A DNA stretch of 64,000 bases, from contig JABUFA010000015.1 in the NCBI GenBank assembly GCA_013314755.1, positions 1-64,000 on the forward strand, in the 5' to 3' direction. A program made the position numbers and the translations under genes. A model generated the notes under the pieces. It was given only the letters and a program-made list of their open reading frames with translations. It searched no databases and was not told the DNA's origin. Positions 1 to 64,000 of this stretch are shown here, one piece after another (within the stretch, counting starts at the first letter, position 1; every line of letters begins with the position of its first letter). This stretch comes from Chthonomonadia bacterium (GTDB lineage: Bacteria > Armatimonadota > HRBIN16).

Positions 1-127
1 GTTGTCGCTTTTACCCCCCCCGCACAGCCAATTGGGGAGCGGAGAGGACTGGTGCAGCGATTTGCACCGTGAGGCTCAGGATGCATACCGTTGCGAGTGT
101 ACGCACAAACGGAAAGCGTCTCAGCAT
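1..127 (-). pseudogene. Exported protein, N-terminal part, interrupted at a G8 run (window edge)
   Basis: An ATG at 127-125 follows a strong AAAGGAGGG ribosome site. It opens a typical signal peptide: MLRRFPFVRT, a hydrophobic stretch, then an AAPVLSA-like cleavage region. The frame reaches a run of eight G (minus strand; C at 14-21) and stops at once (TAA, 13-11) after 38 codons. Either neighbouring frame stays open to the window edge, so a one-base slip in the run would restore reading. This may be a frameshifted gene, a phase-variable gene or a sequence error. The function of the mature protein cannot be seen here. Confidence 0.55.
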
Positions 128-217
128 TTGAAAGCACCCTCCTTTGTGTTTTATTGAGAAAGTGTCTTGGCTCTCCCAAACCCACTGCGGGAGCTGTGCT
201 GTTGCAGGTTTGATTTA

Positions 218-247
218 AAGATAACACAGGTTCTTTGGAGTTGTCAA
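218..247 (-). promoter_or_regulatory. Sigma70-type promoter for the exported protein at the left edge
   Basis: On the minus strand, TTGACA (247-242) and TATCTT (223-218) are separated by 18 bases. They lie about 90 bases upstream of the ATG at 127. Other promoters in this window use the same 18-base spacing. Confidence 0.55.
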
Positions 248-299
248 GGGGTTTTACGGGGTTGTCAGGCAATTTTTCGGAAAAATCTTTCCGCTCAGG

Positions 300-735
300 G
301 GAGTTGACGGCTCACCGGGAGGCTCGCCCTCCAGTATGAGGATCGCCGCCTCTCCCCGCGTCGGGGAGAGGTTGGGAGAGGGGTTCACAACGAGGTTCCT
401 GCCGAGCCGTTCGCGGTGTCAGCCCCCCTGCAGTCCCCCCGCAAGCAGGGGGACAATCCCTCCCCGCCCGCGGTGAGGTCAGGAGGGGCTATTCCGCGTC
501 GGGCTGGGCAACCACGAGGGTTGCCCCTACAGGGGGTTCGTCCAAATCGCGCCCTTGCCCCAACGTCTGGAGGGCGAGGCTCCCGCCGAGCCATATTGCC
601 CTCTCCTTGTGGGAGAGGGTCAGGGTGAGGGCTTTATCCAGAAAGGGGCAACCACAGGGGGTTGCCCCTACAAACGGAACGCCAGAAGGCTTGCCTTGCC
701 GTCTGGCGAAGAGAATAAAGAAGGCGCTCGCATCC
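300..735. repeat. Spacer built from several dispersed palindromic repeats
   Basis: The spacer 128-755 has no convincing gene beyond the promoter noted at 218-247. It holds a 23-base palindrome of the CTCTCCCC...GGGGAGAG type (349-371). A longer unit (about 388-500) is repeated at 24987-25093. Two hairpins of GGGCAACC/GGTTGCCC type lie at 506-526 and 645-668. A unit containing CCCTCTCCTTGTGGGAGAGG (about 599-633) is repeated at 38553-38587. Open frames here are low-complexity translations of these repeats and I do not call them genes. Confidence 0.7.
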
Positions 736-755
736 CATATCATGAGGTGAACCGA

Positions 756-1715
756 ATGGATAACACGGTCACTGTCGCTTTTGTTGGCGCGGGGTTGCAC
801 GCGAACTACGCGCACTATCCTTCCCTCGCGGAGATGGAAGACGTGCAAATCGTGGCGTTGTGCGACCTGTCGCCCGAACGCGCCTCCGCTACCGCCCAGC
901 GATGGAACGTCCCACGCACCTACACCGACTACCGGCAGATGCTGGACGAAACTCAGCCGCAGGCGGTGTATATTATCCTGCCGCCGCATCAGATGTTCGA
1001 CATCGTGGTGGACTGCCTCAACCGCCGTCTGCACGTGTTCATCGAGAAGCCGCCCGGCATCACCGCCGAACAGACACGCAACCTTGCCCGACTGGCGGAG
1101 CGGAACGGCTGTTTGACCATGGTGGGCTTTCAGAGGCGGTTTGTGCCGGTGGTGGTGCAGGCGCGGAAAAAGGTGGAGGAGCGCGGCGCCATCACTCAAT
1201 GCCTTGCGCGGTTCGTAAAGAGCGGGGGAACGGAGGCGTACTACGGCGGCGCGGTGGACATCCTGACCTGCGATGCCATCCATGCGGTGGACAACCTGCG
1301 CTGGATGGGCGGCGAGGTCAAACGATTGGTCAGTAAGGTAGACCGCTGGCACGCGCCGGTATACAACGCCTTCAACGCGCTGATGGAGTTCGAAAGCGGC
1401 GCAACGGGTATCCTGCTGACCAACTGGGTGACCGGCAGGCGCATCTACTCGGTGGAGATGCACGCCTACAATATTTCCGCCTACGCCGAGCCTGACGACC
1501 GCGCCCTGATTTACCGGGACGGTTCGCTGGAGCCGGAGGTCATCCTGAACACCGAAGCAGCGGGCAGTTCGTCGCCCCACCGGGTGCTGGGTTTCTACGA
1601 CGAGAACCGCTATTTTATCGACTGCGTGAAGAGCGGCCAGCAGCCGCAAACCTGTTTCGCCGACGCCGTGAAGACAATGGAACTGGTGGAGAGGATTTAC
1701 CATGAGCGTCTTTGA
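756..1715 (+). CDS. Gfo/Idh/MocA family oxidoreductase
   Basis: A predicted NAD(P)-dependent sugar or polyol dehydrogenase of 319 aa. The N-terminal Rossmann fold starts with VAFVGAG (residues 7-13). The family's EKPP motif (in HVFIEKPPG) lies near residue 97, where its lysine is normally catalytic. The C-terminal half is the usual alpha/beta substrate domain. The frame is open further upstream into repeats, but ATG 756 has GAGGTGA at 744-750, so I start there. The end overlaps the next gene by 14 bases, which suggests coupling with the DapA-like and nitrilase-like genes in a small catabolic operon. Substrate unknown. Confidence 0.88.
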   Translation: MDNTVTVAFVGAGLHANYAHYPSLAEMEDVQIVALCDLSPERASATAQRWNVPRTYTDYRQMLDETQPQAVYIILPPHQMFDIVVDCLNRRLHVFIEKPPGITAEQTRNLARLAERNGCLTMVGFQRRFVPVVVQARKKVEERGAITQCLARFVKSGGTEAYYGGAVDILTCDAIHAVDNLRWMGGEVKRLVSKVDRWHAPVYNAFNALMEFESGATGILLTNWVTGRRIYSVEMHAYNISAYAEPDDRALIYRDGSLEPEVILNTEAAGSSSPHRVLGFYDENRYFIDCVKSGQQPQTCFADAVKTMELVERIYHERL

Positions 1716-2748
1716 GATACTGCAGCGAGGGGTGGTGATTCCCGCCAGTCCCCTTGCGCTGAACGCCCAGCGTCGCTGGGACGAGCGCAGGCAGCGCGCC
1801 CTGTGGCGATACTATTCGGCGGCGGGGGCAGGGGGCATCGCGGTGGGCGTGCATACCACGCAATTCGCCATTCGCGACCCGCAGGTCGGGCTGTTCCGCC
1901 CCCTGTTAGAGCTGGCGCAGGAGGAGTTCGGTCGGCTGGACTCGACACGCGCGGAGCCGCTGGTGCGTATTGCGGGCATCTGTGGCGATACCGCGCAGGC
2001 GGTCGCCGAGGCGGAGCTGGCGGCGGGGCTGGGCTTTCATGCCGGGCTGTTGAGCCTGTCCGCGCTGAAGGATGCAAACGAAGACGATCTGATTGCACAC
2101 TGCCGGCGCGTGGCGGAGGTCATCCCTCTGGTCGGTTTCTACCTGCAGCCGGCGGTGGGAGGGCGCGTGTTGAACTACCGCTTCTGGCGGCGCTTCGCGG
2201 AGATAGAGAACGTAGTAGCGGTCAAAATCGCCCCATTCAACCGCTACCAGACGCTGGACGTGGTGCGGGCGGTCGCCGAAGCGGGGCGCGAGGATATCGC
2301 CCTGTACACCGGCAACGACGATAACATCGTGCTGGACCTGCTGACGCCTTATCGGTTTTCGGTGGAGGGCAGGGTGGTGGAGCGGCGCATCGTAGGCGGG
2401 TTGCTGGGGCACTGGGCGGTGTGGACGAAGCGGGCGGTGGAATTGCTGGAACGGTGTCATGCGGTGTCGCGCACCGAAAGCGTTCCTGCCGACCTCCTTC
2501 GCCTTGCGGTGGAGGTAACCGACTGCAACGCTGCCTTCTTTGACGCCGCCAACGCCTTCAAGGGGTGTATCGCCGGCATCCACGAGGTTCTGCGCCGGCA
2601 GGGACTGCTGGAGGGCATCTGGTGCTTGGACCCGCATGAGACGCTCAGCCCGGGGCAGGCAGAGGAGATTGACCGCGTTTACCGAAGCTATCCTCATCTG
2701 AACGACGACGCCTTCGTGGCGGAGCATCTGCACGAATGGCTGTCATAA
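1702..2748 (+). CDS. Dihydrodipicolinate synthase/N-acetylneuraminate lyase family protein
   Basis: 348 aa, a TIM-barrel class I aldolase of the DapA/NanA superfamily. The likely Schiff-base lysine is K175 in VVAVKIAPFN, and the partner tyrosine is Y147 in VGFYLQP, both at the spacing usual for the family. The N-terminus is longer than in true DapA, and the gene sits between a Gfo/Idh/MocA enzyme and a C-N hydrolase. A sugar-acid or keto-acid lyase or dehydratase role is therefore more likely than lysine synthesis. It starts inside the preceding gene, so translation is probably coupled. Confidence 0.85.
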   Translation: MSVFEILQRGVVIPASPLALNAQRRWDERRQRALWRYYSAAGAGGIAVGVHTTQFAIRDPQVGLFRPLLELAQEEFGRLDSTRAEPLVRIAGICGDTAQAVAEAELAAGLGFHAGLLSLSALKDANEDDLIAHCRRVAEVIPLVGFYLQPAVGGRVLNYRFWRRFAEIENVVAVKIAPFNRYQTLDVVRAVAEAGREDIALYTGNDDNIVLDLLTPYRFSVEGRVVERRIVGGLLGHWAVWTKRAVELLERCHAVSRTESVPADLLRLAVEVTDCNAAFFDAANAFKGCIAGIHEVLRRQGLLEGIWCLDPHETLSPGQAEEIDRVYRSYPHLNDDAFVAEHLHEWLS

Positions 2749-2760
2749 GGGGGAGACAGT

Positions 2761-3666
2761 ATGGCACGCTGGGCAAGGGTATGCAGTATCAGTTTCAACG
2801 GGCAGAGCAACCGCGAGGCGAACCTGCAAACCGCCATGAAGCTAATTGAGCAGGCTTTGTGGGACAAGCCCGACCTGGTGCTGTTGCCCGAAACCTTCAC
2901 CGGTCTGGGTATGGGCGAACGCGACTGGTTCAACACTGCCGAGCCGCTGGATGGCGAAACGGTGTCACGCCTCAGCGACATTGCCCGTCGGAACCGCGCG
3001 CACATCGCCTGTCCCATATTGCTGAAGCATCGCAGTCAGGTTCAGAATACAGTTGTCCTGCTGGACCGCAAGGGTGAGGTGGCAGGCATCTACGCCAAAA
3101 TGTTCCCCACGCTGGGCGAGCTGTCGCTGGGGGTGACGCCGGGCGCGGAGGCGACGGTGATAGAGACCGATTTCGGCAAGGTGGGCTTCGCCATCTGCTT
3201 TGACCTGAACTTCCGCGAGGTGGCGGATGACCTACACGCGAAAGGGGCGGAACTGGTGTGCTTCAGCTCCATGTATCCGGGCGGGATGCAGATTCAGCAC
3301 TGGGCGCTGGAGTACCACTGGTGGTTCCTCAGCGCTATCGGTTCGCCGCAGGGAATGCTGGTTGACCCGTTAGGACGGATACGCCGACGAGCACAGCCCG
3401 GGTATCAGCCCATTGTCAGCGCGGAGGTGAATCTGGACTGTCTGGTGGCGCATCTGGACTACAACCACGACAAGCTCCTGAAGATAAAACAGGAGTATGG
3501 TCGCGAGGTAGACGCAGACATTCTGCAGGAAGAGGCACGCTTCCTGTTGACCTGTCATCGTACCGATACCACTGCCCTTGAGATTGCCAGGCGGTATGAT
3601 TTGCTCCTGTGGGACGACTACTTCCGCCGCGCCCGCCACGAACGCGCTACCCGCTTGATGCGGTAG
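2761..3666 (+). CDS. Carbon-nitrogen hydrolase (nitrilase superfamily)
   Basis: 301 aa. The Glu-Lys-Cys triad of the nitrilase/amidase superfamily is visible: E44 in LLPETFTG, K113 in YAKMFPTLGE and C146 in GFAICFDLN. It should hydrolyse an amide or nitrile bond of a small molecule in the cytoplasm. The start follows GGGGGAGA, 12 bases after the DapA-like stop, so it is the third gene of the same operon. The C-terminal tail of about 60 residues is rich in charged helices and is not part of the catalytic core. Exact substrate unknown. Confidence 0.87.
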   Translation: MARWARVCSISFNGQSNREANLQTAMKLIEQALWDKPDLVLLPETFTGLGMGERDWFNTAEPLDGETVSRLSDIARRNRAHIACPILLKHRSQVQNTVVLLDRKGEVAGIYAKMFPTLGELSLGVTPGAEATVIETDFGKVGFAICFDLNFREVADDLHAKGAELVCFSSMYPGGMQIQHWALEYHWWFLSAIGSPQGMLVDPLGRIRRRAQPGYQPIVSAEVNLDCLVAHLDYNHDKLLKIKQEYGREVDADILQEEARFLLTCHRTDTTALEIARRYDLLLWDDYFRRARHERATRLMR

Positions 3667-3744
3667 CGTGTCACATCCTCGATCTGTCGCGCCCCACGTG
3701 AAAAGGCGGTACAATAAGGGTGTTACGGTATTGGAGAGAAGGCG

Positions 3745-4521
3745 ATGCTGGTCAAACGGATTATCCCCTGTCTGGACGTCAAGGACGGCAGGGTGGTCAA
3801 GGGCGTGAACTTCGTGAACCTGCGCGATGCGGGCGACCCGGTGGAGCTGGGTGCGCTGTACGACGCGCAGGGCGCGGACGAGCTGGTCTTTCTGGACATC
3901 ACCGCCAGCCACGAACAGCGCGACATCGTGGCGGAGATGGCGGCGCGTGTGGCGGAACAGGTGTTTATCCCCTTCACGGTGGGCGGCGGCATCCGAAGCG
4001 TGGAGGACTTTCGGCGCATCCTGAAGGCGGGGGCGGATAAAATCAGCATCAACACCGCCGCCGTACAAAACCCCGACCTCATCCGCGAGGCATCTGAACG
4101 CTTCGGCAGTCAGTGCGTGGTGGTAGCCATAGACCCGCGCCGCGTGGGAACGAAGCCCGACGGTACGCCGTACTGGGAGGTATACACGCACGGTGGGCGC
4201 AAGCCGACGGGACTGGACGCCATCGAGTGGGCACAGCGTGTGGAGGAGCTGGGGGCGGGCGAAATCCTGCTGACCAGCATGGACCGCGATGGCACGCAGA
4301 TTGGTTACGATATCGAACTGACGCGGGCGGTAGCTCAGGCGGTCAGCATCCCCGTTATCGCCTCTGGCGGGGCGGGCAAGCCCGAACACCTCTACGATGC
4401 GCTGACCGAAGGCATGGCGGACGCGGCGCTGATAGCCAGCATCGTGCATGACGGACACTACACCATCGCCGGACTGAAACGCTACCTGCATGAGCGGGGC
4501 GTGCCGGTGCGATTGACGTAG
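3745..4521 (+). CDS. hisF: Imidazole glycerol phosphate synthase cyclase subunit HisF
   Basis: 258 aa, full length. HisF uses ammonia delivered by HisH to convert PRFAR into imidazole glycerol phosphate and AICAR in histidine synthesis. Both catalytic aspartates are present: D11 in [14 protein letters not shown] and D130 in VVVAIDPRR. The phosphate-binding GGG loop (VGGGIRS) is also intact. ATG 3745 is preceded by GGAGAGAAGG. No other his genes lie in the window, so the pathway is scattered here. A TACAAT box at 3710-3715 may be the -10 element of its promoter. Confidence 0.96.
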
Positions 4522-4524
4522 CCT

Positions 4525-5796
4525 ATGGAAGCGCAGACACTTTCGCCCGGACTGTTGCACGGTATCGAGTATTCCGCCCCGCCGCTGGCGGAGCGCGTGT
4601 GGGTGGGGGTGAAGCGACACGCCATCTCGCTGATGCTGGACGAGCGCGAGGTGTATACCTTCGACCCCAGCGGCAGGCTGTGGATGGCGTTCATCGATGG
4701 TGTGAACTACAAGCGCGGGCTGGACGGGCGCATGGTGTGCAAATGGATTACCCCTGATGGGGCGCGCCGCCTGCGCGGGCTGACCACAGAGGAAGCAGAT
4801 ATCGTCCTGCGCTGGGCGCATCAGATGGCGCTGCAGGCAACTGGGGCTTATCCCGACGGGGCAGACCCCATCTGCCGGCAGTATCTGGAGAGGGCTTGCG
4901 AGTGGGATGTGCAGGCGCATCACCGTGATGCCCGGCGGTTCCTGCAAATCTACAAGCCTGTCAGCATCCTTCCCCCCGACCAGTATCTTGCGGTGGTGCT
5001 TCAGGTCACCGAGGGATGCCACTGGAACCGGTGCACCTTCTGCGATTTCTACCGCGACCGGCGTTTTGCCATCAAGACGCCCGACGAGCTGCGGGAGCAC
5101 ATTGCCAGGGTGCAGGACTACTTTGGAGACACCCTGCGCCTGCGCAACCGCATCTTCCTTGCCGATGCCAACGCGCTGGTTGCGCCGCAGAGGATACTGG
5201 TGCCGTTGCTGCAGATAGTGCGCGACACCTTCCCCATCGAGCCAACCGACCTGACGGGCGAGGAGCTGAATCGCTGGCGCGAACGCCATCCGGTGCGCTT
5301 TCAGGGGATGTACTCCTTCATCGACGCCTTCACGGGCTACCGCAAGAGCGTGCAGGAGCTGCGCGAGCTCCAGCAGCTGGGCGTGAGACGGGTGTATATC
5401 GGAGTGGAAACGGGCTGTGAGCCTCTGCTACGCTTCCTGCGCAAGCCCCAGAGCAACGAGGAGGTGCTGCAACTGGTGGACGCGCTGAAGGAGGCAGGCA
5501 TCAGCGTGGGCATCATTGTGCTGTTGGGTGCGGGAGGCGACCGCTATGCTGAAGCGCATGTGCGCGAGACGGTTGCTCTGTTGAACCGACTTCCCTGGAG
5601 CAAAGGAGACATCCTGTACTTCTCTGAACTGATAGAACCGTACGCGGGAGAATACACCCAGCTGGCGCAGGAGGCAGGTATTCGCCCCCTCACTCCCGAA
5701 CAGATGGGGAGACAGAGGCAGGAGATGGAAGGGTCACTGCACCTGCCGCCCGGGGTGCAACGTGCAACCTATGATATTCGCGAGTTCGTATACTGA
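4525..5796 (+). CDS. Radical SAM protein
   Basis: 423 aa. The 4Fe-4S cluster motif is GCHWNRCTFC (C165, C170, C173), a CX4CX2C pattern found in many COG1032-like radical SAM proteins. It is followed by DFYRDR. Residues 1-155 form an extra N-terminal domain. The GVETGCEPLL stretch later in the barrel is typical of the superfamily. The start is three bases after the hisF stop, so it is probably cotranscribed with hisF, although no link to histidine synthesis is implied. No C-terminal accessory cluster motif is visible. The reaction cannot be assigned. Confidence 0.85.
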   Translation: MEAQTLSPGLLHGIEYSAPPLAERVWVGVKRHAISLMLDEREVYTFDPSGRLWMAFIDGVNYKRGLDGRMVCKWITPDGARRLRGLTTEEADIVLRWAHQMALQATGAYPDGADPICRQYLERACEWDVQAHHRDARRFLQIYKPVSILPPDQYLAVVLQVTEGCHWNRCTFCDFYRDRRFAIKTPDELREHIARVQDYFGDTLRLRNRIFLADANALVAPQRILVPLLQIVRDTFPIEPTDLTGEELNRWRERHPVRFQGMYSFIDAFTGYRKSVQELRELQQLGVRRVYIGVETGCEPLLRFLRKPQSNEEVLQLVDALKEAGISVGIIVLLGAGGDRYAEAHVRETVALLNRLPWSKGDILYFSELIEPYAGEYTQLAQEAGIRPLTPEQMGRQRQEMEGSLHLPPGVQRATYDIREFVY

Positions 5797-5823
5797 ACAA
5801 AAGGGAGAAAGGAATCGAGTGAG

Positions 5824-6438
5824 ATGTTTCGTGCTTTGCCCTCTTTGCGCTTTGTGATACCGGTTGTCCTGCTGATTGCGTTGTGGTTTCTCGGCAGCCA
5901 TCTGTTCACGCAGTGGCAGTTACAACGCATCGAGCAGGCGCCGTTAAAGCGTTCGCGGGTGATGTTCATCGCCCTGCCTGCGGACATGACAGCGATTGTG
6001 GCGAATAAGACCGTGTATGTGTATCGCAAGCAGGACGTACAGGCTCGGTCGTTTGCTGCCGGTGAAGAACCCGCCATCCGTCCGGGCGCGCGTGCTATTC
6101 TGGTTGACCAGCTGCTGGAGCGCGCGCCGATTGTGCTGACCGAAGCGCAGTTTGAACCCAACGCCGAGCTGCGCACCGCGCCCGCCCCACCGCCGATGAC
6201 CGGGGACTATGGCATCGTGAAGGTGCGCCTGACCGACGAGGGGCGACGCAGGCTGTGGAAGTTTTCCGCCAGCAACGTGGGGCGCACGCTGGTCATCGCT
6301 GTGGGAGACCGCTATGTGGCGCGGGTGCAGATTGAGACCCCGCTGAACGTGACTGAGTTCGAGATACAGCCCATCTGGCACGTGGAAAGCGCACGTCTGC
6401 TTCAACAGTCGCTGAATGAGGCGAGGGCGCAGTCATGA
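5824..6438 (+). CDS. Membrane-anchored protein with SecD P1-head-like domain
   Basis: 204 aa. One N-terminal TM segment (about residues 9-27) is followed by an extracytoplasmic domain. The C-terminal half contains KVRLTDEGRRRLWKFSA followed by NVGRTLVIAVGDR and a VQIETPL strand. This order matches the P1-head subdomain of SecD/SecDF, where an L-T-x-E-G helix precedes N-V-G-x-x-L-A-I and a substrate-facing loop. No SecD membrane domain is attached. GAGTGAG precedes ATG 5824, and the stop overlaps the next gene (ATGA). The SecD resemblance is my reading of the pattern and the role is unknown. Confidence 0.6.
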   Translation: MFRALPSLRFVIPVVLLIALWFLGSHLFTQWQLQRIEQAPLKRSRVMFIALPADMTAIVANKTVYVYRKQDVQARSFAAGEEPAIRPGARAILVDQLLERAPIVLTEAQFEPNAELRTAPAPPPMTGDYGIVKVRLTDEGRRRLWKFSASNVGRTLVIAVGDRYVARVQIETPLNVTEFEIQPIWHVESARLLQQSLNEARAQS

Positions 6439-6857
6439 TATGGCTGGCTCTTCTGGCGGCGGTCTTCTGGGGAACCTCTCCCATTCTGGAAAAGCGCGCG
6501 CTGGGTTCGGTGGCGCCGGTGGCTGCGGTATTGCTGCGAAGCATCACCGTCGCAGGGATAGCGGTAATCTACCTGCTATGGAACCACGGCTCCCAGACGG
6601 CGCGTCAGATGGGGCGCTGGCAGGATGCCCTGCTGGTGATGCTGGCAGGGTTGATTTCGGCGGGAGTGGGGCAGGTGCTGTACTTCGCGGCACTGCGTGG
6701 TGGCAAAACTTCCATTGTGGTGCCCCTCGCCGCCTGTTATCCGCTGGTGACGGTGCTGCTGTCGGTATTCGTGCTGGGCGAGCGGGTGCGCTGGTGGCAC
6801 ATGGTGGGTGTGCTATTGATACTGCTGGGTATCGTGCTTATCAGCAGACATGAGTAA
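6435..6857 (+). CDS. Single-domain EamA (drug/metabolite transporter) protein
   Basis: 140 aa and very hydrophobic, with about five TM helices. This is the length of one EamA repeat rather than the usual two. WLALLAAVFWGTSPILEKRA at the start and the LGERVRWWH...LILLGI end are standard for the family. Small-multidrug-resistance-like half transporters act as dimers, and this one probably does too. It overlaps the upstream gene by four bases and the downstream lipoprotein by eight, so the three form a translationally coupled set. Substrate unknown. Confidence 0.82.
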   Translation: MIWLALLAAVFWGTSPILEKRALGSVAPVAAVLLRSITVAGIAVIYLLWNHGSQTARQMGRWQDALLVMLAGLISAGVGQVLYFAALRGGKTSIVVPLAACYPLVTVLLSVFVLGERVRWWHMVGVLLILLGIVLISRHE

Positions 6858-7386
6858 TGGCACGCTGTACCGCGCAGGGGTTATTGGATTGCTCCTCGCT
6901 GTGGGTTGGCTGGTGGGGTGCGGCAGGGAGCGTCACGCGGTAAAGCCGCCCCCTTCCGAGCGACTACTCTTCTCCTTCGAGCGCAGAACCATGCTTCCGC
7001 TGTACGAAGGCACTGCCTCCCGCGCGATTGTGTCTGAGCACGCCACACACGGAAAACATGCCCTGCGTTTGAAACTCTCTCCTAAACGCGAGACCATTAT
7101 CCTGCCAATGGGCGGGTTTCCGTCCGACTGGCGCGGCTGGCGCACCCTGAAGGTGGACGTCTATCGCGACGGGGGACCTCTCACGGTGAATCTGCGCATT
7201 TCGGACGCACACGGCAAACGACACTGGATATGGAGCACCCGCATCTCGCCCGGAGCAAACACGCTGGCATACGATATCCCATCCCTGCAGGGCAGGGTAG
7301 ACCTTTCAGCGGTTGCCGAGCTGATGTGGTATGCCGAACAGCCGGAAGGGGTGATTTATCTGGACAACGTTCGCCTGAGCCGGTAA
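6850..7386 (+). CDS. Lipoprotein with beta-sandwich (carbohydrate-binding-like) domain
   Basis: 178 aa. The N-terminus is a signal peptide ending in the lipobox LVGC, with the lipidated cysteine at residue 24. The mature part is a single beta-rich domain beginning LLFSFE, with HGKHALRLKL and ending VIYLDNVRLSR. This is the layout of carbohydrate-binding or jelly-roll domains, in which the final strand carries an LDNV motif. It is the last gene of the coupled run 5824-7386. No catalytic residues are apparent, so I take it to be a binding or structural surface protein. Confidence 0.75.
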   Translation: MSNGTLYRAGVIGLLLAVGWLVGCGRERHAVKPPPSERLLFSFERRTMLPLYEGTASRAIVSEHATHGKHALRLKLSPKRETIILPMGGFPSDWRGWRTLKVDVYRDGGPLTVNLRISDAHGKRHWIWSTRISPGANTLAYDIPSLQGRVDLSAVAELMWYAEQPEGVIYLDNVRLSR

Positions 7387-7415
7387 ATGCTGTTTTGCCT
7401 GCTGCTATGTTTGCA

Positions 7416-7444
7416 TTGACTTTTGCCTTCCGTTCTGCTACAAC
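7416..7444 (+). promoter_or_regulatory. Possible promoter for the 2-hydroxyacid dehydrogenase
   Basis: TTGACT at 7416-7421 and TACAAC at 7439-7444 are 17 bases apart, in the spacer after the lipoprotein gene. A long inverted repeat (7480-7558) lies between this box pair and the start at 7613. Confidence 0.35.
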
Positions 7445-7479
7445 ATAGCACAGGCTATGCGGTTGAGGCATGTTCGCAA

Positions 7480-7558
7480 TTTGTCATGCTGAGCGTCAGC
7501 AAAGCATTTCATGGTTAAAAGAGGTCTTGAGATTCTTCTCTTCGCTCAGAATGACAAA
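7480..7558. repeat. Inverted repeat of the TGTCATGCTGAGCG type
   Basis: TTTGTCATGCTGAGCG (7480-7495) pairs at 15 of 16 positions with 7543-7558, enclosing about 47 bases. Partial copies of the arm occur near 46203 (gtcgtgctgagcg) and 46408 (gccatgctgagcgg). Repeats of this kind are scattered in the spacers of many environmental genomes. It may also form a stem in the leader of the next gene. Confidence 0.6.
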
Positions 7559-7612
7559 AATTGATGGCATTGTGATAAACGATTTCGCTCGGTTGGATTT
7601 ACCGCTATAAAA

Positions 7613-8611
7613 ATGAGCAAAACGGTCAAAATACAAATACTGTTCGCCTGCTCGCCGGGCTGGAGGATTCACGACCAGTTTCTCGGGCGGTGTCGGCAGG
7701 ACGATCTGGTACGCGAGCGGGTAGAATGGACGATACTGCCCCCCGAAGAGGTCAATCCCGAGGTACTGTCGCGGGCGGAGGTGGTGGTGTGCGGGCATTT
7801 TCCGCGAGAGTGGCTTCCGCACTGCACACGCCTGCGCTGGATACAGTTTCTGGGCGCGGGGATAGAAGGCTCGCTCTCGCCTGAACTGCTGGCAAGCGAC
7901 ATCATCCTCACCAACGCCAGCGGTGTCCATGCGGTGCCGATTGCTGAGCATGTGTTCGGTATGATGCTGATGTTCGCGCGAGGGCTTCATCGCTGTGTGC
8001 GCCAGCAGATGCACGCCGAGTGGAACCGCGACGGCTTTCGTGAGCAGGTGCGTGAGCTATACGGTGCGACACTGGGGGTAGTTGGATTGGGAGCAATCGG
8101 CGCGGCGGTGGCGGAGCGAGGTAAAGCCTTCGGGATGCGGGTGGTTGCTGTTCGACGCAACCCCCAGCAGTACAGTCCGTCGGTTGACCTGCTCTTGCCT
8201 CCGGCGCAGCTGCCTGACCTCCTGCGCGAGAGCGAATACGTGGTGTTGTGCGTGCCGCTCACGCCCGAGACGCAGGGGCTGATTGGCGAACGGGAACTGC
8301 GCCAGATGCGTAGGGACGCCATCCTGATTAACATCGCGCGTGGGCGGGTGGTTGACCAGTCGGCGCTGATACGCGCCTTACAGGAAGGCTGGATTGCGGG
8401 CGCGGGCTTGGATGTTACCGACCCCGAACCGCTGCCGCCAGATAATCCGCTCTGGCAGATGCCCAACGTCATCCTCAGTCCGCACGTATCAGGAGTGACG
8501 CCTCACTATGGCATTCGCGCCGGAGAGATATTCCTGCGCAACCTGCACGCTTACCTCGCGGGCGATTTGAGCGCGATGATAAACGTGGTGGACAAGCGGG
8601 CGGGTTACTGA
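7613..8611 (+). CDS. D-2-hydroxyacid dehydrogenase
   Basis: 332 aa, NAD-binding 2-hydroxyacid dehydrogenase. The nucleotide-binding loop is VGLGAIG (157-163). The catalytic set is complete: R243 in NIARGRVVD, E272 in DPEPLPPDNPLW and H291 in LSPHVSG. It reduces a 2-keto acid or oxidises a D-2-hydroxy acid in the cytoplasm, but the substrate is not determined by these motifs. ATG 7613 lacks a clear Shine-Dalgarno site. The 3' end overlaps the convergent WbsX-like gene by seven bases. Confidence 0.9.
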   Translation: MSKTVKIQILFACSPGWRIHDQFLGRCRQDDLVRERVEWTILPPEEVNPEVLSRAEVVVCGHFPREWLPHCTRLRWIQFLGAGIEGSLSPELLASDIILTNASGVHAVPIAEHVFGMMLMFARGLHRCVRQQMHAEWNRDGFREQVRELYGATLGVVGLGAIGAAVAERGKAFGMRVVAVRRNPQQYSPSVDLLLPPAQLPDLLRESEYVVLCVPLTPETQGLIGERELRQMRRDAILINIARGRVVDQSALIRALQEGWIAGAGLDVTDPEPLPPDNPLWQMPNVILSPHVSGVTPHYGIRAGEIFLRNLHAYLAGDLSAMINVVDKRAGY

Positions 8612-9630
8612 GCAGCGCTTTCGCCGAACACCTGGCGGATTGTCTCCAGTTTCATGTATCCCTCGCCGCGCGTGGGAGCCACGATACCGCCTTCGCCGTA
8701 CTCGTTCCATGCGTAGATGAGCACCGCCTTTTGCCTTCCGCCTACCTTCGGGTAGCCCAGCTTCTCATGCTTCTGCAGAGCGGTTTTGACCTTCAGCAAA
8801 GCCTCTTGCCACTCTTCGCGCGTGGGGAAGGCGAAGCTGGGACGTGGGTCCGCCCACGGCCGCGGGTCCCAGCCAGCGGGCAGGTAGGGCACATACGGCT
8901 TCTCGCTATCGGTCGCATACCTTTCCCACGCCTCTTCCGCCATTGCCAGAAGCTGGGCATAGGGGTAAGGTTCCCCGCGCTGCGGCAGGTTCGGCACATC
9001 CATGTAGGTGGTGAGATAATCAAACGGCGCAACAAGGTCGCCCTTTGGCACGCCAGTCGCCATCACACCAGCCCCGACCAGCGGGTTAGGTACACCTGCG
9101 CTTTGCACCAGCTTTCTCAGGCGTTCCACGCGCTGGGCAACTTTGCGTGTATCTCCACCATTCTGCTGGAGGAAGTGGTGCAGTCCATGTATCTTGAACA
9201 CGGGTCTGCCGCCCACCCGCAGATAACTGCGATGGCGCATGATACCCGTCCACTCCACGCAAGCGGAATCCCAGTCCTCATCGCTGGTCAGGCTGAAGGG
9301 GTCGTGGTTCACGTACTCTATCGTGAAGCTCATCTTGCCCGCGTTGCGTGCCCTGGTGAAGAAGCGAACGCCGTCGTTCAGGTGAGAGAGGTGGGGGTGT
9401 ACGTCGGGCTTGTTCTGGGGATACCACAGTATCTGGAAGAAATCCACATCATGACTGGCAGCAGCTTCGATTTCGCGCTCGACCGTCGCCCCCTCCACGT
9501 ATTCACCCAGCAGGGGCACGCGGTCGGGGTACCGGGTGCGCCAGTCGTGTCCGTCCGTTGTCCATTTATTGGGCTGTTCGCGCCACCAGCCAGCGAAATA
9601 GTACACCCCCACCAGAACATCTTTCACCAC
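8605..9630 (-). CDS. WbsX-like / GH99-type TIM-barrel protein
   Basis: 341 aa, GTG start. The N-terminus VGVYYFAGWWREQPNKW, followed by DVDFFQILWYPQNKP, matches the WbsX-like family annotated beside lipopolysaccharide glycosyltransferases and related to endo-mannosidase GH99/GH71 barrels. The C-terminus contains VLIYAWNEYGEGG, a highly conserved family signature with the acidic residues expected of a glycosidase. There is no signal peptide at this start, so a cytoplasmic place is likely. Whether it makes or cuts glycans is unresolved. It is convergent with the upstream dehydrogenase gene. Confidence 0.8.
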   Translation of the reverse strand: MVKDVLVGVYYFAGWWREQPNKWTTDGHDWRTRYPDRVPLLGEYVEGATVEREIEAAASHDVDFFQILWYPQNKPDVHPHLSHLNDGVRFFTRARNAGKMSFTIEYVNHDPFSLTSDEDWDSACVEWTGIMRHRSYLRVGGRPVFKIHGLHHFLQQNGGDTRKVAQRVERLRKLVQSAGVPNPLVGAGVMATGVPKGDLVAPFDYLTTYMDVPNLPQRGEPYPYAQLLAMAEEAWERYATDSEKPYVPYLPAGWDPRPWADPRPSFAFPTREEWQEALLKVKTALQKHEKLGYPKVGGRQKAVLIYAWNEYGEGGIVAPTRGEGYMKLETIRQVFGESAAQ

Positions 9631-9639
9631 TTTATGCCC

Positions 9640-10191
9640 TCACCTGCCGTATTTGCCCATCAGCTGTCCCTCTGCCAACACATGCCCCTCCATCGCTTTC
9701 AGCAGTTGCGCCTTGCTGCTGCCTGCGGGCAGGTCAAGCATGGTGTCCAGCGCATACAGTTTGAAGAAATAGCGATGCGCCTTGCCCGGCGGGGGGCAGG
9801 GACCGCCGTAGCCAATCTTGCGAAAGTCGTTTGTGCCCTGACGTGCGCCGCTGGGAAGCTCCTTATCAGGTGGCACCGCTTCGGGCAGGCTGCGCGTGTC
9901 AGCGGGCAGATTGAACAGCACCCAGTGCACCCATGTGCCCATCGGCGCGTCGGGGTCATCGCAGATGAGGGCAAAGCTTTTGGCACCCTCCGGCACGTTG
10001 TCCCATTCTAACGGGGGCGATACATCGGCACCGTCGCAGGTATGCTTTCTGGGTATGGTGCCTCCCTCGGTGAAAGCGCTACTGGTCAGGCGGATGTCCA
10101 TCTTGCCACCTCCTCCTTGCAGAGATGGTCCCTTGCCCTGGCACGAAACCAGCAGCAGGGCGAGAAGGGTTAGACTGGCAATTGCACGCAT
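9640..10191 (-). CDS. YbhB/YbcL (PEBP, Raf kinase inhibitor-like) lipoprotein
   Basis: 183 aa. The phosphatidylethanolamine-binding protein fold is shown by [15 protein letters not shown] and by [20 protein letters not shown], the two ligand-pocket motifs. The N-terminus is a lipoprotein signal, with lipobox LLVSC just before QGKGPS. I start at ATG 10191 because GAGGTG lies seven bases upstream; a TTG at 10206 overlaps that site. Bacterial members are usually periplasmic or cytoplasmic and poorly defined. It lies nine bases upstream of the WbsX-like gene on the same strand, so the two are probably cotranscribed. Confidence 0.86.
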
Positions 10192-10260
10192 GGCAGAACA
10201 CCTCAATGGTCAGCTTCGTCTTGAGGGGAACAGTCTCCTGCTCGACGCTGAGGTTTACCT

Positions 10261-10368
10261 GACCTAACCCCCAGCCCCTTCCCTGCGAGGGAAGGGGAGT
10301 TTCTCCTCTCCCCGCGTCGGGGAGAGGAGTCTCATCCCTGAAAGGGGCAACCACAGAGGGTTGCCCCT
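10261..10368. repeat. Composite of three dispersed palindromes
   Basis: Three hairpins follow each other: CCCCTTCCC/GGGAAGGGG (10275-10298), CTCCTCTCCCC/GGGGAGAGGAG (10303-10329) and GGGGCAACC/GGTTGCCCC (10344-10367). The first two, with flanks, form a block of about 65 bases repeated almost exactly at 30059-30127. The third matches 506-526 and 645-668. No gene is seen between 10192 and 10404. Confidence 0.75.
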
Positions 10369-10404
10369 ACGAACGGTTTATCTCGAGACGGAAGAGCGAA
10401 AGGT

Positions 10405-11076
10405 CTACCTTCCCGAAAGGCTGAACTGCGTGGTAAACGACAGCCCGAAAGTGCTCTCCTTGCTCGGATGGAACCACCACAGACCCATCTGCCACTCGCC
10501 CACGCGCTGGATGAGGGCAAGGTTGTACAGCGTCGGCTCGCCGGGCATACTGCCGGTGTGGCTGTAGAACATCAGCCCTGTGCTCTGGGATAGCAGATAT
10601 GACCCTGCCAGCACCCCGATGTTGCGCCCGTTGCGCAGACGTTCAAAGCCTGTAACCAGCGACAGCTTGCCAAAGCCTTTGACGGCAAAGGCGTAGAAGC
10701 CGTCCTGCTCGCGCACATTGGATGAGGTGAAGCCATAGCCCATCAACACGTCAAACGGCACGCCTTTCCTACTGCTCAGCGGATGCCAGGTGAACAGCAG
10801 TGTCCAGCGATTGCCCATCCGCGTGTAGCCTCCACCAACGTCCAGGCGAGGCGTGATGCCGGTGCGAAGCCACAACTTCGCCCGGTTCTCCTCCGAGTTA
10901 CCCGATACCATACCAAACAGGGAAACCTGCCCCGGAGGTACGGTAAACTCCTGTATTCCGACGTCCAGCGACCCGCGCTGGTGCGATTGAATCACCGTTC
11001 AAGCAGGACAGCCGCTTTCCTGCGCCTGTACAGCGATGGCAACCAGCAGGAAGCCGAGCCACAGCGGTCTTCGCAT
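10405..11076 (-). pseudogene. Exported beta-strand-rich protein split by an in-frame TGA
   Basis: An ATG at 11076 with GGAGG six bases upstream starts a clean signal peptide (MRRPLWLGFLLVAIAVQAQ). After 25 codons the frame meets TGA (11001-10999). It then continues in the same frame, GTG at 10995 onward, for 196 codons of alternating hydrophobic and polar residues rich in glycine, tyrosine and phenylalanine. That pattern suits an outer-membrane beta-barrel or beta-sandwich. Without the TGA it would be a normal exported protein of 223 aa. Reinitiation at GTG 10995 would give a protein without a signal. A nonsense mutation or sequence error is the simplest reading. Confidence 0.65.
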
Positions 11077-11197
11077 GGAAGCCTCCATTTTTTACAGTTT
11101 GTAGAAATATACCCTGGCGAGGCTAACCATGTCAACGGGGGCAGTAGCATGAGGTCAGGACACGAGTTAGGACACCCCCAAGGGAGAGAGTGTCCTG

Positions 11198-11298
11198 GCG
11201 ACTGGAAGTCGCAGGCAACACGGGACAAAACCTGCTGAAGCAGGTTAGCCTCCGCAAGGAGGCTTTGTCATGAGTAGCCCGCAACTTCCAGTTGCGGG
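11198..11298. repeat. Cassette of four consecutive palindromes
   Basis: Perfect or near-perfect hairpins lie head to tail: GCGACT-GGA-AGTCGC (11198-11212), AACCTGCT-GA-AGCAGGTT (11229-11246), AGCCTCC-GCAA-GGAGGCT (11247-11264) and CCCGCAACT-TCC-AGTTGCGGG (11278-11298). The same modules recur, rearranged, at 46458-46693 and in degenerate form at 21265-21470. This cassette and the pyrG promoter fill the gene-free stretch 11077-11388. Confidence 0.8.
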
Positions 11299-11323
11299 GA
11301 GTCTCACCCTCAGCGGTAGCACC

Positions 11324-13110
<1,787 letters not shown>

Positions 13111-13113
13111 CTC

Positions 13114-14043
13114 TTGAATGTTTTTCAGGTGGTGCTGTCGCTGTTTCTGGTGCTGTTTACGGGCTATCTGCTCAAGCGGCGCGGCATCCTGCGGGACACC
13201 GATACCGGCGTCATTAATCGCCTGATTCTGGATGTGACCCTGCCCGCTTTTGTGTTCCATGCCCTCTACCGCCAGCACGTCACGTCCGACATGGTTCATG
13301 CTGCGTGGCTGTTTGGCATCCTGCAGGTGCTGGTGATGGCGCTGTTGTGGATACCGGCGCGTCTGCTGAAGCTTCCCCGTCCCGTTATTGGAACCTTCCT
13401 GCTGACCGCCGTCTACGGCAACACGGGCTTTCTGGGCTATCCGGTGGTGCAGGCGATTTTCGGCAAGACGGAGGGCGCCATGGCGGCGGCGGTCGTGTAT
13501 GACCAGTTCAGCATGGCTCTGCCCGTGTATACGGTCGGTGTGGCGGTCGCCATGCACTACGGAAGCAAGCACCAGACCAGCTGGCGCGAGATGCTCTCCT
13601 TCTTCACCACACCCACCTTCCTCGTGCTGATTGGCACGCTGGTCATCAACGCCCTGCGAATACCCGTGCCTGCCTTCATCACTAACTCCGCGCAGATAGT
13701 GGCTGGCGCCACCGTGCCCCTGGTATTGCTTTCGTTAGGGCTGATGCTGGAGCCAGCGCACCTGCGTGCAAACCACTACTACCTGCCGATGGCGCTCATC
13801 CTCGTGACGAAGATGGCGCTGTTCCCTTATCTTATGTGGCTGGCAACAGGCTGGATGGGCGTGCAGGGGGTGGCACGATGGGTGGCTGTGACCCAATCTG
13901 CTATGCCCAGCGCGATGGTGAACGCGGTGATTACCGAACGCTACGGCTGTGACCACCAGCTGGCAACCTTGGTGATTGTGGTGGGAACACTGCTGACCAT
14001 ACTCGTCCTGCCCGTCACGGCGACACTGCTTGGGGCAGGCTGA
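13114..14043 (+). CDS. AEC (auxin efflux carrier) family transporter
   Basis: 309 aa with about ten TM segments in two inverted halves. FLVLFTGYLLKRRGILRD at the N-terminus and the TVPLVLLSLGLMLEP stretch in the second half are typical of bacterial AEC permeases, which export organic acids or similar anions. The TTG start at 13114 lies three bases after the pyrG stop. No good ribosome site is seen, so it probably depends on coupling. Its last 29 bases overlap the convergent membrane protein gene. Substrate unknown. Confidence 0.82.
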   Translation: MNVFQVVLSLFLVLFTGYLLKRRGILRDTDTGVINRLILDVTLPAFVFHALYRQHVTSDMVHAAWLFGILQVLVMALLWIPARLLKLPRPVIGTFLLTAVYGNTGFLGYPVVQAIFGKTEGAMAAAVVYDQFSMALPVYTVGVAVAMHYGSKHQTSWREMLSFFTTPTFLVLIGTLVINALRIPVPAFITNSAQIVAGATVPLVLLSLGLMLEPAHLRANHYYLPMALILVTKMALFPYLMWLATGWMGVQGVARWVAVTQSAMPSAMVNAVITERYGCDHQLATLVIVVGTLLTILVLPVTATLLGAG

Positions 14044-15682
14044 CCACCTTCAGTATCACCACCAGTCGGTTCTGGAAGACCACCTCCGTGCCCGGCAGAG
14101 GCTGACGCACGAAGTCGCGCAGGGGCACACCGAACAATCCCTGCATTTCGGGCGTGAAGGCAGCGATATACGCCACTCGGGCGCGGCCAATCAGGTCATA
14201 GCGTTCGGCGTCGCTCCTGCGGGCATCCAGAAAGCGCAGGGTCTCGCGCAAGCGTTCGGCAAACTGCGGCGTCTCTCCCCAGTGTCCCGCATACACGCGA
14301 TTGCCCGCAAAGGGCGGAATGAACACGCCGAACGAGGGGAAGGTCAACACCGCCTCTTCGGGGCGAGTGTTCTGCGCCAGCCACTGGATGGCTTCCCACT
14401 CTTCAGGCTCCATATAGGCGCGATGCATGCCCGTGTTCGCCATGTTGCGGATGAGGTTGTGCCCGTCGCGAATCAGCCAGCGGACGTTGCTCGGCGTGGT
14501 GAGGGCGATGACCAGCGCGGTAACCAGTACGGCTCGGCGTGCGGGCAGGTGGCGCACCAGCAACCACAGTCCCCATCCAGCCAGCGCGCACAGCGGCAGG
14601 TGCGCTCCCATCACCATCTTGCGCTCGAAGTTCATGGGAAGGTGAATACCAATCGCCCCAAAGATTCGCGGCAGATACTGCAAGCCGATACCCACCATCG
14701 CCCAGCACAGCAGGAACAGAAACGGCTCCTCGCGATGACGTCTTTCGCGCCACAGAATGAACACCGCCACCATCGCCAGCAACAGCAGGGGGGCATACCC
14801 CGCCAGCACATGCCACAGCGGAGGGGCAGAGGTCGGCACATCGGCGCGATGGCGGAAGATGGGGTCTATCCGATAGAGCCAGTACTGGTAGACCACCGTC
14901 GGCAAGCCAATCAGCCCTGCTGTCAGCGTCATCAGCCAGCGGCGGCGGTCAAAGCGTCGCTCCATGATAGCGGTCACCAGCAGAAACACCAGCCACGCGC
15001 CCGCCACCTGCACCACGTCGTACGAGTGGATATTGCCTAACAGCAACGCCCAGATGCCTGCCCGCACCGCGTATCGCCACTCTCCATCCTGTACCGCTCG
15101 CCACAGGTCGTACAGGCAAGCGGTCATCAACAGCGTGCCCACCACAAACAGCGGATTGAGATACAGCGACAGGAAGGTAAACGCCTCCACCTGCCACACG
15201 TCGATGGGCGCGTTAATGCCAGCATTGCGCCAGAACAACCAGCCCAGCCCCGCCGATACACACGCTAACCACAGCGCGGGCAGGCGCGCCCCTTCTGGCA
15301 GAAGCCTCTTGTAGAACAGCCACAACATCCACAGCCACACCACGCCCAGCGCCATCCGCGCCAGATGGAACAGCAACAGCACGGGCAGATGGGTATACCG
15401 CGCTATCGTGCCGATTGCCCAGAAGAAGAGGTTGGTGGAGAGGCGCGGCTGAGGGTCGGTTGTAAAGCGGTTTTCAAAGAAGAAATGCCCTTCCTGAGCC
15501 TGTTTGATCCACGCAAGGTAGACGCAGTTGTCATCAATATTGTGGTTAATCCAGAAGTATTTGCGTCCGAGTGCAAGCCACGCCCCAAAAAGATAGGGAA
15601 GTAGCGTGAACAGCACAACGGTCAGTATCAGCGTCCACGCTTTGCGGTCGGCGATTCGCTCTGTCGTTAACTGCACAGTCAC
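14015..15682 (-). CDS. Multi-TM membrane protein, glycosyltransferase-like
   Basis: 555 aa if started at the GTG at 15682. Ten or more TM helices are visible, and the C-terminal 150 residues form a soluble domain. An early loop between TM1 and TM2 carries INHNIDDNCVYLAW, a place where polyprenyl-dependent (GT-C) glycosyltransferases hold an acidic motif, so I favour a lipid-linked sugar transferase. GGAGGAG lies 14 bases before this GTG. The frame is open to an ATG at 15781, but that start has no ribosome site and would leave only 16 bases before the divergent gene. Assignment is tentative. Confidence 0.6.
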   Translation of the reverse strand: MTVQLTTERIADRKAWTLILTVVLFTLLPYLFGAWLALGRKYFWINHNIDDNCVYLAWIKQAQEGHFFFENRFTTDPQPRLSTNLFFWAIGTIARYTHLPVLLLFHLARMALGVVWLWMLWLFYKRLLPEGARLPALWLACVSAGLGWLFWRNAGINAPIDVWQVEAFTFLSLYLNPLFVVGTLLMTACLYDLWRAVQDGEWRYAVRAGIWALLLGNIHSYDVVQVAGAWLVFLLVTAIMERRFDRRRWLMTLTAGLIGLPTVVYQYWLYRIDPIFRHRADVPTSAPPLWHVLAGYAPLLLLAMVAVFILWRERRHREEPFLFLLCWAMVGIGLQYLPRIFGAIGIHLPMNFERKMVMGAHLPLCALAGWGLWLLVRHLPARRAVLVTALVIALTTPSNVRWLIRDGHNLIRNMANTGMHRAYMEPEEWEAIQWLAQNTRPEEAVLTFPSFGVFIPPFAGNRVYAGHWGETPQFAERLRETLRFLDARRSDAERYDLIGRARVAYIAAFTPEMQGLFGVPLRDFVRQPLPGTEVVFQNRLVVILKVVSLPQAVSP

Positions 15683-15797
15683 AATGCGTCTGGAATCTCC
15701 TCCGTGCACTGCCTCAATTAGCCGACGAATCCGCGTTCTCCTGCGTTTCCAGAGGACATGCCATTCTGCTGGCGAAACCATGCAGGGGGTGAGAGTA

Positions 15798-18122
15798 ATG
15801 GATTACGATTTCTCCCGTGCCGTTATCGTCAGCGCAGGGTCCGACGCGCACCGCGCCGAGCGCAAAGCGGCGCAGTTTCTGCGCGATGAGGTCAGAAGAC
15901 GCACCGGTCTGAACTGGCAAGTGGACAGTGCACCGCGCGAGGGTGTGCCTGCTATCGTGATTGCGCATCCCCAGCGTGTGCCTGCGGGCTTGCGTCTGCC
16001 CCGTCAGGCGGAGCCGCCTGCAGAGACCGCCGAGGGATACACGCTTTTTCTGGAAGTGCCTTCTCCGCGTGCGCCGCGCCTGTGGTTAGTGGGAAACTGT
16101 GGGCGGGCGGCGTTATTTGCAGTCGGGCAGCTTCTGCGCTGGCTGTATACCGAACGAGGACGCGCCCTGCTTCAGAACCGTTCGCCCGGCAGGTTGATTT
16201 CCACCGCCGCTCGCTTCGCCATCCGCGGGCATCAGCTGGGCTACCGCAGCCTGCCCAACACCTACGACGCCTGGAACGTGGCGCAGTTCGAGCAGTACAT
16301 CCGCGACCTCCTGGTGTTCGGCGCGAACAGCATTGAACTTATCCCCGCGCTGAAGCCGGATACGCCGCGCACCGCCATCATGCCGCTGGCGCCCTGGGAG
16401 ATGAACGTTCGGCTGTCGCGCCTGCTGGACGATTACGACCTGGACGTGTGGATATGGCTCCCCAACACCGATGCACCATCGGGACAGCCCGCCGATATTC
16501 CCAGAATGGTAGCGGACAGAAGGCGGCTGTTCGAGTCCATGCCGCGTCTGGACCACGTTTTTGTGCCCGGCGGCGACCCGGGCGACATGCCCCCCGAAGA
16601 GCTGTTTCCTCTGCTGGAGCGGATGGCGGAAGAGCTGCGACGGGTGCATCCTCGCGCCGGACTGTGGCTCTCTCCGCAGGGGTTCAGTCGCGAACGGATG
16701 GACACCTTCTATCGCTTCCTGCGCGAGCAGCAGCCCGACTGGCTGACCGGCGTCGTGTACGGACCCTGGATCCGCGACCGCATGGAGCGCGTGCGCGAGA
16801 TGGTTCCCGCCCGCTATAAGTTGCGTCGTTATCCAGACATTACACATTGTGTGCGCTGTCAGTATCCTGTGCCGGAGTGGGATATGGCTTTCGCGCTGAC
16901 TCTAAACCGCGAGCCGATTAATCCCCGTCCGATGGCGCAGGCGCATATCCACAACCTGTTCATGCATCTTGCCGATGGGTGCATCACCTATTCGGAAGGC
17001 GTGAACGATGACGTGAACAAGGCTATCTGGTCGGCAAGGTTATGGGACCCGCGCTGTGCGGTGCGCAACGTGCTGATAGAGTACGGCAGGGCGTACATCT
17101 CCTCCGAACACGCCGAGGACATCGCGGAGGGACTGCTTGCGCTGGAGCGGAACTGGCAGGGGGCACTGCTGGGCAATCCGCGTCCACGCCTCACGCTGAG
17201 CCTGTGGAAACATATCTGGCAGGCACTGGGCAAAGAGGGGCAGGGTAACTGGCGGTTGCAGATGGCTTATTTCCGTGCACTGTACGATGTGTTTGTGCAG
17301 GCGCGTTTGGACGTTGAGAGCAAGCAGGAGCAGGACGCGCTGAAAATACTGGAACAGTCAGAACGTCTGGGGGCGCAGAACGCCGCCGAGCAGGTCCGAA
17401 GCCTGCTGAACAGAACCGTGACCGCTCCTGAAATCGAGGCGATGCGTCGGGAGATTCTGACGCTGGGTGAGATGCTGTGGAAGAGCATCGGTATGCAGAT
17501 GAGCGTGTCGCGTTATCATGCGGACGGCGTGGAGCGCGGCGCCGTGCTGGACACGATGGACGAACCGCTGAACAACCGCCTTTGGATACTGGGCGAAATT
17601 GACAAAGCCCTGCAGTTGCCCGCCGAGGAGCAGGCGCGTGCGCTGGTGCAAATCGCCCGATGGACCGACCCCGGACCCGGCGGCTTCTACGATGACCTGG
17701 GCAATCCGCTGGCGGAACCGCATCTGGTACGTGGCGAACGCTGGGCAAACGACCCCGGCTTTCTGCGTTCCGCGCAGGACGAGTTTGGGGCGATGGCGCA
17801 GGGATACCGCCTTTCGTGGGGCAATCAGGCGTCCACGCTGTACGGCACGCCGCTGGAGATGCTGTACACCGGGCTGGATCCGAACGCACGCTATCGCCTG
17901 CGGGTGGTGTATAACGGACGGTTTCGCGCCGCCATGCGCCTGATAGCCAACGATTCCATACAAATTCATGACGCCCTGCGCGGCACTCAACCGCCCTCGG
18001 TGATGGAGTTCGAGATACCACCGGAAGCCACGCGAGAGGGTGTGCTTCGCCTGAAGTGGGAGCTGGTGGATGGGCGGGGCTGTCAGGTGGCGGAGGTGTG
18101 GCTGGTAAAGGAGCCTGTTTAA
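15798..18122 (+). CDS. Large glycosidase-like protein (GH67/GH20-like N-domain plus TIM barrel)
   Basis: 774 aa with no signal peptide at the ATG at 15798, which has GGGGGTGAGAG just upstream. Residues 1-120 resemble the small alpha/beta domain that precedes the barrel in GH67 and GH20 enzymes (AERKAAQFLRDEVRRRTG, then VIAHP). The barrel starts near RFAIRGHQLGYRSLPNTYDAW and continues with WIWLPNTD and FVPGGDPGDM. A helical stretch follows, and the last 150 residues are a beta domain with GLDPNARYRLRVVY. It most likely acts on a plant-type polysaccharide fragment. No exact family can be assigned. Confidence 0.65.
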   Translation: MDYDFSRAVIVSAGSDAHRAERKAAQFLRDEVRRRTGLNWQVDSAPREGVPAIVIAHPQRVPAGLRLPRQAEPPAETAEGYTLFLEVPSPRAPRLWLVGNCGRAALFAVGQLLRWLYTERGRALLQNRSPGRLISTAARFAIRGHQLGYRSLPNTYDAWNVAQFEQYIRDLLVFGANSIELIPALKPDTPRTAIMPLAPWEMNVRLSRLLDDYDLDVWIWLPNTDAPSGQPADIPRMVADRRRLFESMPRLDHVFVPGGDPGDMPPEELFPLLERMAEELRRVHPRAGLWLSPQGFSRERMDTFYRFLREQQPDWLTGVVYGPWIRDRMERVREMVPARYKLRRYPDITHCVRCQYPVPEWDMAFALTLNREPINPRPMAQAHIHNLFMHLADGCITYSEGVNDDVNKAIWSARLWDPRCAVRNVLIEYGRAYISSEHAEDIAEGLLALERNWQGALLGNPRPRLTLSLWKHIWQALGKEGQGNWRLQMAYFRALYDVFVQARLDVESKQEQDALKILEQSERLGAQNAAEQVRSLLNRTVTAPEIEAMRREILTLGEMLWKSIGMQMSVSRYHADGVERGAVLDTMDEPLNNRLWILGEIDKALQLPAEEQARALVQIARWTDPGPGGFYDDLGNPLAEPHLVRGERWANDPGFLRSAQDEFGAMAQGYRLSWGNQASTLYGTPLEMLYTGLDPNARYRLRVVYNGRFRAAMRLIANDSIQIHDALRGTQPPSVMEFEIPPEATREGVLRLKWELVDGRGCQVAEVWLVKEPV

Positions 18123-19864
18123 GGTTTCTCCTCGCGCGGGGAGACATGCAAGGTTTTCTCGTGCGTGTAGGTGACGAAGCCGGGCTGTGCTCCCCGCGGG
18201 CGGCGCACGTACTTGCGCAGGGTGTAATCCACTGCTACCAGAGAGGAATGTCTGGCGGGGCTGTGCGCCGCCGCGAGCTGCGCGGCATACTCCAGCACCT
18301 GGCGGGGCACTGCCTGCGGGTTGTTGTTCGTGCGGATGACCACATGCGCCCCCGTGCCCGCCCGCACGTGAAGCCACCAGTCGTTAGGCTGAGCCACGCG
18401 GGTGACCAGGTAGTCGTTCGCCTCGGCGTTCTCGCCGACCAGCACCTGCCAGCCTCCCGGCGCCGTGTACGCCCGGATACGCTTGCCGCCAAAATCCTCA
18501 GCCGGTTTCGCCTGCGCCTCACCGGAGATGCCTGAGGTGGGAGTTAACCAGCCGCGCGCTGCGATAGCCGTGCGCAGAGCCTCCAGCTGAGCAAGGTCTT
18601 CTACCGCCTCCAGCTTGTGCAGGGTTTCCTGAACCTCCAGCTCATCGCGAGCGAGGCGAGCACGCATCGCCTCCAGACGTTCGGCGTTTTGCTCCACGTG
18701 TCGCGCCCGCTGGAAGTATCGCTCGGCGTTCTGCTGGGGCGACAGGGCGGGGTCTAAAGGGATGGTGATGGTGGAGCCATCGCCGTTGTAAAGGTCGGGC
18801 AGGGTGACGGACTCTGCGCCGGATGGCACCTGGTGAAGAAAGGCTAGAATTGTCTCGCCCCAGCGGCGATAGGTTTCCGCCTTCGCCCGCTCCTGCACGC
18901 CCTGTTCCACCTGCTGTAAGGCGTTGCGCCGTGCCGAAAGCACTCGCTGGAGGATGCCCTGCAGACTGCGCTTCTGCCCTTCCATCTCCGCGCGGGGGAT
19001 GGCGAGCGCATAATAGTTCTCCAGCGCGACGTGGATGTTACTGCGCGCGTGCTGTTGCGTTTCGGGAAAGGAGGCGAGCGGAATCGGGTATGCGCCGATG
19101 GGGCGATGTGCCTCGTCGCGCACCAAAACCGGTTCCCATTCGCCTCGCTTTGCCGGCTCGAACACCGAACGGAACGCCTTCCACAGCCCATGCGGACTCA
19201 ACTCCTCGCCGAGAAGAGAAGCACGGTTCACTATCTCCTGTGCCAGAAATCCGCCGATGCCCTCGAAGCGCGTGCGGAGCCATTCCGCCAGATCCGGCGG
19301 TTGCTCCTCGCTCAGCCACTGCAGGAACTCCTGTTCGCTGACCGTGCGCGGGTCGGGGCGGTCTTCCGAAGGCGGCGGGGTATAGGGCTTGTTCGGCAGG
19401 ACCTCGCGCACCCTGCTGATGCGCGACGAGACCATCTTCGCCGCGTGCAGGATACGCTCATCGGGAGCCACCAGAATGATATTGCTGTGTCTGCCCATCA
19501 GCTCCGCGCTGAGCAGGTAGGTGTGTCCTTCGTGTCCGCGTATCTCCACGTCTAACACCCGGTCAAACCGCCGCTGGGCGATGGTCAGGATGGTTCCGCC
19601 CTGCAGGTATTTGCGCAGAGCCATGCAGAAGGCAGGCGGTTGCGGAGGCGAGGGCAGGCGATGCGACAGCAGGTAAGTACGCGCCCATTGGGGCGAGCAG
19701 CTGATGAGCCAGCGCACCTCGCCTGCGCCGCGCGCGTACACGGTCAGCAGGATGTCGTGCTCACCGGGCTGTGCGATGTGCTGGATGCGCCCACCCGTCA
19801 GCATCTGCAGTCCGTCCACCACCGCGGCGAGCGTCAGGCTATCGTATGGAATGGCTCTGAGCAT
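18119..19864 (-). CDS. rqcH: NFACT family protein (RqcH/Rqc2 homologue, FbpA-like)
   Basis: 581 aa. The N-terminal NFACT-N domain, a central coiled coil (about residues 280-440) and the NFACT-R domain with RIRAYTAPGGWQVLVGENAE and NDWWLHVRAGTGAHVV are in the standard order and length for bacterial RqcH. RqcH binds stalled large ribosomal subunits and drives alanine tailing of nascent chains. The family was formerly called fibronectin-binding protein. ATG 19864 is chosen because AGGTGAG lies just upstream, and MLRAIPYDSLTLAAVV fits family N-termini. A TATAAT box lies at 19887-19882. It overlaps the convergent glycosidase-like gene by four bases. Confidence 0.9.
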   Translation of the reverse strand: MLRAIPYDSLTLAAVVDGLQMLTGGRIQHIAQPGEHDILLTVYARGAGEVRWLISCSPQWARTYLLSHRLPSPPQPPAFCMALRKYLQGGTILTIAQRRFDRVLDVEIRGHEGHTYLLSAELMGRHSNIILVAPDERILHAAKMVSSRISRVREVLPNKPYTPPPSEDRPDPRTVSEQEFLQWLSEEQPPDLAEWLRTRFEGIGGFLAQEIVNRASLLGEELSPHGLWKAFRSVFEPAKRGEWEPVLVRDEAHRPIGAYPIPLASFPETQQHARSNIHVALENYYALAIPRAEMEGQKRSLQGILQRVLSARRNALQQVEQGVQERAKAETYRRWGETILAFLHQVPSGAESVTLPDLYNGDGSTITIPLDPALSPQQNAERYFQRARHVEQNAERLEAMRARLARDELEVQETLHKLEAVEDLAQLEALRTAIAARGWLTPTSGISGEAQAKPAEDFGGKRIRAYTAPGGWQVLVGENAEANDYLVTRVAQPNDWWLHVRAGTGAHVVIRTNNNPQAVPRQVLEYAAQLAAAHSPARHSSLVAVDYTLRKYVRRPRGAQPGFVTYTHEKTLHVSPREEKP

Positions 19865-19893
19865 CCGTCTCACCTGCTCCCATTATACACCAC

Positions 19894-21216
19894 TCAAGCG
19901 TTCATGCTCTCGCGCTGTTTGCCGCTGGTCAGCCACCCTTTGCCGGCAATGCATGGGGAGAACCGCTCTGAAGCGTGATATGCCAGCGCCAGTGCGATGA
20001 CCAGGTCGTCGTGCTCACTGCCCCGTGCCTGCAGACGGACGTGACCGCTTGCGGTGTGGCTGGCACTGAAGGCGTGCAGTTCGCGCAAGAGGTCGGGATG
20101 AGGTGGAATAGCCAGCCTTCCGCGTTCCATCGCCAGCGCAAGCGACTCGATCAGCGCGCGTTTGGAGGAAGCGGTGAAGTGCACCGGCTCTACCTGCATC
20201 CTCAACCGGTGTTCGCTCAGATGTGTCTGCAGGCTTTCGCCGAGCGGGTCGCCGATGCCGGTGGCGTCAAAACACACCGCACGCACCCACCACTCGCTAA
20301 ATCGCTGAAGCAATCGCTCTATCTGCATCTGCCAGGACGCAGTGGGCAACCTTTCCACATATACCGCCTGCATCTTTCCTTGTGCCTCGCGCAGTATCAC
20401 CAGCGCAGTATAGTCCTGATAGCGTCCCCAGTCCAGTCCGGCAACGGTGGGCACAGGCATCGGTCTGGACTCCGACAGAGCGGCGTCCACGCAGGCTTCA
20501 ATCAGCTGTTGTGGGAACACCGCGCCCGCATCGTCCACGAACTGCGCTTCGTATTCAATCGCGAATTGCCGTTCGGTCAGCAGTTGTTTTTGCATCTGCA
20601 GGAACTGGGGGGAGATGCGCGGGTTGCTGGCGGTAGGGAAACGGAAGCTGCGGCACGCCCCGCCCGATTGCCCTCGTACGAACCACTCCCAGAAGTGATT
20701 TCTGCCGAAGGGCGTGGAAAGCAGAACCAGCTGCCCTTCGGTGTCCGCCAGCATGGGCATCAGTACCTGTGGGATGACCTCCGCGTCCAAATAGGCAGCT
20801 TCGTCCGCGACGATGCGATGTGCACTTCTGCCGCGCAGGGAGCGTGCCTGCCGGTAGCCGCTTCGAGCGACGATTTCGCTTTCGCGGATGCGCAGTCGAG
20901 GGTAGGGGGCGGTACGCATGCAGACCCTGTCGCCCGATTTCTCTGAGAACGCCTGCAGAAGCTCTGCGGTGCGCCCGAACAGGATGGACGCCTGGTCCAG
21001 CGTCGGCGCGACAATCACCTGCTTACAGCCCGGATACAGCAGTGCCAGCGCGGCGGTCTCCACCGCCAGCGATTCAGTCTTGCCCCATCTTCTGCCGCAG
21101 GCTGCCACCTTCACGGGGTGCGTGTCCAGCATCCACTCGCGCTGTGCGGGGTGCGGCCTCCATCCCCACCACTCCTCTGCAGACCTCAACACCTCCTGAG
21201 GACAATAACGCCACAT
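19894..21216 (-). CDS. Solitary terminase large-subunit-like protein
   Basis: 440 aa. The ATPase half has a Walker A ACGRRWGKTES, a Walker B-like region HRIVADEAAY and a coupling motif LLSTPFGR. The nuclease half has GLDWGRYQDYTALV (first acidic residue of the RNase-H-like site) and ends with EHDDLVIALALA. This is the full phage packaging-terminase architecture. GAGGTG precedes ATG 21216. No small terminase, portal, capsid or integrase gene lies nearby; the neighbours are RqcH and a methyltransferase. It may be a prophage remnant, part of a gene-transfer-type system or a domesticated nuclease. Confidence 0.82.
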   Translation of the reverse strand: MWRYCPQEVLRSAEEWWGWRPHPAQREWMLDTHPVKVAACGRRWGKTESLAVETAALALLYPGCKQVIVAPTLDQASILFGRTAELLQAFSEKSGDRVCMRTAPYPRLRIRESEIVARSGYRQARSLRGRSAHRIVADEAAYLDAEVIPQVLMPMLADTEGQLVLLSTPFGRNHFWEWFVRGQSGGACRSFRFPTASNPRISPQFLQMQKQLLTERQFAIEYEAQFVDDAGAVFPQQLIEACVDAALSESRPMPVPTVAGLDWGRYQDYTALVILREAQGKMQAVYVERLPTASWQMQIERLLQRFSEWWVRAVCFDATGIGDPLGESLQTHLSEHRLRMQVEPVHFTASSKRALIESLALAMERGRLAIPPHPDLLRELHAFSASHTASGHVRLQARGSEHDDLVIALALAYHASERFSPCIAGKGWLTSGKQRESMNA

Positions 21217-21264
21217 GGGAATCACCTCAATCTGTAACCGCCTGCGGGTTATGCGGTCAACGTC

Positions 21265-21470
21265 GGGTGTTCACTCCATATTTTGCGGAGGCTAATCTAC
21301 AGGAAACATCCCTTGCATCTGGAGGTTGCGGGCTACTTTGGACTGCTGAAGCTTGCTTCAGCGAATCCACGCCTGTGGCATTGTGCTGCTGAAGCATGGC
21401 TTCAGCACTCCATATCTTGCGGAGGCTCAGCTGCGTGTTGCCTGCAACTTTCGGTCGCGAGGGCACACTG
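21265..21470. repeat. Degenerate palindrome cassette
   Basis: GCTGAAGC-TT-GCTTCAGC (21345-21362) and GCTGAAGC-ATG-GCTTCAGC (21388-21406) are intact hairpins. Around them are decayed pieces of the cassette at 11198-11298, such as GCGGAGGCT, GGTTGCGGGCTA and CACTCCATAT. Apart from these and the promoter at 21503, nothing is seen in 21217-21597. Confidence 0.7.
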
Positions 21471-21502
21471 AAGGAGGCAGGGCATCCGTGTCGCGTCGTG
21501 CC

Positions 21503-21532
21503 TTGACAGGGGTCTGCATAGCAACGTACAAT
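21503..21532 (+). promoter_or_regulatory. Promoter of the SAM methyltransferase
   Basis: TTGACA (21503-21508), an 18-base spacer and TACAAT (21527-21532) lie about 65 bases upstream of the GTG start. Confidence 0.6.
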
Positions 21533-21597
21533 TTGCAAGACGATGCCGGACACAGATTAGAAAGCAGGCACAGAGGTTTGCCGCTGAGGAGAAAACA

Positions 21598-22569
21598 GTG
21601 AATTACCGTTGCGTATGGTGTGGTTCGGACCAGCCGGGACGCACGTTTGTGGCGTGGGAACGGCTGTTTGGAATGGAGGGGGCGTTCGAGTACGCTGAGT
21701 GTGCCCAGTGTGGCTCTCTGCAGATTCTTCAGCCTCCTGAAGACCTGAAACGCTACTATCCGCCCGAATACGATGCCTACAACGCCCTGCCCGATACCTA
21801 TTACAGCGGCTGGCTGGGCACGGTGCGCCGGTGGCGTGACCGTACGGTGGCGACGGGCAGGGGGGGGCTGGGCAGGCTGGTTCTGCTCGTTCACCCCCAG
21901 CAGGACCCGCGCGTGCGCAGTATCCGCCTCTTGAACCTCACGCCGCAGTCGCGCGTGCTGGATGTAGGGTGTGGCAGTGGGCTGTTATTGCTCATCATGT
22001 ATGAAGTCGGCTTTCGTCATGTGGAGGGCATTGACCCCTATTATCCCTCCGACCGCCCGATTGGCGGTAAGGTGCCGGTGCATCGGTGCACGCTTGCCGA
22101 ATATCTGGCACAGCATCCCGAACCGTACGACGTGCTGATGTATCATCATGTGCTGGAGCACGTGCCCAATCCCGAAGAGGAGCTCTCGCTGGCGAAGGGG
22201 TTGCTGAAGCCGGGTGGACGGGTGCTGGTGCGCGTGCCGCTGGCGGGTTCTTACCACTGGAAGCACTACGGCGTGGACTGGTTCCAGCTGGATGCCCCGC
22301 GCCATCTGAGCATTCCGACTGTGCAGGGGATGCGCACGCTGGCGGAGCGGTGCGGATATGTGGTGGAACACGTCGGCTTCGATGCCCTACCTCTGCATCT
22401 GCACGCCAGCGAGCTGTACCGAAAGGGCATTCCCGGCTCACAGCATCGCCCGGAGATGCACAGCCCCGCGCAATGGAAGCAGTTCGCCCGGCTGACCGAC
22501 AGGCTGAACCGTTCGGGCGAGGCGGATTCAGGGGTGTTTATCCTGCGCGGAGGGTCAGTTCGCGGGTAG
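21598..22569 (+). CDS. Class I SAM-dependent methyltransferase with zinc ribbon
   Basis: 323 aa, GTG start with GAGGAG upstream. The N-terminus has two CxxC pairs (CVWCGSD and CAQCGSL), a zinc-ribbon arrangement found in methyltransferases of secondary and cell-surface sugar metabolism. The SAM-binding motif is RVLDVGCGSGLLLL, followed by DVLMYHHVLEHVPNPEEEL, as in Methyltransf_23 proteins. Such enzymes often act on sugars or small acceptors, but the acceptor here is unknown. The 3' end overlaps the convergent GerMN gene by 15 bases. Confidence 0.86.
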   Translation: MNYRCVWCGSDQPGRTFVAWERLFGMEGAFEYAECAQCGSLQILQPPEDLKRYYPPEYDAYNALPDTYYSGWLGTVRRWRDRTVATGRGGLGRLVLLVHPQQDPRVRSIRLLNLTPQSRVLDVGCGSGLLLLIMYEVGFRHVEGIDPYYPSDRPIGGKVPVHRCTLAEYLAQHPEPYDVLMYHHVLEHVPNPEEELSLAKGLLKPGGRVLVRVPLAGSYHWKHYGVDWFQLDAPRHLSIPTVQGMRTLAERCGYVVEHVGFDALPLHLHASELYRKGIPGSQHRPEMHSPAQWKQFARLTDRLNRSGEADSGVFILRGGSVRG

Positions 22570-23073
22570 CCCCTGGCGTACGGGTACAGGCTGGCTCAGG
22601 TCCACATGCTCGCCGATGGTGTCTATCTTTTTACCTTCCACCAGAATCCTCGCCTTCTCCACATCGGCAAACTGGGCGAGCGTCCGGCACAGGCTCTCCA
22701 CAATCAACGCTTCGGTGGTAGAACCTCCGGGAAAGTTGTCCACTAACTCTCGGCTGAAGTCTACCTCCGCGATGCCATCCTCCACCTTGACACGCAGGAG
22801 GCGCGTGCCCTGGGGAAAGGGGCTATCGCGCGTGATCAGCAGATGTTCCAGCGCTATGCGCAGAGGGTCCTCGTCCGCGTTCACGGGAACAGGCTTCGCT
22901 TCCCAGCGGTAGGTATTGCCCTCGCTTATCGGCACATAGACCACCACGGAGGGCTTGGTCTGCACGGGACCAGGCTGAGGGGCTAAGCGCGGTCGCCTGC
23001 TGGCATACCAGTAGCCGCCTCCGAAAGCCAGCACCGCCAGCAGAATCACCGTCAGTATCCAGCGTATTCTCAT
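22555..23073 (-). CDS. GerMN domain protein, membrane anchored
   Basis: 172 aa. An N-terminal TM/signal anchor (residues 5-24) is followed by a proline-rich linker and one GerMN domain. The domain contains DPLRIALEHLL, then VKVEDGIAEVDFSREL and ALIVESLCRTLAQF, the order seen in GerM and LpqB. GerMN domains sit outside the membrane, often with peptidoglycan amidases. The gene lies three bases downstream of the AMIN-amidase on the same strand, so the two probably work together in the envelope. No sporulation role should be inferred from the name. Confidence 0.85.
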   Translation of the reverse strand: MRIRWILTVILLAVLAFGGGYWYASRRPRLAPQPGPVQTKPSVVVYVPISEGNTYRWEAKPVPVNADEDPLRIALEHLLITRDSPFPQGTRLLRVKVEDGIAEVDFSRELVDNFPGGSTTEALIVESLCRTLAQFADVEKARILVEGKKIDTIGEHVDLSQPVPVRQGLPAN

Positions 23074-23076
23074 CTT

Positions 23077-24555
23077 CTACAGAGGCTCCGGTATCTGTAT
23101 CTGCTCGTCTTCGCTCTGATTGGCGGCAGGGCGGATTTCTACCTCTTCCTGCGCCATTCTCTGCTCCTTTTCCCCTTCAATATACGCTTTCAGCCCCGCC
23201 ACAATCGCCTCGGCGACCTTCTTCTGGAACTTCGGGTCCTTCAGTTTGGCGCGGTCGGTGTCGTTGTTGATGTATGCCACCTCAATCAACACGGCGGGCA
23301 TCTCGCTTCGGCGCAGGACGGCAAAGCCCGACTGGTAGATAGCGGTGTCGGTCTGCGCGCCGCGGTTGGGCAGTCCCGTCACGGCGGAAACATGTTTCTG
23401 TATCGCCTGCGCCAGCGCACGCCCGTCGGGGTCGGAGGCGTGAAAGTAGGTGGTGGTGCCGCTGGCGGAGTTCGGCTTTGGCGTGGAGTCGCAATGGATG
23501 CTGATGAAGAAATCCGCGCCCTTTTCGTTCGCCAGTTTGGGGCGGTCGTACAGGTCTACGGTGCTATCGTCCTCGCGCGTCATGGTGACGGTGGCTTTCT
23601 CCTTCACCAGCAGGTCGCGCACCATCAGCGCAATGGCGAGGGTAATGTCCTTCTCGTACACGATTCCATCCGCGCCTCTGCCCACCGCGCCCTTTGAGGT
23701 CCCGCCGTGTCCGGGGTCTATCACGATATGCTTTTCGGAAAGCTTGCCGTGTGCGTTTCGCGGTCGGTTCACGGCGAGCGTGATAATGGGCTTTTCCTTG
23801 TCGTATTCCACGCGGAGGCTGGCGGCGCGGGTGGTTCGGATGACCAGTGCGGAGCGTGCGCCCTTGGTGTCCCCGCTGAACTGCACCTGCTCAATCAGGG
23901 GGTGCTTCACGCTCCAGTCGGCAGGCAGTCCGTCGCCCGGTTTGACCTGCGGCATCTCCAGGATGGTGGTGTAACCTTCCTTCAGCGGGCGCAAGCGCAC
24001 AGGCACTCTGCGGCTGAGCTGCATCTGCAAGCGCGCCTCTTCCCCATCCGCCAGCCATTGCGCCTGAAGCAGGTCGGCAGGCGGTGGTGGAGGGGGAGGA
24101 TTGTTTTTGGCAGGAGTGCTGGCTGTGCGCGGTTTGTCGCTGGCTGGTGAAGGCGCAGTGCCGAGCGCGAGTGTGGCGAGGTTTCCCTCGGAAGCGGTAG
24201 AAAAGGCGAACGGCGTCTCCTCGCGCAGGTCTAACACCACGCGCACCACGCCCTCCTTGAACTGCGCCCAGCGTATCCTTTCCACGGCGGTTGGGGTATC
24301 GCCCTCTGGCTGGATGGTCTCTGGCGGCAGGGTGCAGGGCGAGATGTCTATCACCGCGCGCAGCGGCTCACGCAGGGTAAAGGTCTGGAAGTTGACCTTG
24401 CCAGAGGTTACTACGTGCAGGACGCTCTCTTCCCAGCGCAGTGCCTGCAGGGTGGGCAGGGGGGCGACAGATTCCGTCTGCTGAGCGTGCATTTGCCCAG
24501 CCATGCGCCAGACCAGAAACACCACCATCAGCACGCGCCACGCCGCCGGCACCAC
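23077..24555 (-). CDS. N-acetylmuramoyl-L-alanine amidase with AMIN domains
   Basis: 492 aa. A signal peptide (to about residue 24) is followed by two AMIN-like beta domains (about 35-130 and 160-250), which bind peptidoglycan. The zinc amidase_3 domain starts at HIVIDPGHGGTSKG, with the metal-site glutamate in YEKDITLAIA, the second histidine in FFISIHCDS and the catalytic glutamate in AVLIEVAYINN. It cleaves the muramic acid-peptide bond during cell separation or wall turnover. GGAGG precedes two adjacent GTG codons (24555 and 24552); either could be the start. The end of the protein is acidic and glutamine-rich. Confidence 0.92.
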   Translation of the reverse strand: MVPAAWRVLMVVFLVWRMAGQMHAQQTESVAPLPTLQALRWEESVLHVVTSGKVNFQTFTLREPLRAVIDISPCTLPPETIQPEGDTPTAVERIRWAQFKEGVVRVVLDLREETPFAFSTASEGNLATLALGTAPSPASDKPRTASTPAKNNPPPPPPPADLLQAQWLADGEEARLQMQLSRRVPVRLRPLKEGYTTILEMPQVKPGDGLPADWSVKHPLIEQVQFSGDTKGARSALVIRTTRAASLRVEYDKEKPIITLAVNRPRNAHGKLSEKHIVIDPGHGGTSKGAVGRGADGIVYEKDITLAIALMVRDLLVKEKATVTMTREDDSTVDLYDRPKLANEKGADFFISIHCDSTPKPNSASGTTTYFHASDPDGRALAQAIQKHVSAVTGLPNRGAQTDTAIYQSGFAVLRRSEMPAVLIEVAYINNDTDRAKLKDPKFQKKVAEAIVAGLKAYIEGEKEQRMAQEEVEIRPAANQSEDEQIQIPEPL

Positions 24556-24564
24556 GCCACCTCC

Positions 24565-24894
24565 TTATCTGTCCGCACTATTCTCGCTTTGAGGGCAAAT
24601 CTCCTCTTTCAACCAGCTGGCAAATTCATTATTGATTTTCGGCACATCTATCTGCGCGATGAAGTTGGTGTAGGAGATATGGCGGCGCACCTCGTCGGCG
24701 ACGGCTTCGTACAGCTCGGGCTCGGTTTTGACGATAAGCACCGTTTCCGGCTCTTCGGTGATTTCGCCTTTCCAGCGATAGGCGCAGGTGATGGGGAACC
24801 AGTTGGTGCACACCGCCAGCCGTTTCTCCAGCAAAGCCCGCGAAATCGTCCGCGCTTCCTCATCGGTGTTCAGGGTAATGTACAGGATGACCAT
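24565..24894 (-). CDS. cutA: Divalent cation tolerance protein CutA
   Basis: 109 aa, the size of trimeric CutA1. ILYITLNTDEEARTISRALL at the N-terminus, CTNWFPITCAYRWKGEI and TEPELYEAVADEVRRHISY are the conserved blocks. The family is linked genetically to copper and other divalent metals, but its biochemical role is not settled. The ATG at 24894 follows GGAGGGATAATC. A TATACT box (about 24933-24928) may belong to its promoter. The amidase start lies nine bases downstream on the same strand. Confidence 0.93.
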   Translation of the reverse strand: MVILYITLNTDEEARTISRALLEKRLAVCTNWFPITCAYRWKGEITEEPETVLIVKTEPELYEAVADEVRRHISYTNFIAQIDVPKINNEFASWLKEEICPQSENSADR

Positions 24895-24984
24895 GATTAT
24901 CCCTCCGCCTTGCTGAACTGCATAACAGTATACCGTATCTGGAAGGTTCGCTCTCCAAATTGGCGAGTTGTCTTATCTCTGAGA

Positions 24985-25145
24985 GGGCGAGGTTCCTGCC
25001 GAATCGGTTGAGGTATCAGCCCCCCTGTTGTCCCCCCGCAAGCAGGGGGACACTTCCTCCCCGTCTGCGTGAGGTCGGGTGGGGCTATCCTGCCTCGGCG
25101 AGGGATTTCCGCTGTGGAGGACAAGGCTCCTGCCGGGGCGTCTTG
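24985..25145. repeat. Long dispersed repeat unit, second copy
   Basis: 24987-25093 matches about 388-500 over roughly 105 bases, including the CCCCCCTG...CCCCCCGCAAGCAGGGGG palindrome and GAGGTC..GGGGCTAT. A shorter piece of the GGAGGnCnAGGCTCCTGCC type follows at 25117-25140. The spacer holds no gene. Confidence 0.7.
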
Positions 25146-25162
25146 GTGCTAAAGCGGGTTTT

Positions 25163-25538
25163 TCACATTCGCCCCAGCAGTATAATCACCGCTATCGCCA
25201 GGAAGAAGGAAACAGCAATGCCCTGCAGAAAACCCGACCACCAAATATTCCGTCTCTCGTCGTTGCTGATATCCGTGCGCGAGAACAAAACTAGGGCAGC
25301 TGTTGCAGCCACTCCGAGTGACAAAACGCCAATAAGGTCAGACTGCTCTTCTTTCAACGGCAGGTATCGGAGCGCGAGTGCTGACATCAGAACGAAAATG
25401 TTCATAGCCCCCGCCACGACATGACGAAGCCATCGACGATCCCCCTGTCCTTTGGGCATTCCTCCAGCCAAGCCCAATCGCGAGGGCGGTCACCACTATT
25501 CCAATGCCCAGGACAGGCGGTATTGTGTGTTCCGTCAT
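25163..25538 (-). pseudogene. Small membrane protein broken by a frameshift in a G5 run
   Basis: ATG 25538, with GGAGG eight bases upstream, opens MTEHTIPPVLGIGIVV..GLGWR, a good first TM segment. This frame continues as low-quality sequence past a G5 run (C at 25441-25445). In the next frame the sequence from DRRWLRHVV onward has three more TM segments (VAGAMNIFVLMSAL, IGVLSLGVAATAALVLF and GIAVSFFLAIAVIILL). The ATG in that second frame (25459) has its GGAGG only one base away, so independent initiation is unlikely. A one-base change in the run would join both parts into a protein of about 125 aa. Function unknown. Confidence 0.5.
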
Positions 25539-25636
25539 TGTTTGCGCCTCCGACCTTGCATCGCTCACAGGATAGACATACACTGAAACGGCAAAAGAAA
25601 CCCGACGAGCCTACCCGATGCTTTCCGCTGCTCCAA

Positions 25637-26302
25637 TCAGTGTAGCGACACAGTTGACCGTTCCCATATCAAGAAGCCTTCCAGGTCGTAAGCCTCTGCA
25701 ATAAGGAACTGAGCGTGCCTGACAAGATACTCCAGCTCCTCTACCGTTCCCGGACGCCTCTTTACCGACCAGGATAGGACCGCTTGGTCGGGAATCCGAG
25801 ACAGTATCCCCACGGTGGATGGGTAAGCCATCTCTACCATGGAGATACTGCGGTCGATAATTTCCGGGTCGGTGTCCGTTTCAAGCAAATACGTATACAC
25901 CTCTTTGTCGCCGACGATTACAAACCGTATCTCCTCCTCTGGGGGCAACCAATCGTGAAGCCAGTTCCCGAACAGAGCGATAGATTGTGGCACGTTGCTC
26001 AGGTACTGGCGCACGAACTCGGTGAGGTGCTCCTGCGTGGAGTATATCGGCACTATTATCCCTTTGTCCGTCCTGACTATAGGCGCGTCATCGGGAACTG
26101 GTACTACCCCACCCCACTTAAAGTTATTTACCTGCTCGGCGCTCAGCCCGGGCGGCAGGTAAGTATAGACCTGTCCCCGTCTAAGGTCAAGATGGTTCAG
26201 CAGCAATTCCGCCAGCGTCTTATGGAGTTCCTCCCCTTCCTCCAGAAAAGAACGGATATAATCTACTGCCTCCTCACCGAGGTCGTATCGAACAACGTCC
26301 AT
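25637..26302 (-). CDS. Hypothetical protein in the Rhs locus (candidate immunity protein)
   Basis: 221 aa, acidic and soluble, with no signal or TM segment. I start at ATG 26302 because AGGAGG lies six bases upstream; a second ATG at 26308 touches that site. Notable stretches are LPPGLSAEQVNNFKWGG, FGNWLHDWLPPEEEIRFVIV and VEMAYPSTVGILSRIP. I do not recognise the family. Being the last gene of an Rhs-tip series on the same strand, and small, acidic and intracellular, it could be an immunity protein. That rests on position only. Confidence 0.6.
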   Translation of the reverse strand: MDVVRYDLGEEAVDYIRSFLEEGEELHKTLAELLLNHLDLRRGQVYTYLPPGLSAEQVNNFKWGGVVPVPDDAPIVRTDKGIIVPIYSTQEHLTEFVRQYLSNVPQSIALFGNWLHDWLPPEEEIRFVIVGDKEVYTYLLETDTDPEIIDRSISMVEMAYPSTVGILSRIPDQAVLSWSVKRRPGTVEELEYLVRHAQFLIAEAYDLEGFLIWERSTVSLH

Positions 26303-26455
26303 TGTCATCCTCCTTCGGAACAACCTCACTTGTCCTGACGCCTTTCGCCTCGTTGCCTGAGTAATCGCCATCTGAGGTAGACATCAGATGTAACAGTGAA
26401 TGCGCTTTGCTGTTTGTGTGTTATCCTTCGGTTCTCCTCCCGTCGTTCTACATCC

Positions 26456-27106
26456 TTAGCACTCTGTGTCCGTGATGGTTTCATATTCGATAGATTGACC
26501 AAGCCGGTCTAGTACTCGCCGAAATGACTCGCGCGCGGCAACTGTTTTCTCGGTCTGTAAAGCCTGTTCCACCGCATGATAGATTACCCCTGTATCTGCG
26601 ATGTTTTCCTGAAGAATTTCCAGCAAGGTGTTTGCGACGGCGCAACGAATACGGTAAGAACGATGCGACAGTAATGAAAGGATGTAGTCAAGGTAACCTC
26701 TGTCTCCGAAGCGATACAGGGCATAGCCCATGTTCAGTTTAGGAAAAGGGTGAGTCTCCAGCCTGAATGCTTCCTCCACGATTCGCTGAATATGAAGAGT
26801 TCTGTAGCGGATGACGTTCATGTCGCCAATGGCAGCCGCTGCCCAGCCGCGCACTAACCACGACCGGTCGGCTAAGGCTGCCACGAGAAACGGCAGGACC
26901 GAAGGTTTTTCCCAATAGCCAAGCTGCTCTGCTGCAGAACAGCGCACCACATCCTCTGGGTCAAACAACAGGCTACTTTTCAGGGCTCTCAGCACGCGCG
27001 GATGACGATACTGCGCCAATTCCTCTATCGCATCGCATCTCTCGGTGGAATCAGGAGAGGACAGACGATTTAACAGGTAGACCATGTTCTTACGCTTTTC
27101 AGGCAT
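26456..27106 (-). CDS. HEAT-repeat protein (candidate immunity to the adjacent Rhs tip)
   Basis: 216 aa. Tandem helical HEAT/armadillo units run through most of the protein: CDAIEELAQYRHPRVLRAL, RCSAAEQLGYWEKPSVLPFL, RGWAAAAIGDMN and RCAVANTLLEIL. I take ATG 27106 (MPEKRKNMVYLLNRL) as the start, since the longer frame runs back into the Rhs gene. It begins 25 bases after the stop of the Rhs tip at 27132. HEAT proteins bind other proteins, and one placed directly after a toxin tip is a plausible immunity protein. Inference from context. Confidence 0.75.
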   Translation of the reverse strand: MPEKRKNMVYLLNRLSSPDSTERCDAIEELAQYRHPRVLRALKSSLLFDPEDVVRCSAAEQLGYWEKPSVLPFLVAALADRSWLVRGWAAAAIGDMNVIRYRTLHIQRIVEEAFRLETHPFPKLNMGYALYRFGDRGYLDYILSLLSHRSYRIRCAVANTLLEILQENIADTGVIYHAVEQALQTEKTVAARESFRRVLDRLGQSIEYETITDTEC

Positions 27107-27131
27107 AACCCCATCTTCCCCCCCTCTGAAG

Positions 27132-27779
27132 TTACGCCACCATATCAAGCGTACGCAACTCATCTTCGATTCTACGCTGGCAGTATCTTCCGTCATCTAT
27201 AAAGAGAACCTCTGCTCTTTTCTTTTTGTTACGCTGCTGCCTAGCTTTCTCCTCTCGCCTGTACCTGTCTCGTTCGTGCGGTGGCAACGACCTATCACGC
27301 GCCCGTTGGCGAACGACGTCATCAGGAAGATCTTGTAGTCCCGTATCGCGCAATCTCTCCTTGCCCTTTTTACCTCTTGCCTCCAGAATGACAAGTCCGA
27401 TAACAATTGCAGCACCGATAACATCTCCTATTGGGAGAGGGCCGTCAATCGCCGCTGCTCCTGCAGCAGCCCCCAACGCCCCTGCTACAGGCGTAGTTCC
27501 ACCCGGATCGACCGAATTGACAGGCTCATGCTCGCAATACAGATACGGGTGTTCACTCAACACCGCATCCCGGCTAATGAACCTCCCAACCTGCGGGTCA
27601 TAGTACCGAGCGCCCACATGCAGTAAACCCGCATCGCCATCGTCCCGATAGCCCCACGCACCCGCACAACGATACGGGTTAGCACTGCTACCCCACTGCG
27701 CCACCGGATTGCCAAAACCATCGCTTGTGAAGGTGCTCGTCACCGTTAGGAGTGGTGCCTTTTGCAGCGCGGGAAACAC
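27132..27779 (-). CDS. Orphan Rhs core fragment with C-terminal tip (type B)
   Basis: Up to 215 aa. The end of an Rhs core, GYRDDGDAGLLHVGARYY followed by DPQVGRFISRD and PYLYCEHEPVNSVDPGG, leads to a variable tip. The tip is a hydrophobic alanine/glycine/isoleucine segment, then a strongly basic tail (RQRARDRSLPPHERDRYRR...RNKKKR). The core part (27525-27741) is nearly identical to 29609-29825, and identity ends abruptly at GTGCTCGTCACC. There is no Rhs gene 5' of it and no ribosome site, so it is a displaced tip rather than a complete toxin gene. I do not name the toxin family. Confidence 0.8.
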   Translation of the reverse strand: MFPALQKAPLLTVTSTFTSDGFGNPVAQWGSSANPYRCAGAWGYRDDGDAGLLHVGARYYDPQVGRFISRDAVLSEHPYLYCEHEPVNSVDPGGTTPVAGALGAAAGAAAIDGPLPIGDVIGAAIVIGLVILEARGKKGKERLRDTGLQDLPDDVVRQRARDRSLPPHERDRYRREEKARQQRNKKKRAEVLFIDDGRYCQRRIEDELRTLDMVA

Positions 27780-27791
27780 GGAGGCGGTCGT

Positions 27792-29234
27792 CTACATGAC
27801 AACCGTGATCTGGTTTACCCGAGCCTCCACCCCATCGAAAACTACGGATTCCCCCAGCAAAGCCTGTCCTTCACGCTTGACTTGCTCCGCCTGCTCCACA
27901 TTGCCGGTAGCAGACGCCAGCTTTTCGGTCAGACTAAAAAGATTTCTCAACCTATCCTTAACCACCGCTTCGGAAGGGTAATAGCACCAGTCAGGCGATG
28001 GCAGTGTTCCCCATGCCTTAGCAACGAAACGACAAGCTAGCCGAAGTCGCCGATGGGCATAATGTAGCCGAGCCACCTCGATCAATGCCTCGATATACTT
28101 TTGAGACCGGCGCAGCAGGCGATGAAACGTTCGCAATGCCTCTTTGTAGTTACGTCTGAACATCAGTTCGCCCCACCTGAACAGGGGTAACTCTTCCGAT
28201 GGCGCTAGTGCGTGCCATTGGGCGATGTAGTGCATCTCTGCTTCGACATCTTGTGCTTTAGCAGCACTCTCCGCAGCATAAGCTAGCATCCGACGTTCTT
28301 GCCACGTTTTCCAGCCATCCAGCAAGATGTCAACATCCGCTGGAAGATCGCTCAACAGGGTAAACGCTTGTTCGTAGTTGCCGTTGTGCAACTGATGCGT
28401 AATGACTGCACATTGCTGAGCCAGTTCCAACAAACGCTTTACTGGAGTGTGGTCTACTACCGAAAGTAGCGAAGTGGTCTCAAGATGATACTGACCCGTA
28501 GGCGAAAACGAATCGCGGAGCCAGCGCAGGTAACCATCACTATCACCCAGTATAGCAATCCCCGCTTCTATCACCTGACGAGCCTGGTTTACGCTGCCCG
28601 TCAGGGCTAAAGCAGCAAAGGTCACCTCGTATAGTTCTTCGAGCGTCACACGAATGATAGTTTCGCTGGGGTAATATATCCATTCTGGCTTCCGTAAAAC
28701 CTGCCAGCTTCGTTGAGCAAACCTCATCATGTCTCTTACCGCTGCTCTTTGGTCGGCAGACCGCTTCTGTCCGAGCGAGTTCACTCGATGCACGGCACAC
28801 CGTGCCATCCACGTCCAGCCCTCAATGGAACGAGGGCATCGCCTCAGCAATTCCCATAGTTCCTGCTCCGCAGAGCGATAATTACCAGCCATAATCATGT
28901 CCTCGGCCAGGAGCAAACGGGGCAACAAAGCAGAAGGCTCATGGATGACCTGCTCCTTTCGCCACCTCAGGGCATTTTCCCAATCGTCCACCTCCTCATA
29001 TCGCATTGCCAGTTCATCCAGCGCGTCAGTAATAATTTCGCTTGCATAAGGCGCAAAGCCCTCTCCACCGTTCGCCAAAACGGAGTGCGCTGTCGACAAA
29101 GCAAGTTCCCCTTCTCCTCGGCTAAGGTGTTTTGATGCCCTTTCCAGAAGACAGGCGTTCTCTAGGCATCTCCGAGCATCTTCAAAGGATACTGCTTTTA
29201 GCCATTCAGCCTCGCCCATGGTATTTCTTTTCAA
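27792..29234 (-). CDS. TPR-like helical repeat protein (candidate immunity protein)
   Basis: 480 aa, almost entirely alpha-helical with tetratricopeptide-like pairs: YEEVDDWENALRWRKEQVI, GNYRSAEQELWELLRRCP, RRNYKEALRTFHRLLRRS. The two halves look like a duplication: EWIYYPSETIIRVTLEELYE in the first half matches DWCYYPSEAVVKDRLRNLFS in the second. The TTG start (29234) has GAGAGG four bases upstream; the next in-frame ATG is 29219. It begins 16 bases after the stop of the Rhs tip at 29251, so I propose it is that tip's immunity protein. No signal peptide. Confidence 0.7.
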   Translation of the reverse strand: MKRNTMGEAEWLKAVSFEDARRCLENACLLERASKHLSRGEGELALSTAHSVLANGGEGFAPYASEIITDALDELAMRYEEVDDWENALRWRKEQVIHEPSALLPRLLLAEDMIMAGNYRSAEQELWELLRRCPRSIEGWTWMARCAVHRVNSLGQKRSADQRAAVRDMMRFAQRSWQVLRKPEWIYYPSETIIRVTLEELYEVTFAALALTGSVNQARQVIEAGIAILGDSDGYLRWLRDSFSPTGQYHLETTSLLSVVDHTPVKRLLELAQQCAVITHQLHNGNYEQAFTLLSDLPADVDILLDGWKTWQERRMLAYAAESAAKAQDVEAEMHYIAQWHALAPSEELPLFRWGELMFRRNYKEALRTFHRLLRRSQKYIEALIEVARLHYAHRRLRLACRFVAKAWGTLPSPDWCYYPSEAVVKDRLRNLFSLTEKLASATGNVEQAEQVKREGQALLGESVVFDGVEARVNQITVVM

Positions 29235-29250
29235 TCATCCTCTCCACAGC

Positions 29251-29945
29251 TTATGGGCATCGAGGGTTATATGGGAAACCTCCTCCTTCCCAGAACTGCG
29301 ACTTATCGTCTGGGATGTTATATGGTTGTGGATATTTGGGTCTAGGACGCTTCCCCTTCCTTCCTCCTTCTTCCCATTCCTCTTGTTCTTGCTTCGCTTT
29401 CTCCCGAGCTCGGCGCTTCTCCCTTCCGTGTATCTTCTCACGCGGCCTGTCCGACCAGTCGTCGATATGGTCGGCGACGTATTTCACCGCGATACTGACG
29501 CCGACCACGATGCCAGCGCCGATAATTAATTCTCGCACGCCAGGAATTAGTAGCCCTGGCAGCGCGATCGCTGCGGGATTGTCTCCACTCGGATCCACCC
29601 GCATGATCGGCTCATGCTCGCAATACAGATACGGGTGTTCGCTCAATACCGCATCCCGGCTAATGAACCTGCCTACCTGCGGGTCATAGTACCGAGCGCC
29701 CACATGCAGTAAACCCGCATCGCCATCGTCCCGATAGCCCCACGCACCTGCATAACGATACGGGTTAGCACTGCTACCCCACTGCGCCACCGGATTGCCA
29801 AAACCATCGCTTGTGAAGGTGCTCGTCACCGCCTGAACGGGGTCTACCGTCGCCCGCGTCGTGCCCTGACCGTCACTCAGCACCACCTCACCGTTGCGGG
29901 CTATCAAACTGTTGCCGTAACGGTAGATCAGGGTGACCGCTTCGC
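29251..29945 (-). CDS. Orphan Rhs core fragment with C-terminal tip (type B, second copy)
   Basis: About 218 aa from the first possible start (TTG 29907); Rhs-like sequence in the same frame (AVTLIYRYGNSLIARNGEVVLSDGQG) reaches back to near 29945, where a stop cuts it off. It is thus a 5'-truncated piece of a larger Rhs gene. The core GYRDDGDAGLLHVGARYYDP is followed by FISRD and then a tip with one hydrophobic helix (LIIGAGIVVGVSIAVKYV). The tail is charged and proline-rich, ending FWEGGGFPYNPRCP. The core repeats at 27525-27741. The tip differs completely from that copy. Confidence 0.8.
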
Positions 29946-30058
29946 ACTGTTGTCGCGATTATAATCCAATCTCGCGAGAAATGCAAGGGCTTTGGTGATA
30001 AAAATAAGCCAATCCGCGTCGCCGCGTGGAGGGCGAGGCGGGCGCCGAGCCGTTGTCG

Positions 30059-30136
30059 ACCTAACCCCCAACCGCTTCCCTGCGAGGGAAGGGGAGATTC
30101 TCCTCTCCCCGCGTCGGGGAGAGGCTGGGAGAGGGG
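30059..30136. repeat. Dispersed palindromic repeat inserted at a gene end
   Basis: GACCTAACCCCCA, TTCCCTGCGAGGGAA and CTCCTCTCCCC/GGGGAGAGG repeat the block at 10259-10329 almost base for base. The stop codon and last codons of the 323-aa protein lie inside it. The gap 29946-30058 has only a decayed piece of the GGAGGGCGAGGC type (about 30029-30052). Confidence 0.75.
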
Positions 30137-31032
30137 TTTTTGTGTCCTGGCTGTAGTATTTCCGATATCTCCACGCGCCGAATGGCTAATCGTTTGGCGA
30201 GAGTGGGGTCAGATACCACCCGTCCTTTGGCATCAAAAGTAAATGAAGCACGCCGTCCATCGTTGTAGGAGATGGTACATTTTATTCCCGTTTTGGGAAT
30301 GCTTTCCGGCAGAAACGCCGCTGCAAATCCAGACCTGCGGTAGGACACATCGTTGCGGAACGAATAGGCTACTGGTGAAGGAGTGAGCGTGTAACCCTTG
30401 ACCTCCGCATCAGCAGACCAATCCTGTCTCATGCCGAACCAGACCAGTCGTTCCATGCTGACAGCCTGCTCTACTCTTTTGCCTTGTGGCTGGAACTGGG
30501 GACCATGCTTATTCCAGTGGTTGCTATACGTTAGCGGAGGATACCCCAGAGCAGGGTCGAGCCGGTCGGCAACAGCGAGAACTTGTTCCGAGTGGGTGCC
30601 ATCTGTTAAGTTGACAAGCAGTTTGTTTTCGCGAGTTGTCTCTGTCGCCTTCACACCGACAATCATCCGGAAAGCTTCATCGGGTATCTGTGGGTCTTCG
30701 ATTGGTATCCAATGGTAGTATACGAAGACAACCCTGTGTGGTGTGAGGTCGGGAAGCGGCATCGTGGACGAGAGGGAGCGATTCAAGTATATCCAAGCGT
30801 AGAACCCTCTGGAATCGTTATCCGAATGCTTATGGGGTGGAACTACCGTACGGAGCACTGCATTGCTCAAGGGGCGCAACCGGGTCGCCCCCAATTTGAC
30901 GCTGATGGAGGGAGAATCGTCTGCTCGCTGCACTCGCAGCAAACGAAACACGTTCGCGAGGCGCGTCGTGAAGAAACCCGTGATGACAACACCCAGTAAC
31001 ACGATAGCGACCAACAGCACGCGCTTGACCAT
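30061..31032 (-). CDS. Membrane-anchored hypothetical protein with a repeat-derived C-terminus
   Basis: 323 aa. ATG 31032 has AGGAGG upstream. A single N-terminal TM segment (VLLVAIVLLGVVITGFF) is followed by a large beta-rich extracytoplasmic part. That part contains RVVFVYYHWIPIEDP and VSMERLVWFGMRQDW. I do not recognise the family. The last 26 or so residues (SPSLSPTRGEEN..) are encoded by the dispersed repeat also found at 10261-10329, so the original stop has been overrun by a repeat insertion. It lies between two Rhs fragments on the same strand. An immunity or accessory role is possible. Confidence 0.65.
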   Translation of the reverse strand: MVKRVLLVAIVLLGVVITGFFTTRLANVFRLLRVQRADDSPSISVKLGATRLRPLSNAVLRTVVPPHKHSDNDSRGFYAWIYLNRSLSSTMPLPDLTPHRVVFVYYHWIPIEDPQIPDEAFRMIVGVKATETTRENKLLVNLTDGTHSEQVLAVADRLDPALGYPPLTYSNHWNKHGPQFQPQGKRVEQAVSMERLVWFGMRQDWSADAEVKGYTLTPSPVAYSFRNDVSYRRSGFAAAFLPESIPKTGIKCTISYNDGRRASFTFDAKGRVVSDPTLAKRLAIRRVEISEILQPGHKNPSPSLSPTRGEENLPFPRREAVGG

Positions 31033-31048
31033 TGCTGCCTCCTGTTGG

Positions 31049-31200
31049 ACACCGGTTCAGCGACAGGGGTTGATACAGGTTGCCAAGGTACTTGTCTGCC
31101 GTTATCCACCGACCCACCGCCGGCTCGTAATACCGCGCGCCTACATGCATTATACCCGCATCGCCGTCGTCGCGGTAGCCCCAGTCTCCGGCAAAGGTGT
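31049..31200 (-). pseudogene. Rhs core remnant without a tip (type A)
   Basis: About 150 bases nearly identical to 35245-35396 in the large Rhs gene, encoding FAGDWGYRDDGDAGIMHVG and the following ARYYEPAVGRWITADKYLG up to SLNR. Identity stops on both sides at sharp edges, and there is no start, tip or ribosome site. It is a recombination scar lying just upstream of the 323-aa membrane protein gene. Confidence 0.8.
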
Positions 31201-31287
31201 GAGCAGCCAGAGCGTGTACGCTACCTGCCACACAGACAGTGTACCCCTGCCGAGCCAGTTACTTCCGTCGCAATTCTTTGCCGCAGA

Positions 31288-31740
31288 TTAGGACTGATCC
31301 GAACCAATCTCAACAGTTATCGCGAAACCTTTCACCCGGATTGAGAAGCGTAAGGGAATATCTGTCAGCACCGTGATGACCTGCGAAGACGGGTCAAAAA
31401 CGAGTATGTTAAAAGGATACAGACCAACGTGTTCGGTATCAACGAGGGAGTAGTCAGACACATTCTCAATACGCAGTATGGCAGGGACGAGCCGGACTTG
31501 CGTTCGCCGTGCTGGTCGTAAAAAGCGGAACCAGCGTGCGACAGTTGCGCGAAGCCCCCGGTGACCTGCATGCAAATCTTCCGCTGGTACTAACACTGTC
31601 TGTTCGTAGCTGAACGGTATGAGCAACACACCAGCTTCGGCATCGAAAGAGATGCGCTCGACATCAAAAAAGCAATCATGGATGAGGTTGTGGATTGCAT
31701 CAAGGAACTCCGGCGAGTCCACTTTGAGTACCAGACCCAT
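31288..31740 (-). CDS. Small acidic protein after an Rhs tip (candidate immunity protein)
   Basis: 150 aa. ATG 31740 has GAGGTGA upstream; a GTG at 31749 overlaps that site. The protein is soluble, beta-rich and without a signal: VERISFDAEAGVLLIPF, VRLVPAILRIENV, FNILVFDPSSQVITV. It starts 88 bases downstream of the tip at 31828-32193 on the same strand. Immunity genes usually sit directly behind the tip they neutralise, so I infer that role. Family not recognised. Confidence 0.6.
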   Translation of the reverse strand: MGLVLKVDSPEFLDAIHNLIHDCFFDVERISFDAEAGVLLIPFSYEQTVLVPAEDLHAGHRGLRATVARWFRFLRPARRTQVRLVPAILRIENVSDYSLVDTEHVGLYPFNILVFDPSSQVITVLTDIPLRFSIRVKGFAITVEIGSDQS

Positions 31741-31827
31741 CACCTTCACCTCGCTTCCCCGATGACCTCGCAGCGGGCTGAAAGCACTGCCTCGTTCAAA
31801 GATCTGTTATCAATGATGTGTAATGGA

Positions 31828-32340
31828 CTATTTATTATACCATCGCCACCACTCAGGAAGCGGTATTCTCCATATTTTGTGGCTCTTTTTTATGCCCATC
31901 TTATACACGACAACCTGAAGGTGCGGCAGGAGTTTATCGCCAAAGCTATGGTGAGGAGGATGGAACCTCGCTTTGATTGCTATCATACCGATAGTCGCCG
32001 TACCTCGAAATATCGCAACAGCACCACCCGCTAAACCGCCAATAAGACCTCCACCGACGTAATACCACCATGGGTCGTTAATCCGTCCGTCATCGAAATA
32101 GTCTTTCGCCCCCTCGAGCAACAAACCACCTGCGGCACCGATGGCAACGGCTAAGAGTAATGGAAACCTGCCACTCGGATCCACCCCGTTCACGGGGTCG
32201 TCTTCGCAATACAGATAACCGGTTCAACGACAGGATCTGGTACAGGTTGCCACAGTAATTATCCGCAGTGATCCCACGACCTAACGCCAGCTCGTCATGG
32301 TGCACCCCTATATGCAGTATACCCACATCGCCTGTAACCG
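31828..32340 (-). pseudogene. Orphan Rhs fragment with tip, core frameshifted (type A)
   Basis: The core part (about 32200-32340) is a decayed copy of the large Rhs gene: GILHIGVHHDELALGRGITADNY replaces the usual IMHVGARYYEPAVGRWITADKY. One extra A near 32216 shifts the frame before YLYCEDDPVNGVDPSGR. From 32193 the tip frame is open for 121 codons: a glycine-rich hydrophobic part, then FHPPHHSFGDKLLPHLQVVV, a lysine-rich stretch and IPLPEWWRW. Paired histidines and lysines suggest a nuclease-like tip, but that is a guess. Without an upstream donor it should not be secreted. Confidence 0.75.
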
Positions 32341-32348
32341 GCTCATGT

Positions 32349-33293
32349 CTATGTTCCTAAGGTGTAGCCCACCAGATACTGCGTATCTGCGTACACGATC
32401 TCCAGAAGCGCGGCAAGTAAAGCCTCCATGACAAAAGGTAACACCGCCCATCCAAGGCGGCGATATGCCTGCCACAACCAAACCGACACAACCAGGGGAG
32501 CCACACTTGTTGCCCACAAATACAGGGACGAATTGAATGCAAACGACTGCCAGAGATAGATTGTGTAAAGAAAAGTGAGTGACAGCATGGGAAGCGCGGG
32601 CAACGATTCGACAAGAAGAACACGCCCGGAAGCTAAAAGCATTCGTTCAATCAACGAGCAACAGGTGATAACGAAAAAGTAAGCTCTCGCGAAGGCGCCG
32701 AGCGTCAGCGACAGGAATACCTGTGCCATGAACAGATAGCTTGCCTGCTGCACTGAGACTGTGATCTCTTCTATGCCGGCTTGTCTGGATGCCTGCCGGA
32801 CCGCGTCGTACACAAGGGCTATCAGCAACAGCACGCCCAGAAAAGCGAGCGGACGGATAGCGGGTAAAGCATCACCTGTATTGAACGAAATACGTTTGCA
32901 CAGCCACCGGGACAAGCATAGCAGAACCACCCATCCGGCTGCCTGAAGTACAAGTCCGTATATCCCTTTCACCTCTGTAACAACAGGCGATGGTACTCCT
33001 GCTACGGTCCACTGCAGGATGATGGATAGCAACAGATTCATGAAAGTTGCCACAGTCACTGCACCCAGTATTGCCACCGCTGAGAAGATCTGAGGAGCCT
33101 GCCGGACTGCAATGGACGCGCCGATGAGAAGTACCAGAATGAGCAACAAGCCTGCGCAAACGTGCTGGGGAACTCCTGACCCCCACGCTGCGCGTAAAGC
33201 CTCGGCATATCGTTTCTGATGCCATAAAACTGCGGACAGTCTCCACCCGTATGTTTTCTTCTCCAGCTTTGTGGTGGCGTTCTGCTGACGAAC
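32349..33293 (-). pseudogene. C-terminal membrane half of a gene split by TAG
   Basis: From just after the TAG at 33296-33294 the frame is open without an ATG, through ATTKLEKKTYGWRLSAVLWH and QKRYAEALRAAWGSGV, then seven or so TM helices (first start-like codon TTG 33149) to VGYTLGT. It continues the frame of the small gene at 33294-33569. The joined product (about 405 aa) has the layout of its neighbour at 33715-34872: signal peptide, helical domain, multi-TM part. Both share YW/LW-HQ-RY-type helix ends and WATSVAP/WALSVAP near the C-terminus. They are paralogues in the Rhs locus. Confidence 0.7.
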
Positions 33294-33569
33294 CTAGTAA
33301 TCCTTCTCTGCGATCTGCCAGAGTCCCAGCTCCTTAGCCAGCCATGCCCTCCAGGTTACCAGTTCGGGATTTTTATCGCCCCGCGCAATGGCTCTGTCTA
33401 TCTCGCGATAGCGTTCCTGCATCACAGCCTTGTTGGGGTTTCCCCACCGGTCGAAAGCCTGCGTCCACCATGATGGGTTGCCCAATGCGCTGTGCGGGTA
33501 GCAAAGGGCACATGTCATAGCCATCGCGGTTGCCAGCAGAACGCGCCGCATCGTTGCCCACATTGGCAT
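33294..33569 (-). pseudogene. N-terminal secreted half of the same split gene
   Basis: 91 codons from ATG 33569, which has GGAGG five bases upstream. A signal peptide (MRRVLLATAMAMTCALCYPHSALG) precedes a short helical domain, WWTQAFDRWGNPNKAVMQER and WRAWLAKELGLWQIAEKDY, then TAG. If translated alone it would give a secreted peptide of about 65 residues. Comparison with the paralogue at 33715-34872 places the stop in the middle of the helical domain, so it is most simply a nonsense mutation. A longer upstream frame runs into a dispersed repeat (33638-33660) and is not used. Confidence 0.65.
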
Positions 33570-33637
33570 GTGCACCTCCCCCGTTGCATTCGGCTGCAGG
33601 AGCCTCCATCTGGATCCGCTATCTGCCCGCAGGTGAG

Positions 33638-33660
33638 CCTCTCCCCGCGTCGGGGAGAGG
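33638..33660. repeat. Dispersed 23-base palindrome
   Basis: CCTCTCCCC-GCGTC-GGGGAGAGG, identical to 349-371 and 38604-38626. It sits between the two paralogous membrane protein genes, in the only spacer between them. Confidence 0.75.
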
Positions 33661-33714
33661 GGTCTTCCTACCCCCTGCGGGGAGGACGGGCGGGGCTTCC
33701 GCGTGCAAAGTTTG

Positions 33715-34872
33715 CTATACCCAGTATGCATACTCCAGCAGGGATCTCACCGCCTGAAGAAGACTGTACCACCAGAAGGGAACGGCGGCAACCCACCAGC
33801 GCGGCTTCAATACGTAAAGCAGAACAGCAGGTGCGACGCTGAGTGCCCAGAAATGTGCCGTTGTCCACAGCAAATCAGGAAGCGGCTTCCACGCGAAGGA
33901 CGAAATAGCGGGAAGAGCCAGAACACATATCGCTCCCACGATACCGAAAGACCGCCTCGCTACCCCGTAATACAACATGACAAAATATACGGCTAACGCG
34001 ACGTCTTTCAGAACCAGTTCTGCAAGGATCTTCAAAAAAGCGGGCTGGTTGATAGACACAGCAAGAGATGAGAGCGAGTAGGCGTCTGAGCGAAGAGACA
34101 GCAGAGGAAGCGCCTGCAGCAGCCCCTGCAAGATTAACCCTGCCGCCGCGAAACCAAGCAGTCTCGACCTGTCAGACACCGCTTCGCTATGGGTTGCGGT
34201 GAACAACAGGCGTCGCATCAACCACAGGCTACCCACCAAAAGGGTTCCGTAAAGAAGCACGGAATAAACTACCTCAGCCAATCGCTCCGCCCGAAGCGAG
34301 ATGGGGAAGGGCGCTCCGCTGACCAGAATGCCAGCAATCATCTCATAAGGAGCTATCAGCAGGTTGAAAATGAACGCAACAGCCGTCGCCCAGAAGATAC
34401 CCCTGTTACCGACCCGCCTGGAAAGCCACCAAGCGAAAGCGAGTAGAACCAGAGGCAAGAGCATACGACGGAGACTGGTGAGCAGATAGCGACTGAGCTC
34501 CGGCGACCGCAGAAACGCCGAATACCTGCCCTGACGCCAGTAAGTGTGCAAGAGCCAGCGACTGCACCATTCCTGCTTTTGCTGACCGCACGCGAGCAGT
34601 GACTGCTGGATATGGCTCCATTCCCCACGCTCAGCAAGGAGGCGCACCTGCACGTATGTAAGCCACTGGTCCTGAGGGTACTTCGCTTGCAGGCTATGCA
34701 GCAGGGGAATGAGGCTCTCGGCGGCGTCGGGTTTGAGACGCAGTTGCTGGTCATACACCTCTCTCCACGTCTGCACCAGCCTGTGGTAATCGGCATCGCG
34801 AGGCGCAGGCTGACCGGCGACAGACGCTGCCATGACCATCAAAGCGACAGGGATTAGTGCGTTTCGGTACAT
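33715..34872 (-). CDS. Exported helical domain plus multi-TM protein (candidate Rhs immunity protein)
   Basis: 385 aa. ATG 34872 follows AGGTGAACAAC. A signal peptide ending near VAGQPA leads to a TPR-like helical domain (about 25-135: LIPLLHSLQAKYPQDQWL, LLAERGEWSHIQQSLLA). Eight or so TM helices follow. It is the intact paralogue of the gene split at 33294. It begins about 110 bases after the stop of the large Rhs gene on the same strand. A membrane protein directly behind a toxin gene may protect against a membrane-acting tip. That is inference, and no family is recognised. Confidence 0.65.
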   Translation of the reverse strand: MYRNALIPVALMVMAASVAGQPAPRDADYHRLVQTWREVYDQQLRLKPDAAESLIPLLHSLQAKYPQDQWLTYVQVRLLAERGEWSHIQQSLLACGQQKQEWCSRWLLHTYWRQGRYSAFLRSPELSRYLLTSLRRMLLPLVLLAFAWWLSRRVGNRGIFWATAVAFIFNLLIAPYEMIAGILVSGAPFPISLRAERLAEVVYSVLLYGTLLVGSLWLMRRLLFTATHSEAVSDRSRLLGFAAAGLILQGLLQALPLLSLRSDAYSLSSLAVSINQPAFLKILAELVLKDVALAVYFVMLYYGVARRSFGIVGAICVLALPAISSFAWKPLPDLLWTTAHFWALSVAPAVLLYVLKPRWWVAAVPFWWYSLLQAVRSLLEYAYWV

Positions 34873-34983
34873 GTTGTTCACCTGATAGGCAAAACTCTGC
34901 CTGTGCCCCTAAATGTGTCTCCGTCAGTATGGACACAACAGCCCTGTTATAAGTTGCTATCTGGAGCCGTATTTCCGACCCCC

Positions 34984-37950
34984 TCACTCAATCCACGGCA
35001 AAGACCTCCACAATACAGGAACCGTCATCTTAAAAGACGGTCGCGGAGGATATGGTGATGGATGTGGGAAACCCGGATCCCACGGACCGTCCTTGCCTGG
35101 TTGATAGGGGTCGGGTGGCGGTGACGGCTCGTAGTCTTGGCATCCCCCAAGCAGTAACGCCACCGCAACAATACCCAAAATAGGTAGCACTGGTATCCTG
35201 CCACTCGGATCCACCCCGTTCACGGGGTCATCTTCGCAATAGAGATACCGGTTCAGCGACAGGGGCTGATACAGGTTGCCAAGGTACTTGTCTGCCGTTA
35301 TCCACCGACCCACCGCCGGCTCGTAATACCGCGCGCCTACATGCATTATATCCGCATCGCCGTCGTCGCGGTAGCCCCAGTCTCCGGCAAAGGTGTAAGG
35401 GGTACGGAAACCGACGTCCAGACGCTCCCCAAAGGCAGTGAATATCGCTAGATAGGTGACACTGCCACCCCACTCGTCGGTGTGCACTCGCGCGGATCCC
35501 AACCGGTCACTGCCAGACCACCACTGGTCGCCCCACGCGATGTTTACCGCGTTCACCATCCCACCTGCCCACGTATACTTCCAATTCATCATCAGGTGGT
35601 TGGTGGAACTCGGATTGTTCCACTGCTCACGAATCAGCGAACTACCTGCGAAGCGGAAGTTGGCTGACCGGAAAGTGCCAGAGTCGTTAACTGTGCGCAA
35701 CACACGGCGCCCTAAGCCGTCGTAAGCATACAGGTGAGTGATTATCCCGATATTACCACCAGGACGTCGGATAGTAGTCAGCCGGTCCTCATAGTCGTAA
35801 GTGAACCAGCGAGTAACGCCATCCTGTGTGCGCTCAATCATGTTGCCGTTAGCGTCCCACCGATAGGTGACACTACCTGCCGTTAACAGCCGGTTGTCAT
35901 CATCATAGGTGTAGTTCGTGACCACCCCGTCCTGCACTTGCTGGATGCGGTTACCTACCGCGTCGTAACTCCACTGCAAATCCACCGGTGCATACCCCGT
36001 GCGCTGCTCCCGAACCAGCCGATTGAGAAAGTCATAACGATACCGTATCGTGCTCTGAGTGTTCCACAGCTGCTCATGGACCTGCTTGCATCGCCCGTTT
36101 TCCTGGTAACTGTAAGTGAACGAGGCTAATACCCCACCTGTGGAGTCTTTGTGCGTTATCTGATGCAGACGACCCTGCAAGTAGGTATACTCCCGGCGTG
36201 CCCCATTACCCAAATCCACTGCCACCACGCGACCGTCGGCGTCATATGTCCATGTGGTGGTCTTGCCCAGCTCGCTCAACGTGTGTAACAGGTTGCGCGA
36301 CGTGTAGGTAAACTGGATGGTACGGACCACCTCACCCGACAGGCTTTCACTCATTGCCGACAGCAGACCGTTGGGATAGTATTCATACTCTACCCGCCAG
36401 CCAGTGCCCTTCTGTTCACTCTGTAGCCAACCCTGTGCTGTGTGTTGCCACACCGTTTCGCCTGTTTCATCTACCATTCGCACGAGCCGGCTCTGCGCAT
36501 CGTAGTGATATTGCACGGTGGTGTTGTTGGGATACCTCCTGGTGCGCAGGCGTCCCCACTCGTCGTAGGTGTATTCCACGCGCTGGTTTTTGGCATCAAT
36601 GCGCGCGTTGGGTTCGGTAAACCCGAAAGTGCTCTGCGCATCGGCATACTCCCACTGGGTCTGGTAGCCCAGTGGCGTGGTCAGGCTAATAAGGTTGCCG
36701 TAGGCATCGTAACTGTAATCGGTGATGGTGGTCAGCTGTCCGTAGGCGTCGTATCCATACTGCGTCCGTAGGAAATCAGACTCACTGGTGTACTGCTTAA
36801 CTTCAACAAGGTTGCCGTTGCTATCGTAACTGTATTCAGTCTTGTGCCGAGCAGACTCGGAGATGCCCCATGCGTCAGTGACCGGCGGCTCGAGTACTTC
36901 CGTGAGGCGGTTGGCGTTGTCATAACTGAAGTCAAAGCGGTTGTTTGCTGGGTCTGTGACGCCCACGATATTGCCGTTCGCATCGTAGTCTATCTGCCAC
37001 TGCGTGCCTGTTGGCGTGGTAATGCTACTGGGCGCCCAGGCGTAATCGGCATCGTTGTAGGCTAAATAAGTAACGTGGTTCTCGCCGTCCTTCACCTGCA
37101 CCAGCCTGCCCCAAACGTCGGTGGCGTTGGAGTAGAAGGTTGTAGATACCCCACGCGCATCGGTGACGCGCAGACCGCGCAGTCCACCCTCTTGCACCAG
37201 AGTATACTGGAATCGCTGAGAGATGCCAGGCAACTGCTCCCACTCCAAAGAATCGGGGTCGCCGTTTGTTTCTGGGTCACCGTAGCCATACTCCCATGTC
37301 TGCCCGGCGCGATCGGTGTAGCTCACAATATTGTTGTATGGAGAGTAACCGAACTGCACAAAGTAGTTTTGAACTCCTTCGCCGGTTGTAACAAGCGGAT
37401 AGTACACTTTTTCCAGACGTCCCACTGTGTCGTATTCCAGCGTCCAGGTACGGCTCCAATCACCCACCACAAAGCGTACCTCGCGCAGTTTTCCACCAGA
37501 ATACTGCAGTTGCAGTTGACGTCCTGACGGGTCACTTATCTGCGAGAGCACACCGTTTGCGTCGTAGGTGAGGGTGATGGCGTTGCCGTTAGTATCAACA
37601 ATGCGACTCAAGCGGTATCGTCCCTGCGTGCTCGTCGGTTCAAACTCCAGCCGTATCTGCGATTTGAGCGTGAGCACATAGCCACTGCCATTGGCATGGA
37701 GCCGGTCGCGATAGCCATCGCGTGGTATCCACTGCCCGTTCTGCAGATCAAACTTCTGGATGGTATGGTTACCCCAGATGACCGCTGCCTGACTACCGCC
37801 CACTACCTGCTGATAGACATCCAGGTGAGTATCGTAGGTGTGCGTCCACTTGGCGGCAATGAGGGGGTTGGAGTAGACCCCTTTGCTGTTGTGGTGCAGG
37901 CTAAAGCTCACCGGCATCCCACCCCGTGCCTGCCAGCCCACAAGGGGCAC
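34984..37950 (-). CDS. Rhs repeat (YD-repeat) protein with short C-terminal tip
   Basis: About 988 aa from the first start after an upstream stop. It is built of YD repeats such as YDANGNIVGVTDPANNRFDF and YDAVGNRIQQVQDG, which form the hollow shell of Rhs/Tc-type proteins. The core ends GARYYEPAVGRWITADKYLG and NRYLYCEDDPVNGVDPSGR, after which the tip is only about 70 residues. The tip has a hydrophobic stretch ending LLLGGCQDYE, then proline-rich sequence. No PAAR or VgrG gene is near. It is the only long Rhs gene here, and its type A core is the parent type of the fragments at 31.1 and 32.2 kb. The 5' part is damaged (see 37951-38281). Confidence 0.88.
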   Translation of the reverse strand: MPLVGWQARGGMPVSFSLHHNSKGVYSNPLIAAKWTHTYDTHLDVYQQVVGGSQAAVIWGNHTIQKFDLQNGQWIPRDGYRDRLHANGSGYVLTLKSQIRLEFEPTSTQGRYRLSRIVDTNGNAITLTYDANGVLSQISDPSGRQLQLQYSGGKLREVRFVVGDWSRTWTLEYDTVGRLEKVYYPLVTTGEGVQNYFVQFGYSPYNNIVSYTDRAGQTWEYGYGDPETNGDPDSLEWEQLPGISQRFQYTLVQEGGLRGLRVTDARGVSTTFYSNATDVWGRLVQVKDGENHVTYLAYNDADYAWAPSSITTPTGTQWQIDYDANGNIVGVTDPANNRFDFSYDNANRLTEVLEPPVTDAWGISESARHKTEYSYDSNGNLVEVKQYTSESDFLRTQYGYDAYGQLTTITDYSYDAYGNLISLTTPLGYQTQWEYADAQSTFGFTEPNARIDAKNQRVEYTYDEWGRLRTRRYPNNTTVQYHYDAQSRLVRMVDETGETVWQHTAQGWLQSEQKGTGWRVEYEYYPNGLLSAMSESLSGEVVRTIQFTYTSRNLLHTLSELGKTTTWTYDADGRVVAVDLGNGARREYTYLQGRLHQITHKDSTGGVLASFTYSYQENGRCKQVHEQLWNTQSTIRYRYDFLNRLVREQRTGYAPVDLQWSYDAVGNRIQQVQDGVVTNYTYDDDNRLLTAGSVTYRWDANGNMIERTQDGVTRWFTYDYEDRLTTIRRPGGNIGIITHLYAYDGLGRRVLRTVNDSGTFRSANFRFAGSSLIREQWNNPSSTNHLMMNWKYTWAGGMVNAVNIAWGDQWWSGSDRLGSARVHTDEWGGSVTYLAIFTAFGERLDVGFRTPYTFAGDWGYRDDGDADIMHVGARYYEPAVGRWITADKYLGNLYQPLSLNRYLYCEDDPVNGVDPSGRIPVLPILGIVAVALLLGGCQDYEPSPPPDPYQPGKDGPWDPGFPHPSPYPPRPSFKMTVPVLWRSLPWIE

Positions 37951-38281
37951 ATTGGTCTGTTTTGCTTAGGAGAGCACGTTGATACCTGCGACCTGTGCCT
38001 GCCAGGGATGTCCAGAGCCTGAACCCGCTGCCGTACCATCCTCGATGGGGCTGATAGAGCCTGGCGGCTGATAGGCGAATCCGCCAGCCAGAAGGGTATT
38101 CACGGAGAGGTGCCATTGAGAGGCGTATGCAGATGCGGTATTGGCAAGGAAGAGAGTGGCAGAGGCAAGCGCAGCGGTAAATACGCTAAGGGATGTCACC
38201 CCCCGCGTTAGTAAGCAAGAATACAACAGAAAGCATCACAGCGAGCGGTTTGGTCACAAAGCGTTTGCGAACACGGTTCAT
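37951..38281 (-). pseudogene. Damaged 5' end of the large Rhs gene (leader, frameshift, stop)
   Basis: ATG 38281 has GGAGG eight bases upstream and starts a signal peptide (MNRVRKRFVTKPLAVMLSVV..). At a G6 run (C at 38199-38204) this frame soon ends at TAG (38188-38186). The neighbouring frame instead continues with a second hydrophobic stretch (LASATLFLANTASAYAS), then QWHLSVNTLLAGGFAYQPPG to a TAA at 37968-37966. It resumes in that same frame as AKQTNVPLVGWQARGGMPVS, the usual start of an Rhs shell. Two lesions therefore separate the export signal from the Rhs body. The intact gene would encode about 1,090 aa. Confidence 0.65.
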
Positions 38282-38309
38282 GATGTAAACCTCCTTTGTG
38301 ATGTTATTC

Positions 38310-38325
38310 CCAGCATTGATGCTGG
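38310..38325. promoter_or_regulatory. Perfect palindrome in the Rhs leader
   Basis: CCAGCAT-TG-ATGCTGG lies 29 bases upstream of the ATG at 38281. Just upstream on the minus strand, TTGCTA and TACAAT are 16 bases apart. It may be an operator or a hairpin in the messenger leader. Confidence 0.4.
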
Positions 38326-38459
38326 TATTGTATTCCATTGCGTATATATAGCAAGATTCGTGCCACAGAAACGTTTTAGCGATGGATTGCAGGAAAAAAA
38401 TTCTGGGTCATCTGCATAACAGATATCGCCGTCGCGTTATAGTCCCTCGCCTAAGGCGC

Positions 38460-38645
38460 TCAGGGCAGGTCAGGATCAGTTCATCAGGAGGTTCGCCCTC
38501 CAATTGGGCGGAAGCGCTATACCTGGAGGACGAGGCTCCCGCCAAGCTGTGTTTCCCTCTCCTTGTGGGAGAAGGGCAGGGTGAGGGCTTCTTTCGGCAT
38601 CCACCTCTCCCCGCGTCGGGGAGAGGTGGGGAGAGGGGTTTTCCG
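38460..38645. repeat. Dispersed repeats between the Rhs gene and the propeller gene
   Basis: A GGAGGTTCGCCCTCC palindrome (about 38480-38494), a GGAGGACGAGGCTCCCGCC unit (38526-38545), a CCCTCTCCTTGTGGGAGA unit (38555-38587) and the 23-base palindrome at 38604-38626 occur in the same order as at 317-633 in part. The stretch 38282-38658 holds no gene. Confidence 0.7.
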
Positions 38646-38658
38646 GCACGCGGGTATC

Positions 38659-39834
38659 TCACCCAGCTTCCACGTCCTCCAGAAGGCGCGGCGGTATCTC
38701 CGCGGTGTAGACCTGTGTTATCCCCGTGGCATCCGAGTTGTAAATCACGTAGCGGTTGCCCGGCGTGATGTACGGATGGGTGTGGGTGTGCTGAGGAGTA
38801 CCGCAGCTGGCACCGGAGGAGCACAGCGGGAAACAACGTCCCGTCGCCACACTGCCCACATACAGCACGCCGTTGCGGAAATCATCCACCACAAAAAACC
38901 GCCCATCAGGCGAGGCAGAAAGGTGGTTAAAGCCAGCCTTTCGGGTCACCAGACGTGCCTGCGAGTCGCCGGGCGTGCACAGGTAAACGCCGCCGTCTTC
39001 GGTGGTCAGCATCACCTGGCCCGTTGCCCCAGCCCAGCACTCATGTCCCGTCACCGGCGCGGTGAACGGCTTGCCCACAGGCAGCTGCTGGAAGCCATTG
39101 CCATCGCGACCGACCACGTACAGCGTCGCCCCCTCCTCGCCCACTGCACGCACGATGTTATCGTGTTCGTCCAGCAAGCCGCCGCGGTTCCACTGCACGA
39201 GGATATACTCGCCCTTGGACGGCTCAAACTGCACATGCGTGTTGAAGATGTCCTCGTTCTCGTGGAAAACCTCCCAAGTGCCCTGCGTCAGGTCAATCCG
39301 CAACAAGCCGTATCGCCTCTCGCCCAGGCGCAGGCAGATGACGAAATACCGTTCGTCAGGAGAGATGGCGGCTGCAGATGTCCACAGAGGGCACCTGTCG
39401 AAGACGAAAACCGTCTGGAGATCCAGCGTCTTCAGGTGCAGACGCATCAGATGCGACTTGCCGTCAACCTGGCGGATAAAATACAGCGCATCCAGAAACG
39501 GCGTGGTGGTTAGCCAGCCCTGCGCCTCGCTAATCTTTACCTCCTGTCGCGTTGGCAGGTCGTAAACCCACACATCCAGCTGATTCTCGCCGTACGCCAT
39601 GTCGCGCACGAAGGCGATGCGCTCGCCATCGGTGGAAGAGAACACCCATTCCCCATAAATGTTGTGGGTGGTCACGGAGGTGCTGGTCAGCTGCCAGATC
39701 TGCGCCCCCGATAGTGGGTCTGTTCCCCGATAGATGCCATCCGCCAGCCAGCGCAATCGGCTCAACAGAATCGCCCCCTTTCGCGGTTCGTGTTCTTTCC
39801 CATTCGCTAACGATTCTGGTAAACTCCTGCCCAT
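38659..39834 (-). CDS. Oligogalacturonate-lyase-like beta-propeller protein
   Basis: About 391 aa, cytoplasmic, a seven-bladed WD40/TolB-like propeller. The C-terminal block HTHTHPYITPGNRYVIYNSD, followed by TGITQVYTAEIPP, is characteristic of the oligogalacturonate lyase family, in which histidines hold the catalytic Mn. HECWAGATG earlier in the protein may add further ligands. ATG 39834 has no ribosome site; a TTG at 39765 with AAAGGGGG upstream is a good alternative, and the frame is open to 39987. It is divergent from the aldo/keto reductase gene. Substrate inferred from family only. Confidence 0.78.
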   Translation of the reverse strand: MGRSLPESLANGKEHEPRKGAILLSRLRWLADGIYRGTDPLSGAQIWQLTSTSVTTHNIYGEWVFSSTDGERIAFVRDMAYGENQLDVWVYDLPTRQEVKISEAQGWLTTTPFLDALYFIRQVDGKSHLMRLHLKTLDLQTVFVFDRCPLWTSAAAISPDERYFVICLRLGERRYGLLRIDLTQGTWEVFHENEDIFNTHVQFEPSKGEYILVQWNRGGLLDEHDNIVRAVGEEGATLYVVGRDGNGFQQLPVGKPFTAPVTGHECWAGATGQVMLTTEDGGVYLCTPGDSQARLVTRKAGFNHLSASPDGRFFVVDDFRNGVLYVGSVATGRCFPLCSSGASCGTPQHTHTHPYITPGNRYVIYNSDATGITQVYTAEIPPRLLEDVEAG

Positions 39835-39853
39835 TCGTCGGCGCACCAGCGGG

Positions 39854-39859
39854 TATAAT
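39854..39859 (+). promoter_or_regulatory. -10 element (TATAAT) for the aldo/keto reductase gene
   Basis: A perfect TATAAT lies 34 bases before ATG 39893. No convincing -35 box is present, so an activator may be needed. Confidence 0.4.
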
Positions 39860-39892
39860 AGCGTTCGGTGAAACTGTGGCAAGGAGGTTGTG

Positions 39893-40738
39893 ATGAGCAA
39901 GATACCCACCCGTCCCTTCGGCAAAACGGGTGTTGCGATGCCCATCCTGGCGCTGGGCGGCGCCAAGGCGCTGGAATACAAACGCAATCAGACAGAAGCC
40001 ACGCGCATTATCGACGAGGCACTGCAGGCAGGCGTCCGCTATATTGATACCGCCGCCACCTACGGCGAAAGCGAAGACGTTATCGGCGAAGCCCTGCGCG
40101 GACGCCGACAGGAGGTGTTCTTGGGCACTAAAAGCGACCGCAGGGACTATGATGGCGCATGGCGCGACCTTGAGCGAAGCCTCAAACGCCTGCGCACCGA
40201 CTACCTGGACCAGTGGATTGTGCACCATGTGAGCACGGCAGAGGATGTGCGTCGGTTAACCGCACCTGACGGTGCGCTCAAGGCGTTCTGGCAGGCGAAG
40301 GAGCAGGGCATTGTGAAATACGTGGGCATCTCGGGGCACCATGACCCCGCCATCCTTCAGCAGATGCTGGAGCGGTATCCGTTTGACATGGTGCTGATGC
40401 CTCTCAATCCCGCCGAGTGGCACCATCCGCGTTCGTTCAGCAAGGGGTTACTGCCCATCGCGGCAAAGATGGGCATCGGCATCGCGGTGATGAAAGTGCC
40501 CGCACTTGGCAAGCTGATGCAACCGGGCAGGTTGACCCCAGTAGAGGTGTTCCGCTACGCCCTCAGCCATCCGATACACACCGCTGTGATTGCCCCCGAC
40601 AACCTGAAACAGTGGCGCGACTGGCTGAACGCGGCACAGCAGTTCACCCCGCTCAGCGAGGCGGAAATCTCCGCCATGCACACCCGCGTCGCCCCCTACT
40701 GGGACGACTCCACGCGCACGTACCATTCGTGGCTGTAG
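39893..40738 (+). CDS. Aldo/keto reductase
   Basis: 281 aa, an NADPH-dependent (alpha/beta)8 reductase. The catalytic tyrosine and aspartate lie in GVRYIDTAATYGESEDVIG, the lysine in VFLGTKSDRRDY and the histidine in DQWIVHHVS, matching the Asp-Tyr-Lys-His tetrad. AAGGAGG is five bases before ATG 39893; a GTG at 39890 is less likely. It is divergent from the propeller gene with about 60 bases between starts, so the two may share control. Substrate unknown. Confidence 0.9.
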   Translation: MSKIPTRPFGKTGVAMPILALGGAKALEYKRNQTEATRIIDEALQAGVRYIDTAATYGESEDVIGEALRGRRQEVFLGTKSDRRDYDGAWRDLERSLKRLRTDYLDQWIVHHVSTAEDVRRLTAPDGALKAFWQAKEQGIVKYVGISGHHDPAILQQMLERYPFDMVLMPLNPAEWHHPRSFSKGLLPIAAKMGIGIAVMKVPALGKLMQPGRLTPVEVFRYALSHPIHTAVIAPDNLKQWRDWLNAAQQFTPLSEAEISAMHTRVAPYWDDSTRTYHSWL

Positions 40739-40805
40739 AAGATATGGCTCGGCAGCGCCTCGGCAGCTGCTGAGCCTAATGTCATATATTGAGCATCGCA
40801 GCACA

Positions 40806-40835
40806 TTGACCTGAACAACTTGAAAGAGTTATACT
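40806..40835 (+). promoter_or_regulatory. Promoter of the MntA-HepT pair
   Basis: TTGACC (40806-40811), an 18-base spacer and TATACT (40830-40835) lie 57 bases before the ATG at 40892. Confidence 0.55.
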
Positions 40836-40891
40836 TCTACGTGGACAAATGCATAATATCTAGCAGGGCGTTCAAAATCCGAGGATACCTC

Positions 40892-41194
40892 ATGAAGGCG
40901 CAAATTAACATTCCGAAAGAAGAAATCGCAGCGCTTTGCCAGCGCTACCGTATTCGCAGGCTTGCCTTGTTCGGTTCCGTCCTGCGTGAGGACTTCCGAC
41001 CAGATAGCGATGTGGATATGCTGGTCGAGTTCGAGGCCGGAGAACGAGTGGGGCTGCGTCTGTTCGAGATAGAGCAGGAACTGTCTAAGCTGATTGGACG
41101 CAAGGTCGACCTGAATACCTATGGGTTCCTGAGCAAATACTTCCGCGACCGGGTTTCCGCTGAAGCAGAGGATATTTATGTCGCACAAGGATGA
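40892..41194 (+). CDS. mntA: MntA-type nucleotidyltransferase antitoxin
   Basis: 100 aa. The minimal nucleotidyltransferase motif ALFGSVLREDFRPDSDVDML (GSx10DxD) is complete. In type VII toxin-antitoxin pairs MntA adds AMP to the HEPN toxin and silences it. I start at ATG 40892 because GAGG lies seven bases upstream; the longer frame from 40820 has no site and starts inside the promoter. It overlaps the HEPN gene by 17 bases, the usual arrangement, so the two are made together. Confidence 0.9.
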   Translation: MKAQINIPKEEIAALCQRYRIRRLALFGSVLREDFRPDSDVDMLVEFEAGERVGLRLFEIEQELSKLIGRKVDLNTYGFLSKYFRDRVSAEAEDIYVAQG

Positions 41195-41522
41195 CTTAAT
41201 ACGCTTGCGCCACATGCTCGACGCTGGCAGTGAGGCACTCGCCCTTGTACAGGGCAAACAGCTCGCCGATATAGAAACCGACCACGTCCTAGAACTCGCC
41301 CCGACGCGCCTGCTGGAGATAGTTGGTGAAGCAGCGAATAGAGTGTCTGTGGAAACTCAGAGTCGCTACCCTGAAATCCCCTGGCGACAAATTGTTGGTT
41401 TGAGGAATCGCCTCATCCACGGCTACGATGCTGTGGATTTGAACATACTCTGGGACATTCTGCAATACGACCTGCCTCACCTTGTTGCCACACTTCGGGA
41501 AATCATTCAAGAAACCACCTGA
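41178..41522 (+). CDS. hepT: HepT-like HEPN-domain ribonuclease toxin (DUF86)
   Basis: 114 aa, all alpha-helical. The HEPN active-site motif is GLRNRLIHGYDAVD (R-x4-H-x-Y), which in HepT proteins is both the RNase centre and the tyrosine modified by MntA. It overlaps mntA by 17 bases. Promoter elements for the next gene lie just behind its stop, so the toxin-antitoxin unit ends here. Such pairs act in plasmid or phage defence. Confidence 0.91.
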   Translation: MSHKDDLIRLRHMLDAGSEALALVQGKQLADIETDHVLELAPTRLLEIVGEAANRVSVETQSRYPEIPWRQIVGLRNRLIHGYDAVDLNILWDILQYDLPHLVATLREIIQETT

Positions 41523-41543
41523 ATTTCCCCTCTCGCCCCCCAT

Positions 41544-41572
41544 TCGACACCGCCACGCTTCTCTGCTATAAT
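41544..41572 (+). promoter_or_regulatory. Promoter of nurA-herA
   Basis: TCGACA (41544-41549), a 17-base spacer and a perfect TATAAT (41567-41572) lie 32 bases before ATG 41605. Confidence 0.55.
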
Positions 41573-41604
41573 AGCCCTGAACCACCTGCAGGCTGAGTGA
41601 AAGT

Positions 41605-43503
41605 ATGTCTATCCTGTCGGACATCTTTAAAGGGTACCATCGCTCGCTGGTATACTCGCGCCAGTTCTACGAACAGCTGTACCAGCAGAGACTGGAAAGC
41701 GGCTGTGAGTTCTACCATCGCTTCTTTGACCGGCTGATTATTCCTTTTGCCCAGCGGTTCCACTCCGAAGGATACCGACGACACCTGCGCGACCTCGCCG
41801 AACGCATCCTGGATACCGACCGAATCGACTTCGTTGCCATTGACGGAACTTGCACCAAAGACGCTTTTCAGGATTTCGTGGTCTTCTTCGGTGGGGCGTA
41901 CGGCGCGAAAGGCTCGATACGCCTCAAAAGCGACCCGCCTGTGGTGCAGTACGAACGATGGGACATGAACCGCGATGTGTCGCTGGTCGCCTATGTGCCG
42001 GTGCCGTTCGCCAGCATTGAAGACGTGACGGACGCCGACGTCCAGGAAACCTTCGTGGTCTCCGATAACGACCGCATTAACCTGACCAACATCCACACCA
42101 GCCTGATGCAGTTAGCGGAGATATACCTCGCCTACTCGGTCGCCAGCGCGACCACGCACGACTACCCGCGCCTCATCCTGATGGACCAGTCGCTCAGCGG
42201 GCTGATGGCGGCGGTGTCGCACGGCTCGAACACTGGCTTGAGCGGATACCCCTACGACCGGCGCCAACTGGACGACTTCGACATTCAGGTCGCCTTCGCC
42301 CATCCCATCAACGACCTCTTGCAGGTTCCGTCCACCAAGCGGTTCGGGCGATACCTTGCCGTGCTCGCCGAGTTCCATCGGCGCGACACGCAGAGCCTGC
42401 ACCTGTCACAGATTCAGTCCGCACTGGGCATCAGCGAGGGCGAGCTGATGGAAACCGTGCGCTACCTGCTGGAACCCGCCGTGCCCGATGGGCGCCGCCG
42501 TCGCCAGCCGCCCTGCGTGCTGAATCCCGACGGCACATTGAGCACCGTCCACTCCTGCAGGCAGTCGTGGGAGTACACCGTCAGCCTGTTTGAGAACATC
42601 TGCTATCGCCTGTTTCAGCAAAAAGACACTTCCGCGCTGGTGTACCAGGTGCCCGACCCCGACGACCCCGCCGCCATCCGCACCCGCTGGATGTCGCCAG
42701 ATGATGTGCATTTCCTCACCACGGTGGGACTGCGTGCGCTTATCGAGAAGTGCTGGGAGCGAAACATCCTGCTGGTGGGCGTGGTGAAAGATTCCGAATC
42801 GCGCTACCTGACCCGCAACTATCTGGGCGTGACCAAGCATATCGGCGTCTACCCGCAACTGCGGGACCTGCAGGTGGCGCCGCTACCCTGGACCGACCGC
42901 ATCTTTCTGGAGTCCATCCCGCTGTACTGCGACCCCACTCTTGAGGCGCCCTGGAGCACAATTGAGTTCGACGCCGTCTTCAAGACGCTCCGATTGGGCA
43001 TGGATGAGCGCACGCAACAGCCCGAAGTCATCGGCACGCCCAGTCGTGTTGGTGAGATTGTGTCGCCGGAGCGGCTGTTCCTGCGTTCGCTGGCACAGTT
43101 CTTCCTGTCGCGCGATAAGCGCACCCCGCTGAGCGGACACGTTATCTTTCTGGACCGGCTGGCGGTTCCCAAGTGGGACAGGAAGGCGTTCGAGCACGAT
43201 TTCGTCGTCTGCAACGAGCGCGTGGGCACGGTGAAGCCCCTGCTCTATCCCGACCGTGATGCCGAAAACCCCGTCCAGCAGCTGGTGATGTACCTGCTGG
43301 ATGTGCTGACCCGCAATCACTTTCCCGAGGTCATCGGCTATCCCGACCCCCTGCACAAAGCCGACTGGGGCGCGAAGACGGTGGGCAAACGTGCCCGCGA
43401 GCTGGTGCAGAGCAGTGAAATCCCCTTCCACGCCCAGCCCATCGCCAGAACCCTGCGCCACCTGCGCGAACAAGGAGAACGGCGAAAGGAGACCCGACGA
43501 TGA
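41605..43503 (+). CDS. nurA: NurA-domain nuclease, extended form
   Basis: 632 aa. Metal-binding aspartates of the NurA fold are in DFVAIDGTCTKDAF (D80) and RLILMDQSLSGL (D194). NurA is a 5'-3' nuclease that works with the hexameric HerA ATPase in DNA end resection. Archaeal NurA proteins are usually 300-450 aa; the extra length here includes a middle region with IRTRWMSPDDVHFLTTVGLR and a proline-containing C-terminal part. Its stop overlaps the herA start (ATGA), so the partners are coupled. Role: repair or defence, not separable from sequence. Confidence 0.82.
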   Translation: MSILSDIFKGYHRSLVYSRQFYEQLYQQRLESGCEFYHRFFDRLIIPFAQRFHSEGYRRHLRDLAERILDTDRIDFVAIDGTCTKDAFQDFVVFFGGAYGAKGSIRLKSDPPVVQYERWDMNRDVSLVAYVPVPFASIEDVTDADVQETFVVSDNDRINLTNIHTSLMQLAEIYLAYSVASATTHDYPRLILMDQSLSGLMAAVSHGSNTGLSGYPYDRRQLDDFDIQVAFAHPINDLLQVPSTKRFGRYLAVLAEFHRRDTQSLHLSQIQSALGISEGELMETVRYLLEPAVPDGRRRRQPPCVLNPDGTLSTVHSCRQSWEYTVSLFENICYRLFQQKDTSALVYQVPDPDDPAAIRTRWMSPDDVHFLTTVGLRALIEKCWERNILLVGVVKDSESRYLTRNYLGVTKHIGVYPQLRDLQVAPLPWTDRIFLESIPLYCDPTLEAPWSTIEFDAVFKTLRLGMDERTQQPEVIGTPSRVGEIVSPERLFLRSLAQFFLSRDKRTPLSGHVIFLDRLAVPKWDRKAFEHDFVVCNERVGTVKPLLYPDRDAENPVQQLVMYLLDVLTRNHFPEVIGYPDPLHKADWGAKTVGKRARELVQSSEIPFHAQPIARTLRHLREQGERRKETRR

Positions 43504-45377
43504 TCAGTTTCGTGAAAGCACTGGAAGGCACGCTCATTCGGATGGAGGAAGACCCCGAAGCGCGCTATCAGTTCGAAATCTGGTTCGACTACACGCGCCA
43601 GGCGATGAACCTGATCCGCGAGGGCGCCCTGCTGGCTGTGCCCAACTTCGCCTCTCAGCCACACGCCACCCATCGCTCCATTCTGGAGGTGGTCTCCATC
43701 TTGCCTCTGCACTACGCGCTGGGCGACAACCCGCAGGGCTACCCCGGCTTCGTGGTGGAGGCGGCGCGCAGTGCCGTGCGTGACTGGGAAGAACAGGAAC
43801 ACGAACCCACCGAAGATGTGACCAAAATCCGCTGTATCGCCATCCCCACCAACCTGGAACTGGTGGAGGAGAACGGAGAGAGCCACCTGCAGGAAGAGAG
43901 CAACCTGCCCATGATTGGCGCGCGCGCCCTCCTGCTGGACACCCCAAGCACCGAACATGTGCTCAACAGCGGACTGCCACAGGGTGTGCCGACCTTCACC
44001 GTGGGCAACCTGACCCGCGACCCGCAAGTGGGCGTGAAGGTCTCTGCCGAGGACCTCCTGCGCACGCATTTCGCCGTCTTCGGCTTCACCGGCGCAGGCA
44101 AATCCAACCTGGTCAGCACGCTGGTAGACCGAATCCTGCATGCCTTCAGCACCGAAGACCCAACCCAGCCAGTGCCCCAGGAGCGCGTGAAGGTGGTGCT
44201 GTTTGACCTGATGGGCGAATACAGCGTTCTGCTGGCGGACTGGCTCGTGAAAGCGCCTGACGCCTGCCTGCTGGTGCTGACCGAAGAGACTCTGCCCGAA
44301 GACGTCCTGCAGTTCATGGAACAGCCCACCAACCGCGAGAGCTTCAGCAAGGCGCTGACTGCCCTCACGCAGACCACCCTGTATCCCAAAGCGCTGAGCG
44401 GGCGGCGCACCGACTTCTGGTTCGCCTGGCGACGCCTGCTGAACCCCAAAACAGCGCGAATCCACCTCTACCGCGAAAAGCCGCCCACGCTCGGCAGGTT
44501 CGTGGAGAGGCACTGGAACCCCAAAGGCACACTCGGCAAAAACGACGCCCGCATCCGACAGGCGGTGCGCAACTGGATAGCCACCGAAGACGCCACCCCC
44601 TTCAACGAAGAGAACGCTGGGCGACTGCTGGAGTGGATTGATAAGATGTTCGTCAGCGGTTTGCTCAGCACGAACGACGCCCGCGAGGCGTTCCAGAACC
44701 TGCGCGACGCTGTGGACGACGCCTTCCGCCGCTACATCAGCCCGCGCCACGTGTACGACGCCTACCAGATGACGCTCGGCGAGCTGATGAGCCGGCTCAA
44801 CGACCCCCACAGCTGCGGGCTGTACGTCGTGCAGTCGCACGACCCCGACCACCTGCGCGACTTCGCCGCTACGCTGGGCGAGCTGATGTTCGAAAACCGG
44901 CGTAAAACGGGCAAAATCAGCCCGATGGTGGTGTTCGTGTTCGACGAGGCGGATGAGTTCATCCCCCAGCGGCGCGAAGCCGCCGACGACAGCTACAACC
45001 GCTCCCGAAGCATGGTGATGACGCTCGCCCGACGGGGGCGCAAGTTCGGGCTGGGCGTGGGAATCGCCACCCAGCGCGTGCGCTACCTGGATACCAGCAT
45101 CATGGCTCAGCCGCACACCTACTTCGTTAGCAAAATGCCCCGCCAGTCCGACCGTCAGGCTATCGCCGAGGCGTTTGGCATCTCGGAAGAGATGTTTGGG
45201 CAGACCTTCAAGTTCAAAAAGGGCGACTGGCTGTTGATGAGCCACGATGCCGTCGGGCTGGAAGCGGTGCCGATACCCATCCACTGCGAGGATGCCAACC
45301 GCCGGGTGGAGGCGTTTCTGGAACAGCTGAAAGCCGAGTGGCAGAAGACGCGCGAGATGGCGCGCGCTCAGCCGTAG
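43500..45377 (+). CDS. herA: HerA-type DNA translocase (DUF87 ATPase)
   Basis: 625 aa. Walker A is GFTGAGKSN (195-203) and Walker B is VVFVFDEADEF near residue 480. MTLARRGRKFGLGVGIATQR, which follows, carries sensor and arginine-finger-type residues typical of HerA/FtsK ATPases. A beta-barrel HAS domain should occupy about residues 110-185. HerA forms a hexamer that pumps DNA and activates NurA. It is common in archaea and patchy in bacteria. Overlap with nurA is four bases. A long antisense open frame here is a shadow of the GC-rich codons. Confidence 0.9.
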   Translation: MISFVKALEGTLIRMEEDPEARYQFEIWFDYTRQAMNLIREGALLAVPNFASQPHATHRSILEVVSILPLHYALGDNPQGYPGFVVEAARSAVRDWEEQEHEPTEDVTKIRCIAIPTNLELVEENGESHLQEESNLPMIGARALLLDTPSTEHVLNSGLPQGVPTFTVGNLTRDPQVGVKVSAEDLLRTHFAVFGFTGAGKSNLVSTLVDRILHAFSTEDPTQPVPQERVKVVLFDLMGEYSVLLADWLVKAPDACLLVLTEETLPEDVLQFMEQPTNRESFSKALTALTQTTLYPKALSGRRTDFWFAWRRLLNPKTARIHLYREKPPTLGRFVERHWNPKGTLGKNDARIRQAVRNWIATEDATPFNEENAGRLLEWIDKMFVSGLLSTNDAREAFQNLRDAVDDAFRRYISPRHVYDAYQMTLGELMSRLNDPHSCGLYVVQSHDPDHLRDFAATLGELMFENRRKTGKISPMVVFVFDEADEFIPQRREAADDSYNRSRSMVMTLARRGRKFGLGVGIATQRVRYLDTSIMAQPHTYFVSKMPRQSDRQAIAEAFGISEEMFGQTFKFKKGDWLLMSHDAVGLEAVPIPIHCEDANRRVEAFLEQLKAEWQKTREMARAQP

Positions 45378-45379
45378 GC

Positions 45380-46147
45380 TTAACGCAGCTGGTCAAAACG
45401 CTCTAACGCCTCGCGAAAGCCCTGCATCAGCACGCTCATCTCGTTCACGATGTTGAAAAAGCGCGCGCCCATCGCCATCTGTTCGGCATACGAGGGCACG
45501 TCGCCCGCCACCGCCCAGTACTTGCCGTGCCTCGCGCACGCCTCCGCCACCCGCGCGATTGCCTCCTGCATCACCGGGTGCGTGAAGTCCATCCGAACGC
45601 CGTAACTCTGCGACAGGTCCGCCGGACCCACCAGCAACAGGTCCAGTCCCTCCACGCCCGCGATGGCGTCTATCTCTTCCACCGCCTCTCTGCGCTCGAT
45701 CATCACGCCCAGAAAAATCTCGCGGTTCGCCCAGTCGAAATACTCCCCAATGGGCACGGTTCCGTAGCGCATGTCCACACTGCCCCCGATGCCGCGCCAG
45801 CCGAGCGGCGCAAAACGCGCCATGCGCACGAACTCCCGGGCATCGTCTGCGCCGGTGCAATGGGGAAGCAGTAGACCCGTCGCGCCCGCCTCCAGGGGGC
45901 GGATGACGTTGTTGTAGCTGCCGCGCGGGATGCGCACCATCGCCTCCATGCCCGTTGCCCGCGCCGCCAGAATCATCTGAGACATCTGCTCCCACGTGGT
46001 GTCGGCGTGCTCCATCTCAATCCACACGCAATCGTAGCCTGCGATGCCCAGCATCTCCACTATCTTCCAGTGTGGAACCGTCCACACCGCGCCCACGCGC
46101 ACCGGCTTCCCCTCGCGCAGTTTCTGCAGTACCCTGTTGACGTGCAT
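45380..46147 (-). CDS. HpcH/HpaI family aldolase
   Basis: 255 aa, a class II pyruvate aldolase of the 2-keto-3-deoxy-sugar acid type. The conserved blocks are GYDCVWIEMEHADTTWEQ, with the metal-binding glutamate, RIPRGSYNNVIRPLEAGATG with the catalytic arginine, and LDLLLVGPADLSQSYG. It cleaves an aldol to pyruvate and an aldehyde, probably in sugar-acid breakdown. GGAGGTC precedes ATG 46147. It is convergent with herA, with two bases between stops. Substrate unknown. Confidence 0.9.
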   Translation of the reverse strand: MHVNRVLQKLREGKPVRVGAVWTVPHWKIVEMLGIAGYDCVWIEMEHADTTWEQMSQMILAARATGMEAMVRIPRGSYNNVIRPLEAGATGLLLPHCTGADDAREFVRMARFAPLGWRGIGGSVDMRYGTVPIGEYFDWANREIFLGVMIERREAVEEIDAIAGVEGLDLLLVGPADLSQSYGVRMDFTHPVMQEAIARVAEACARHGKYWAVAGDVPSYAEQMAMGARFFNIVNEMSVLMQGFREALERFDQLR

Positions 46148-46202
46148 GGTTGACCTCCCTCTTTTTCTCCTACCACGCCCAACCCGTTTCCTGTCGTGCC
46201 GC

Positions 46203-46710
46203 CCGCCTCCCCTGTCGTGCTGAGCGAGGCGTAGACCTTCCCAGCCCTGCTGGTGGTATTATGCTCCCCTTTTAGGTTATCAAGTTTCAGTCGCATGTGT
46301 CTACATCTATAACTAATAGAACGAAGTAAAGCATCTCTTTGAGATTTCCGAACAGGAGGGGAAGGTTGTTAAACCTGCAGTCAGTTGTCCAACTGCGCAG
46401 CCTCTGCCATGCTGAGCGGGGCGAAAACAGGTTCTAACCTCAGATATGATATGGAGTGCTGAAGCCATGCTTCAGCGGTGCAACGTTGTGGGTGCGGATT
46501 TGCTGAAGCAAGCTTCAGCACTCCAAAAGGTTAGCCTCCGCAGGAGGCTTCGTCAAGGGTAGCCCGCAACTTCAGTTGCAGGGTTGTTTTTTTACGACAA
46601 CCTTGCGATTGGAAATCGCAGGCTACACTTGGCGAAACCTGCTGAAGCAGGTTATAGCCTCCGCGGATATGATTTGCTGAAGCAAGCTTCAGCACTCCAA
46701 AATAGTCTCC
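46203..46710. repeat. Repeat-filled spacer with a long palindrome cassette
   Basis: The gene-free stretch 46148-46791 starts with two partial GTCATGCTGAGCG arms (about 46203 and 46408). At least six hairpins follow: GCTGAAGC-CAT-GCTTCAGC (46458-46476), GCTGAAGC-AA-GCTTCAGC (46502-46519), AGCCTCC-GCA-GGAGGCT (46533-46549), GCGATT-GGA-AATCGC (46605-46619), AACCTGCT-GA-AGCAGGTT (46636-46653), and the second again (46676-46693). Modules are shared with 11198-11298 and 21345-21406. Confidence 0.8.
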
Positions 46711-46732
46711 CGTCCCACTCGCAGTCGAGCGA

Positions 46733-46760
46733 AAACGGGGTAGCCCACCGGGCTACCCCC
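46733..46760 (-). terminator. Rho-independent-type terminator after the PEP-CTERM gene
   Basis: GGGGTAGCCC (46737-46746) and GGGCTACCCC (46750-46759) form a perfect 10-base-pair stem with a three-base loop. On the minus strand it is followed by GTTTTCG. It starts 32 bases after the stop at 46792. Confidence 0.65.
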
Positions 46761-46791
46761 GCTCGTGTTCACCAGCTTTAGCACGTCCCGG

Positions 46792-47442
46792 CTACGTACG
46801 CCTGCGCAGACGGCTCAAAAGGGGTGCAGCCAGCCCGGTCGCGAACAGCAGTATCGTGCCCGGCTCGGGAATGACCGACCCCGTTAGCTTGCCAGAACCT
46901 TCCGACCCGTTCGTGCCTAGCGGTATACCCTGCACGTGAATCATGGTTTGGAACAGCCCCTGGTCAGACGTCGTTGCAAGGAAGTGGTTCTCGGTCAGCC
47001 CGGTACCCTGCAGTATCCACGACACCCACTCTGTGCCCGTGAGTCTCCCCGCTCCTGAGTTGGGCAGGTTGACCTCCAGGTCGAACTTCTCACCACTGGG
47101 GGCATTGTGCCCGTTAGACGAGGCATTCACGCTGTTAACGTTGCTACCTCCGGATGTGTTTACCGAGCCAGGAACCAGCGACACGGACACAAATGGGTCG
47201 ATGTTGAGCCACAGGGTACGGATGAACTCACCTGGGGCTTGCAGGTTCGCCTGCAAAGTGAACTTCACCTGATTGGAGGCATGGTTTTCGATGGTCAGGG
47301 TTGCCCACGGCGACGAACCTGTAGGTGTGTCTCCGGTGAACACGGTGCTGTAGGCATAGATTACCGCCGCCTCAGACTCTGCCGCGAACACGAGCATCGT
47401 AAGAGATACTGCGGCAAAGAACAGCGCAAATGTCTTTTTCAT
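46792..47442 (-). CDS. PEP-CTERM sorting domain protein
   Basis: 216 aa. ATG 47442 has AGGAG upstream. A signal peptide (KKTFALFFAAVSLTMLVFA) leads to a beta-rich mature part. The C-terminus is a PEP-CTERM tripartite signal: VIPEPGTILL, a hydrophobic helix and the basic end RLRRRT. Exosortase cleaves such signals and places the protein on the surface. No exosortase gene is in this window. It has its own promoter (47507-47536) and terminator (46733-46760), so it is a single-gene unit. Confidence 0.9.
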   Translation of the reverse strand: MKKTFALFFAAVSLTMLVFAAESEAAVIYAYSTVFTGDTPTGSSPWATLTIENHASNQVKFTLQANLQAPGEFIRTLWLNIDPFVSVSLVPGSVNTSGGSNVNSVNASSNGHNAPSGEKFDLEVNLPNSGAGRLTGTEWVSWILQGTGLTENHFLATTSDQGLFQTMIHVQGIPLGTNGSEGSGKLTGSVIPEPGTILLFATGLAAPLLSRLRRRT

Positions 47443-47506
47443 CAGAATCTCCTTTCTCTTCGTCACGAAAGGTTTGCTTGCTTACGGTGTAAAATTAGCT
47501 AATATA

Positions 47507-47536
47507 AGTATATCACGAAAGCCAGCATCTGGTCAA
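47507..47536 (-). promoter_or_regulatory. Promoter of the PEP-CTERM gene
   Basis: On the minus strand TTGACC (47536-47531), an 18-base spacer and TATACT (47512-47507) lie about 65 bases before the start. This fills most of the spacer between the PEP-CTERM and SLH genes. Confidence 0.6.
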
Positions 47537-47652
47537 TAGATAACAGGGCGTATAGAAATATTTTTTCGCAAAATACTGGTATCAGGCTGAGCGGGGTGAC
47601 AAGCAGTTACTACAGCAGAATTGCTCCTCTCGTCCCCGCTCAGCGAGTGTGG

Positions 47653-48168
47653 TTAATCCATGCGGAAGGGCGGTCCAGCTTCGGGTATCTGCAGTTCTTC
47701 GGGAGAGATGGTGTAGCGCTCCACCAGCCCAATCACCGCCTGCGCCAGCACCGCGCTCACCGTATCGGGGTCCACCGGTTTGGACAGGTCGCGCAATAGC
47801 GGGGACTCCTCCGAGACGTAGCCGCGCTCTATCAGAAACTTCAGGTCGGAAAACGCCCAGTGCTGTGGCTTCAATGGCACGGCGATGGACACTTTGGGGG
47901 TGCGTGCCTTCAGGTCTTTCAGGCTCTCTTCCACGTGTCGCATGAATCGCGCCAGCGTTACCGCCAGCTCGTAGCGGGTCACCGGCTGGTCGCCGCGGAA
48001 AGTACCGTCAGGAAAGCCTTTCATGATGCCCATTGCCACCACTTCCTTCACCGCCGGCGCTGCCCAGTGGTCCGGAGGCACGTCCTTGAACTCCACGTCC
48101 TGGGCGAAGGTGGGCATGGTAGCGATGGCAAGGGCTATCGCGCCTATCAGATAAGCCGTGCGGAACAT
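47653..48168 (-). CDS. S-layer homology (SLH) domain protein
   Basis: 171 aa with a strong GGAGGAGG site before ATG 48168. A signal peptide ends near PTFA. One clear SLH domain follows: VEFKDVPPDHWAAPAVKEVV, GIMKGFPDGTF and VTRYELAVTLARFM. The rest (about 95-171) resembles a second, weaker SLH-type unit (QHWAFSDLKFLIERGYV). SLH domains bind secondary wall polymers or peptidoglycan. The gene is 21 bases after mreB on the same strand and is probably part of the murA-mreB operon. Confidence 0.88.
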   Translation of the reverse strand: MFRTAYLIGAIALAIATMPTFAQDVEFKDVPPDHWAAPAVKEVVAMGIMKGFPDGTFRGDQPVTRYELAVTLARFMRHVEESLKDLKARTPKVSIAVPLKPQHWAFSDLKFLIERGYVSEESPLLRDLSKPVDPDTVSAVLAQAVIGLVERYTISPEELQIPEAGPPFRMD

Positions 48169-48189
48169 GTTGAGAATACCTCCTCCTGT

Positions 48190-49209
48190 TTAGAACTCTG
48201 CCGACACCACATTGCTTTCGCGGATGGCGGCGAACTCCTCCAGCGCTCGTCCCGTGCCGATAGCCACGCAGCTGAGCGGGTCTTCCGCCACCTGCACGCG
48301 AATGTTGGTCACTGACTCCAGCAGCCTGTCTATCCCACGAAGCAGTGCCCCTCCGCCCGTCAGGGTGATGCCGCGTTCGATAATGTCCGCCGCCAGTTCG
48401 GGCGGAGTCTCTTCCAGCACCGAACGCACCCGTTCTACGATGGCGTTAATCGGCTCCTGCAACGCCTCCCGAATCTCCTCGGAGGTCACCGTGATGGTTT
48501 TGGGCAGTCCTGCAATCAGGTCTCGCCCGCGCACCTCCATCTGCAGTTCCTGCTCCAGCGGGAAGGCAGAGCCAACCTTTATCTTTATTTCTTCGGCAGT
48601 TCGCTCGCCAATCATCAGGTTGTACTGGCCGCGGATGTAACGGCTGATGACCTCGTCCATCTTGTTACCGCCCACCCGCACCGAGCGGCTGATGACGATG
48701 CCCTCCAGCGAGATGACCGCCACATCGGTCGTGCCTCCGCCGATGTCCACTACCATATTGCCGCCCGGCATACTGATGGGCAGTCCCGCGCCGATTGCCG
48801 CTGCCATCGGCTCCTCGATGGTATATGCCTCGCCTGCGCCCGCCTCACGCGCCGCCTGAATGACCGCCCGGCGCTCCACGCTGGTCACCCCCGAAGGCAC
48901 GCACACCAGCACGCGCGGTTTGAAGAAGCGCCGTCTGCCGCACACCTTGGCAATCAGATACTCCAGCATCTTCTCGGTGGTGGTGTAGTCGGCGATAACG
49001 CCGTCCGACAGCGGTCGGATGGCAACAATGTGCCCCGGCGTGCGCCCCAGCATCAGGCGGGCTTCCTCGCCAACAGCCAGCACCTTCTTGTTTTTGGTAG
49101 AGATGGCAACGACCGACGGCTCGCGCAGAACGATGCCCTTGCCCCGAAGATACACCACGATATTTGCTGTGCCCAGGTCAATGCCCAGTTCGGGCGTCAG
49201 ACGGAACAC
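48190..49209 (-). CDS. mreB: Rod shape-determining protein MreB
   Basis: 339 aa, bacterial actin. The nucleotide-binding blocks are [18 protein letters not shown] at the start, [16 protein letters not shown] in the middle and [18 protein letters not shown] near the end. MreB filaments guide side-wall peptidoglycan synthesis. The GTG start lies inside the last codons of murA (13-base overlap), so precursor synthesis and shape control are coupled. MreC, MreD and RodA are not in the window. Confidence 0.95.
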
Positions 49210-50498
49210 ACCGGCACCCCTTGTGCAGAGACTAAAACGGGTTCATCGCTCGTGCGCAGGATCTGCGCACCCAGAGACTGCATCTTCGCGACAAGGTTTT
49301 CATATCCGCGGTCGATGTGGTAGATGTTCTCGATGGTGGTATCGCCTTCTGCGCCCAGCCCGGCGATGACCAGCGCCGCGCCCGCCCGCAGGTCGGTCGC
49401 CTCAACAGTTGCGCCGTACAGCTTCTCCACCCCCCGCACTACTGCCGTGCGGTTTTCCTGGGTGATGTCCGCTCCCATCTTTTGCAGTTCCTCGACGTAA
49501 CGGAAGCGTCGCTCGTACACCGTCTCGGTGACGATGGATACCCCTTCCGCCACACACAGCAGGGCGGTCATCGGCTGTTGGATGTCGGTGGGGAAACCCG
49601 GATGAGGCATGGTTTTGATATTCACCGCCCTGGGTCGCCCCTGCAGGCGCACATGCACTCCGGTTTGATTGCTTTCCACCTGCACGCCCGCCTCCTGCAG
49701 TTTGAAGAGCACGGGCATCATGTGTTCGGGGTTGGCGTTGGCGATGTACACGTCACCGCGCGTCAACGCGGCGGCAATGGCGTAGGTTGCTGCCTCCAGG
49801 CGGTCGGGAATGATGGTGTACTCGCCACCACGCAGGCGCGGCACGCCTTCAATCGTGATATACGAGGTGCCGTGCCCCCGGATACGCGCTCCCAGCGCAA
49901 TGAGAAAATTCGCCAGGTCCACCACTTCGGGCTCTTCCGCCGCGTTTTTAATCACGGTAGTGCCCTCCGCCAGCACGGCTGCCGTCATCAGGTGCTGAGT
50001 GGCTCCTGCGCTGGGATAGTCGAGGTAGATGACGTTGCCTTTCAGTCGTCCCGCCTGCGCGGTGACAGAATCGCCGTCCATGCTGACGTCCGCCCCAAGC
50101 AGGCGCAAGCCTTTGATATGAAAATCCACCGGACGGGCGCCGATGTCACAACCGCCCGGCAGGGGTACTCTGGCAAAACCGAAACGCGCCACCAGCGGAC
50201 CGGTCACACTAAACGAGGCTCTCATGCGTGTGACCAGATTGTGGGGGGCTTCCAGATTGCTGATACGGCTGGCATCAATCAGCAAGGAATGAGGATGGAT
50301 AAACTCCACAACCGTACCCAGTCGGCGAAGCATCGCCATCATGGTGTAGATGTCGGTAATATGCGGGATGTTGTGTAAAACAACCGGCTCAGACGCTAAA
50401 ACTGCCCCTGCCATGATGGCAAGCGCAGCGTTCTTGCTTCCGCTGACACGCACCTCGCCCTGTAAAGGTACGCCCCCGGTGATGGTAATTCGTTCCAA
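49197..50498 (-). CDS. murA: UDP-N-acetylglucosamine 1-carboxyvinyltransferase
   Basis: 433 aa. MurA transfers enolpyruvate from PEP to UDP-GlcNAc, the first committed step of peptidoglycan synthesis. The active-site cysteine, target of fosfomycin, is C117 in [13 protein letters not shown]. The [14 protein letters not shown]-terminal block with the catalytic lysine is intact. GGAGGG stands before the ATG at 50498, and a good promoter lies at 50562-50591. It is the first gene of the murA-mreB-SLH group. Confidence 0.96.
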
Positions 50499-50561
50499 GT
50501 AAGGAGTCCCTCCTGATAATCAACGGTAGGATAGATACAATTCCCGAGTTTCACCGTGAAT

Positions 50562-50591
50562 AGTATACAGAGGACGTACCTGCGGTGTCAA
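50562..50591 (-). promoter_or_regulatory. Promoter of murA
   Basis: On the minus strand a perfect TTGACA (50591-50586), an 18-base spacer and TATACT (50567-50562) lie about 65 bases before the murA ATG. The divergent TonB-receptor gene starts at 50683. Confidence 0.65.
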
Positions 50592-50682
50592 GCAGTTGAA
50601 CGATTTTTGCCAGCATAAAGTGCGCCCGCCTTTTTACCGAAAATAACTATCAGAACTCTCGCAATGGTTGGGAGGGCATTTT

Positions 50683-52686
50683 ATGCGTTCGGCAATTCTT
50701 CTCTGCGTGATGCTATGCATTGCAACCTCAGTAGCCCGCAGTGACCCGTCTCAGGGCGTCCAAGACCTGACCCAGCTCAGTATCGAGGAGCTGATGCAGG
50801 TAGAAGTTGTTACCGCTTCCAAGAAGGCACAGGCGATTCGCGATGTGCCCGCCTCGGTGTACGTGATTACTGCCGAAGACATTCACCGCATGGGCGCAAA
50901 CACCATCCCCGAGGTGCTGCGCCTGGTGCCCGGTGTGCACGTGGGCGCTATCGACGCAAACAAGTGGGCGGTAGCGGTGCGTGGGTTCAACGGACGCTAT
51001 TCCAACAAACTGCTGGTGCTCATCGACGGGCGAAGCGTGTACACGCCCTTCTTCTCCGGCGTTTACTGGGACGCCCAGCCCCTTCTGTTTATGGAGGATA
51101 TCGAGCGCATCGAAGTGATTCGCGGTCCCGGTGCGTCACTCTGGGGCGCAAACGCGGTCAACGGTGTCATCAATATCATTACCAAACCCGCAAAGGAGAC
51201 CCAGGGCACCGTGTGGATATCGGGCGGCGGAGGCGAGGAAAAAGCTTTTGGAGGACTGCGCGTCGGAGGAAAAATCGGAGAGAACGGCTACTACCGGGCG
51301 TACACCCTGTACTACGAGCGTGATAACCTCGAAGAGGACAAGGTATACGTCCCCAACAACGACGGCTGGCTTGTTCGGCGCAGCGGCTTTCGTGCAGACT
51401 GGAACCGCTCTCCAAACGAAAACTTCACCCTGCACGGAGAGGTGTACACTGGACGCGCCAGTCAACGCTTGAGACTGCCCGACCCCACTATCCCGGGCAC
51501 CCGCATGGTGGACGACCGCTATACCCTGGCAGGATACTACCTGATGGGGACGTGGAACCGCCAGCGCGAGACAGCGGAGGATACCCTGCACATCTACTAC
51601 ACCCACGAAGCCCGGTCGCCCATCGAGGTGAGCGAGGTCCGCGATACCTTTGACCTCAGCTGGCAACAGAGGATTCAGTCACGCGCAGGGCACGACCTGC
51701 TGTGGGGGATAGAGTACAAACGCACGCAGGATAGAACCGTCGGAAGATACATGAGACTGAACCCATCCAGCCGAACTGACCATGTGTTCGGCGCGTTTGT
51801 GCAGGACGACATCACCCTGAACGATCGCACGCGACTGACCTTCGGCTCGAAGTTCGAGAACAACAGCTACACCGCCTGGGAGATACAGCCCAACTTGCGC
51901 CTTTTCTGGAAACCCAGCGAACACAACGCCTGGTGGTGGGCGGTATCTCATGCGGTACGGATGCCCACCCGCGCCGAGCGGGCTGTTGCCATCGACGCCT
52001 ATTACGAGGGCATGGTGAACGGCCTGCCCATGTTCTCGCGCATCTACGGCAGTCCTGATTTTCGCTCTGAACAGGTGACCGCTTACGAGCTGGGCTATCG
52101 CTGTCAGCCTCACCCCAGGCTCTGGCTGGACATCTCGGCGTTTTACAACGTGTACCGGAACCTGCGCAGTTTCGAGCCAGCGGACCCGTTCCTCGAAAAC
52201 GACCCAGCGCCTCACCTGGTCCTGCCTGTGTACATGAGCAATAAACTGCACGGCAGGACATACGGCTTCGAGGTTTCCACCAGCTGGAACGTCACCGACT
52301 TCTGGACGCTGAAGCTGGGTTACGCCAACATCACCTACCGGCTCCAGCATGACCCGGACAGCAAAGACCCGTTCAACTTCCACAGCGATAGCACCAGCAA
52401 CACTCCACGCCATCAGGTAAACATCAGTTCGCACCTGAACCTGCCTGGAAGGTGGCACCTTGATGCTTACCTGTTCGTGGTGGACAGATTGTATGGCATG
52501 GATTTTATCCCGGGTTACTACCGACTGGACGTTTCGCTCGGGTGGCATGTGACGAAGGATGCGCGGTTCAGCCTGACATTGCAGAACCTGCTGAAACGTA
52601 AGAAACGCGAGTTCGAACACCCGCTCTGGGAACGGGATAGCATTCCCGAACGGGCGATATACGGGAGACTGGTGTGGCAGTTGTAG
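50683..52686 (+). CDS. TonB-dependent receptor
   Basis: 667 aa. GGGAGG precedes ATG 50683 and a signal peptide ends near VARS. After LSIEELMQVEVVTASKK comes the plug domain (ASVYVITAEDI, RLVPGVHVG, RIEVIRGPGASLWGANAVNG, IINI-like end). A 22-strand barrel follows, with the usual tyrosine- and arginine-rich strands. It should import a ligand, or sense one, across an outer membrane using TonB energy. The next gene (YfiR-like) overlaps its end by 13 bases, and kinase and cyclase genes follow. I therefore favour a sensing role. Confidence 0.93.
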   Translation: MRSAILLCVMLCIATSVARSDPSQGVQDLTQLSIEELMQVEVVTASKKAQAIRDVPASVYVITAEDIHRMGANTIPEVLRLVPGVHVGAIDANKWAVAVRGFNGRYSNKLLVLIDGRSVYTPFFSGVYWDAQPLLFMEDIERIEVIRGPGASLWGANAVNGVINIITKPAKETQGTVWISGGGGEEKAFGGLRVGGKIGENGYYRAYTLYYERDNLEEDKVYVPNNDGWLVRRSGFRADWNRSPNENFTLHGEVYTGRASQRLRLPDPTIPGTRMVDDRYTLAGYYLMGTWNRQRETAEDTLHIYYTHEARSPIEVSEVRDTFDLSWQQRIQSRAGHDLLWGIEYKRTQDRTVGRYMRLNPSSRTDHVFGAFVQDDITLNDRTRLTFGSKFENNSYTAWEIQPNLRLFWKPSEHNAWWWAVSHAVRMPTRAERAVAIDAYYEGMVNGLPMFSRIYGSPDFRSEQVTAYELGYRCQPHPRLWLDISAFYNVYRNLRSFEPADPFLENDPAPHLVLPVYMSNKLHGRTYGFEVSTSWNVTDFWTLKLGYANITYRLQHDPDSKDPFNFHSDSTSNTPRHQVNISSHLNLPGRWHLDAYLFVVDRLYGMDFIPGYYRLDVSLGWHVTKDARFSLTLQNLLKRKKREFEHPLWERDSIPERAIYGRLVWQL

Positions 52687-53246
52687 AGCGAAAGCCATTC
52701 GCAATACCGGTCAAAAGGGTCACAGCGACACTGGTTGCTGTGATGCTATCTGCCACGCTTCTTGCCCAGAGTTACAACGAGGCGGAAGTCAAAGCCGCCT
52801 TCCTCTTCCACTTCGCGCACTACGTGGAGTATCCGTCGGGCGCATTTGAAAACGATAAATCACCGTTTGTTATCGGCGTGCTGGGCAAAAGCCCGGTAAC
52901 CGATGCCCTGCAGAAGGTGGTTCGAGGAAAAAATGTGAACGGAAGAGGTATTGTGGTGCGCCAGGCGGGCATGGATAAGGAACTGCGCAGGTGTCATATT
53001 CTGTTCATCCCGAAGGACGAAGCCGATAAACTGCCTGCCATTCTGGAAATACTTGCCGATGCACCTGTTCTGACTGTTGGCGAGAGTGCTAATTTTGCCA
53101 GCAAAGGAGGTATCATTGGCTTCTTCACCGAGCAGAACCGCATTCGGTTCGAAATCAACCCGGATTCCGCTCGTCGGGCGCATCTGATCATCAGCTCGAA
53201 ACTGCTCAGTCTGGCACGAATCGTTGGGGAGGGACGGAGGATCTAA
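52674..53246 (+). CDS. YfiR family periplasmic protein (DUF4154)
   Basis: 190 aa, GTG start inside the receptor gene. A signal peptide (VTATLVAVMLSATLLAQS) precedes the YfiR domain, with NEAEVKAAFLFHFAHYVEY, FVIGVLGKSPV, LRRCHILFIP and a C-terminal IRFEINPDSARRAHLIISSK. This matches the family well. YfiR in Pseudomonas holds a diguanylate cyclase inactive from the periplasm. Here it probably passes a receptor signal to the kinase gene that begins seven bases later. Confidence 0.9.
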   Translation: MAVVERKPFAIPVKRVTATLVAVMLSATLLAQSYNEAEVKAAFLFHFAHYVEYPSGAFENDKSPFVIGVLGKSPVTDALQKVVRGKNVNGRGIVVRQAGMDKELRRCHILFIPKDEADKLPAILEILADAPVLTVGESANFASKGGIIGFFTEQNRIRFEINPDSARRAHLIISSKLLSLARIVGEGRRI

Positions 53247-53252
53247 CGGGCG

Positions 53253-55931
53253 ATGTTACAGCGGTGCAACCTGTCTATCGTGTGGAAAATCGTGCTTGTC
53301 AGCTTTGCCAGCACGGTGCTGGCTCTGCTGACGGCATCGGTGATATTAATGTTTATCAATCTCGCGGTGTACCGCCAAAGTGCACACCAGCACGCTTTTT
53401 CTGTGGCGAAGATAACCGCTTCCAACGTTGCCGCGGCGGTGACCTTTGGCGACCAAAAAGCCTGTGTGGATGTGCTGTCCGCTTTGCGAACCAGCGACGG
53501 CGTGCTTGCCGCTGCAGTATACACTCCCGATGGCAGGCTCTTTGCATCCTACGCGCGTCCCGGCGTTTCGCTGGACCCTCCAACGGGGCGCGAAAAGGGG
53601 CAGACCCAGCGTTCCAGCGCGCACTCTCTGGAGCTGTTTCTGCCCATTACCAACGACGGCGGGGAGAACGTGGGCACGCTGTACCTGCGTTACGACCTGA
53701 TTGGATGGCGAACACATCTGCGCAATTATATCCAACCCCTTGGTATCCTGCTGGTCATTTCAACACTGATGTCCTTTTTGCTAGCACGCCGGTTCCAGCG
53801 TTGGATTACCGCCCCCCTGCTGAAGCTGGCAGATGCCATGCGTCACGTCTCGGAAACGCGGGACTATTCGGTGTACATTGAGACGCCCTCCCGCGACGAA
53901 ATCGGTGCGCTCACGCAAGGCTTTAACCAGATGCTGGCGGAGATTAAAACGCGCGAAGCCGCTCTGCAAAACGTCAATGCCGAGCTGGAGATGCGCGTGG
54001 AGGCACGCACCCAGCAGCTGCAGCAGGAAATCGCCGAACGCAAGAAGGCTGAAGAGGAGCTCATTCGGGCGCGAGAGACAGCGCTGGAGGCATCTCGGCT
54101 CAAATCGCAGTTCCTCGCCAACATGAGTCACGAAATCCGCACCCCGATGAACGGCATCATCGGCATGACGGAGCTGTTACTCCAGACAGACCTGAACAGG
54201 GAACAGCGCGAATATACGGAGACCATCAAAGCCAGCGCGGAGTCCCTGCTGTCCATCATCAATGACATTCTAGACTTCTCGAAGATTGAAGCGGGCAAGA
54301 TGACTATTGAGCAGGTAGACTTTGACCTGCGTGCTTTGGTAGAAGAGGTTGGCGCCGCTTTCGCACGCCCTGCTCACCAGAAGGGTATCGAACTGCTCAC
54401 GGAAGTTCCCCCCGATATTCCCACCGCCCTGCGAGGCGACCCGGTGCGCATCAAGCAGATTCTGTCCAACCTTACCTCCAACGCGGTAAAGTTTACGGAC
54501 CGGGGCGAAGTGGTCATCAGCGCGGAAGTGATGCACGAGACAGACGAAGTGGTACGCGTGCGCCTCTCGGTAAGGGATACCGGCATCGGCATCGCGCCCG
54601 AACAGCAGGGGAAGATTTTTGAAAGCTTCACACAGGCGGATGGCTCGGTAACCCGCAGATACGGCGGCACCGGGCTGGGGTTGACCATCAGCCGACAGCT
54701 CACCGAACTGATGGGCGGCAAAATCGGGGTGAAAAGCGAGCCGGGCAAAGGGAGCACTTTCTGGATAGAACTGCCTCTGCCGAAGGCACAGCGAACTGTG
54801 CACCACGAAGCCTACCAGCAAATTGCCAGTCTGCGCGTGCTGGTGGCGGATGATAACCCCACCAATCGGCGCATCCTGCGCGAGCACCTGCAGTCGTGGG
54901 GCTGTTCGGTGCAGGAGGCGGAAGATGGACGGCAAGTATTGCAGATGCTTTCCGAGGCATCGTCCTGCCCCTTTGACGTGGTGGTGCTGGATTATCAGAT
55001 GCCCGAACTGCACGGGGTGGAAATCGCAAAGCAGATTCGCTCCAGTGAGCACACCGCAAAATGCAAGATTATCCTTCTGTCCTCCGTCAACTCCGCAGGG
55101 GTTCAGGAAGCAGAGACGGCAAGTGTGGACGTGTGGCTCACCAAGCCCGTGCGCCGTTCACAGCTGTATAACGCCCTCTGCCAGGTAGCCGGAATCGCCA
55201 GCAATGAGGGGCATTTCGGAGGCGTTCCTCAAACGGAGCGGCGCGCGGTCGGTGTGCGAGTGTTGCTGGTAGAGGATAACGAGGTCAACCGCAAACTTGC
55301 CCTGCACATGCTGAAGCGTCTGGGTTGTTCGGTGGAGGTTGCCGCCAACGGACGCGAAGCGGTGGAGATGACCGCCTCGCGAGCCTACGATATCGTGTTC
55401 ATGGACGTGCAGATGCCCGAAATGGATGGCATTGAAGCCACCCGCCTGATCCGCGAACGGGAGTTGAGCACGCACAAACACCTGCCCATTATCGCCATGA
55501 CCGCGCACGCGATGGAAGGCGACCGCGAACGCTGTCTGTCGGCGGGCATGGACGACTACCTGAGCAAGCCGGTGAAGATCGAGCAGCTGGCGCGGATGGT
55601 AGAGAAGTGGAGCCCTGTGCGCCGCCGCGTCCATGCGCCGCTTGCGGAACAGGTTGCCGACCACTTTGCCAGCGAGGCACGCTGGATGGTCGCAGAAATC
55701 AGCCGGGCACTGCAGGAGGGAGACGCGAACTACGCCCGCCACCTGCTGGCGGGGTTGAAACGCTTGAGTATCGCCGCTGGGGCGAAGGACATAGAGAACC
55801 TGTGTGGTGAGATGGAACAAACTCTTCCCACACAGCCCATCGCCGAAAGTCTGCACAAAGCCGAGAGGCTATTGGAAGAGGTCGAGCTCTTTGAACAGCG
55901 TCGGCAGGACGACCGGGAGGTTGCTGCATGA
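53253..55931 (+). CDS. Hybrid sensor histidine kinase with two receiver domains
   Basis: 892 aa. Two TM helices (about 12-36 and 160-178) flank a periplasmic sensor of about 120 residues, followed by HAMP (to about 233) and a coiled coil. HisKA carries H293 ([13 protein letters not shown]). The ATPase domain has [15 protein letters not shown] and GTGLGL boxes. Two REC domains follow, with D580 (VVLDYQMPE) and D718 ([10 protein letters not shown]). The last 90 residues look like a phosphotransfer helix bundle but lack the expected histidine. It overlaps the next gene (ATGA). Confidence 0.93.
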
Positions 55932-57307
55932 GGGTGTTGATTGCCGAAGATGACGGCGTGTCGCGCCTGGTGCTTCGCAAGGCGCTGGAGGACCTGGGGT
56001 ACACCGTGCACGCCGTGAAAGATGGCACAGGTGCATGGGAAGCCTTCCAGAAGGAGAGCTTTCCGCTGGTCATCTCCGACTGGATGATGCCGGGCATGGA
56101 TGGCATTGAACTCTGTCGACGCATTCGCTCGCGTTCTGGCAGGGGGTATGTCTACTTTATCCTGTTGACCGCCCGGGACACCAGAGAGGACCGCCTCCAT
56201 GCCATCGAATCCGGCGCGGATGATTTCCTGTCCAAACCGTTAGACCGTGCGGAGCTGGCTTCACGCCTCAGCGTCGCCCGGCGCATTCTGGATATGGAGC
56301 AACGTCTGCGCCAAGCGAACGAAGAACTTGCCCGCCAGAAGGAAGAGCTGGAGCTCAAGACCCAGGCGCTGGAAATGTCGCAGGAGATGATTCAACAGGC
56401 GAACCTGCGCTTCCGTGAGCTGTTCGATAACGTGCCCGTGGCGTGCTTTACCTTTGACGCGGAAGGCATCATTTACGAATGGAACCGCGCGGCGACCAAT
56501 CTCTACGGCTGGCAGGAGTACGAGGTGCTTTCTCAGTCTATGTTCCATACCATCATCACCCCGGAAAACGAAGAGGCGATGCGCAATATTATCAGTCAGG
56601 TGATGGATGGCGAGAAGAACATTACTGTGGAGCACGTGGACCGCTGTCGAGACGGCAGCAGGCGACACGTTCTGCGTGCCCTGTTCCCCCTGCATGGAGC
56701 CAGCGGCGAAGTGGTGGGCGGAATCTGCGCCAGCGTGGACATCACCCAGCGCGTGCAGTATGAACGGGAGCTGCGTGCGCTGAACGAGCGACTGGAAAGC
56801 CTGGCGTTCACCGATGCCCTCACCGGGCTGTACAACCACCGCGCCCTGCAGGACAGACTCGCCGAGAGCTTTAATCTGGCACGCGACGGAAAAGGCTCAT
56901 TCTCCTTTATCCTGCTGGATATCGACCATTTCAAGCGCTTCAACGATACTTACGGACATCAGGCAGGCGACGAGGTGCTGAGACTGGTAGCCCAGGTACT
57001 TCGCGAACACTCTCCGCCAGACAGTGTAACTGCGCGCTATGGCGGGGAAGAGCTTGCCGTGCTGTTGCCAGGCTTTTCTCTGGATGAGGCGATTGCCGTT
57101 GCCGAGGGGTTGCGCTGTGCCATCGCAGAAGCAAAGAACCCCTATCGCCAGATTACTGCCAGCTTCGGCGTCGCGGAGTACAAGCCCTATATGCACGCCC
57201 CCTCTGAGGTGGTGGAGGTAGCCGATGCGGCACTGTATGAAGCCAAACGCGCTGGGCGCAACTGCGTGCGTCCCCTACCGTCAGAGAAACAGCAGGAAGC
57301 CGCTTAG
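55928..57307 (+). CDS. Response regulator with PAS and GGDEF (diguanylate cyclase) domains
   Basis: 459 aa. An N-terminal REC domain (phospho-acceptor D51 in [13 protein letters not shown]), a coiled coil and a PAS domain (about 150-265, [20 protein letters not shown]) precede a GGDEF domain. Its active loop is [14 protein letters not shown], so it should make cyclic-di-GMP. No RxxD inhibitory site is visible before the loop. It overlaps the hybrid kinase gene by four bases and is most likely its output. Cyclic-di-GMP would link receptor input to surface or biofilm behaviour. Confidence 0.93.
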
Positions 57308-57316
57308 CATATAGGC

Positions 57317-57616
57317 TCAGCGGTGTACCTGCTGAGCCTGTTCTACCTGCTCCAACCGGCTTTCCAGTGCTGAGAGCTTGTATTCCAGGTGCTGGAGATG
57401 ACTATCCAGGTTCAGCACGTGGTCCGTGTGCATCTGCCGTATCTCCGCCACCTGCCGAGCCAGTTCCTCTAGCCTGCGCCGCACCTCATCATCATGCTGG
57501 CTTCTTGCCTGTGCTTTGATCACCGCAATCTTCTGCAAATGCTCCAGGAAAATCGCCAGTGCGCCCACGCCAAACGCCATGCCAAAGAAAAGCAAAACAA
57601 CATGCCAGAAGCTCAC
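57317..57616 (-). CDS. Small membrane protein with coiled coil
   Basis: 99 aa from the GTG at 57616, with GGGAGGTGAG upstream. One N-terminal TM helix (VVLLFFGMAFGVGALAIFL) is followed by a long charged heptad region (RRRLEELARQVAEIRQ, LEYKLSALESRLEQVEQ). The layout recalls PspB-type membrane adaptors, but there is no specific motif to prove it. It ends nine bases from the convergent cyclase gene. A TAGAAT box lies just upstream of the ribosome site. Function unknown. Confidence 0.65.
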   Translation of the reverse strand: MSFWHVVLLFFGMAFGVGALAIFLEHLQKIAVIKAQARSQHDDEVRRRLEELARQVAEIRQMHTDHVLNLDSHLQHLEYKLSALESRLEQVEQAQQVHR

Positions 57617-57749
57617 CTTTTGCTCACCTCCCGCGTCTATTCTATCATATCCTCCTCTACCGTTGTGACGTAAGCCCCTGTGCAGGGAGAAGCCACCCTC
57701 TGGGCGAATATGGCACACGAAGGCGCATCACCAGAGGAGGTTTCGGGAC

Positions 57750-58892
57750 ATGGATAAGGTACGCTTGGGCATTATTGGCGTGGGGGGCATGGGTTCTGCT
57801 CACGCCAAAATGATGGCAGAAGTAGAGGAAGTGCAGCTCAGCGCGGTTGCGGACATTGACCCCGACGTAGCAAAACAGGTGGGCGAGCAGTATGGGGTCC
57901 CCTTCTTCGCCGATTATCGGCAGTGCATTGACAGCGGGCTGGTGGATGCAGTGATTGTCGCTACTCCGCATCCGGCGCACCCCGAGGTGGCGGAATATGC
58001 TTTCAGCAAGGGACTGCATGTGCTGACCGAAAAGCCGATGGCGATTAACCCCGTCGAGGCTGACCGGATGATTGAGGCAGCGAAGCGTGCGGGCAAGGTC
58101 TTCGCCGTCATGTTTCAGATGCGCACCGAGCGCCCCTACCGAATCGCCCGCAAGGCAATTCAGGATGGCATCATCGGCGAGCTGATGCGGACCGAAATGG
58201 TGGCGGCGTACTACCGCAATCAGGCGTACTACGACTCGGCAGAGTGGCGAGCAACATGGGTTGGCGAGGGTGGCGGCGTGCTGGTGAACCAGGCGCCCCA
58301 TGCGCTGGATATGTTCTGCTGGCTGGCAGGCTTGCCCTCGAAGGTCACCGCTTCCACGCGCACCCGCCTGCACGAAATCGAAGTGGAAGACGAAGCATTC
58401 GCCGTGCTGGAGTATGCCAACGGCGCACACGGCTACCTGTACACCACCACGAACGAGGCGCCGGGTACCACGCGCTTTGAAATCGCCGGTGATAAGGGCA
58501 AGGTGGTGATAGACAATGGGCAGGTAACGATCCGGCGCGTGGTCCCTCCCATTCGCGAGTTCACCTTCAGTGCGACGGATATGTGGGCGGGACCCAAAAC
58601 GGAGCCGGTAGAGGTGGACGTGGAGGAGATGCCTGCCGGACACGCCCAGATTACTCGCAATTTCGCCCGGGCGATTCTGTATGGCGAGCCTCTGCTGTCG
58701 CCGGGCGAGGAGGGCATCTGGTGCGTGGAACTTGCCAGCGGGATTATTCTCTCCAGCAAGCGAGCGAAGACGGTCTCCCTGCCAGTGGACCGGGTGGAGT
58801 ACGATACTCTGCTGAAGGAGCTTCGCGCCAGCTCCCAGCCAAAGCGCAGGGTCTTGGGTCAGCGCGTATCCGACCCCAATATTGTTCGGTGA
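57750..58892 (+). CDS. Gfo/Idh/MocA family oxidoreductase (first of a tandem pair)
   Basis: 380 aa. AGGAGG precedes ATG 57750. The Rossmann motif is LGIIGVGGMGSAHAK and the catalytic-lysine motif is GLHVLTEKPMAINP. The substrate domain has GGGVLVNQAPHALDMFCWL, with the histidine and aspartate used in this family. It is closely related to the next gene, with matching blocks throughout, so a local duplication is likely. Both stand before an ABC transporter operon, and the enzyme probably works on the imported compound or its product. Confidence 0.92.
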   Translation: MDKVRLGIIGVGGMGSAHAKMMAEVEEVQLSAVADIDPDVAKQVGEQYGVPFFADYRQCIDSGLVDAVIVATPHPAHPEVAEYAFSKGLHVLTEKPMAINPVEADRMIEAAKRAGKVFAVMFQMRTERPYRIARKAIQDGIIGELMRTEMVAAYYRNQAYYDSAEWRATWVGEGGGVLVNQAPHALDMFCWLAGLPSKVTASTRTRLHEIEVEDEAFAVLEYANGAHGYLYTTTNEAPGTTRFEIAGDKGKVVIDNGQVTIRRVVPPIREFTFSATDMWAGPKTEPVEVDVEEMPAGHAQITRNFARAILYGEPLLSPGEEGIWCVELASGIILSSKRAKTVSLPVDRVEYDTLLKELRASSQPKRRVLGQRVSDPNIVR

Positions 58893-58899
58893 GATGGTT

Positions 58900-60081
58900 A
58901 TGCAGGGGGTGCGTTTTGGGGTTATCGGTGTGGGTGGTATGGGCGTTGCCCATGCCCATCTGGTCCAGCGTGTCGAGCAGGCGCAGCTGGTGGCGGTCTG
59001 TTCGGCATCCGAGGAGCGCACCCGGCAGGTCGCCCAGCAGTTCGGAGTGCCCGGCTTTACCGACTATCGCGAACTGCTTCGCAGTGGTTTGGTGGACGCC
59101 GTGCTCATCGCCACGCCGCACCCTCTGCACGCACAAATCGCCGAAACCGCTTTTCAGCACGGTGTGCACGTGCTGTGCGAGAAGCCGCTCGCGATTAGCA
59201 TTTCAGAGGGGCGACGGATGGTCGAAGCCGCCCGCCAGCATGGATGCCTGCTGGGCGCGATGCTTCAGATGCGCACCGAGAAACACTTCCGCACTGCCCG
59301 CAAGGCGGTGGAAGACGGCGTGGTTGGCAACCTCGTGCGGGCGCAGACCATAGCCACCTGGTGCCGCAGTGAGGCGTACTACCGGTCGGCATCGTGGCGA
59401 GGCACGTGGGCGGGCGAAGGCGGTGGCGTGCTGATGAACCAGGCTCCGCACCACCTGGACATCTTCTGCTGGCTGACAGGTCTGCCCCGCCGGGTAACGG
59501 CGCAGGCGCGCACACGCTACCACCAGATAGAGGTGGAGGACGAGGCTTTCGCCGTGCTGGAATACCCGAACGGCGCACATGGCTATCTCTATGTGAACGT
59601 GCACGAAATGCCCCCCACCCGACACTTTGAAGTAGCCGGCGAACGGGGCAAGGTAATCATAGACGGCGAGCAGGTAACGGTTACCCGCACCGTTCCCCCC
59701 ATTCCCGAATACCTCCAGCAGGCGCAGGATATGTGGGAGGTTCCCGCTACCGAGGTATACACCCCCGACGTGGCTGATGGAGAGGTTGGGCATGAGGCGG
59801 TTATCCGCAACTTTGTACGCGTGATACTGGGACAGGAAACGGCGTTAATCGCGCCCGGCGAGGAGGCACTGTGGAGCCTGGAGCTGGCAAATGCCATCAT
59901 ACTCTCCGCCCTGCGAGGCAAAACAGTGGAACTACCGGTGGATGGGGAGGAATACGACGCCCTTTTGCGGGAACTGCAGGCATCCTCTCAGCCCAGACAG
60001 GTGGCGCAGGAGGTGCGCCGTACCGACCCTCACATTGCCAGAACCATCCGCATGGAGCAAGGCACGCAGGATGAAGGATAA
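58900..60081 (+). CDS. Gfo/Idh/MocA family oxidoreductase (second of a tandem pair)
   Basis: 393 aa. The motifs are GVIGVGGMGVAHAH, HVLCEKPLAIS and GGGVLMNQAPHHLDIFCWL, parallel to those of the upstream paralogue. Three starts are possible near the previous stop. I prefer ATG 58900, which has GGTGAG six bases upstream, over ATG 58894. The 3' end overlaps the ABC ATPase gene by 11 bases, so the enzyme and transporter are translated together. Substrate unknown; a sugar, inositol or nucleoside-derived sugar is plausible. Confidence 0.91.
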   Translation: MQGVRFGVIGVGGMGVAHAHLVQRVEQAQLVAVCSASEERTRQVAQQFGVPGFTDYRELLRSGLVDAVLIATPHPLHAQIAETAFQHGVHVLCEKPLAISISEGRRMVEAARQHGCLLGAMLQMRTEKHFRTARKAVEDGVVGNLVRAQTIATWCRSEAYYRSASWRGTWAGEGGGVLMNQAPHHLDIFCWLTGLPRRVTAQARTRYHQIEVEDEAFAVLEYPNGAHGYLYVNVHEMPPTRHFEVAGERGKVIIDGEQVTVTRTVPPIPEYLQQAQDMWEVPATEVYTPDVADGEVGHEAVIRNFVRVILGQETALIAPGEEALWSLELANAIILSALRGKTVELPVDGEEYDALLRELQASSQPRQVAQEVRRTDPHIARTIRMEQGTQDEG

Positions 60082-61633
60082 CGCTCAGGTGGTGGTGCGC
60101 ACAGAGGCGGTCTGCAAGCGGTTCGGCGCGGTGCAGGCAAACCGGGACATCAGCATCGCCGTCCGGCAGGGAACCATCCACGCGGTGGTGGGAGAAAACG
60201 GCGCGGGCAAGACCACCCTTATGAACATCCTGTACGGCGTGTTTCCCCCCGACAGCGGCACGGTGTATCTGTATGGACAGCCGGTGCGGTTCCGCTCGCC
60301 GGCGGAGGCGTTGCAGGCGGGTGTGGGGATGGTCAGCCAGCACTATGCGCTGATACCGCGCCTGAGCGTTTCCGAAAACCTTCTGCTGGGCGGTACCGGC
60401 AGGTTGCTCGCTCCCCTGCCCCGTGCGCAGGTGCTGGAACGCGCCCGACAGCTGGCAGAGGTGATTGGACTGCAGGTGGACTGGGACGCGCCTGCGGGGT
60501 CGCTCTCGGTGTCGCAACAGCAGAAGGTGGAAATCCTGAAACTGCTCCTGCGCGACGCGCGGGTACTGATTTTCGACGAACCGACAGCCGTCCTGCCTCC
60601 CGCCGATGCGGAGTCCTTCTTCGCGCTTCTGCATCGCTTCACCGAGGAGGGGCGCACCGTCCTGCTGGTCACCCACAAGCTGCAGGAGGTGCTGGAACAC
60701 GCCGACGAAGTAACGGTCCTGCGGGCTGGGGAAGTGGTCGCCTCCATGCCGGTGCGCGAGAAGCCCGGCGCCGAGCCGCAGGTGGATGCCCCAGCGCTGG
60801 CAAGGCTTATCGTGGGCGAAGGCGGCGTGCTGCCAGAGGATGAGTTACTGCTGGGCAGAAGGCTGAGCGAGACGCCACGCCTGCGGGTGGAAGGTTTAAC
60901 GGTGGCTCCGGTGCGCAGTCGCGTGGGGCTGAGAGGGGTCTCCTTTGAGATTTATCCGGGCGAGGTGTTTGGCATTGCGGGCGTGGACGGCAGTGGACAG
61001 GCGGAACTGATTGACGCGCTGATGGGGCTGGTCACCCCCCTGCAGGGAAGGATATGGCTGAACGACAGGGAGATAACTCACCTGCCTGCCGGGGCACGCC
61101 TGCAGATGGGAATACGCTATATCGCGGAGGACCGACACCTGCGCGGGGCGATTCTGGAGTGGTCGGTCGCCGAGAACTCCGCGCTTGGCTTGCATCGGCA
61201 GGGCGGTTTCGGCTCGGCGTTTTCTCTGTCGTTTGCACGCATGAAGGAGTTCGCGGCGAAAATCATCTCGCGCTTTGCCGTGCGCGCTCCTGCCCCGGAT
61301 GCGCCTTTTTCGGCTCTATCGGGAGGCAACCAGCAGAAGGTGGTGGTAGGGCGCGCACTGATGGAAACACCCGCTCTGCTCCTCGCCGGACAGCCCACGC
61401 GCGGGCTGGACGCCGCCAGCACGCGAGCGGTTCACCACGCCATTCGCCAGGCGTGCGAACAGGGAGCCGCGGCGCTGGTGGTGTCGTTTGACCTTGATGA
61501 ACTGCTGACGCTGTGTGACCGGATAGGCGTGCTGTTTAACGGGCAGATGGTGGATATTATGGAGGGCGAACGGCGGCGCCGCGACGAGATTGGCGCAGCG
61601 ATGGTGGGCGCGGCGACGGGAGGTGGCGCATGA
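60071..61633 (+). CDS. ABC transporter ATP-binding protein, nucleoside/BMP family
   Basis: 520 aa with two ABC domains in one chain. The first has Walker A GENGAGKTT (41-49), a degenerate signature LSVSQQQKVEILK and Walker B VLIFDEPTAVL. The second has a non-consensus Walker A (GVDGSGQAE), a good signature LSGGNQQKVVVGRAL and LLAGQPTRGLD in place of Walker B. This asymmetric layout is usual in the YufO/RbsA/MglA group. ATG 60071 gives the normal N-terminus; the longer frame overlaps the oxidoreductase gene. The two permease genes follow directly. Confidence 0.92.
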   Translation: MKDNAQVVVRTEAVCKRFGAVQANRDISIAVRQGTIHAVVGENGAGKTTLMNILYGVFPPDSGTVYLYGQPVRFRSPAEALQAGVGMVSQHYALIPRLSVSENLLLGGTGRLLAPLPRAQVLERARQLAEVIGLQVDWDAPAGSLSVSQQQKVEILKLLLRDARVLIFDEPTAVLPPADAESFFALLHRFTEEGRTVLLVTHKLQEVLEHADEVTVLRAGEVVASMPVREKPGAEPQVDAPALARLIVGEGGVLPEDELLLGRRLSETPRLRVEGLTVAPVRSRVGLRGVSFEIYPGEVFGIAGVDGSGQAELIDALMGLVTPLQGRIWLNDREITHLPAGARLQMGIRYIAEDRHLRGAILEWSVAENSALGLHRQGGFGSAFSLSFARMKEFAAKIISRFAVRAPAPDAPFSALSGGNQQKVVVGRALMETPALLLAGQPTRGLDAASTRAVHHAIRQACEQGAAALVVSFDLDELLTLCDRIGVLFNGQMVDIMEGERRRRDEIGAAMVGAATGGGA

Positions 61634-62649
61634 GAAGCATGGTTCGTGCGCTCCTGTTGCCCGTTGCGGTGCTGGCGATGGCGCTGGTGGTGGCGGCGCT
61701 GGTGATCACCCTGGCGGGCAGTCCTCCCCTGCCTGCTCTGATAGCGTGGTGGGAAGGAGCGGTGCTGGCGCGGGGCGCGCTGTCCGAAAGCCTGCTGAAC
61801 GCCACTCCCCTGCTGTTCACCGGACTGGCGGTGGCAGTGGGTTTGCTGGCAGGGCAGTTCAATATCGGGGTGGAAGGGCAGCTGCTGGTGGGTGCGCTGG
61901 CGTCTGCCTGGGTGGGGTTTGCGGTGTCGGGCTTGCCTGCACCGTTGCACGTTCTGCTGGCTCTGCTGGCGGGGATGGTTGCAGGCGGAATCTGGGGCTG
62001 GATACCGGGCGTGCTGAAGGCGTGGCGAGGCGCACACGAAGTCATCACCACCATCATGATGAACTATATCGCCATCTACCTCACGCAGTATCTGGTGACG
62101 AGGGTGTGGAAGGACCCGAACTCCATGTCGCCTCAAACGCCCGAAGCGCTCCCCACCGCATGGTTACCAATTATGGTGCAGGGAACGAGGCTGAGCGTGG
62201 GTCTGTTGATTGCGCTGGCGACCGCGCTCCTGTTGTGGTATCTGCTGAAGCGCACGGTATGGGGCTATGAGCTGCGGGCGGTGGGGGCGAATCCCGAGGC
62301 GGCGAGAGCGGCTGGAGTGAACGTGTCGCGGGTGATTTGGGGCAGTATGCTTTTCAGCGGAGCGATAGGCGGGCTGGCGGGCGCGGTGGAGGTGCTGGGC
62401 GTGCACCATCGTTACTACGACCAGTTTTCTCCTGGTTACGGTTTCGACGGCATTGCGGTCGCCCTGCTGGGCAACAACCATCCCATAGGCGCGGTGGTGG
62501 CGGCGCTGGTGCTCGGCGCGATGAAGAACGGGGCGGTGTACATGCAGTCCGTCACGGTGCCGGCTGTTCCGCGCGAGATTACCACGGTGGTGCAGGCGGT
62601 GATTATCTTCTTCCTGGCGGCGATGCGTTTCCGGCGGAGGGCAGGATAG
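61630..62649 (+). CDS. ABC transporter permease, nucleoside/BMP family (YufP-like)
   Basis: 339 aa, about nine TM helices. Landmarks are LFTGLAVAVGLLAGQFNIGV and EGQLLVGALA in the first half, the loop AWRGAHEVITTIMMNYIAIY and the coupling region ELRAVGANPEAARAAGVNVS. This is the longer permease of the BPL_transp_2 family. It overlaps the ATPase gene (ATGA) and abuts the second permease gene with no gap. Confidence 0.92.
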   Translation: MRSMVRALLLPVAVLAMALVVAALVITLAGSPPLPALIAWWEGAVLARGALSESLLNATPLLFTGLAVAVGLLAGQFNIGVEGQLLVGALASAWVGFAVSGLPAPLHVLLALLAGMVAGGIWGWIPGVLKAWRGAHEVITTIMMNYIAIYLTQYLVTRVWKDPNSMSPQTPEALPTAWLPIMVQGTRLSVGLLIALATALLLWYLLKRTVWGYELRAVGANPEAARAAGVNVSRVIWGSMLFSGAIGGLAGAVEVLGVHHRYYDQFSPGYGFDGIAVALLGNNHPIGAVVAALVLGAMKNGAVYMQSVTVPAVPREITTVVQAVIIFFLAAMRFRRRAG

Positions 62650-63573
62650 ATGGGCGAGATATTCGATATAGAACTGTTCCGCAGTGCTCTGCGTCTGGCG
62701 ACGCCGTTAGCCCTGGCGGCGATGGGCGGCATCCTGTCCGAGCGTAGCGGCGTGGTGAACATCGGGCTGGAGGGACAGATGCTGATGGGGGCGTTCGTGG
62801 GCTGGGCGGCGGCGGTTGAACTGGGCAACGGCTGGCTGGGGGTGCTGTGTGGGATGGGCGCCGGCGCTCTGCTGGGGTTGATTCACGCCCTGCTGACTCA
62901 ACGGTTCCGCGCCGACCACGTGGTCAGCGGGATGGCGGTGAACCTGTTCTCGGCGGGGGCGACGGTATTTCTCCTGCGTCGCTTTTATGAAATGCCCCCC
63001 AACGCTCGCGGAGTGCCGGAGTGGAGCCTGCACTGGCTTGAGCCCATCCCTCTGCTGGGTGACCTGCTGGCTGGGCAGAGCCCGTTCGTCATCCTGATGC
63101 TGGTGCTTCCCTTCGCTCTGCACGGGCTGTTCTACCATACCATGTGGGGGCTTCAGGTGCGCGCCTCCGGCGAGAGCGCACGCAAAAGCCGTCTGGCGGG
63201 TATTAACGTGGTTGCCACTCGCTACCTGTGCGTGACGCTGAGCGGTGCGCTGGCTGGGCTGGCGGGCACGTATCTCTCGCTGAGCCAGCTGCGGGTGTTT
63301 ACGGAGGGCATGAGCGCGGGCAAGGGCTTTATCGCGCTGGCAGCGGTTATCTTCGGGCGATGGACGCCACTGGGAGCTACCGCCGCCGCGCTGGGCTTCG
63401 GCTTTCTGGACGCACTGCAACAGCGCCTGCAGGGCGAAACGCTCTTCGGGGTGCGAGTGCCTTCGGAGGCGTTGCTCTCCCTGCCCTACCTGCTGACGAT
63501 TGTCGCGCTGGCTGGGCTGGTAGGTCGCTCCGTGCCGCCCGAGGATTTGGGCAAGCAGGAGGCAGAAGAGTAG
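62650..63573 (+). CDS. ABC transporter permease, nucleoside/BMP family (YufQ-like)
   Basis: 307 aa, eight to nine TM helices. LRLATPLALAAMGGILSERSG, VNIGLEGQMLMGAFVGW and the coupling loop VRASGESARKSRLAGINVV mark it as the shorter partner permease. It starts immediately after the stop of the first permease. No BmpA-type substrate-binding lipoprotein gene is seen in the operon, although the system normally needs one; it may lie elsewhere. Confidence 0.92.
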   Translation: MGEIFDIELFRSALRLATPLALAAMGGILSERSGVVNIGLEGQMLMGAFVGWAAAVELGNGWLGVLCGMGAGALLGLIHALLTQRFRADHVVSGMAVNLFSAGATVFLLRRFYEMPPNARGVPEWSLHWLEPIPLLGDLLAGQSPFVILMLVLPFALHGLFYHTMWGLQVRASGESARKSRLAGINVVATRYLCVTLSGALAGLAGTYLSLSQLRVFTEGMSAGKGFIALAAVIFGRWTPLGATAAALGFGFLDALQQRLQGETLFGVRVPSEALLSLPYLLTIVALAGLVGRSVPPEDLGKQEAEE

Positions 63574-63585
63574 CCTCCCGCCCGG

Positions 63586-64000
63586 CTACACAATCTGCAC
63601 ATCGTGCCCGCCGCGTTGAACTTCACCGATTAGCGTCGCCGTCTCGCCCTGCATCTGCAGGAACTCTATCAGCGGCAGGCTCTGCTCGCGCGGCACAATC
63701 ACCACCATGCCGATGCCCATATTGAAGGTGCGGAACATCTCGGGGTCGGGCACGTTGCCCTTTTCCTGAATCAGCCGGAAGATGAACGGAACCTCCCACG
63801 AGCGGCGGTCGATAATCACCCGGCAATCGCTGGGCAGGACGCGCGGGATGTTGTCATAGAAGCCGCCGCCCGTGATGTGCGCCATCGCGTGAATATCAAA
63901 CTGCCCCATCGCCTGCATCAGGGGGCGCAGGTAACAGCGATGCGGGCGCAACAGCTCCTCGCCAATAGAAGTGCCCAGCTCGGGCACGTAGCTATCCACG
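63586..64000 (-). CDS. purM: Phosphoribosylformylglycinamidine cyclo-ligase, C-terminal part (window edge)
   Basis: At least 137 codons of the 3' end; the start lies beyond the window. HITGGGFYDNIPRVLPSD is the diagnostic PurM block, preceded by the conserved LLRPHRCYL and followed by FNMGIGMVVIV. PurM closes the imidazole ring of AIR in purine synthesis. It is convergent with the permease operon, with 12 bases between stops. Confidence 0.93.
   Translation of the reverse strand, partial: VDSYVPELGTSIGEELLRPHRCYLRPLMQAMGQFDIHAMAHITGGGFYDNIPRVLPSDCRVIIDRRSWEVPFIFRLIQEKGNVPDPEMFRTFNMGIGMVVIVPREQSLPLIEFLQMQGETATLIGEVQRGGHDVQIV

Follow-up and report, generated by a model that had tools for sequence, protein, structure and literature searches.

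The window analyzed here, a stretch of 64,000 nucleotides from a genome that comprises 88 contigs and 3,945,940 bases, raises the question of what the P1 head of SecD might do when it stands apart from the SecD membrane part. The gene concerned encodes a protein of 204 amino acids (5824-6438, + strand), which we refer to as P1H. Hydropathy gave a single hydrophobic stretch, from residue 10 to about residue 30 (5851-5913, +), which corresponds to a helix of residues 8-36 in a low-confidence model and which we infer to be an uncleaved signal anchor; by the Pfam boundaries, the P1-head-like domain occupies residues 103-198 (6130-6417, +). The preliminary description had read the protein in the same way, as a single-TM protein with a SecD P1 head and without the SecD membrane part, and hydropathy, Pfam, and profile comparisons bear this out. 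The same strand carries, ahead of P1H, hisF (3745-4521, +; TIGR00735, E = 1.9e-118) and a radical SAM gene (4525-5796, +; PF04055, E = 2.1e-15) that stops 27 bp before P1H. Downstream, the stop codon of P1H (TGA) shares bases with the ATG of a one-repeat EamA gene (6435-6857, +) in an ATGA at 6435-6438, and the EamA stop codon (6855-6857) lies behind the ATG (6850) of a lipoprotein gene (6850-7386, +), an overlap of 8 bases. These three open reading frames and their overlaps had been described before and were all recovered. Genes in the neighborhood were called with a codon-usage script instead of a standard gene finder, and other families were surveyed with six-frame open reading frames and profiles. 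Among named relatives, "Bacterium HR16" isolate HRbin16 and an Armatimonadetes bacterium have proteins with 87% identity to P1H. Elsewhere in the window, on the opposite strand, there is a lipoprotein-like open reading frame (9640-10206, -) that we take by eye to resemble a PEBP/YbhB-type protein.

Taken alone, P1H is a weak match to the Pfam model of the SecD head (PF22599; 23.2 bits, E = 6.8e-5, below the curated 27-bit cut-off), with positions 13-108 of 114 aligned to residues 103-198, and the SecD head is the one Pfam family that it matches. A PDB search with the P1H sequence alone had no SecD among its matches, and blastp of P1H against the SecDF of its own genome was not significant (E = 1.1). 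Single members from other families of the phylum scored 28.1 bits (f8, passing the cut-off) and 26.4 bits (f16, just below it), and a single f17 member gave no PF22599 match at E <= 0.01. With relatives added to the profile, however, the case for homology is strong. A 30-member alignment of the P1H family (A2, with rows picked from 49 loci) found the P1 domain of Thermus thermophilus SecDF in the PDB (3aqo, E = 1.9e-6; 3aqp, E = 1.6e-5), followed by 5xan and 5xam at E of ~0.1, SecD or SecDF thus providing the top four of the eight PDB matches. Comparison by hhalign with four SecDF heads from the same phylum (A3) yielded a probability of 98.5% (E = 3.7e-15) for A2 and of 99.0% (E = 8.5e-18) for a 14-row subset of it (A4), and 26 of the 30 family members match PF22599 at E <= 0.01. 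In the hhalign alignments the S-A-P motif of SecDF heads reads A-R-V in the P1H of the window. Homology of the P1H head to the SecD P1 head is well supported by these sequence comparisons.

The earlier identification of the domain as a SecD P1 head therefore stands by profile and by profile-profile comparison, and its support from the fold is weak. AlphaFold models computed with seven sequences (the six others being 85-89% identical) had a mean pLDDT of 44.9 for full-length P1H and of 51.6 for residues 46-204. When the weak model of residues 46-204 was submitted to Foldseek, no match was obtained at E <= 0.001; SecDF chains took ranks 1-8 (E 0.1 to 0.56) and a holo-translocon chain took rank 9, with E values of 0.1 to 0.63 and TM scores of 0.22-0.31 across these nine ranks.

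When the A2 profile was run against 291 genomes of the phylum, matches were obtained at E <= 0.001 in 214 genomes and, by hand count, at E <= 1e-30 in 144, 30 of which had supplied the sequences of the profile. The strong matches are distributed over nine families (f1, 10; f8, 11; f9, 16; f10, 1; f15, 7; f16, 80; f17, 17; f18, 1; f19, 1), and as these families comprise ~154 genomes, five of which were placed in their families by handle order and not by a printed row, ~94% of their genomes have a strong match. Families beyond the nine gave no strong match among the 291 genomes. Members have in common the TM segment, a short motif that follows it, and the head. The protein of the window has 204 residues, the f9 rows have 324-336, and those of f15, f16, and f18 have 364-389; the longer proteins carry their additional residues between the motif and the head. 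A scan of viral contigs with the family confirmed no relative. The P1 head is itself a well known domain with a Pfam model, and no description of a free-standing P1 head was found in open-licence PMC texts.

The matches in the remaining 70 genomes have E values from 2.1e-16 to 6.9e-4, and the five that were inspected proved to be SecDF proteins in three cases (L136-L138) and free-standing forms of another kind in two (L134 and L135). One of these, in an f32 genome (G225, L134:804-1382), is a free-standing head of 192 residues with a PF22599 score of 70.1 bits and a signal-peptide-like N terminus. The other, in an f27 genome (G209, L135:625-1419), has 264 residues, a PF22599 score of 32.1 bits, which passes the cut-off, and likewise a signal-peptide-like N terminus; the stretch that precedes its head resembles the SecD P1 base by eye. 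In a FastTree tree of heads, built on ~100 columns, a single branch unites the 30 P1H sequences and separates them from four SecDF heads and two further free-standing heads. This branch is supported at only 0.583, and we draw no conclusion from it; in the same weak tree the L134 head is nearer to the SecDF heads than the P1H family is.

To see in what company P1H is found elsewhere, we surveyed 76 chosen loci, 75 of them with P1H (L100, a fragmentary contig, lacks it), plus two more loci. The f16 survey covered 45 loci out of the 80 genomes with a strong match. In all 45, P1H is directly followed by related secreted proteins or lipoproteins, of which there are two in 4 loci, three in 18, and four in 23, and behind these a RodA/FtsW-type gene (PF01098, E = 1.2e-85 for the one copy tested) is present in 44, the exception being L162, which ends with the contig. 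A membrane gene annotated as "putative ABC exporter" (PF16962) precedes P1H in 32 of the 45 loci, and a divergent gene that we labeled MoxR-like by eye occurs in 24. Examples of the cluster, often with the ABC exporter, then P1H, two to four secreted proteins or lipoproteins, and the RodA-type gene, are found at L160:6056-9926 and L144:3814-9968. The secreted proteins or lipoproteins also follow P1H in all four f15 loci and in the single f18 locus, without a RodA gene directly after them. They form four classes that are mutually related (hhalign 96.8-98.9% with the signal region removed); a simple pattern finds a lipobox in 107 of 167 of these proteins, and of four that were tested one matches DUF3108_like, whereas for the other three Pfam gave nothing at E <= 0.01.

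Other families have other neighbors. A class-V aminotransferase gene (PF00266) precedes P1H in 6/6 f9 loci (L146, L147, L148, L197, L198, and L199), with a gene that is FabI-like by eye ahead of it in five of them, and in 2/5 f8 loci (L112 and L113), whereas two other f8 loci have a gene that looks UvrA-like by eye behind P1H. All five f17 loci have an MqnD-like gene (again a label given by eye) behind P1H, at a distance of 955 bases in one case, and the order in the f18 locus is ABC ATPase, ABC exporter, aminotransferase, P1H, and secreted proteins or lipoproteins. In the genus of the window, the PF16962 exporter is encoded in 7 of 10 genomes and lies away from P1H in the four loci inspected. 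A profile of 12 f16 lipoproteins gave weak matches in 5 of the 10 genomes (E 1.7e-4 to 6.6e-3), all of them at model positions 1-65 of 232, which is the signal-peptide end, and DUF3108_like is found in none of the 10.

Behind P1H in the window come the EamA and lipoprotein genes. The EamA protein has 140 amino acids, a single PF00892 repeat over residues 2-137 (E = 1.7e-25), and five separate hydrophobic peaks, and it is an ordinary member of the single-repeat EamA/DMT proteins, similar short open frames occurring elsewhere in the phylum. The lipoprotein has a lipobox-like Cys-24 as judged from the sequence pattern, and this cysteine is kept in six of seven alignment rows, the six being those that reach it. 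Its codon-usage score of 13 is low for the window, and it gave no Pfam match at E <= 1. In many families of the phylum its domain recurs near the N terminus of open frames of ~600-1500 amino acids, among them one with Glyco_hydro_42, and the label of a "binding-type domain" given to it in the preliminary description seems a fair one. The relationship would be to carbohydrate-binding-type modules of glycosidase-like proteins, with the difference that the domain sits inside large open reading frames there and forms a stand-alone lipoprotein in the window. Homology of this protein with the f16 lipoproteins was considered and rejected (hhalign probability <=2.0), and the f16 profile matches no open reading frame of the window.

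Comparison of ten congeneric genomes (the source genome and nine others) bears on whether these genes belong together. P1H is present in all ten, with hisF upstream in 10/10 and the radical SAM gene between the two in eight. The EamA gene is intact in two, the source genome and G186, in the latter with the gene order P1H-EamA-lipoprotein of the window. The two genomes without the radical SAM gene at this place, G180 and G185, have EamA relics with internal deletions (L098:6922-7020 and L104:1476-1572), in which the first 64-65 bases (blastn E = 5e-20 and 8e-12) almost abut the last 15-28 bases. In the other six, the position of EamA is taken by a Uma2-type gene (PF05685, one copy tested), which in G181 crosses a contig end, its remainder opening the lipoprotein-bearing contig. 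The lipoprotein is found in eight of the ten; it is absent from G179 and G187 and cut by a contig end in G182. Median dN/dS values within the genus are 0.021 for hisF (45 pairs), 0.058 for P1H (45 pairs), 0.060 for Uma2 (10 pairs), 0.105 for radical SAM (28 pairs), 0.164 for EamA (one pair only), and 0.174 for the lipoprotein (21 pairs). P1H is under strong purifying selection in this genus, and P1H, EamA, and the lipoprotein all behave like genes under constraint.

In the preliminary description, P1H, EamA, and the lipoprotein were proposed to make up a single unit for export or binding in the envelope, and the gene overlaps in the window, the identical order in G186, and the former presence of EamA at this position in G180 and G185 are what such a unit would lead one to expect. 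The intact trio, however, occurs in just two of the ten congeners, and tblastn against 68 P1H-family loci of other families detected EamA in none and the lipoprotein as one weak partial match (L179, E = 2.5e-4), so that the three genes are together in 0/68 loci outside the genus and are scattered among relatives. As P1H is retained in 10/10 congeners while the other two vary, it is independent of both; EamA and the lipoprotein look like optional neighbors of P1H and not like partners, and a three-gene unit is now highly improbable. We give still less credence to the idea that P1H is what remains, decaying and without function, of a SecD duplicate. The sub-threshold Pfam score and the loss of the S-A-P motif in the P1H of the window would fit such decay, but both the low dN/dS over 45 pairs and the strong family matches in 144 genomes of nine families argue against it, and we regard a remnant as scarcely conceivable.

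Two further explanations accept P1H as functional and differ in what the head would be for. It might have been repurposed as an ordinary protein-protein scaffold of the envelope, with no part in Sec export; an elongation complex linked to RodA would be one example. The RodA/FtsW-type gene that lies behind P1H and the secreted proteins or lipoproteins in 44 of 45 f16 loci points in this direction; no RodA-type gene, however, was seen near P1H in the surveyed f1, f8, f9, f10, f17, f18, and f19 loci or in the window, the four f15 loci have none directly behind the lipoproteins, and P1H is retained where the RodA link is absent, which makes a scaffold of this kind rather unlikely. Alternatively, P1H may tune SecDF, competing with the SecDF head or extending it through PpiD/SurA-like chaperones, and would then be a regulator or a chaperone dock and not a holder of substrates. 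A complete SecDF in the same genome is consistent with this, as are the statements that the SecD head touches PpiD (PMC11470409) and that it is predicted to bind SurA, which is placed on the P1 head in AlphaFold models (PMC9987972). Against it, no PpiD/SurA-like chaperone gene was seen beside P1H on inspection of the neighborhoods, and we consider tuning of SecDF distinctly less probable than a scaffold.

The reading that we tentatively prefer is that P1H is a module for binding polypeptides, tethered to the membrane, which works beside SecDF and assists folding or export at a late stage. P1H retains the head and an anchor without the parts that serve ion flow, and a tethered binding or docking site is the simplest inference from this. 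The head would face the outside of the inner membrane and, like the SecD head, might bind polypeptides that are emerging or have just been exported, or else the chaperones to which these are passed: in PMC11470409 the SecD head is described as carrying a substrate-binding pocket, and its motion by ion flow is a proposal made there and in PMC6028853. In this way P1H could help envelope proteins in the late steps of translocation, in folding, or in being handed over, and, having no motor part, would act as a passive holdase or docking site and not as a pulling machine. The clusters in f15, f16, and f18 are a pointer to exported lipoproteins, the tandem secreted proteins or lipoproteins directly behind P1H being its likely clients or partners there. 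Several observations count against this reading: in the genus of the window P1H has hisF and the radical SAM gene as its steady neighbors, neither of which suggests export, it has no link to f16-type lipoproteins or, in the four genomes inspected, to the ABC exporter, the structure models are of low confidence, the S-A-P motif is altered in the P1H of the window, and P1H alone matches neither a SecD in the PDB nor, significantly, the SecDF of its own genome. A bolder and more doubtful version would have P1H as a core family of a large clade of Armatimonadota in which the detached, tethered SecD head has become a dedicated exoplasmic polypeptide-binding factor beside SecDF. In f16 it would be tied genetically to tandem secreted proteins or lipoproteins, to a RodA-type gene, and in many loci to an ABC exporter, as a branch not described so far that connects the late steps of export with the building of the envelope. 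In the current view of SecDF, the P1 head does the pulling and ion flow through the membrane part supplies the drive, and a widely kept head with an anchor alone would show that binding by the head is useful in vivo, separating its binding role from its motor role. The f16 cluster names candidate clients of P1H and offers a system for testing them in a phylum that has been little studied.

How far P1H departs from known systems can be stated part by part. It aligns with the P1 head of SecD/SecDF (PF22599; 3aqo, 3aqp, and 5xan) over 108-109 columns, which begin shortly ahead of the V-L-T motif and reach the last helix. The P1 base (PF21760, SecD_1st), the GG motif (PF07549, Sec_GG), and the membrane part (PF02355, SecD_SecF_C), in contrast, are each found in 0/30 members of the P1H family at E <= 0.01, and P1H scores 17.6 bits against the secD model TIGR01129, whose cut-off is 244.4 bits. 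Whereas SecD crosses the membrane many times, 34 of the 41 P1H-family proteins scored have one hydrophobic segment, five have none, and two have two. The source genome also encodes an intact, separate SecDF of 826-828 amino acids with all of these parts, and because this SecDF is complete, P1H in this genome is an addition to SecDF and not a replacement for it. Parvulin and TPR domains, which are features of PpiD and YfgM, are absent from P1H, whose only Pfam match is the SecD head. The comparison with PpiD/YfgM and other anchored folding factors at the Sec exit (PMC11470409) is one of working principle only: P1H would likewise be anchored in the membrane and stand on the exit side.

Follow-up and report, generated by a model that had tools for sequence, protein, structure and literature searches.

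The locus at positions 25637–38281 (minus strand) of contig JABUFA010000015.1 from a Chthonomonadia bacterium (Armatimonadota; HRBIN16; GCA_013314755.1) is, with high confidence, an Rhs polymorphic-toxin locus carrying an array of displaced C-terminal tips, whose neighbouring partner genes are likely immunity genes. The window, that is, the whole stretch of DNA analysed (64,000 nt, positions 1–64,000 of the contig), was compared with nine congeners and about 280 further genomes of the phylum.

Anatomy of the Rhs locus

The features of the locus, from its 5' end on the minus strand, are as follows.

38199–38281, minus: Rhs leader, with an ATG behind AAAGGAGG, 'MNRVRKRFVTKPLAVMLSVVFLLTN', ending in a run of six G (38204–38199); the remaining Rhs lies in another frame
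37966–38198, minus: signal-peptide-like segment and Rhs N-terminal part, closed by an in-frame TAA (37966–37968)
34987–37965, minus: Rhs body, an open frame of 993 codons with YD repeats and Rhs_assc_core, ending in DPSG plus tip
34987–35199, minus: current tip, the 71-aa end of the full-length Rhs, with a hydrophobic segment and a Pro-rich tail; weakly related tips in L074/L077
33715–34881, minus: 388-aa membrane protein lying behind the current tip and its candidate partner (immunity)
32349–33731, minus: broken relative of the 388-aa gene, in two frames (33294–33731 and 32349–33149)
32171–32335, minus: type-A Rhs core remnant, degraded, preceding the T7 tip (core comparison)
31831–32169, minus: displaced tip T7, candidate new toxin family, 113 aa, two hydrophobic helices and a small beta domain in which His/Gln/Arg are conserved
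31288–31749, minus: candidate new immunity family, 153 aa, partner of T7 and recurrently paired with it in the phylum
31048–31203, minus: type-A core remnant without tip
30061–31032, minus: membrane-anchored protein of 323 aa, its own tip lost, candidate immunity gene; homologue in G001
29584–29831, minus: type-B Rhs core remnant (core comparison), in an ORF open from 29958
29254–29583, minus: displaced tip of the TPR cassette, 110 aa
27792–29234, minus: 480-aa TPR protein, candidate partner; homologue in G003
27498–27745, minus: type-B Rhs core remnant (core comparison)
27135–27497, minus: displaced tip T5, 121 aa, with a basic C-terminal half
26456–27196, minus: HEAT-repeat protein, candidate partner of T5; the pair recurs in other genomes
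25637–26371, minus: 244-aa solitary candidate immunity gene

The initial annotation described one long Rhs gene. A profile search of the ORF at 34987–37965 indeed returned 13 RHS repeats (E 2.3e-51) together with the Rhs_assc_core domain, but the gene is not intact. Its leader, which runs down from an SD and ATG at 38281, loses the frame at the G6 run, and the TAA separates the leader and signal-peptide part from the Rhs body. The congener G005 has a sense codon at the position of this TAA, and its signal-peptide segment is continuous with the Rhs body. In the genome as assembled, the current full-length copy is probably silent.

Core remnants beyond the full-length gene lie at 32.2, 31.05–31.2, 29.6 and 27.5 kb and fall into two types. 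Type A comprises the cores at 35.2, 31.1 and 32.2 kb, the first two being 97% identical over 156 nt and the degraded 32.2-kb copy showing 63% identity; the type B cores at 29.6 and 27.5 kb are 94% identical over 248 nt. These identities are far beyond chance. The frame of the 32.2-kb core is disrupted ahead of its own tip. Four core or tip fragments on the minus strand, the minimum proposed earlier, are present, but the one at 31.1 kb has a core and no tip. All seven interleaved genes also exist as first described, except that the second helical/TM gene is broken; its similarity to the 388-aa gene is weak (26%, E 1e-4). The gene described as a 221-aa protein is the 244-aa ORF, about 221 aa being counted from an internal ATG.

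Recurrence of tip–partner pairs across genomes

Tips and partners are co-inherited across species. Among 92 tips, homologous downstream genes were found for 14 of 45 related tip pairs (near-identical pairs left out) versus 4 of 4032 unrelated pairs, with neighbours sought within 300 nt; none of 5000 shuffles reached 14. The other 31 related pairs had no homologous neighbour within that distance, for reasons that, in the cases accounted for, include tips having only the N-terminal hydrophobic part in common, decay and contig ends.

The cassettes also turn over. At one site, G005 and G003 have common flanks of 4.2 kb (81%) and 3.0 kb (90%), and the cassettes between them differ; at another, with flanks of 89% and 94%, G005 has three extra cassettes, including T5 and its HEAT gene. 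Within the genus, two sites other than this one thus have different tips between conserved flanks, and tip and downstream gene move as units, sister species having different tip and gene sets within the same flanks. On the cutA/amidase side of the window site, no congener has an adjoining Rhs array within the 2.5–11 kb examined, so the allele exchange is seen at those other two sites only. These swapped cassettes, together with the recurrence of the pairs, support the cassette model of the initial annotation, in which toxin–immunity units are kept after tip replacement. The tips do have variable counterparts, as the loci fetched contain 116 core ends with many tip types. From this co-behaviour and from known Rhs biology, we infer that the pairs are toxin and immunity.

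One recurring pair is a candidate new one. At least five families contain T7 and the 153-aa gene as a pair, at 13 loci in total (seen in G009, G080, G042, G167, G112, G211, G203, G209, G002 and others). In G167, T7 sits on a full Rhs and the partner start adjoins its stop. The downstream genes are not generally tip-free either: of 17 matches to the 153-aa family, 13 lie directly behind the matching tip or what can still be recognised of it, and another follows an Rhs core that has lost its tip. The compact domain of T7 has invariant His/Gln/Arg positions. Neither protein matched a curated family or solved structure in Pfam, NCBIfam and PDB, and no PDB structure came up at E ≤ 0.001 in fold searches with the models of T7 (pLDDT 75) and its partner (pLDDT 84). 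Judged by these searches, tip and partner both appear new. Being outside the curated families searched, kept across families and small, the pair is suited to direct tests.

The other cassettes follow the same pattern, each tip type having its own downstream gene; the assignments of the current tip and of the 244-aa gene are the weakest. Across the set, the partners are repeat proteins (TPR, ankyrin, HEAT) or membrane proteins, and sequence searches of Pfam, NCBIfam and PDB with the tips and most partners gave no notable matches beyond TPR, HEAT and ankyrin. The T5/HEAT pair occurs also in G005 (tip 61%, HEAT 54%), in KatS3mg016 and, cut, in G211; T5 itself matched no Pfam or NCBIfam family. 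Several tips have decayed while their partners were kept: G003 has a 67–69% TPR homologue behind a decayed copy of the 29.3-kb tip type, and a 60% identical homologue of the 323-aa protein follows a decayed tip in G001 (L073). In G003 (L076), a gene behind a different tip type is 22% identical to the 244-aa protein and itself has a 64% homologue in G009, where the tip ahead is again of that type. A likeness of these G003 and G009 tips (L076_6423, L079_3061) to Ntox37 was searched for and found unsupported. In the current tip, sequence searches recognised no toxin domain; its 388-aa neighbour matches relatives weakly, and TPR+TM genes of about 410 aa stand behind other tips of this type.

Poly-G tracts in Rhs leaders

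Several unrelated Rhs lineages of the genus, or the gene heading their operon, have tracts of 5–18 G within the first ~40 codons. Tract length varies between alleles across the genus, the window allele having 6 G. Toxin genes are in frame in only 1 of 19 assembled cases, and none of nine type A/B leaders is ON; for the type-C operon gene, G9 is ON, and G8 and G10 are OFF. Orthologous leaders differ in how far they are out of frame, and homologous leaders would need different shifts; this speaks against a fixed programmed frameshift, which is therefore disfavoured as the cause of the split leader. Poly-G contingency tracts in the leader may control export of the Rhs toxins in this genus, a proposal that we hold at slightly below even weight. 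As nearly every assembly shows the toxin genes OFF, most cells would stay unarmed and slippage would arm a minority. If true, this gives a testable hypothesis for how most cells keep a costly contact weapon silent.

Proposed mechanism and relation to known systems

We propose an Rhs protein that would be exported by Sec and carry a single tip behind its DPSG site; its gene would adjoin the immunity gene of that tip. Recombination in the short conserved core may bring in a new tip with its immunity gene, and the previous tip and partner, with a short piece of core attached, would then be shifted downstream. Older genes would remain as orphan cassettes, with tips decaying and immunity genes often persisting, which would protect against siblings that still use the old tip. 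We infer the toxicity of the tips, neutralisation by the partners, recombination in the core and the protective role of kept genes.

That the remnants are ordinary decayed Rhs duplications with unrelated passenger genes between them would suit the plainly broken pieces (the 31.1-kb core without tip, the 32.2-kb core and the second TM gene). This reading is very improbable, as the same tip type goes with the same partner in other species and families, a conservation that largely refutes it and that the permutation (0/5000) did not reproduce. Stand-alone intracellular toxin–antitoxin modules, rather than leftovers, are an unlikely account of the orphan cassettes: Salmonella Rhs elements have been reported to act as type II modules (PMC7043789), and two orphan tips lie in open ORFs of more than 200 aa, but several tips have decayed with their partners kept. 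Also against it, and against promoter-driven orphan tips in general, promoter-like sites in the region (12) do not clearly exceed the shuffles (8.3 expected, sd 2.8).

The tips could also be variable surface or adhesion modules, with the downstream genes serving as chaperones or anchors for each variant. A strongly hydrophobic stretch in 18 of 36 type A/B tips, weak thrombospondin-3-like Asp repeats in some, the lack of any recognised catalytic domain in tips of this lineage and phase-variable tracts, typical of surface proteins, all speak for this. We nevertheless consider it quite improbable, because displacement with kept partners is a signature of toxin/immunity selection, T7 has its invariant residues in a compact domain, and the D-lineage Rhs tips of the same genus are recognised toxins (Tox-REase-7, E 6.5e-22; LHH nuclease; Tle3-like lipase).

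The array of displaced tips is of the known orphan Rhs-CT/immunity kind. As in the orphan rhs-CT/rhsI modules (Poole et al. 2011, PMC3150448), a full-length Rhs with YD repeats and a DPxG-ending core, here interrupted, bounds a variable tip with a downstream partner; displaced tip/partner pairs carry short core remnants, and conserved flanks enclose different tips. The same features belong to rhs C-terminal displacement (Jackson et al. 2009, as cited in PMC3150448). Unlike those modules, the present array is from Armatimonadota, mixes two core types and has other tip and partner families, and no T6SS marker was found: the sheath gene (VipB, PF05943) was not detected in the genome (98.7% complete), the E. 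coli control being positive. A tblastn search against plasmid records gave no matches. Literature searches for Armatimonadota together with Rhs gave three papers, incidental as judged by title and abstract; for Armatimonadota together with phase variation they gave none.

HEAT and ankyrin proteins are known immunity classes (Zhang et al. 2012, PMC3482391), and both occur here directly behind Rhs tips, as do Imm-HEAT and Imm-Ank. Imm-HEAT is listed there with Tox-REase-7, whereas the HEAT protein here follows T5. The initial annotation could name none of the families and expected that new pairs may be present; T7 and its partner agree with this, but HEAT immunity had already been described. The poly-G tracts resemble those of phase-variable genes in Neisseria or Campylobacter (for example PMC3786947 and PMC6321876), where a G tract at the coding start sets the frame by its allele-dependent length; they differ in lying in leaders of Rhs toxins from unrelated Armatimonadota lineages and in being known from assembled alleles alone. 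With two clear allele comparisons, the array carries the tip-displacement model into a phylum that has been little studied.

Layout of the Rhs array

The window's genome is a draft of 3.95 Mb (98.7% complete), and nine congeners are among the genomes compared. The features of the Rhs locus are as follows.

Features of the Rhs array
38.3 to 25.6 kb, minus: whole locus, Rhs gene with core remnants and interleaved genes
34987-37965, minus: Rhs body; the current tip of the full-length Rhs has 71 aa
32.2, 31.1, 29.6 and 27.5 kb, minus: Rhs core remnants of two core types (A and B)
31831-32169, minus: displaced tip T7, 113 aa
29254-29583, minus: third tip, 110 aa
27135-27497, minus: displaced tip T5, 121 aa
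Interleaved: 388-aa membrane protein; broken relative of the 388-aa gene; 153-aa protein; 323-aa membrane protein; 480-aa TPR protein; HEAT protein; 244-aa protein

Four tips stand behind DPSG/DPGG motifs. The initial annotation described at least four core or tip fragments and seven interleaved genes. Its core remnants were recovered, the one at 31.1 kb proving tipless, as it stops within the core and continues straight into the 323-aa gene; all seven genes lie between the tips, one being the broken relative of the 388-aa gene. Its single long Rhs gene holds for the body and is otherwise interrupted. Translation is expected to start at 38281, an ATG after AAAGGAGG, with a leader reading MNRVRKRFVTKPLA... 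A G6 run (38204-38199) puts the signal-peptide-like stretch and the Rhs body out of frame with this start, and a TAA at 37966-37968 cuts the signal-peptide-like part off from the body. At the TAA position the congener G005 has a sense codon.

Immediately upstream of the orphan type-B fragment lies a TATAAT box without mismatch, separated by a 17-nt spacer from a weak -35 element, TTGCAT (29958-29986); the site is below the strength picked up by the promoter scan.

Joint inheritance of tips and partner genes

Cassettes, each a tip with its downstream candidate partner, move as units. Forty-one stretches from the genus yielded 116 core ends together with their tips. Among 92 tips, downstream genes were homologous in 14 of 45 related (not near-identical) tip pairs versus 4 of 4032 unrelated pairs, and none of 5000 shuffles reached 14 in a permutation that takes no account of species kinship. 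The HEAT pair had to be entered by hand, since the end of the tip and the HEAT ORF overlap. T5 and a G005 tip share 61% identity, and the HEAT proteins downstream of both are 54% identical. The T5-HEAT pair also occurs in G211, truncated by the locus end, and in KatS3mg016, a named Fimbriimonadales record whose Rhs cores are 84-89% DNA-identical to those of a genome listed as same-phylum; these two links are the basis for placing the window in Armatimonadota. The TPR gene has a homologue (67-69%) in G003, where the preceding tip begins like the window tip and ends after nine residues; ahead of the 323-aa homologue in G001 (60%), the tip has shrunk to one residue. In G002 (L140:295-1995), a HEAT gene of the T5 cassette is directly followed by a stop-bearing T7 tip and its partner, two window cassettes in a different order.

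Two sites were compared between the congeners G005 and G003. At the first, G005:C2 and G003:C3 have common flanks of 4.2 kb (81%) and 3.0 kb (90%), which enclose a full-length Rhs and several tips in G005, and different tips without an Rhs body in G003. At the second, the common flanks of G005:C5 and G003:C4 measure 3.9 kb (89%) and 2.2 kb (94%); the DNA inside contains five tips in G005, T5 with HEAT included, and two in G003. Inside both sites homology is mainly confined to short core segments, as exchange via the conserved core would predict. At the site of the window itself, eight congeners retain the cutA/amidase side, and the adjoining sequence compared in those eight contains no Rhs core on the array side.

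T7 and its partner as a candidate new pair

A profile built from two T7 sequences matched 10 of 291 genomes. Nine aligned members share invariant H70, H74, H83, Q85, G92, R101, P103 and W107, and every member is followed by a gene of one family, that of the 153-aa protein. A search with the partner family found 17 places: in 13 the gene is immediately preceded by a T7 tip or by what can still be recognised as its remnant (G218 assigned by eye from the tip HAAHHTF...HVQ...RIPYWW), one lies directly behind a tipless Rhs core, and three, two of them weak matches, have neither. Neither family matched Pfam, NCBIfam or PDB sequences. T7 is predicted to form two hydrophobic helices and a three-stranded beta domain (domain pLDDT about 80-89), and the partner a mainly beta structure (pLDDT 84, pTM 0.74); fold searches with both models gave no PDB match at E <= 0.001. 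T7 and its partner form a candidate new pair. Tentatively, T7 is best read as an enzyme, perhaps a nuclease, in which the histidines and the arginine would be the acting residues.

Tips of another Rhs lineage in the genus carry Tox-REase-7, LHH nuclease and lipase domains, so an Rhs tip in this genus can be a toxin. Among the candidate partners are TPR, ankyrin and HEAT proteins as well as membrane proteins; immunity proteins of the HEAT and ankyrin types have been described (PMC3482391). Tips at three loci (L074, L077, L092) combine a hydrophobic stretch with thrombospondin-3-like Asp repeats, without a known toxin domain, and behind each lies a TPR+TM gene of ~410 aa. A third core lineage (YAYVGNGVV; L085-L087, L091, L094, L095) also forms arrays, with cysteine-rich tips of unrecognised kind.

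Poly-G leaders, export and known systems

No T6SS sheath gene was found in the window's genome and the Rhs leader appears Sec-like, so export is probably Sec-dependent. This leader recurs in ten copies in six genomes. Nine copies bear a G tract (6, 6, 6, 7, 5, 10, 9, 18 and 7, as read in draft assemblies), and in all nine Rhs is out of frame, with two different offsets. Out-of-frame tracts also occur in MLRRFP-type leaders of an unrelated Rhs lineage (G8-G13, all) and in two type-D leaders (G9). Another Rhs-like gene has an in-frame G12, and the head gene of the type-C Rhs operon (L086, L094, L095, L201, L219, L240) is in frame with G9 and out with G8 or G10. Overall, poly-G leaders of 5-18 G (window 38199-38281, L071, L076, L093, L096, L100, L147, L148, L152-L154, L156, L202, L220, L239) span several unrelated Rhs lineages, with Rhs out of frame in nearly all. 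A second Rhs lineage reaches the contig end, since the contig itself begins (1-150, minus strand) within such a leader, MLRRFPFVRT..., which is out of frame with a G8 tract.

In the window's genome, three of nine tracts of at least 9 G sit at Rhs leaders or operon heads (chance <1e-7, estimated post hoc); other tracts occur where further secreted proteins begin, at the ends of regulator-like ORFs or in unclassified places. At L075:594, L213, L214 and L232, poly-G lies at the end of a regulator-like ORF (...NVAQLVHVAWVLG...) upstream of secreted-protein genes; such tracts are possibly promoter or coupling switches. We propose that poly-G leaders might make toxin export phase-variable, a proposal only, because the tract lengths were taken from draft assemblies and six G, as in the window's own leader, are few for rapid slippage. 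In the literature searched, from which most subscription papers were missing, nothing was found on Rhs leaders being controlled by poly-G.

At the sequence level, the window locus agrees with orphan rhs-CT/rhsI arrays (PMC3150448) in all features tested. What is new relative to those arrays is the tip families, the partner families and the phylum, Armatimonadota.
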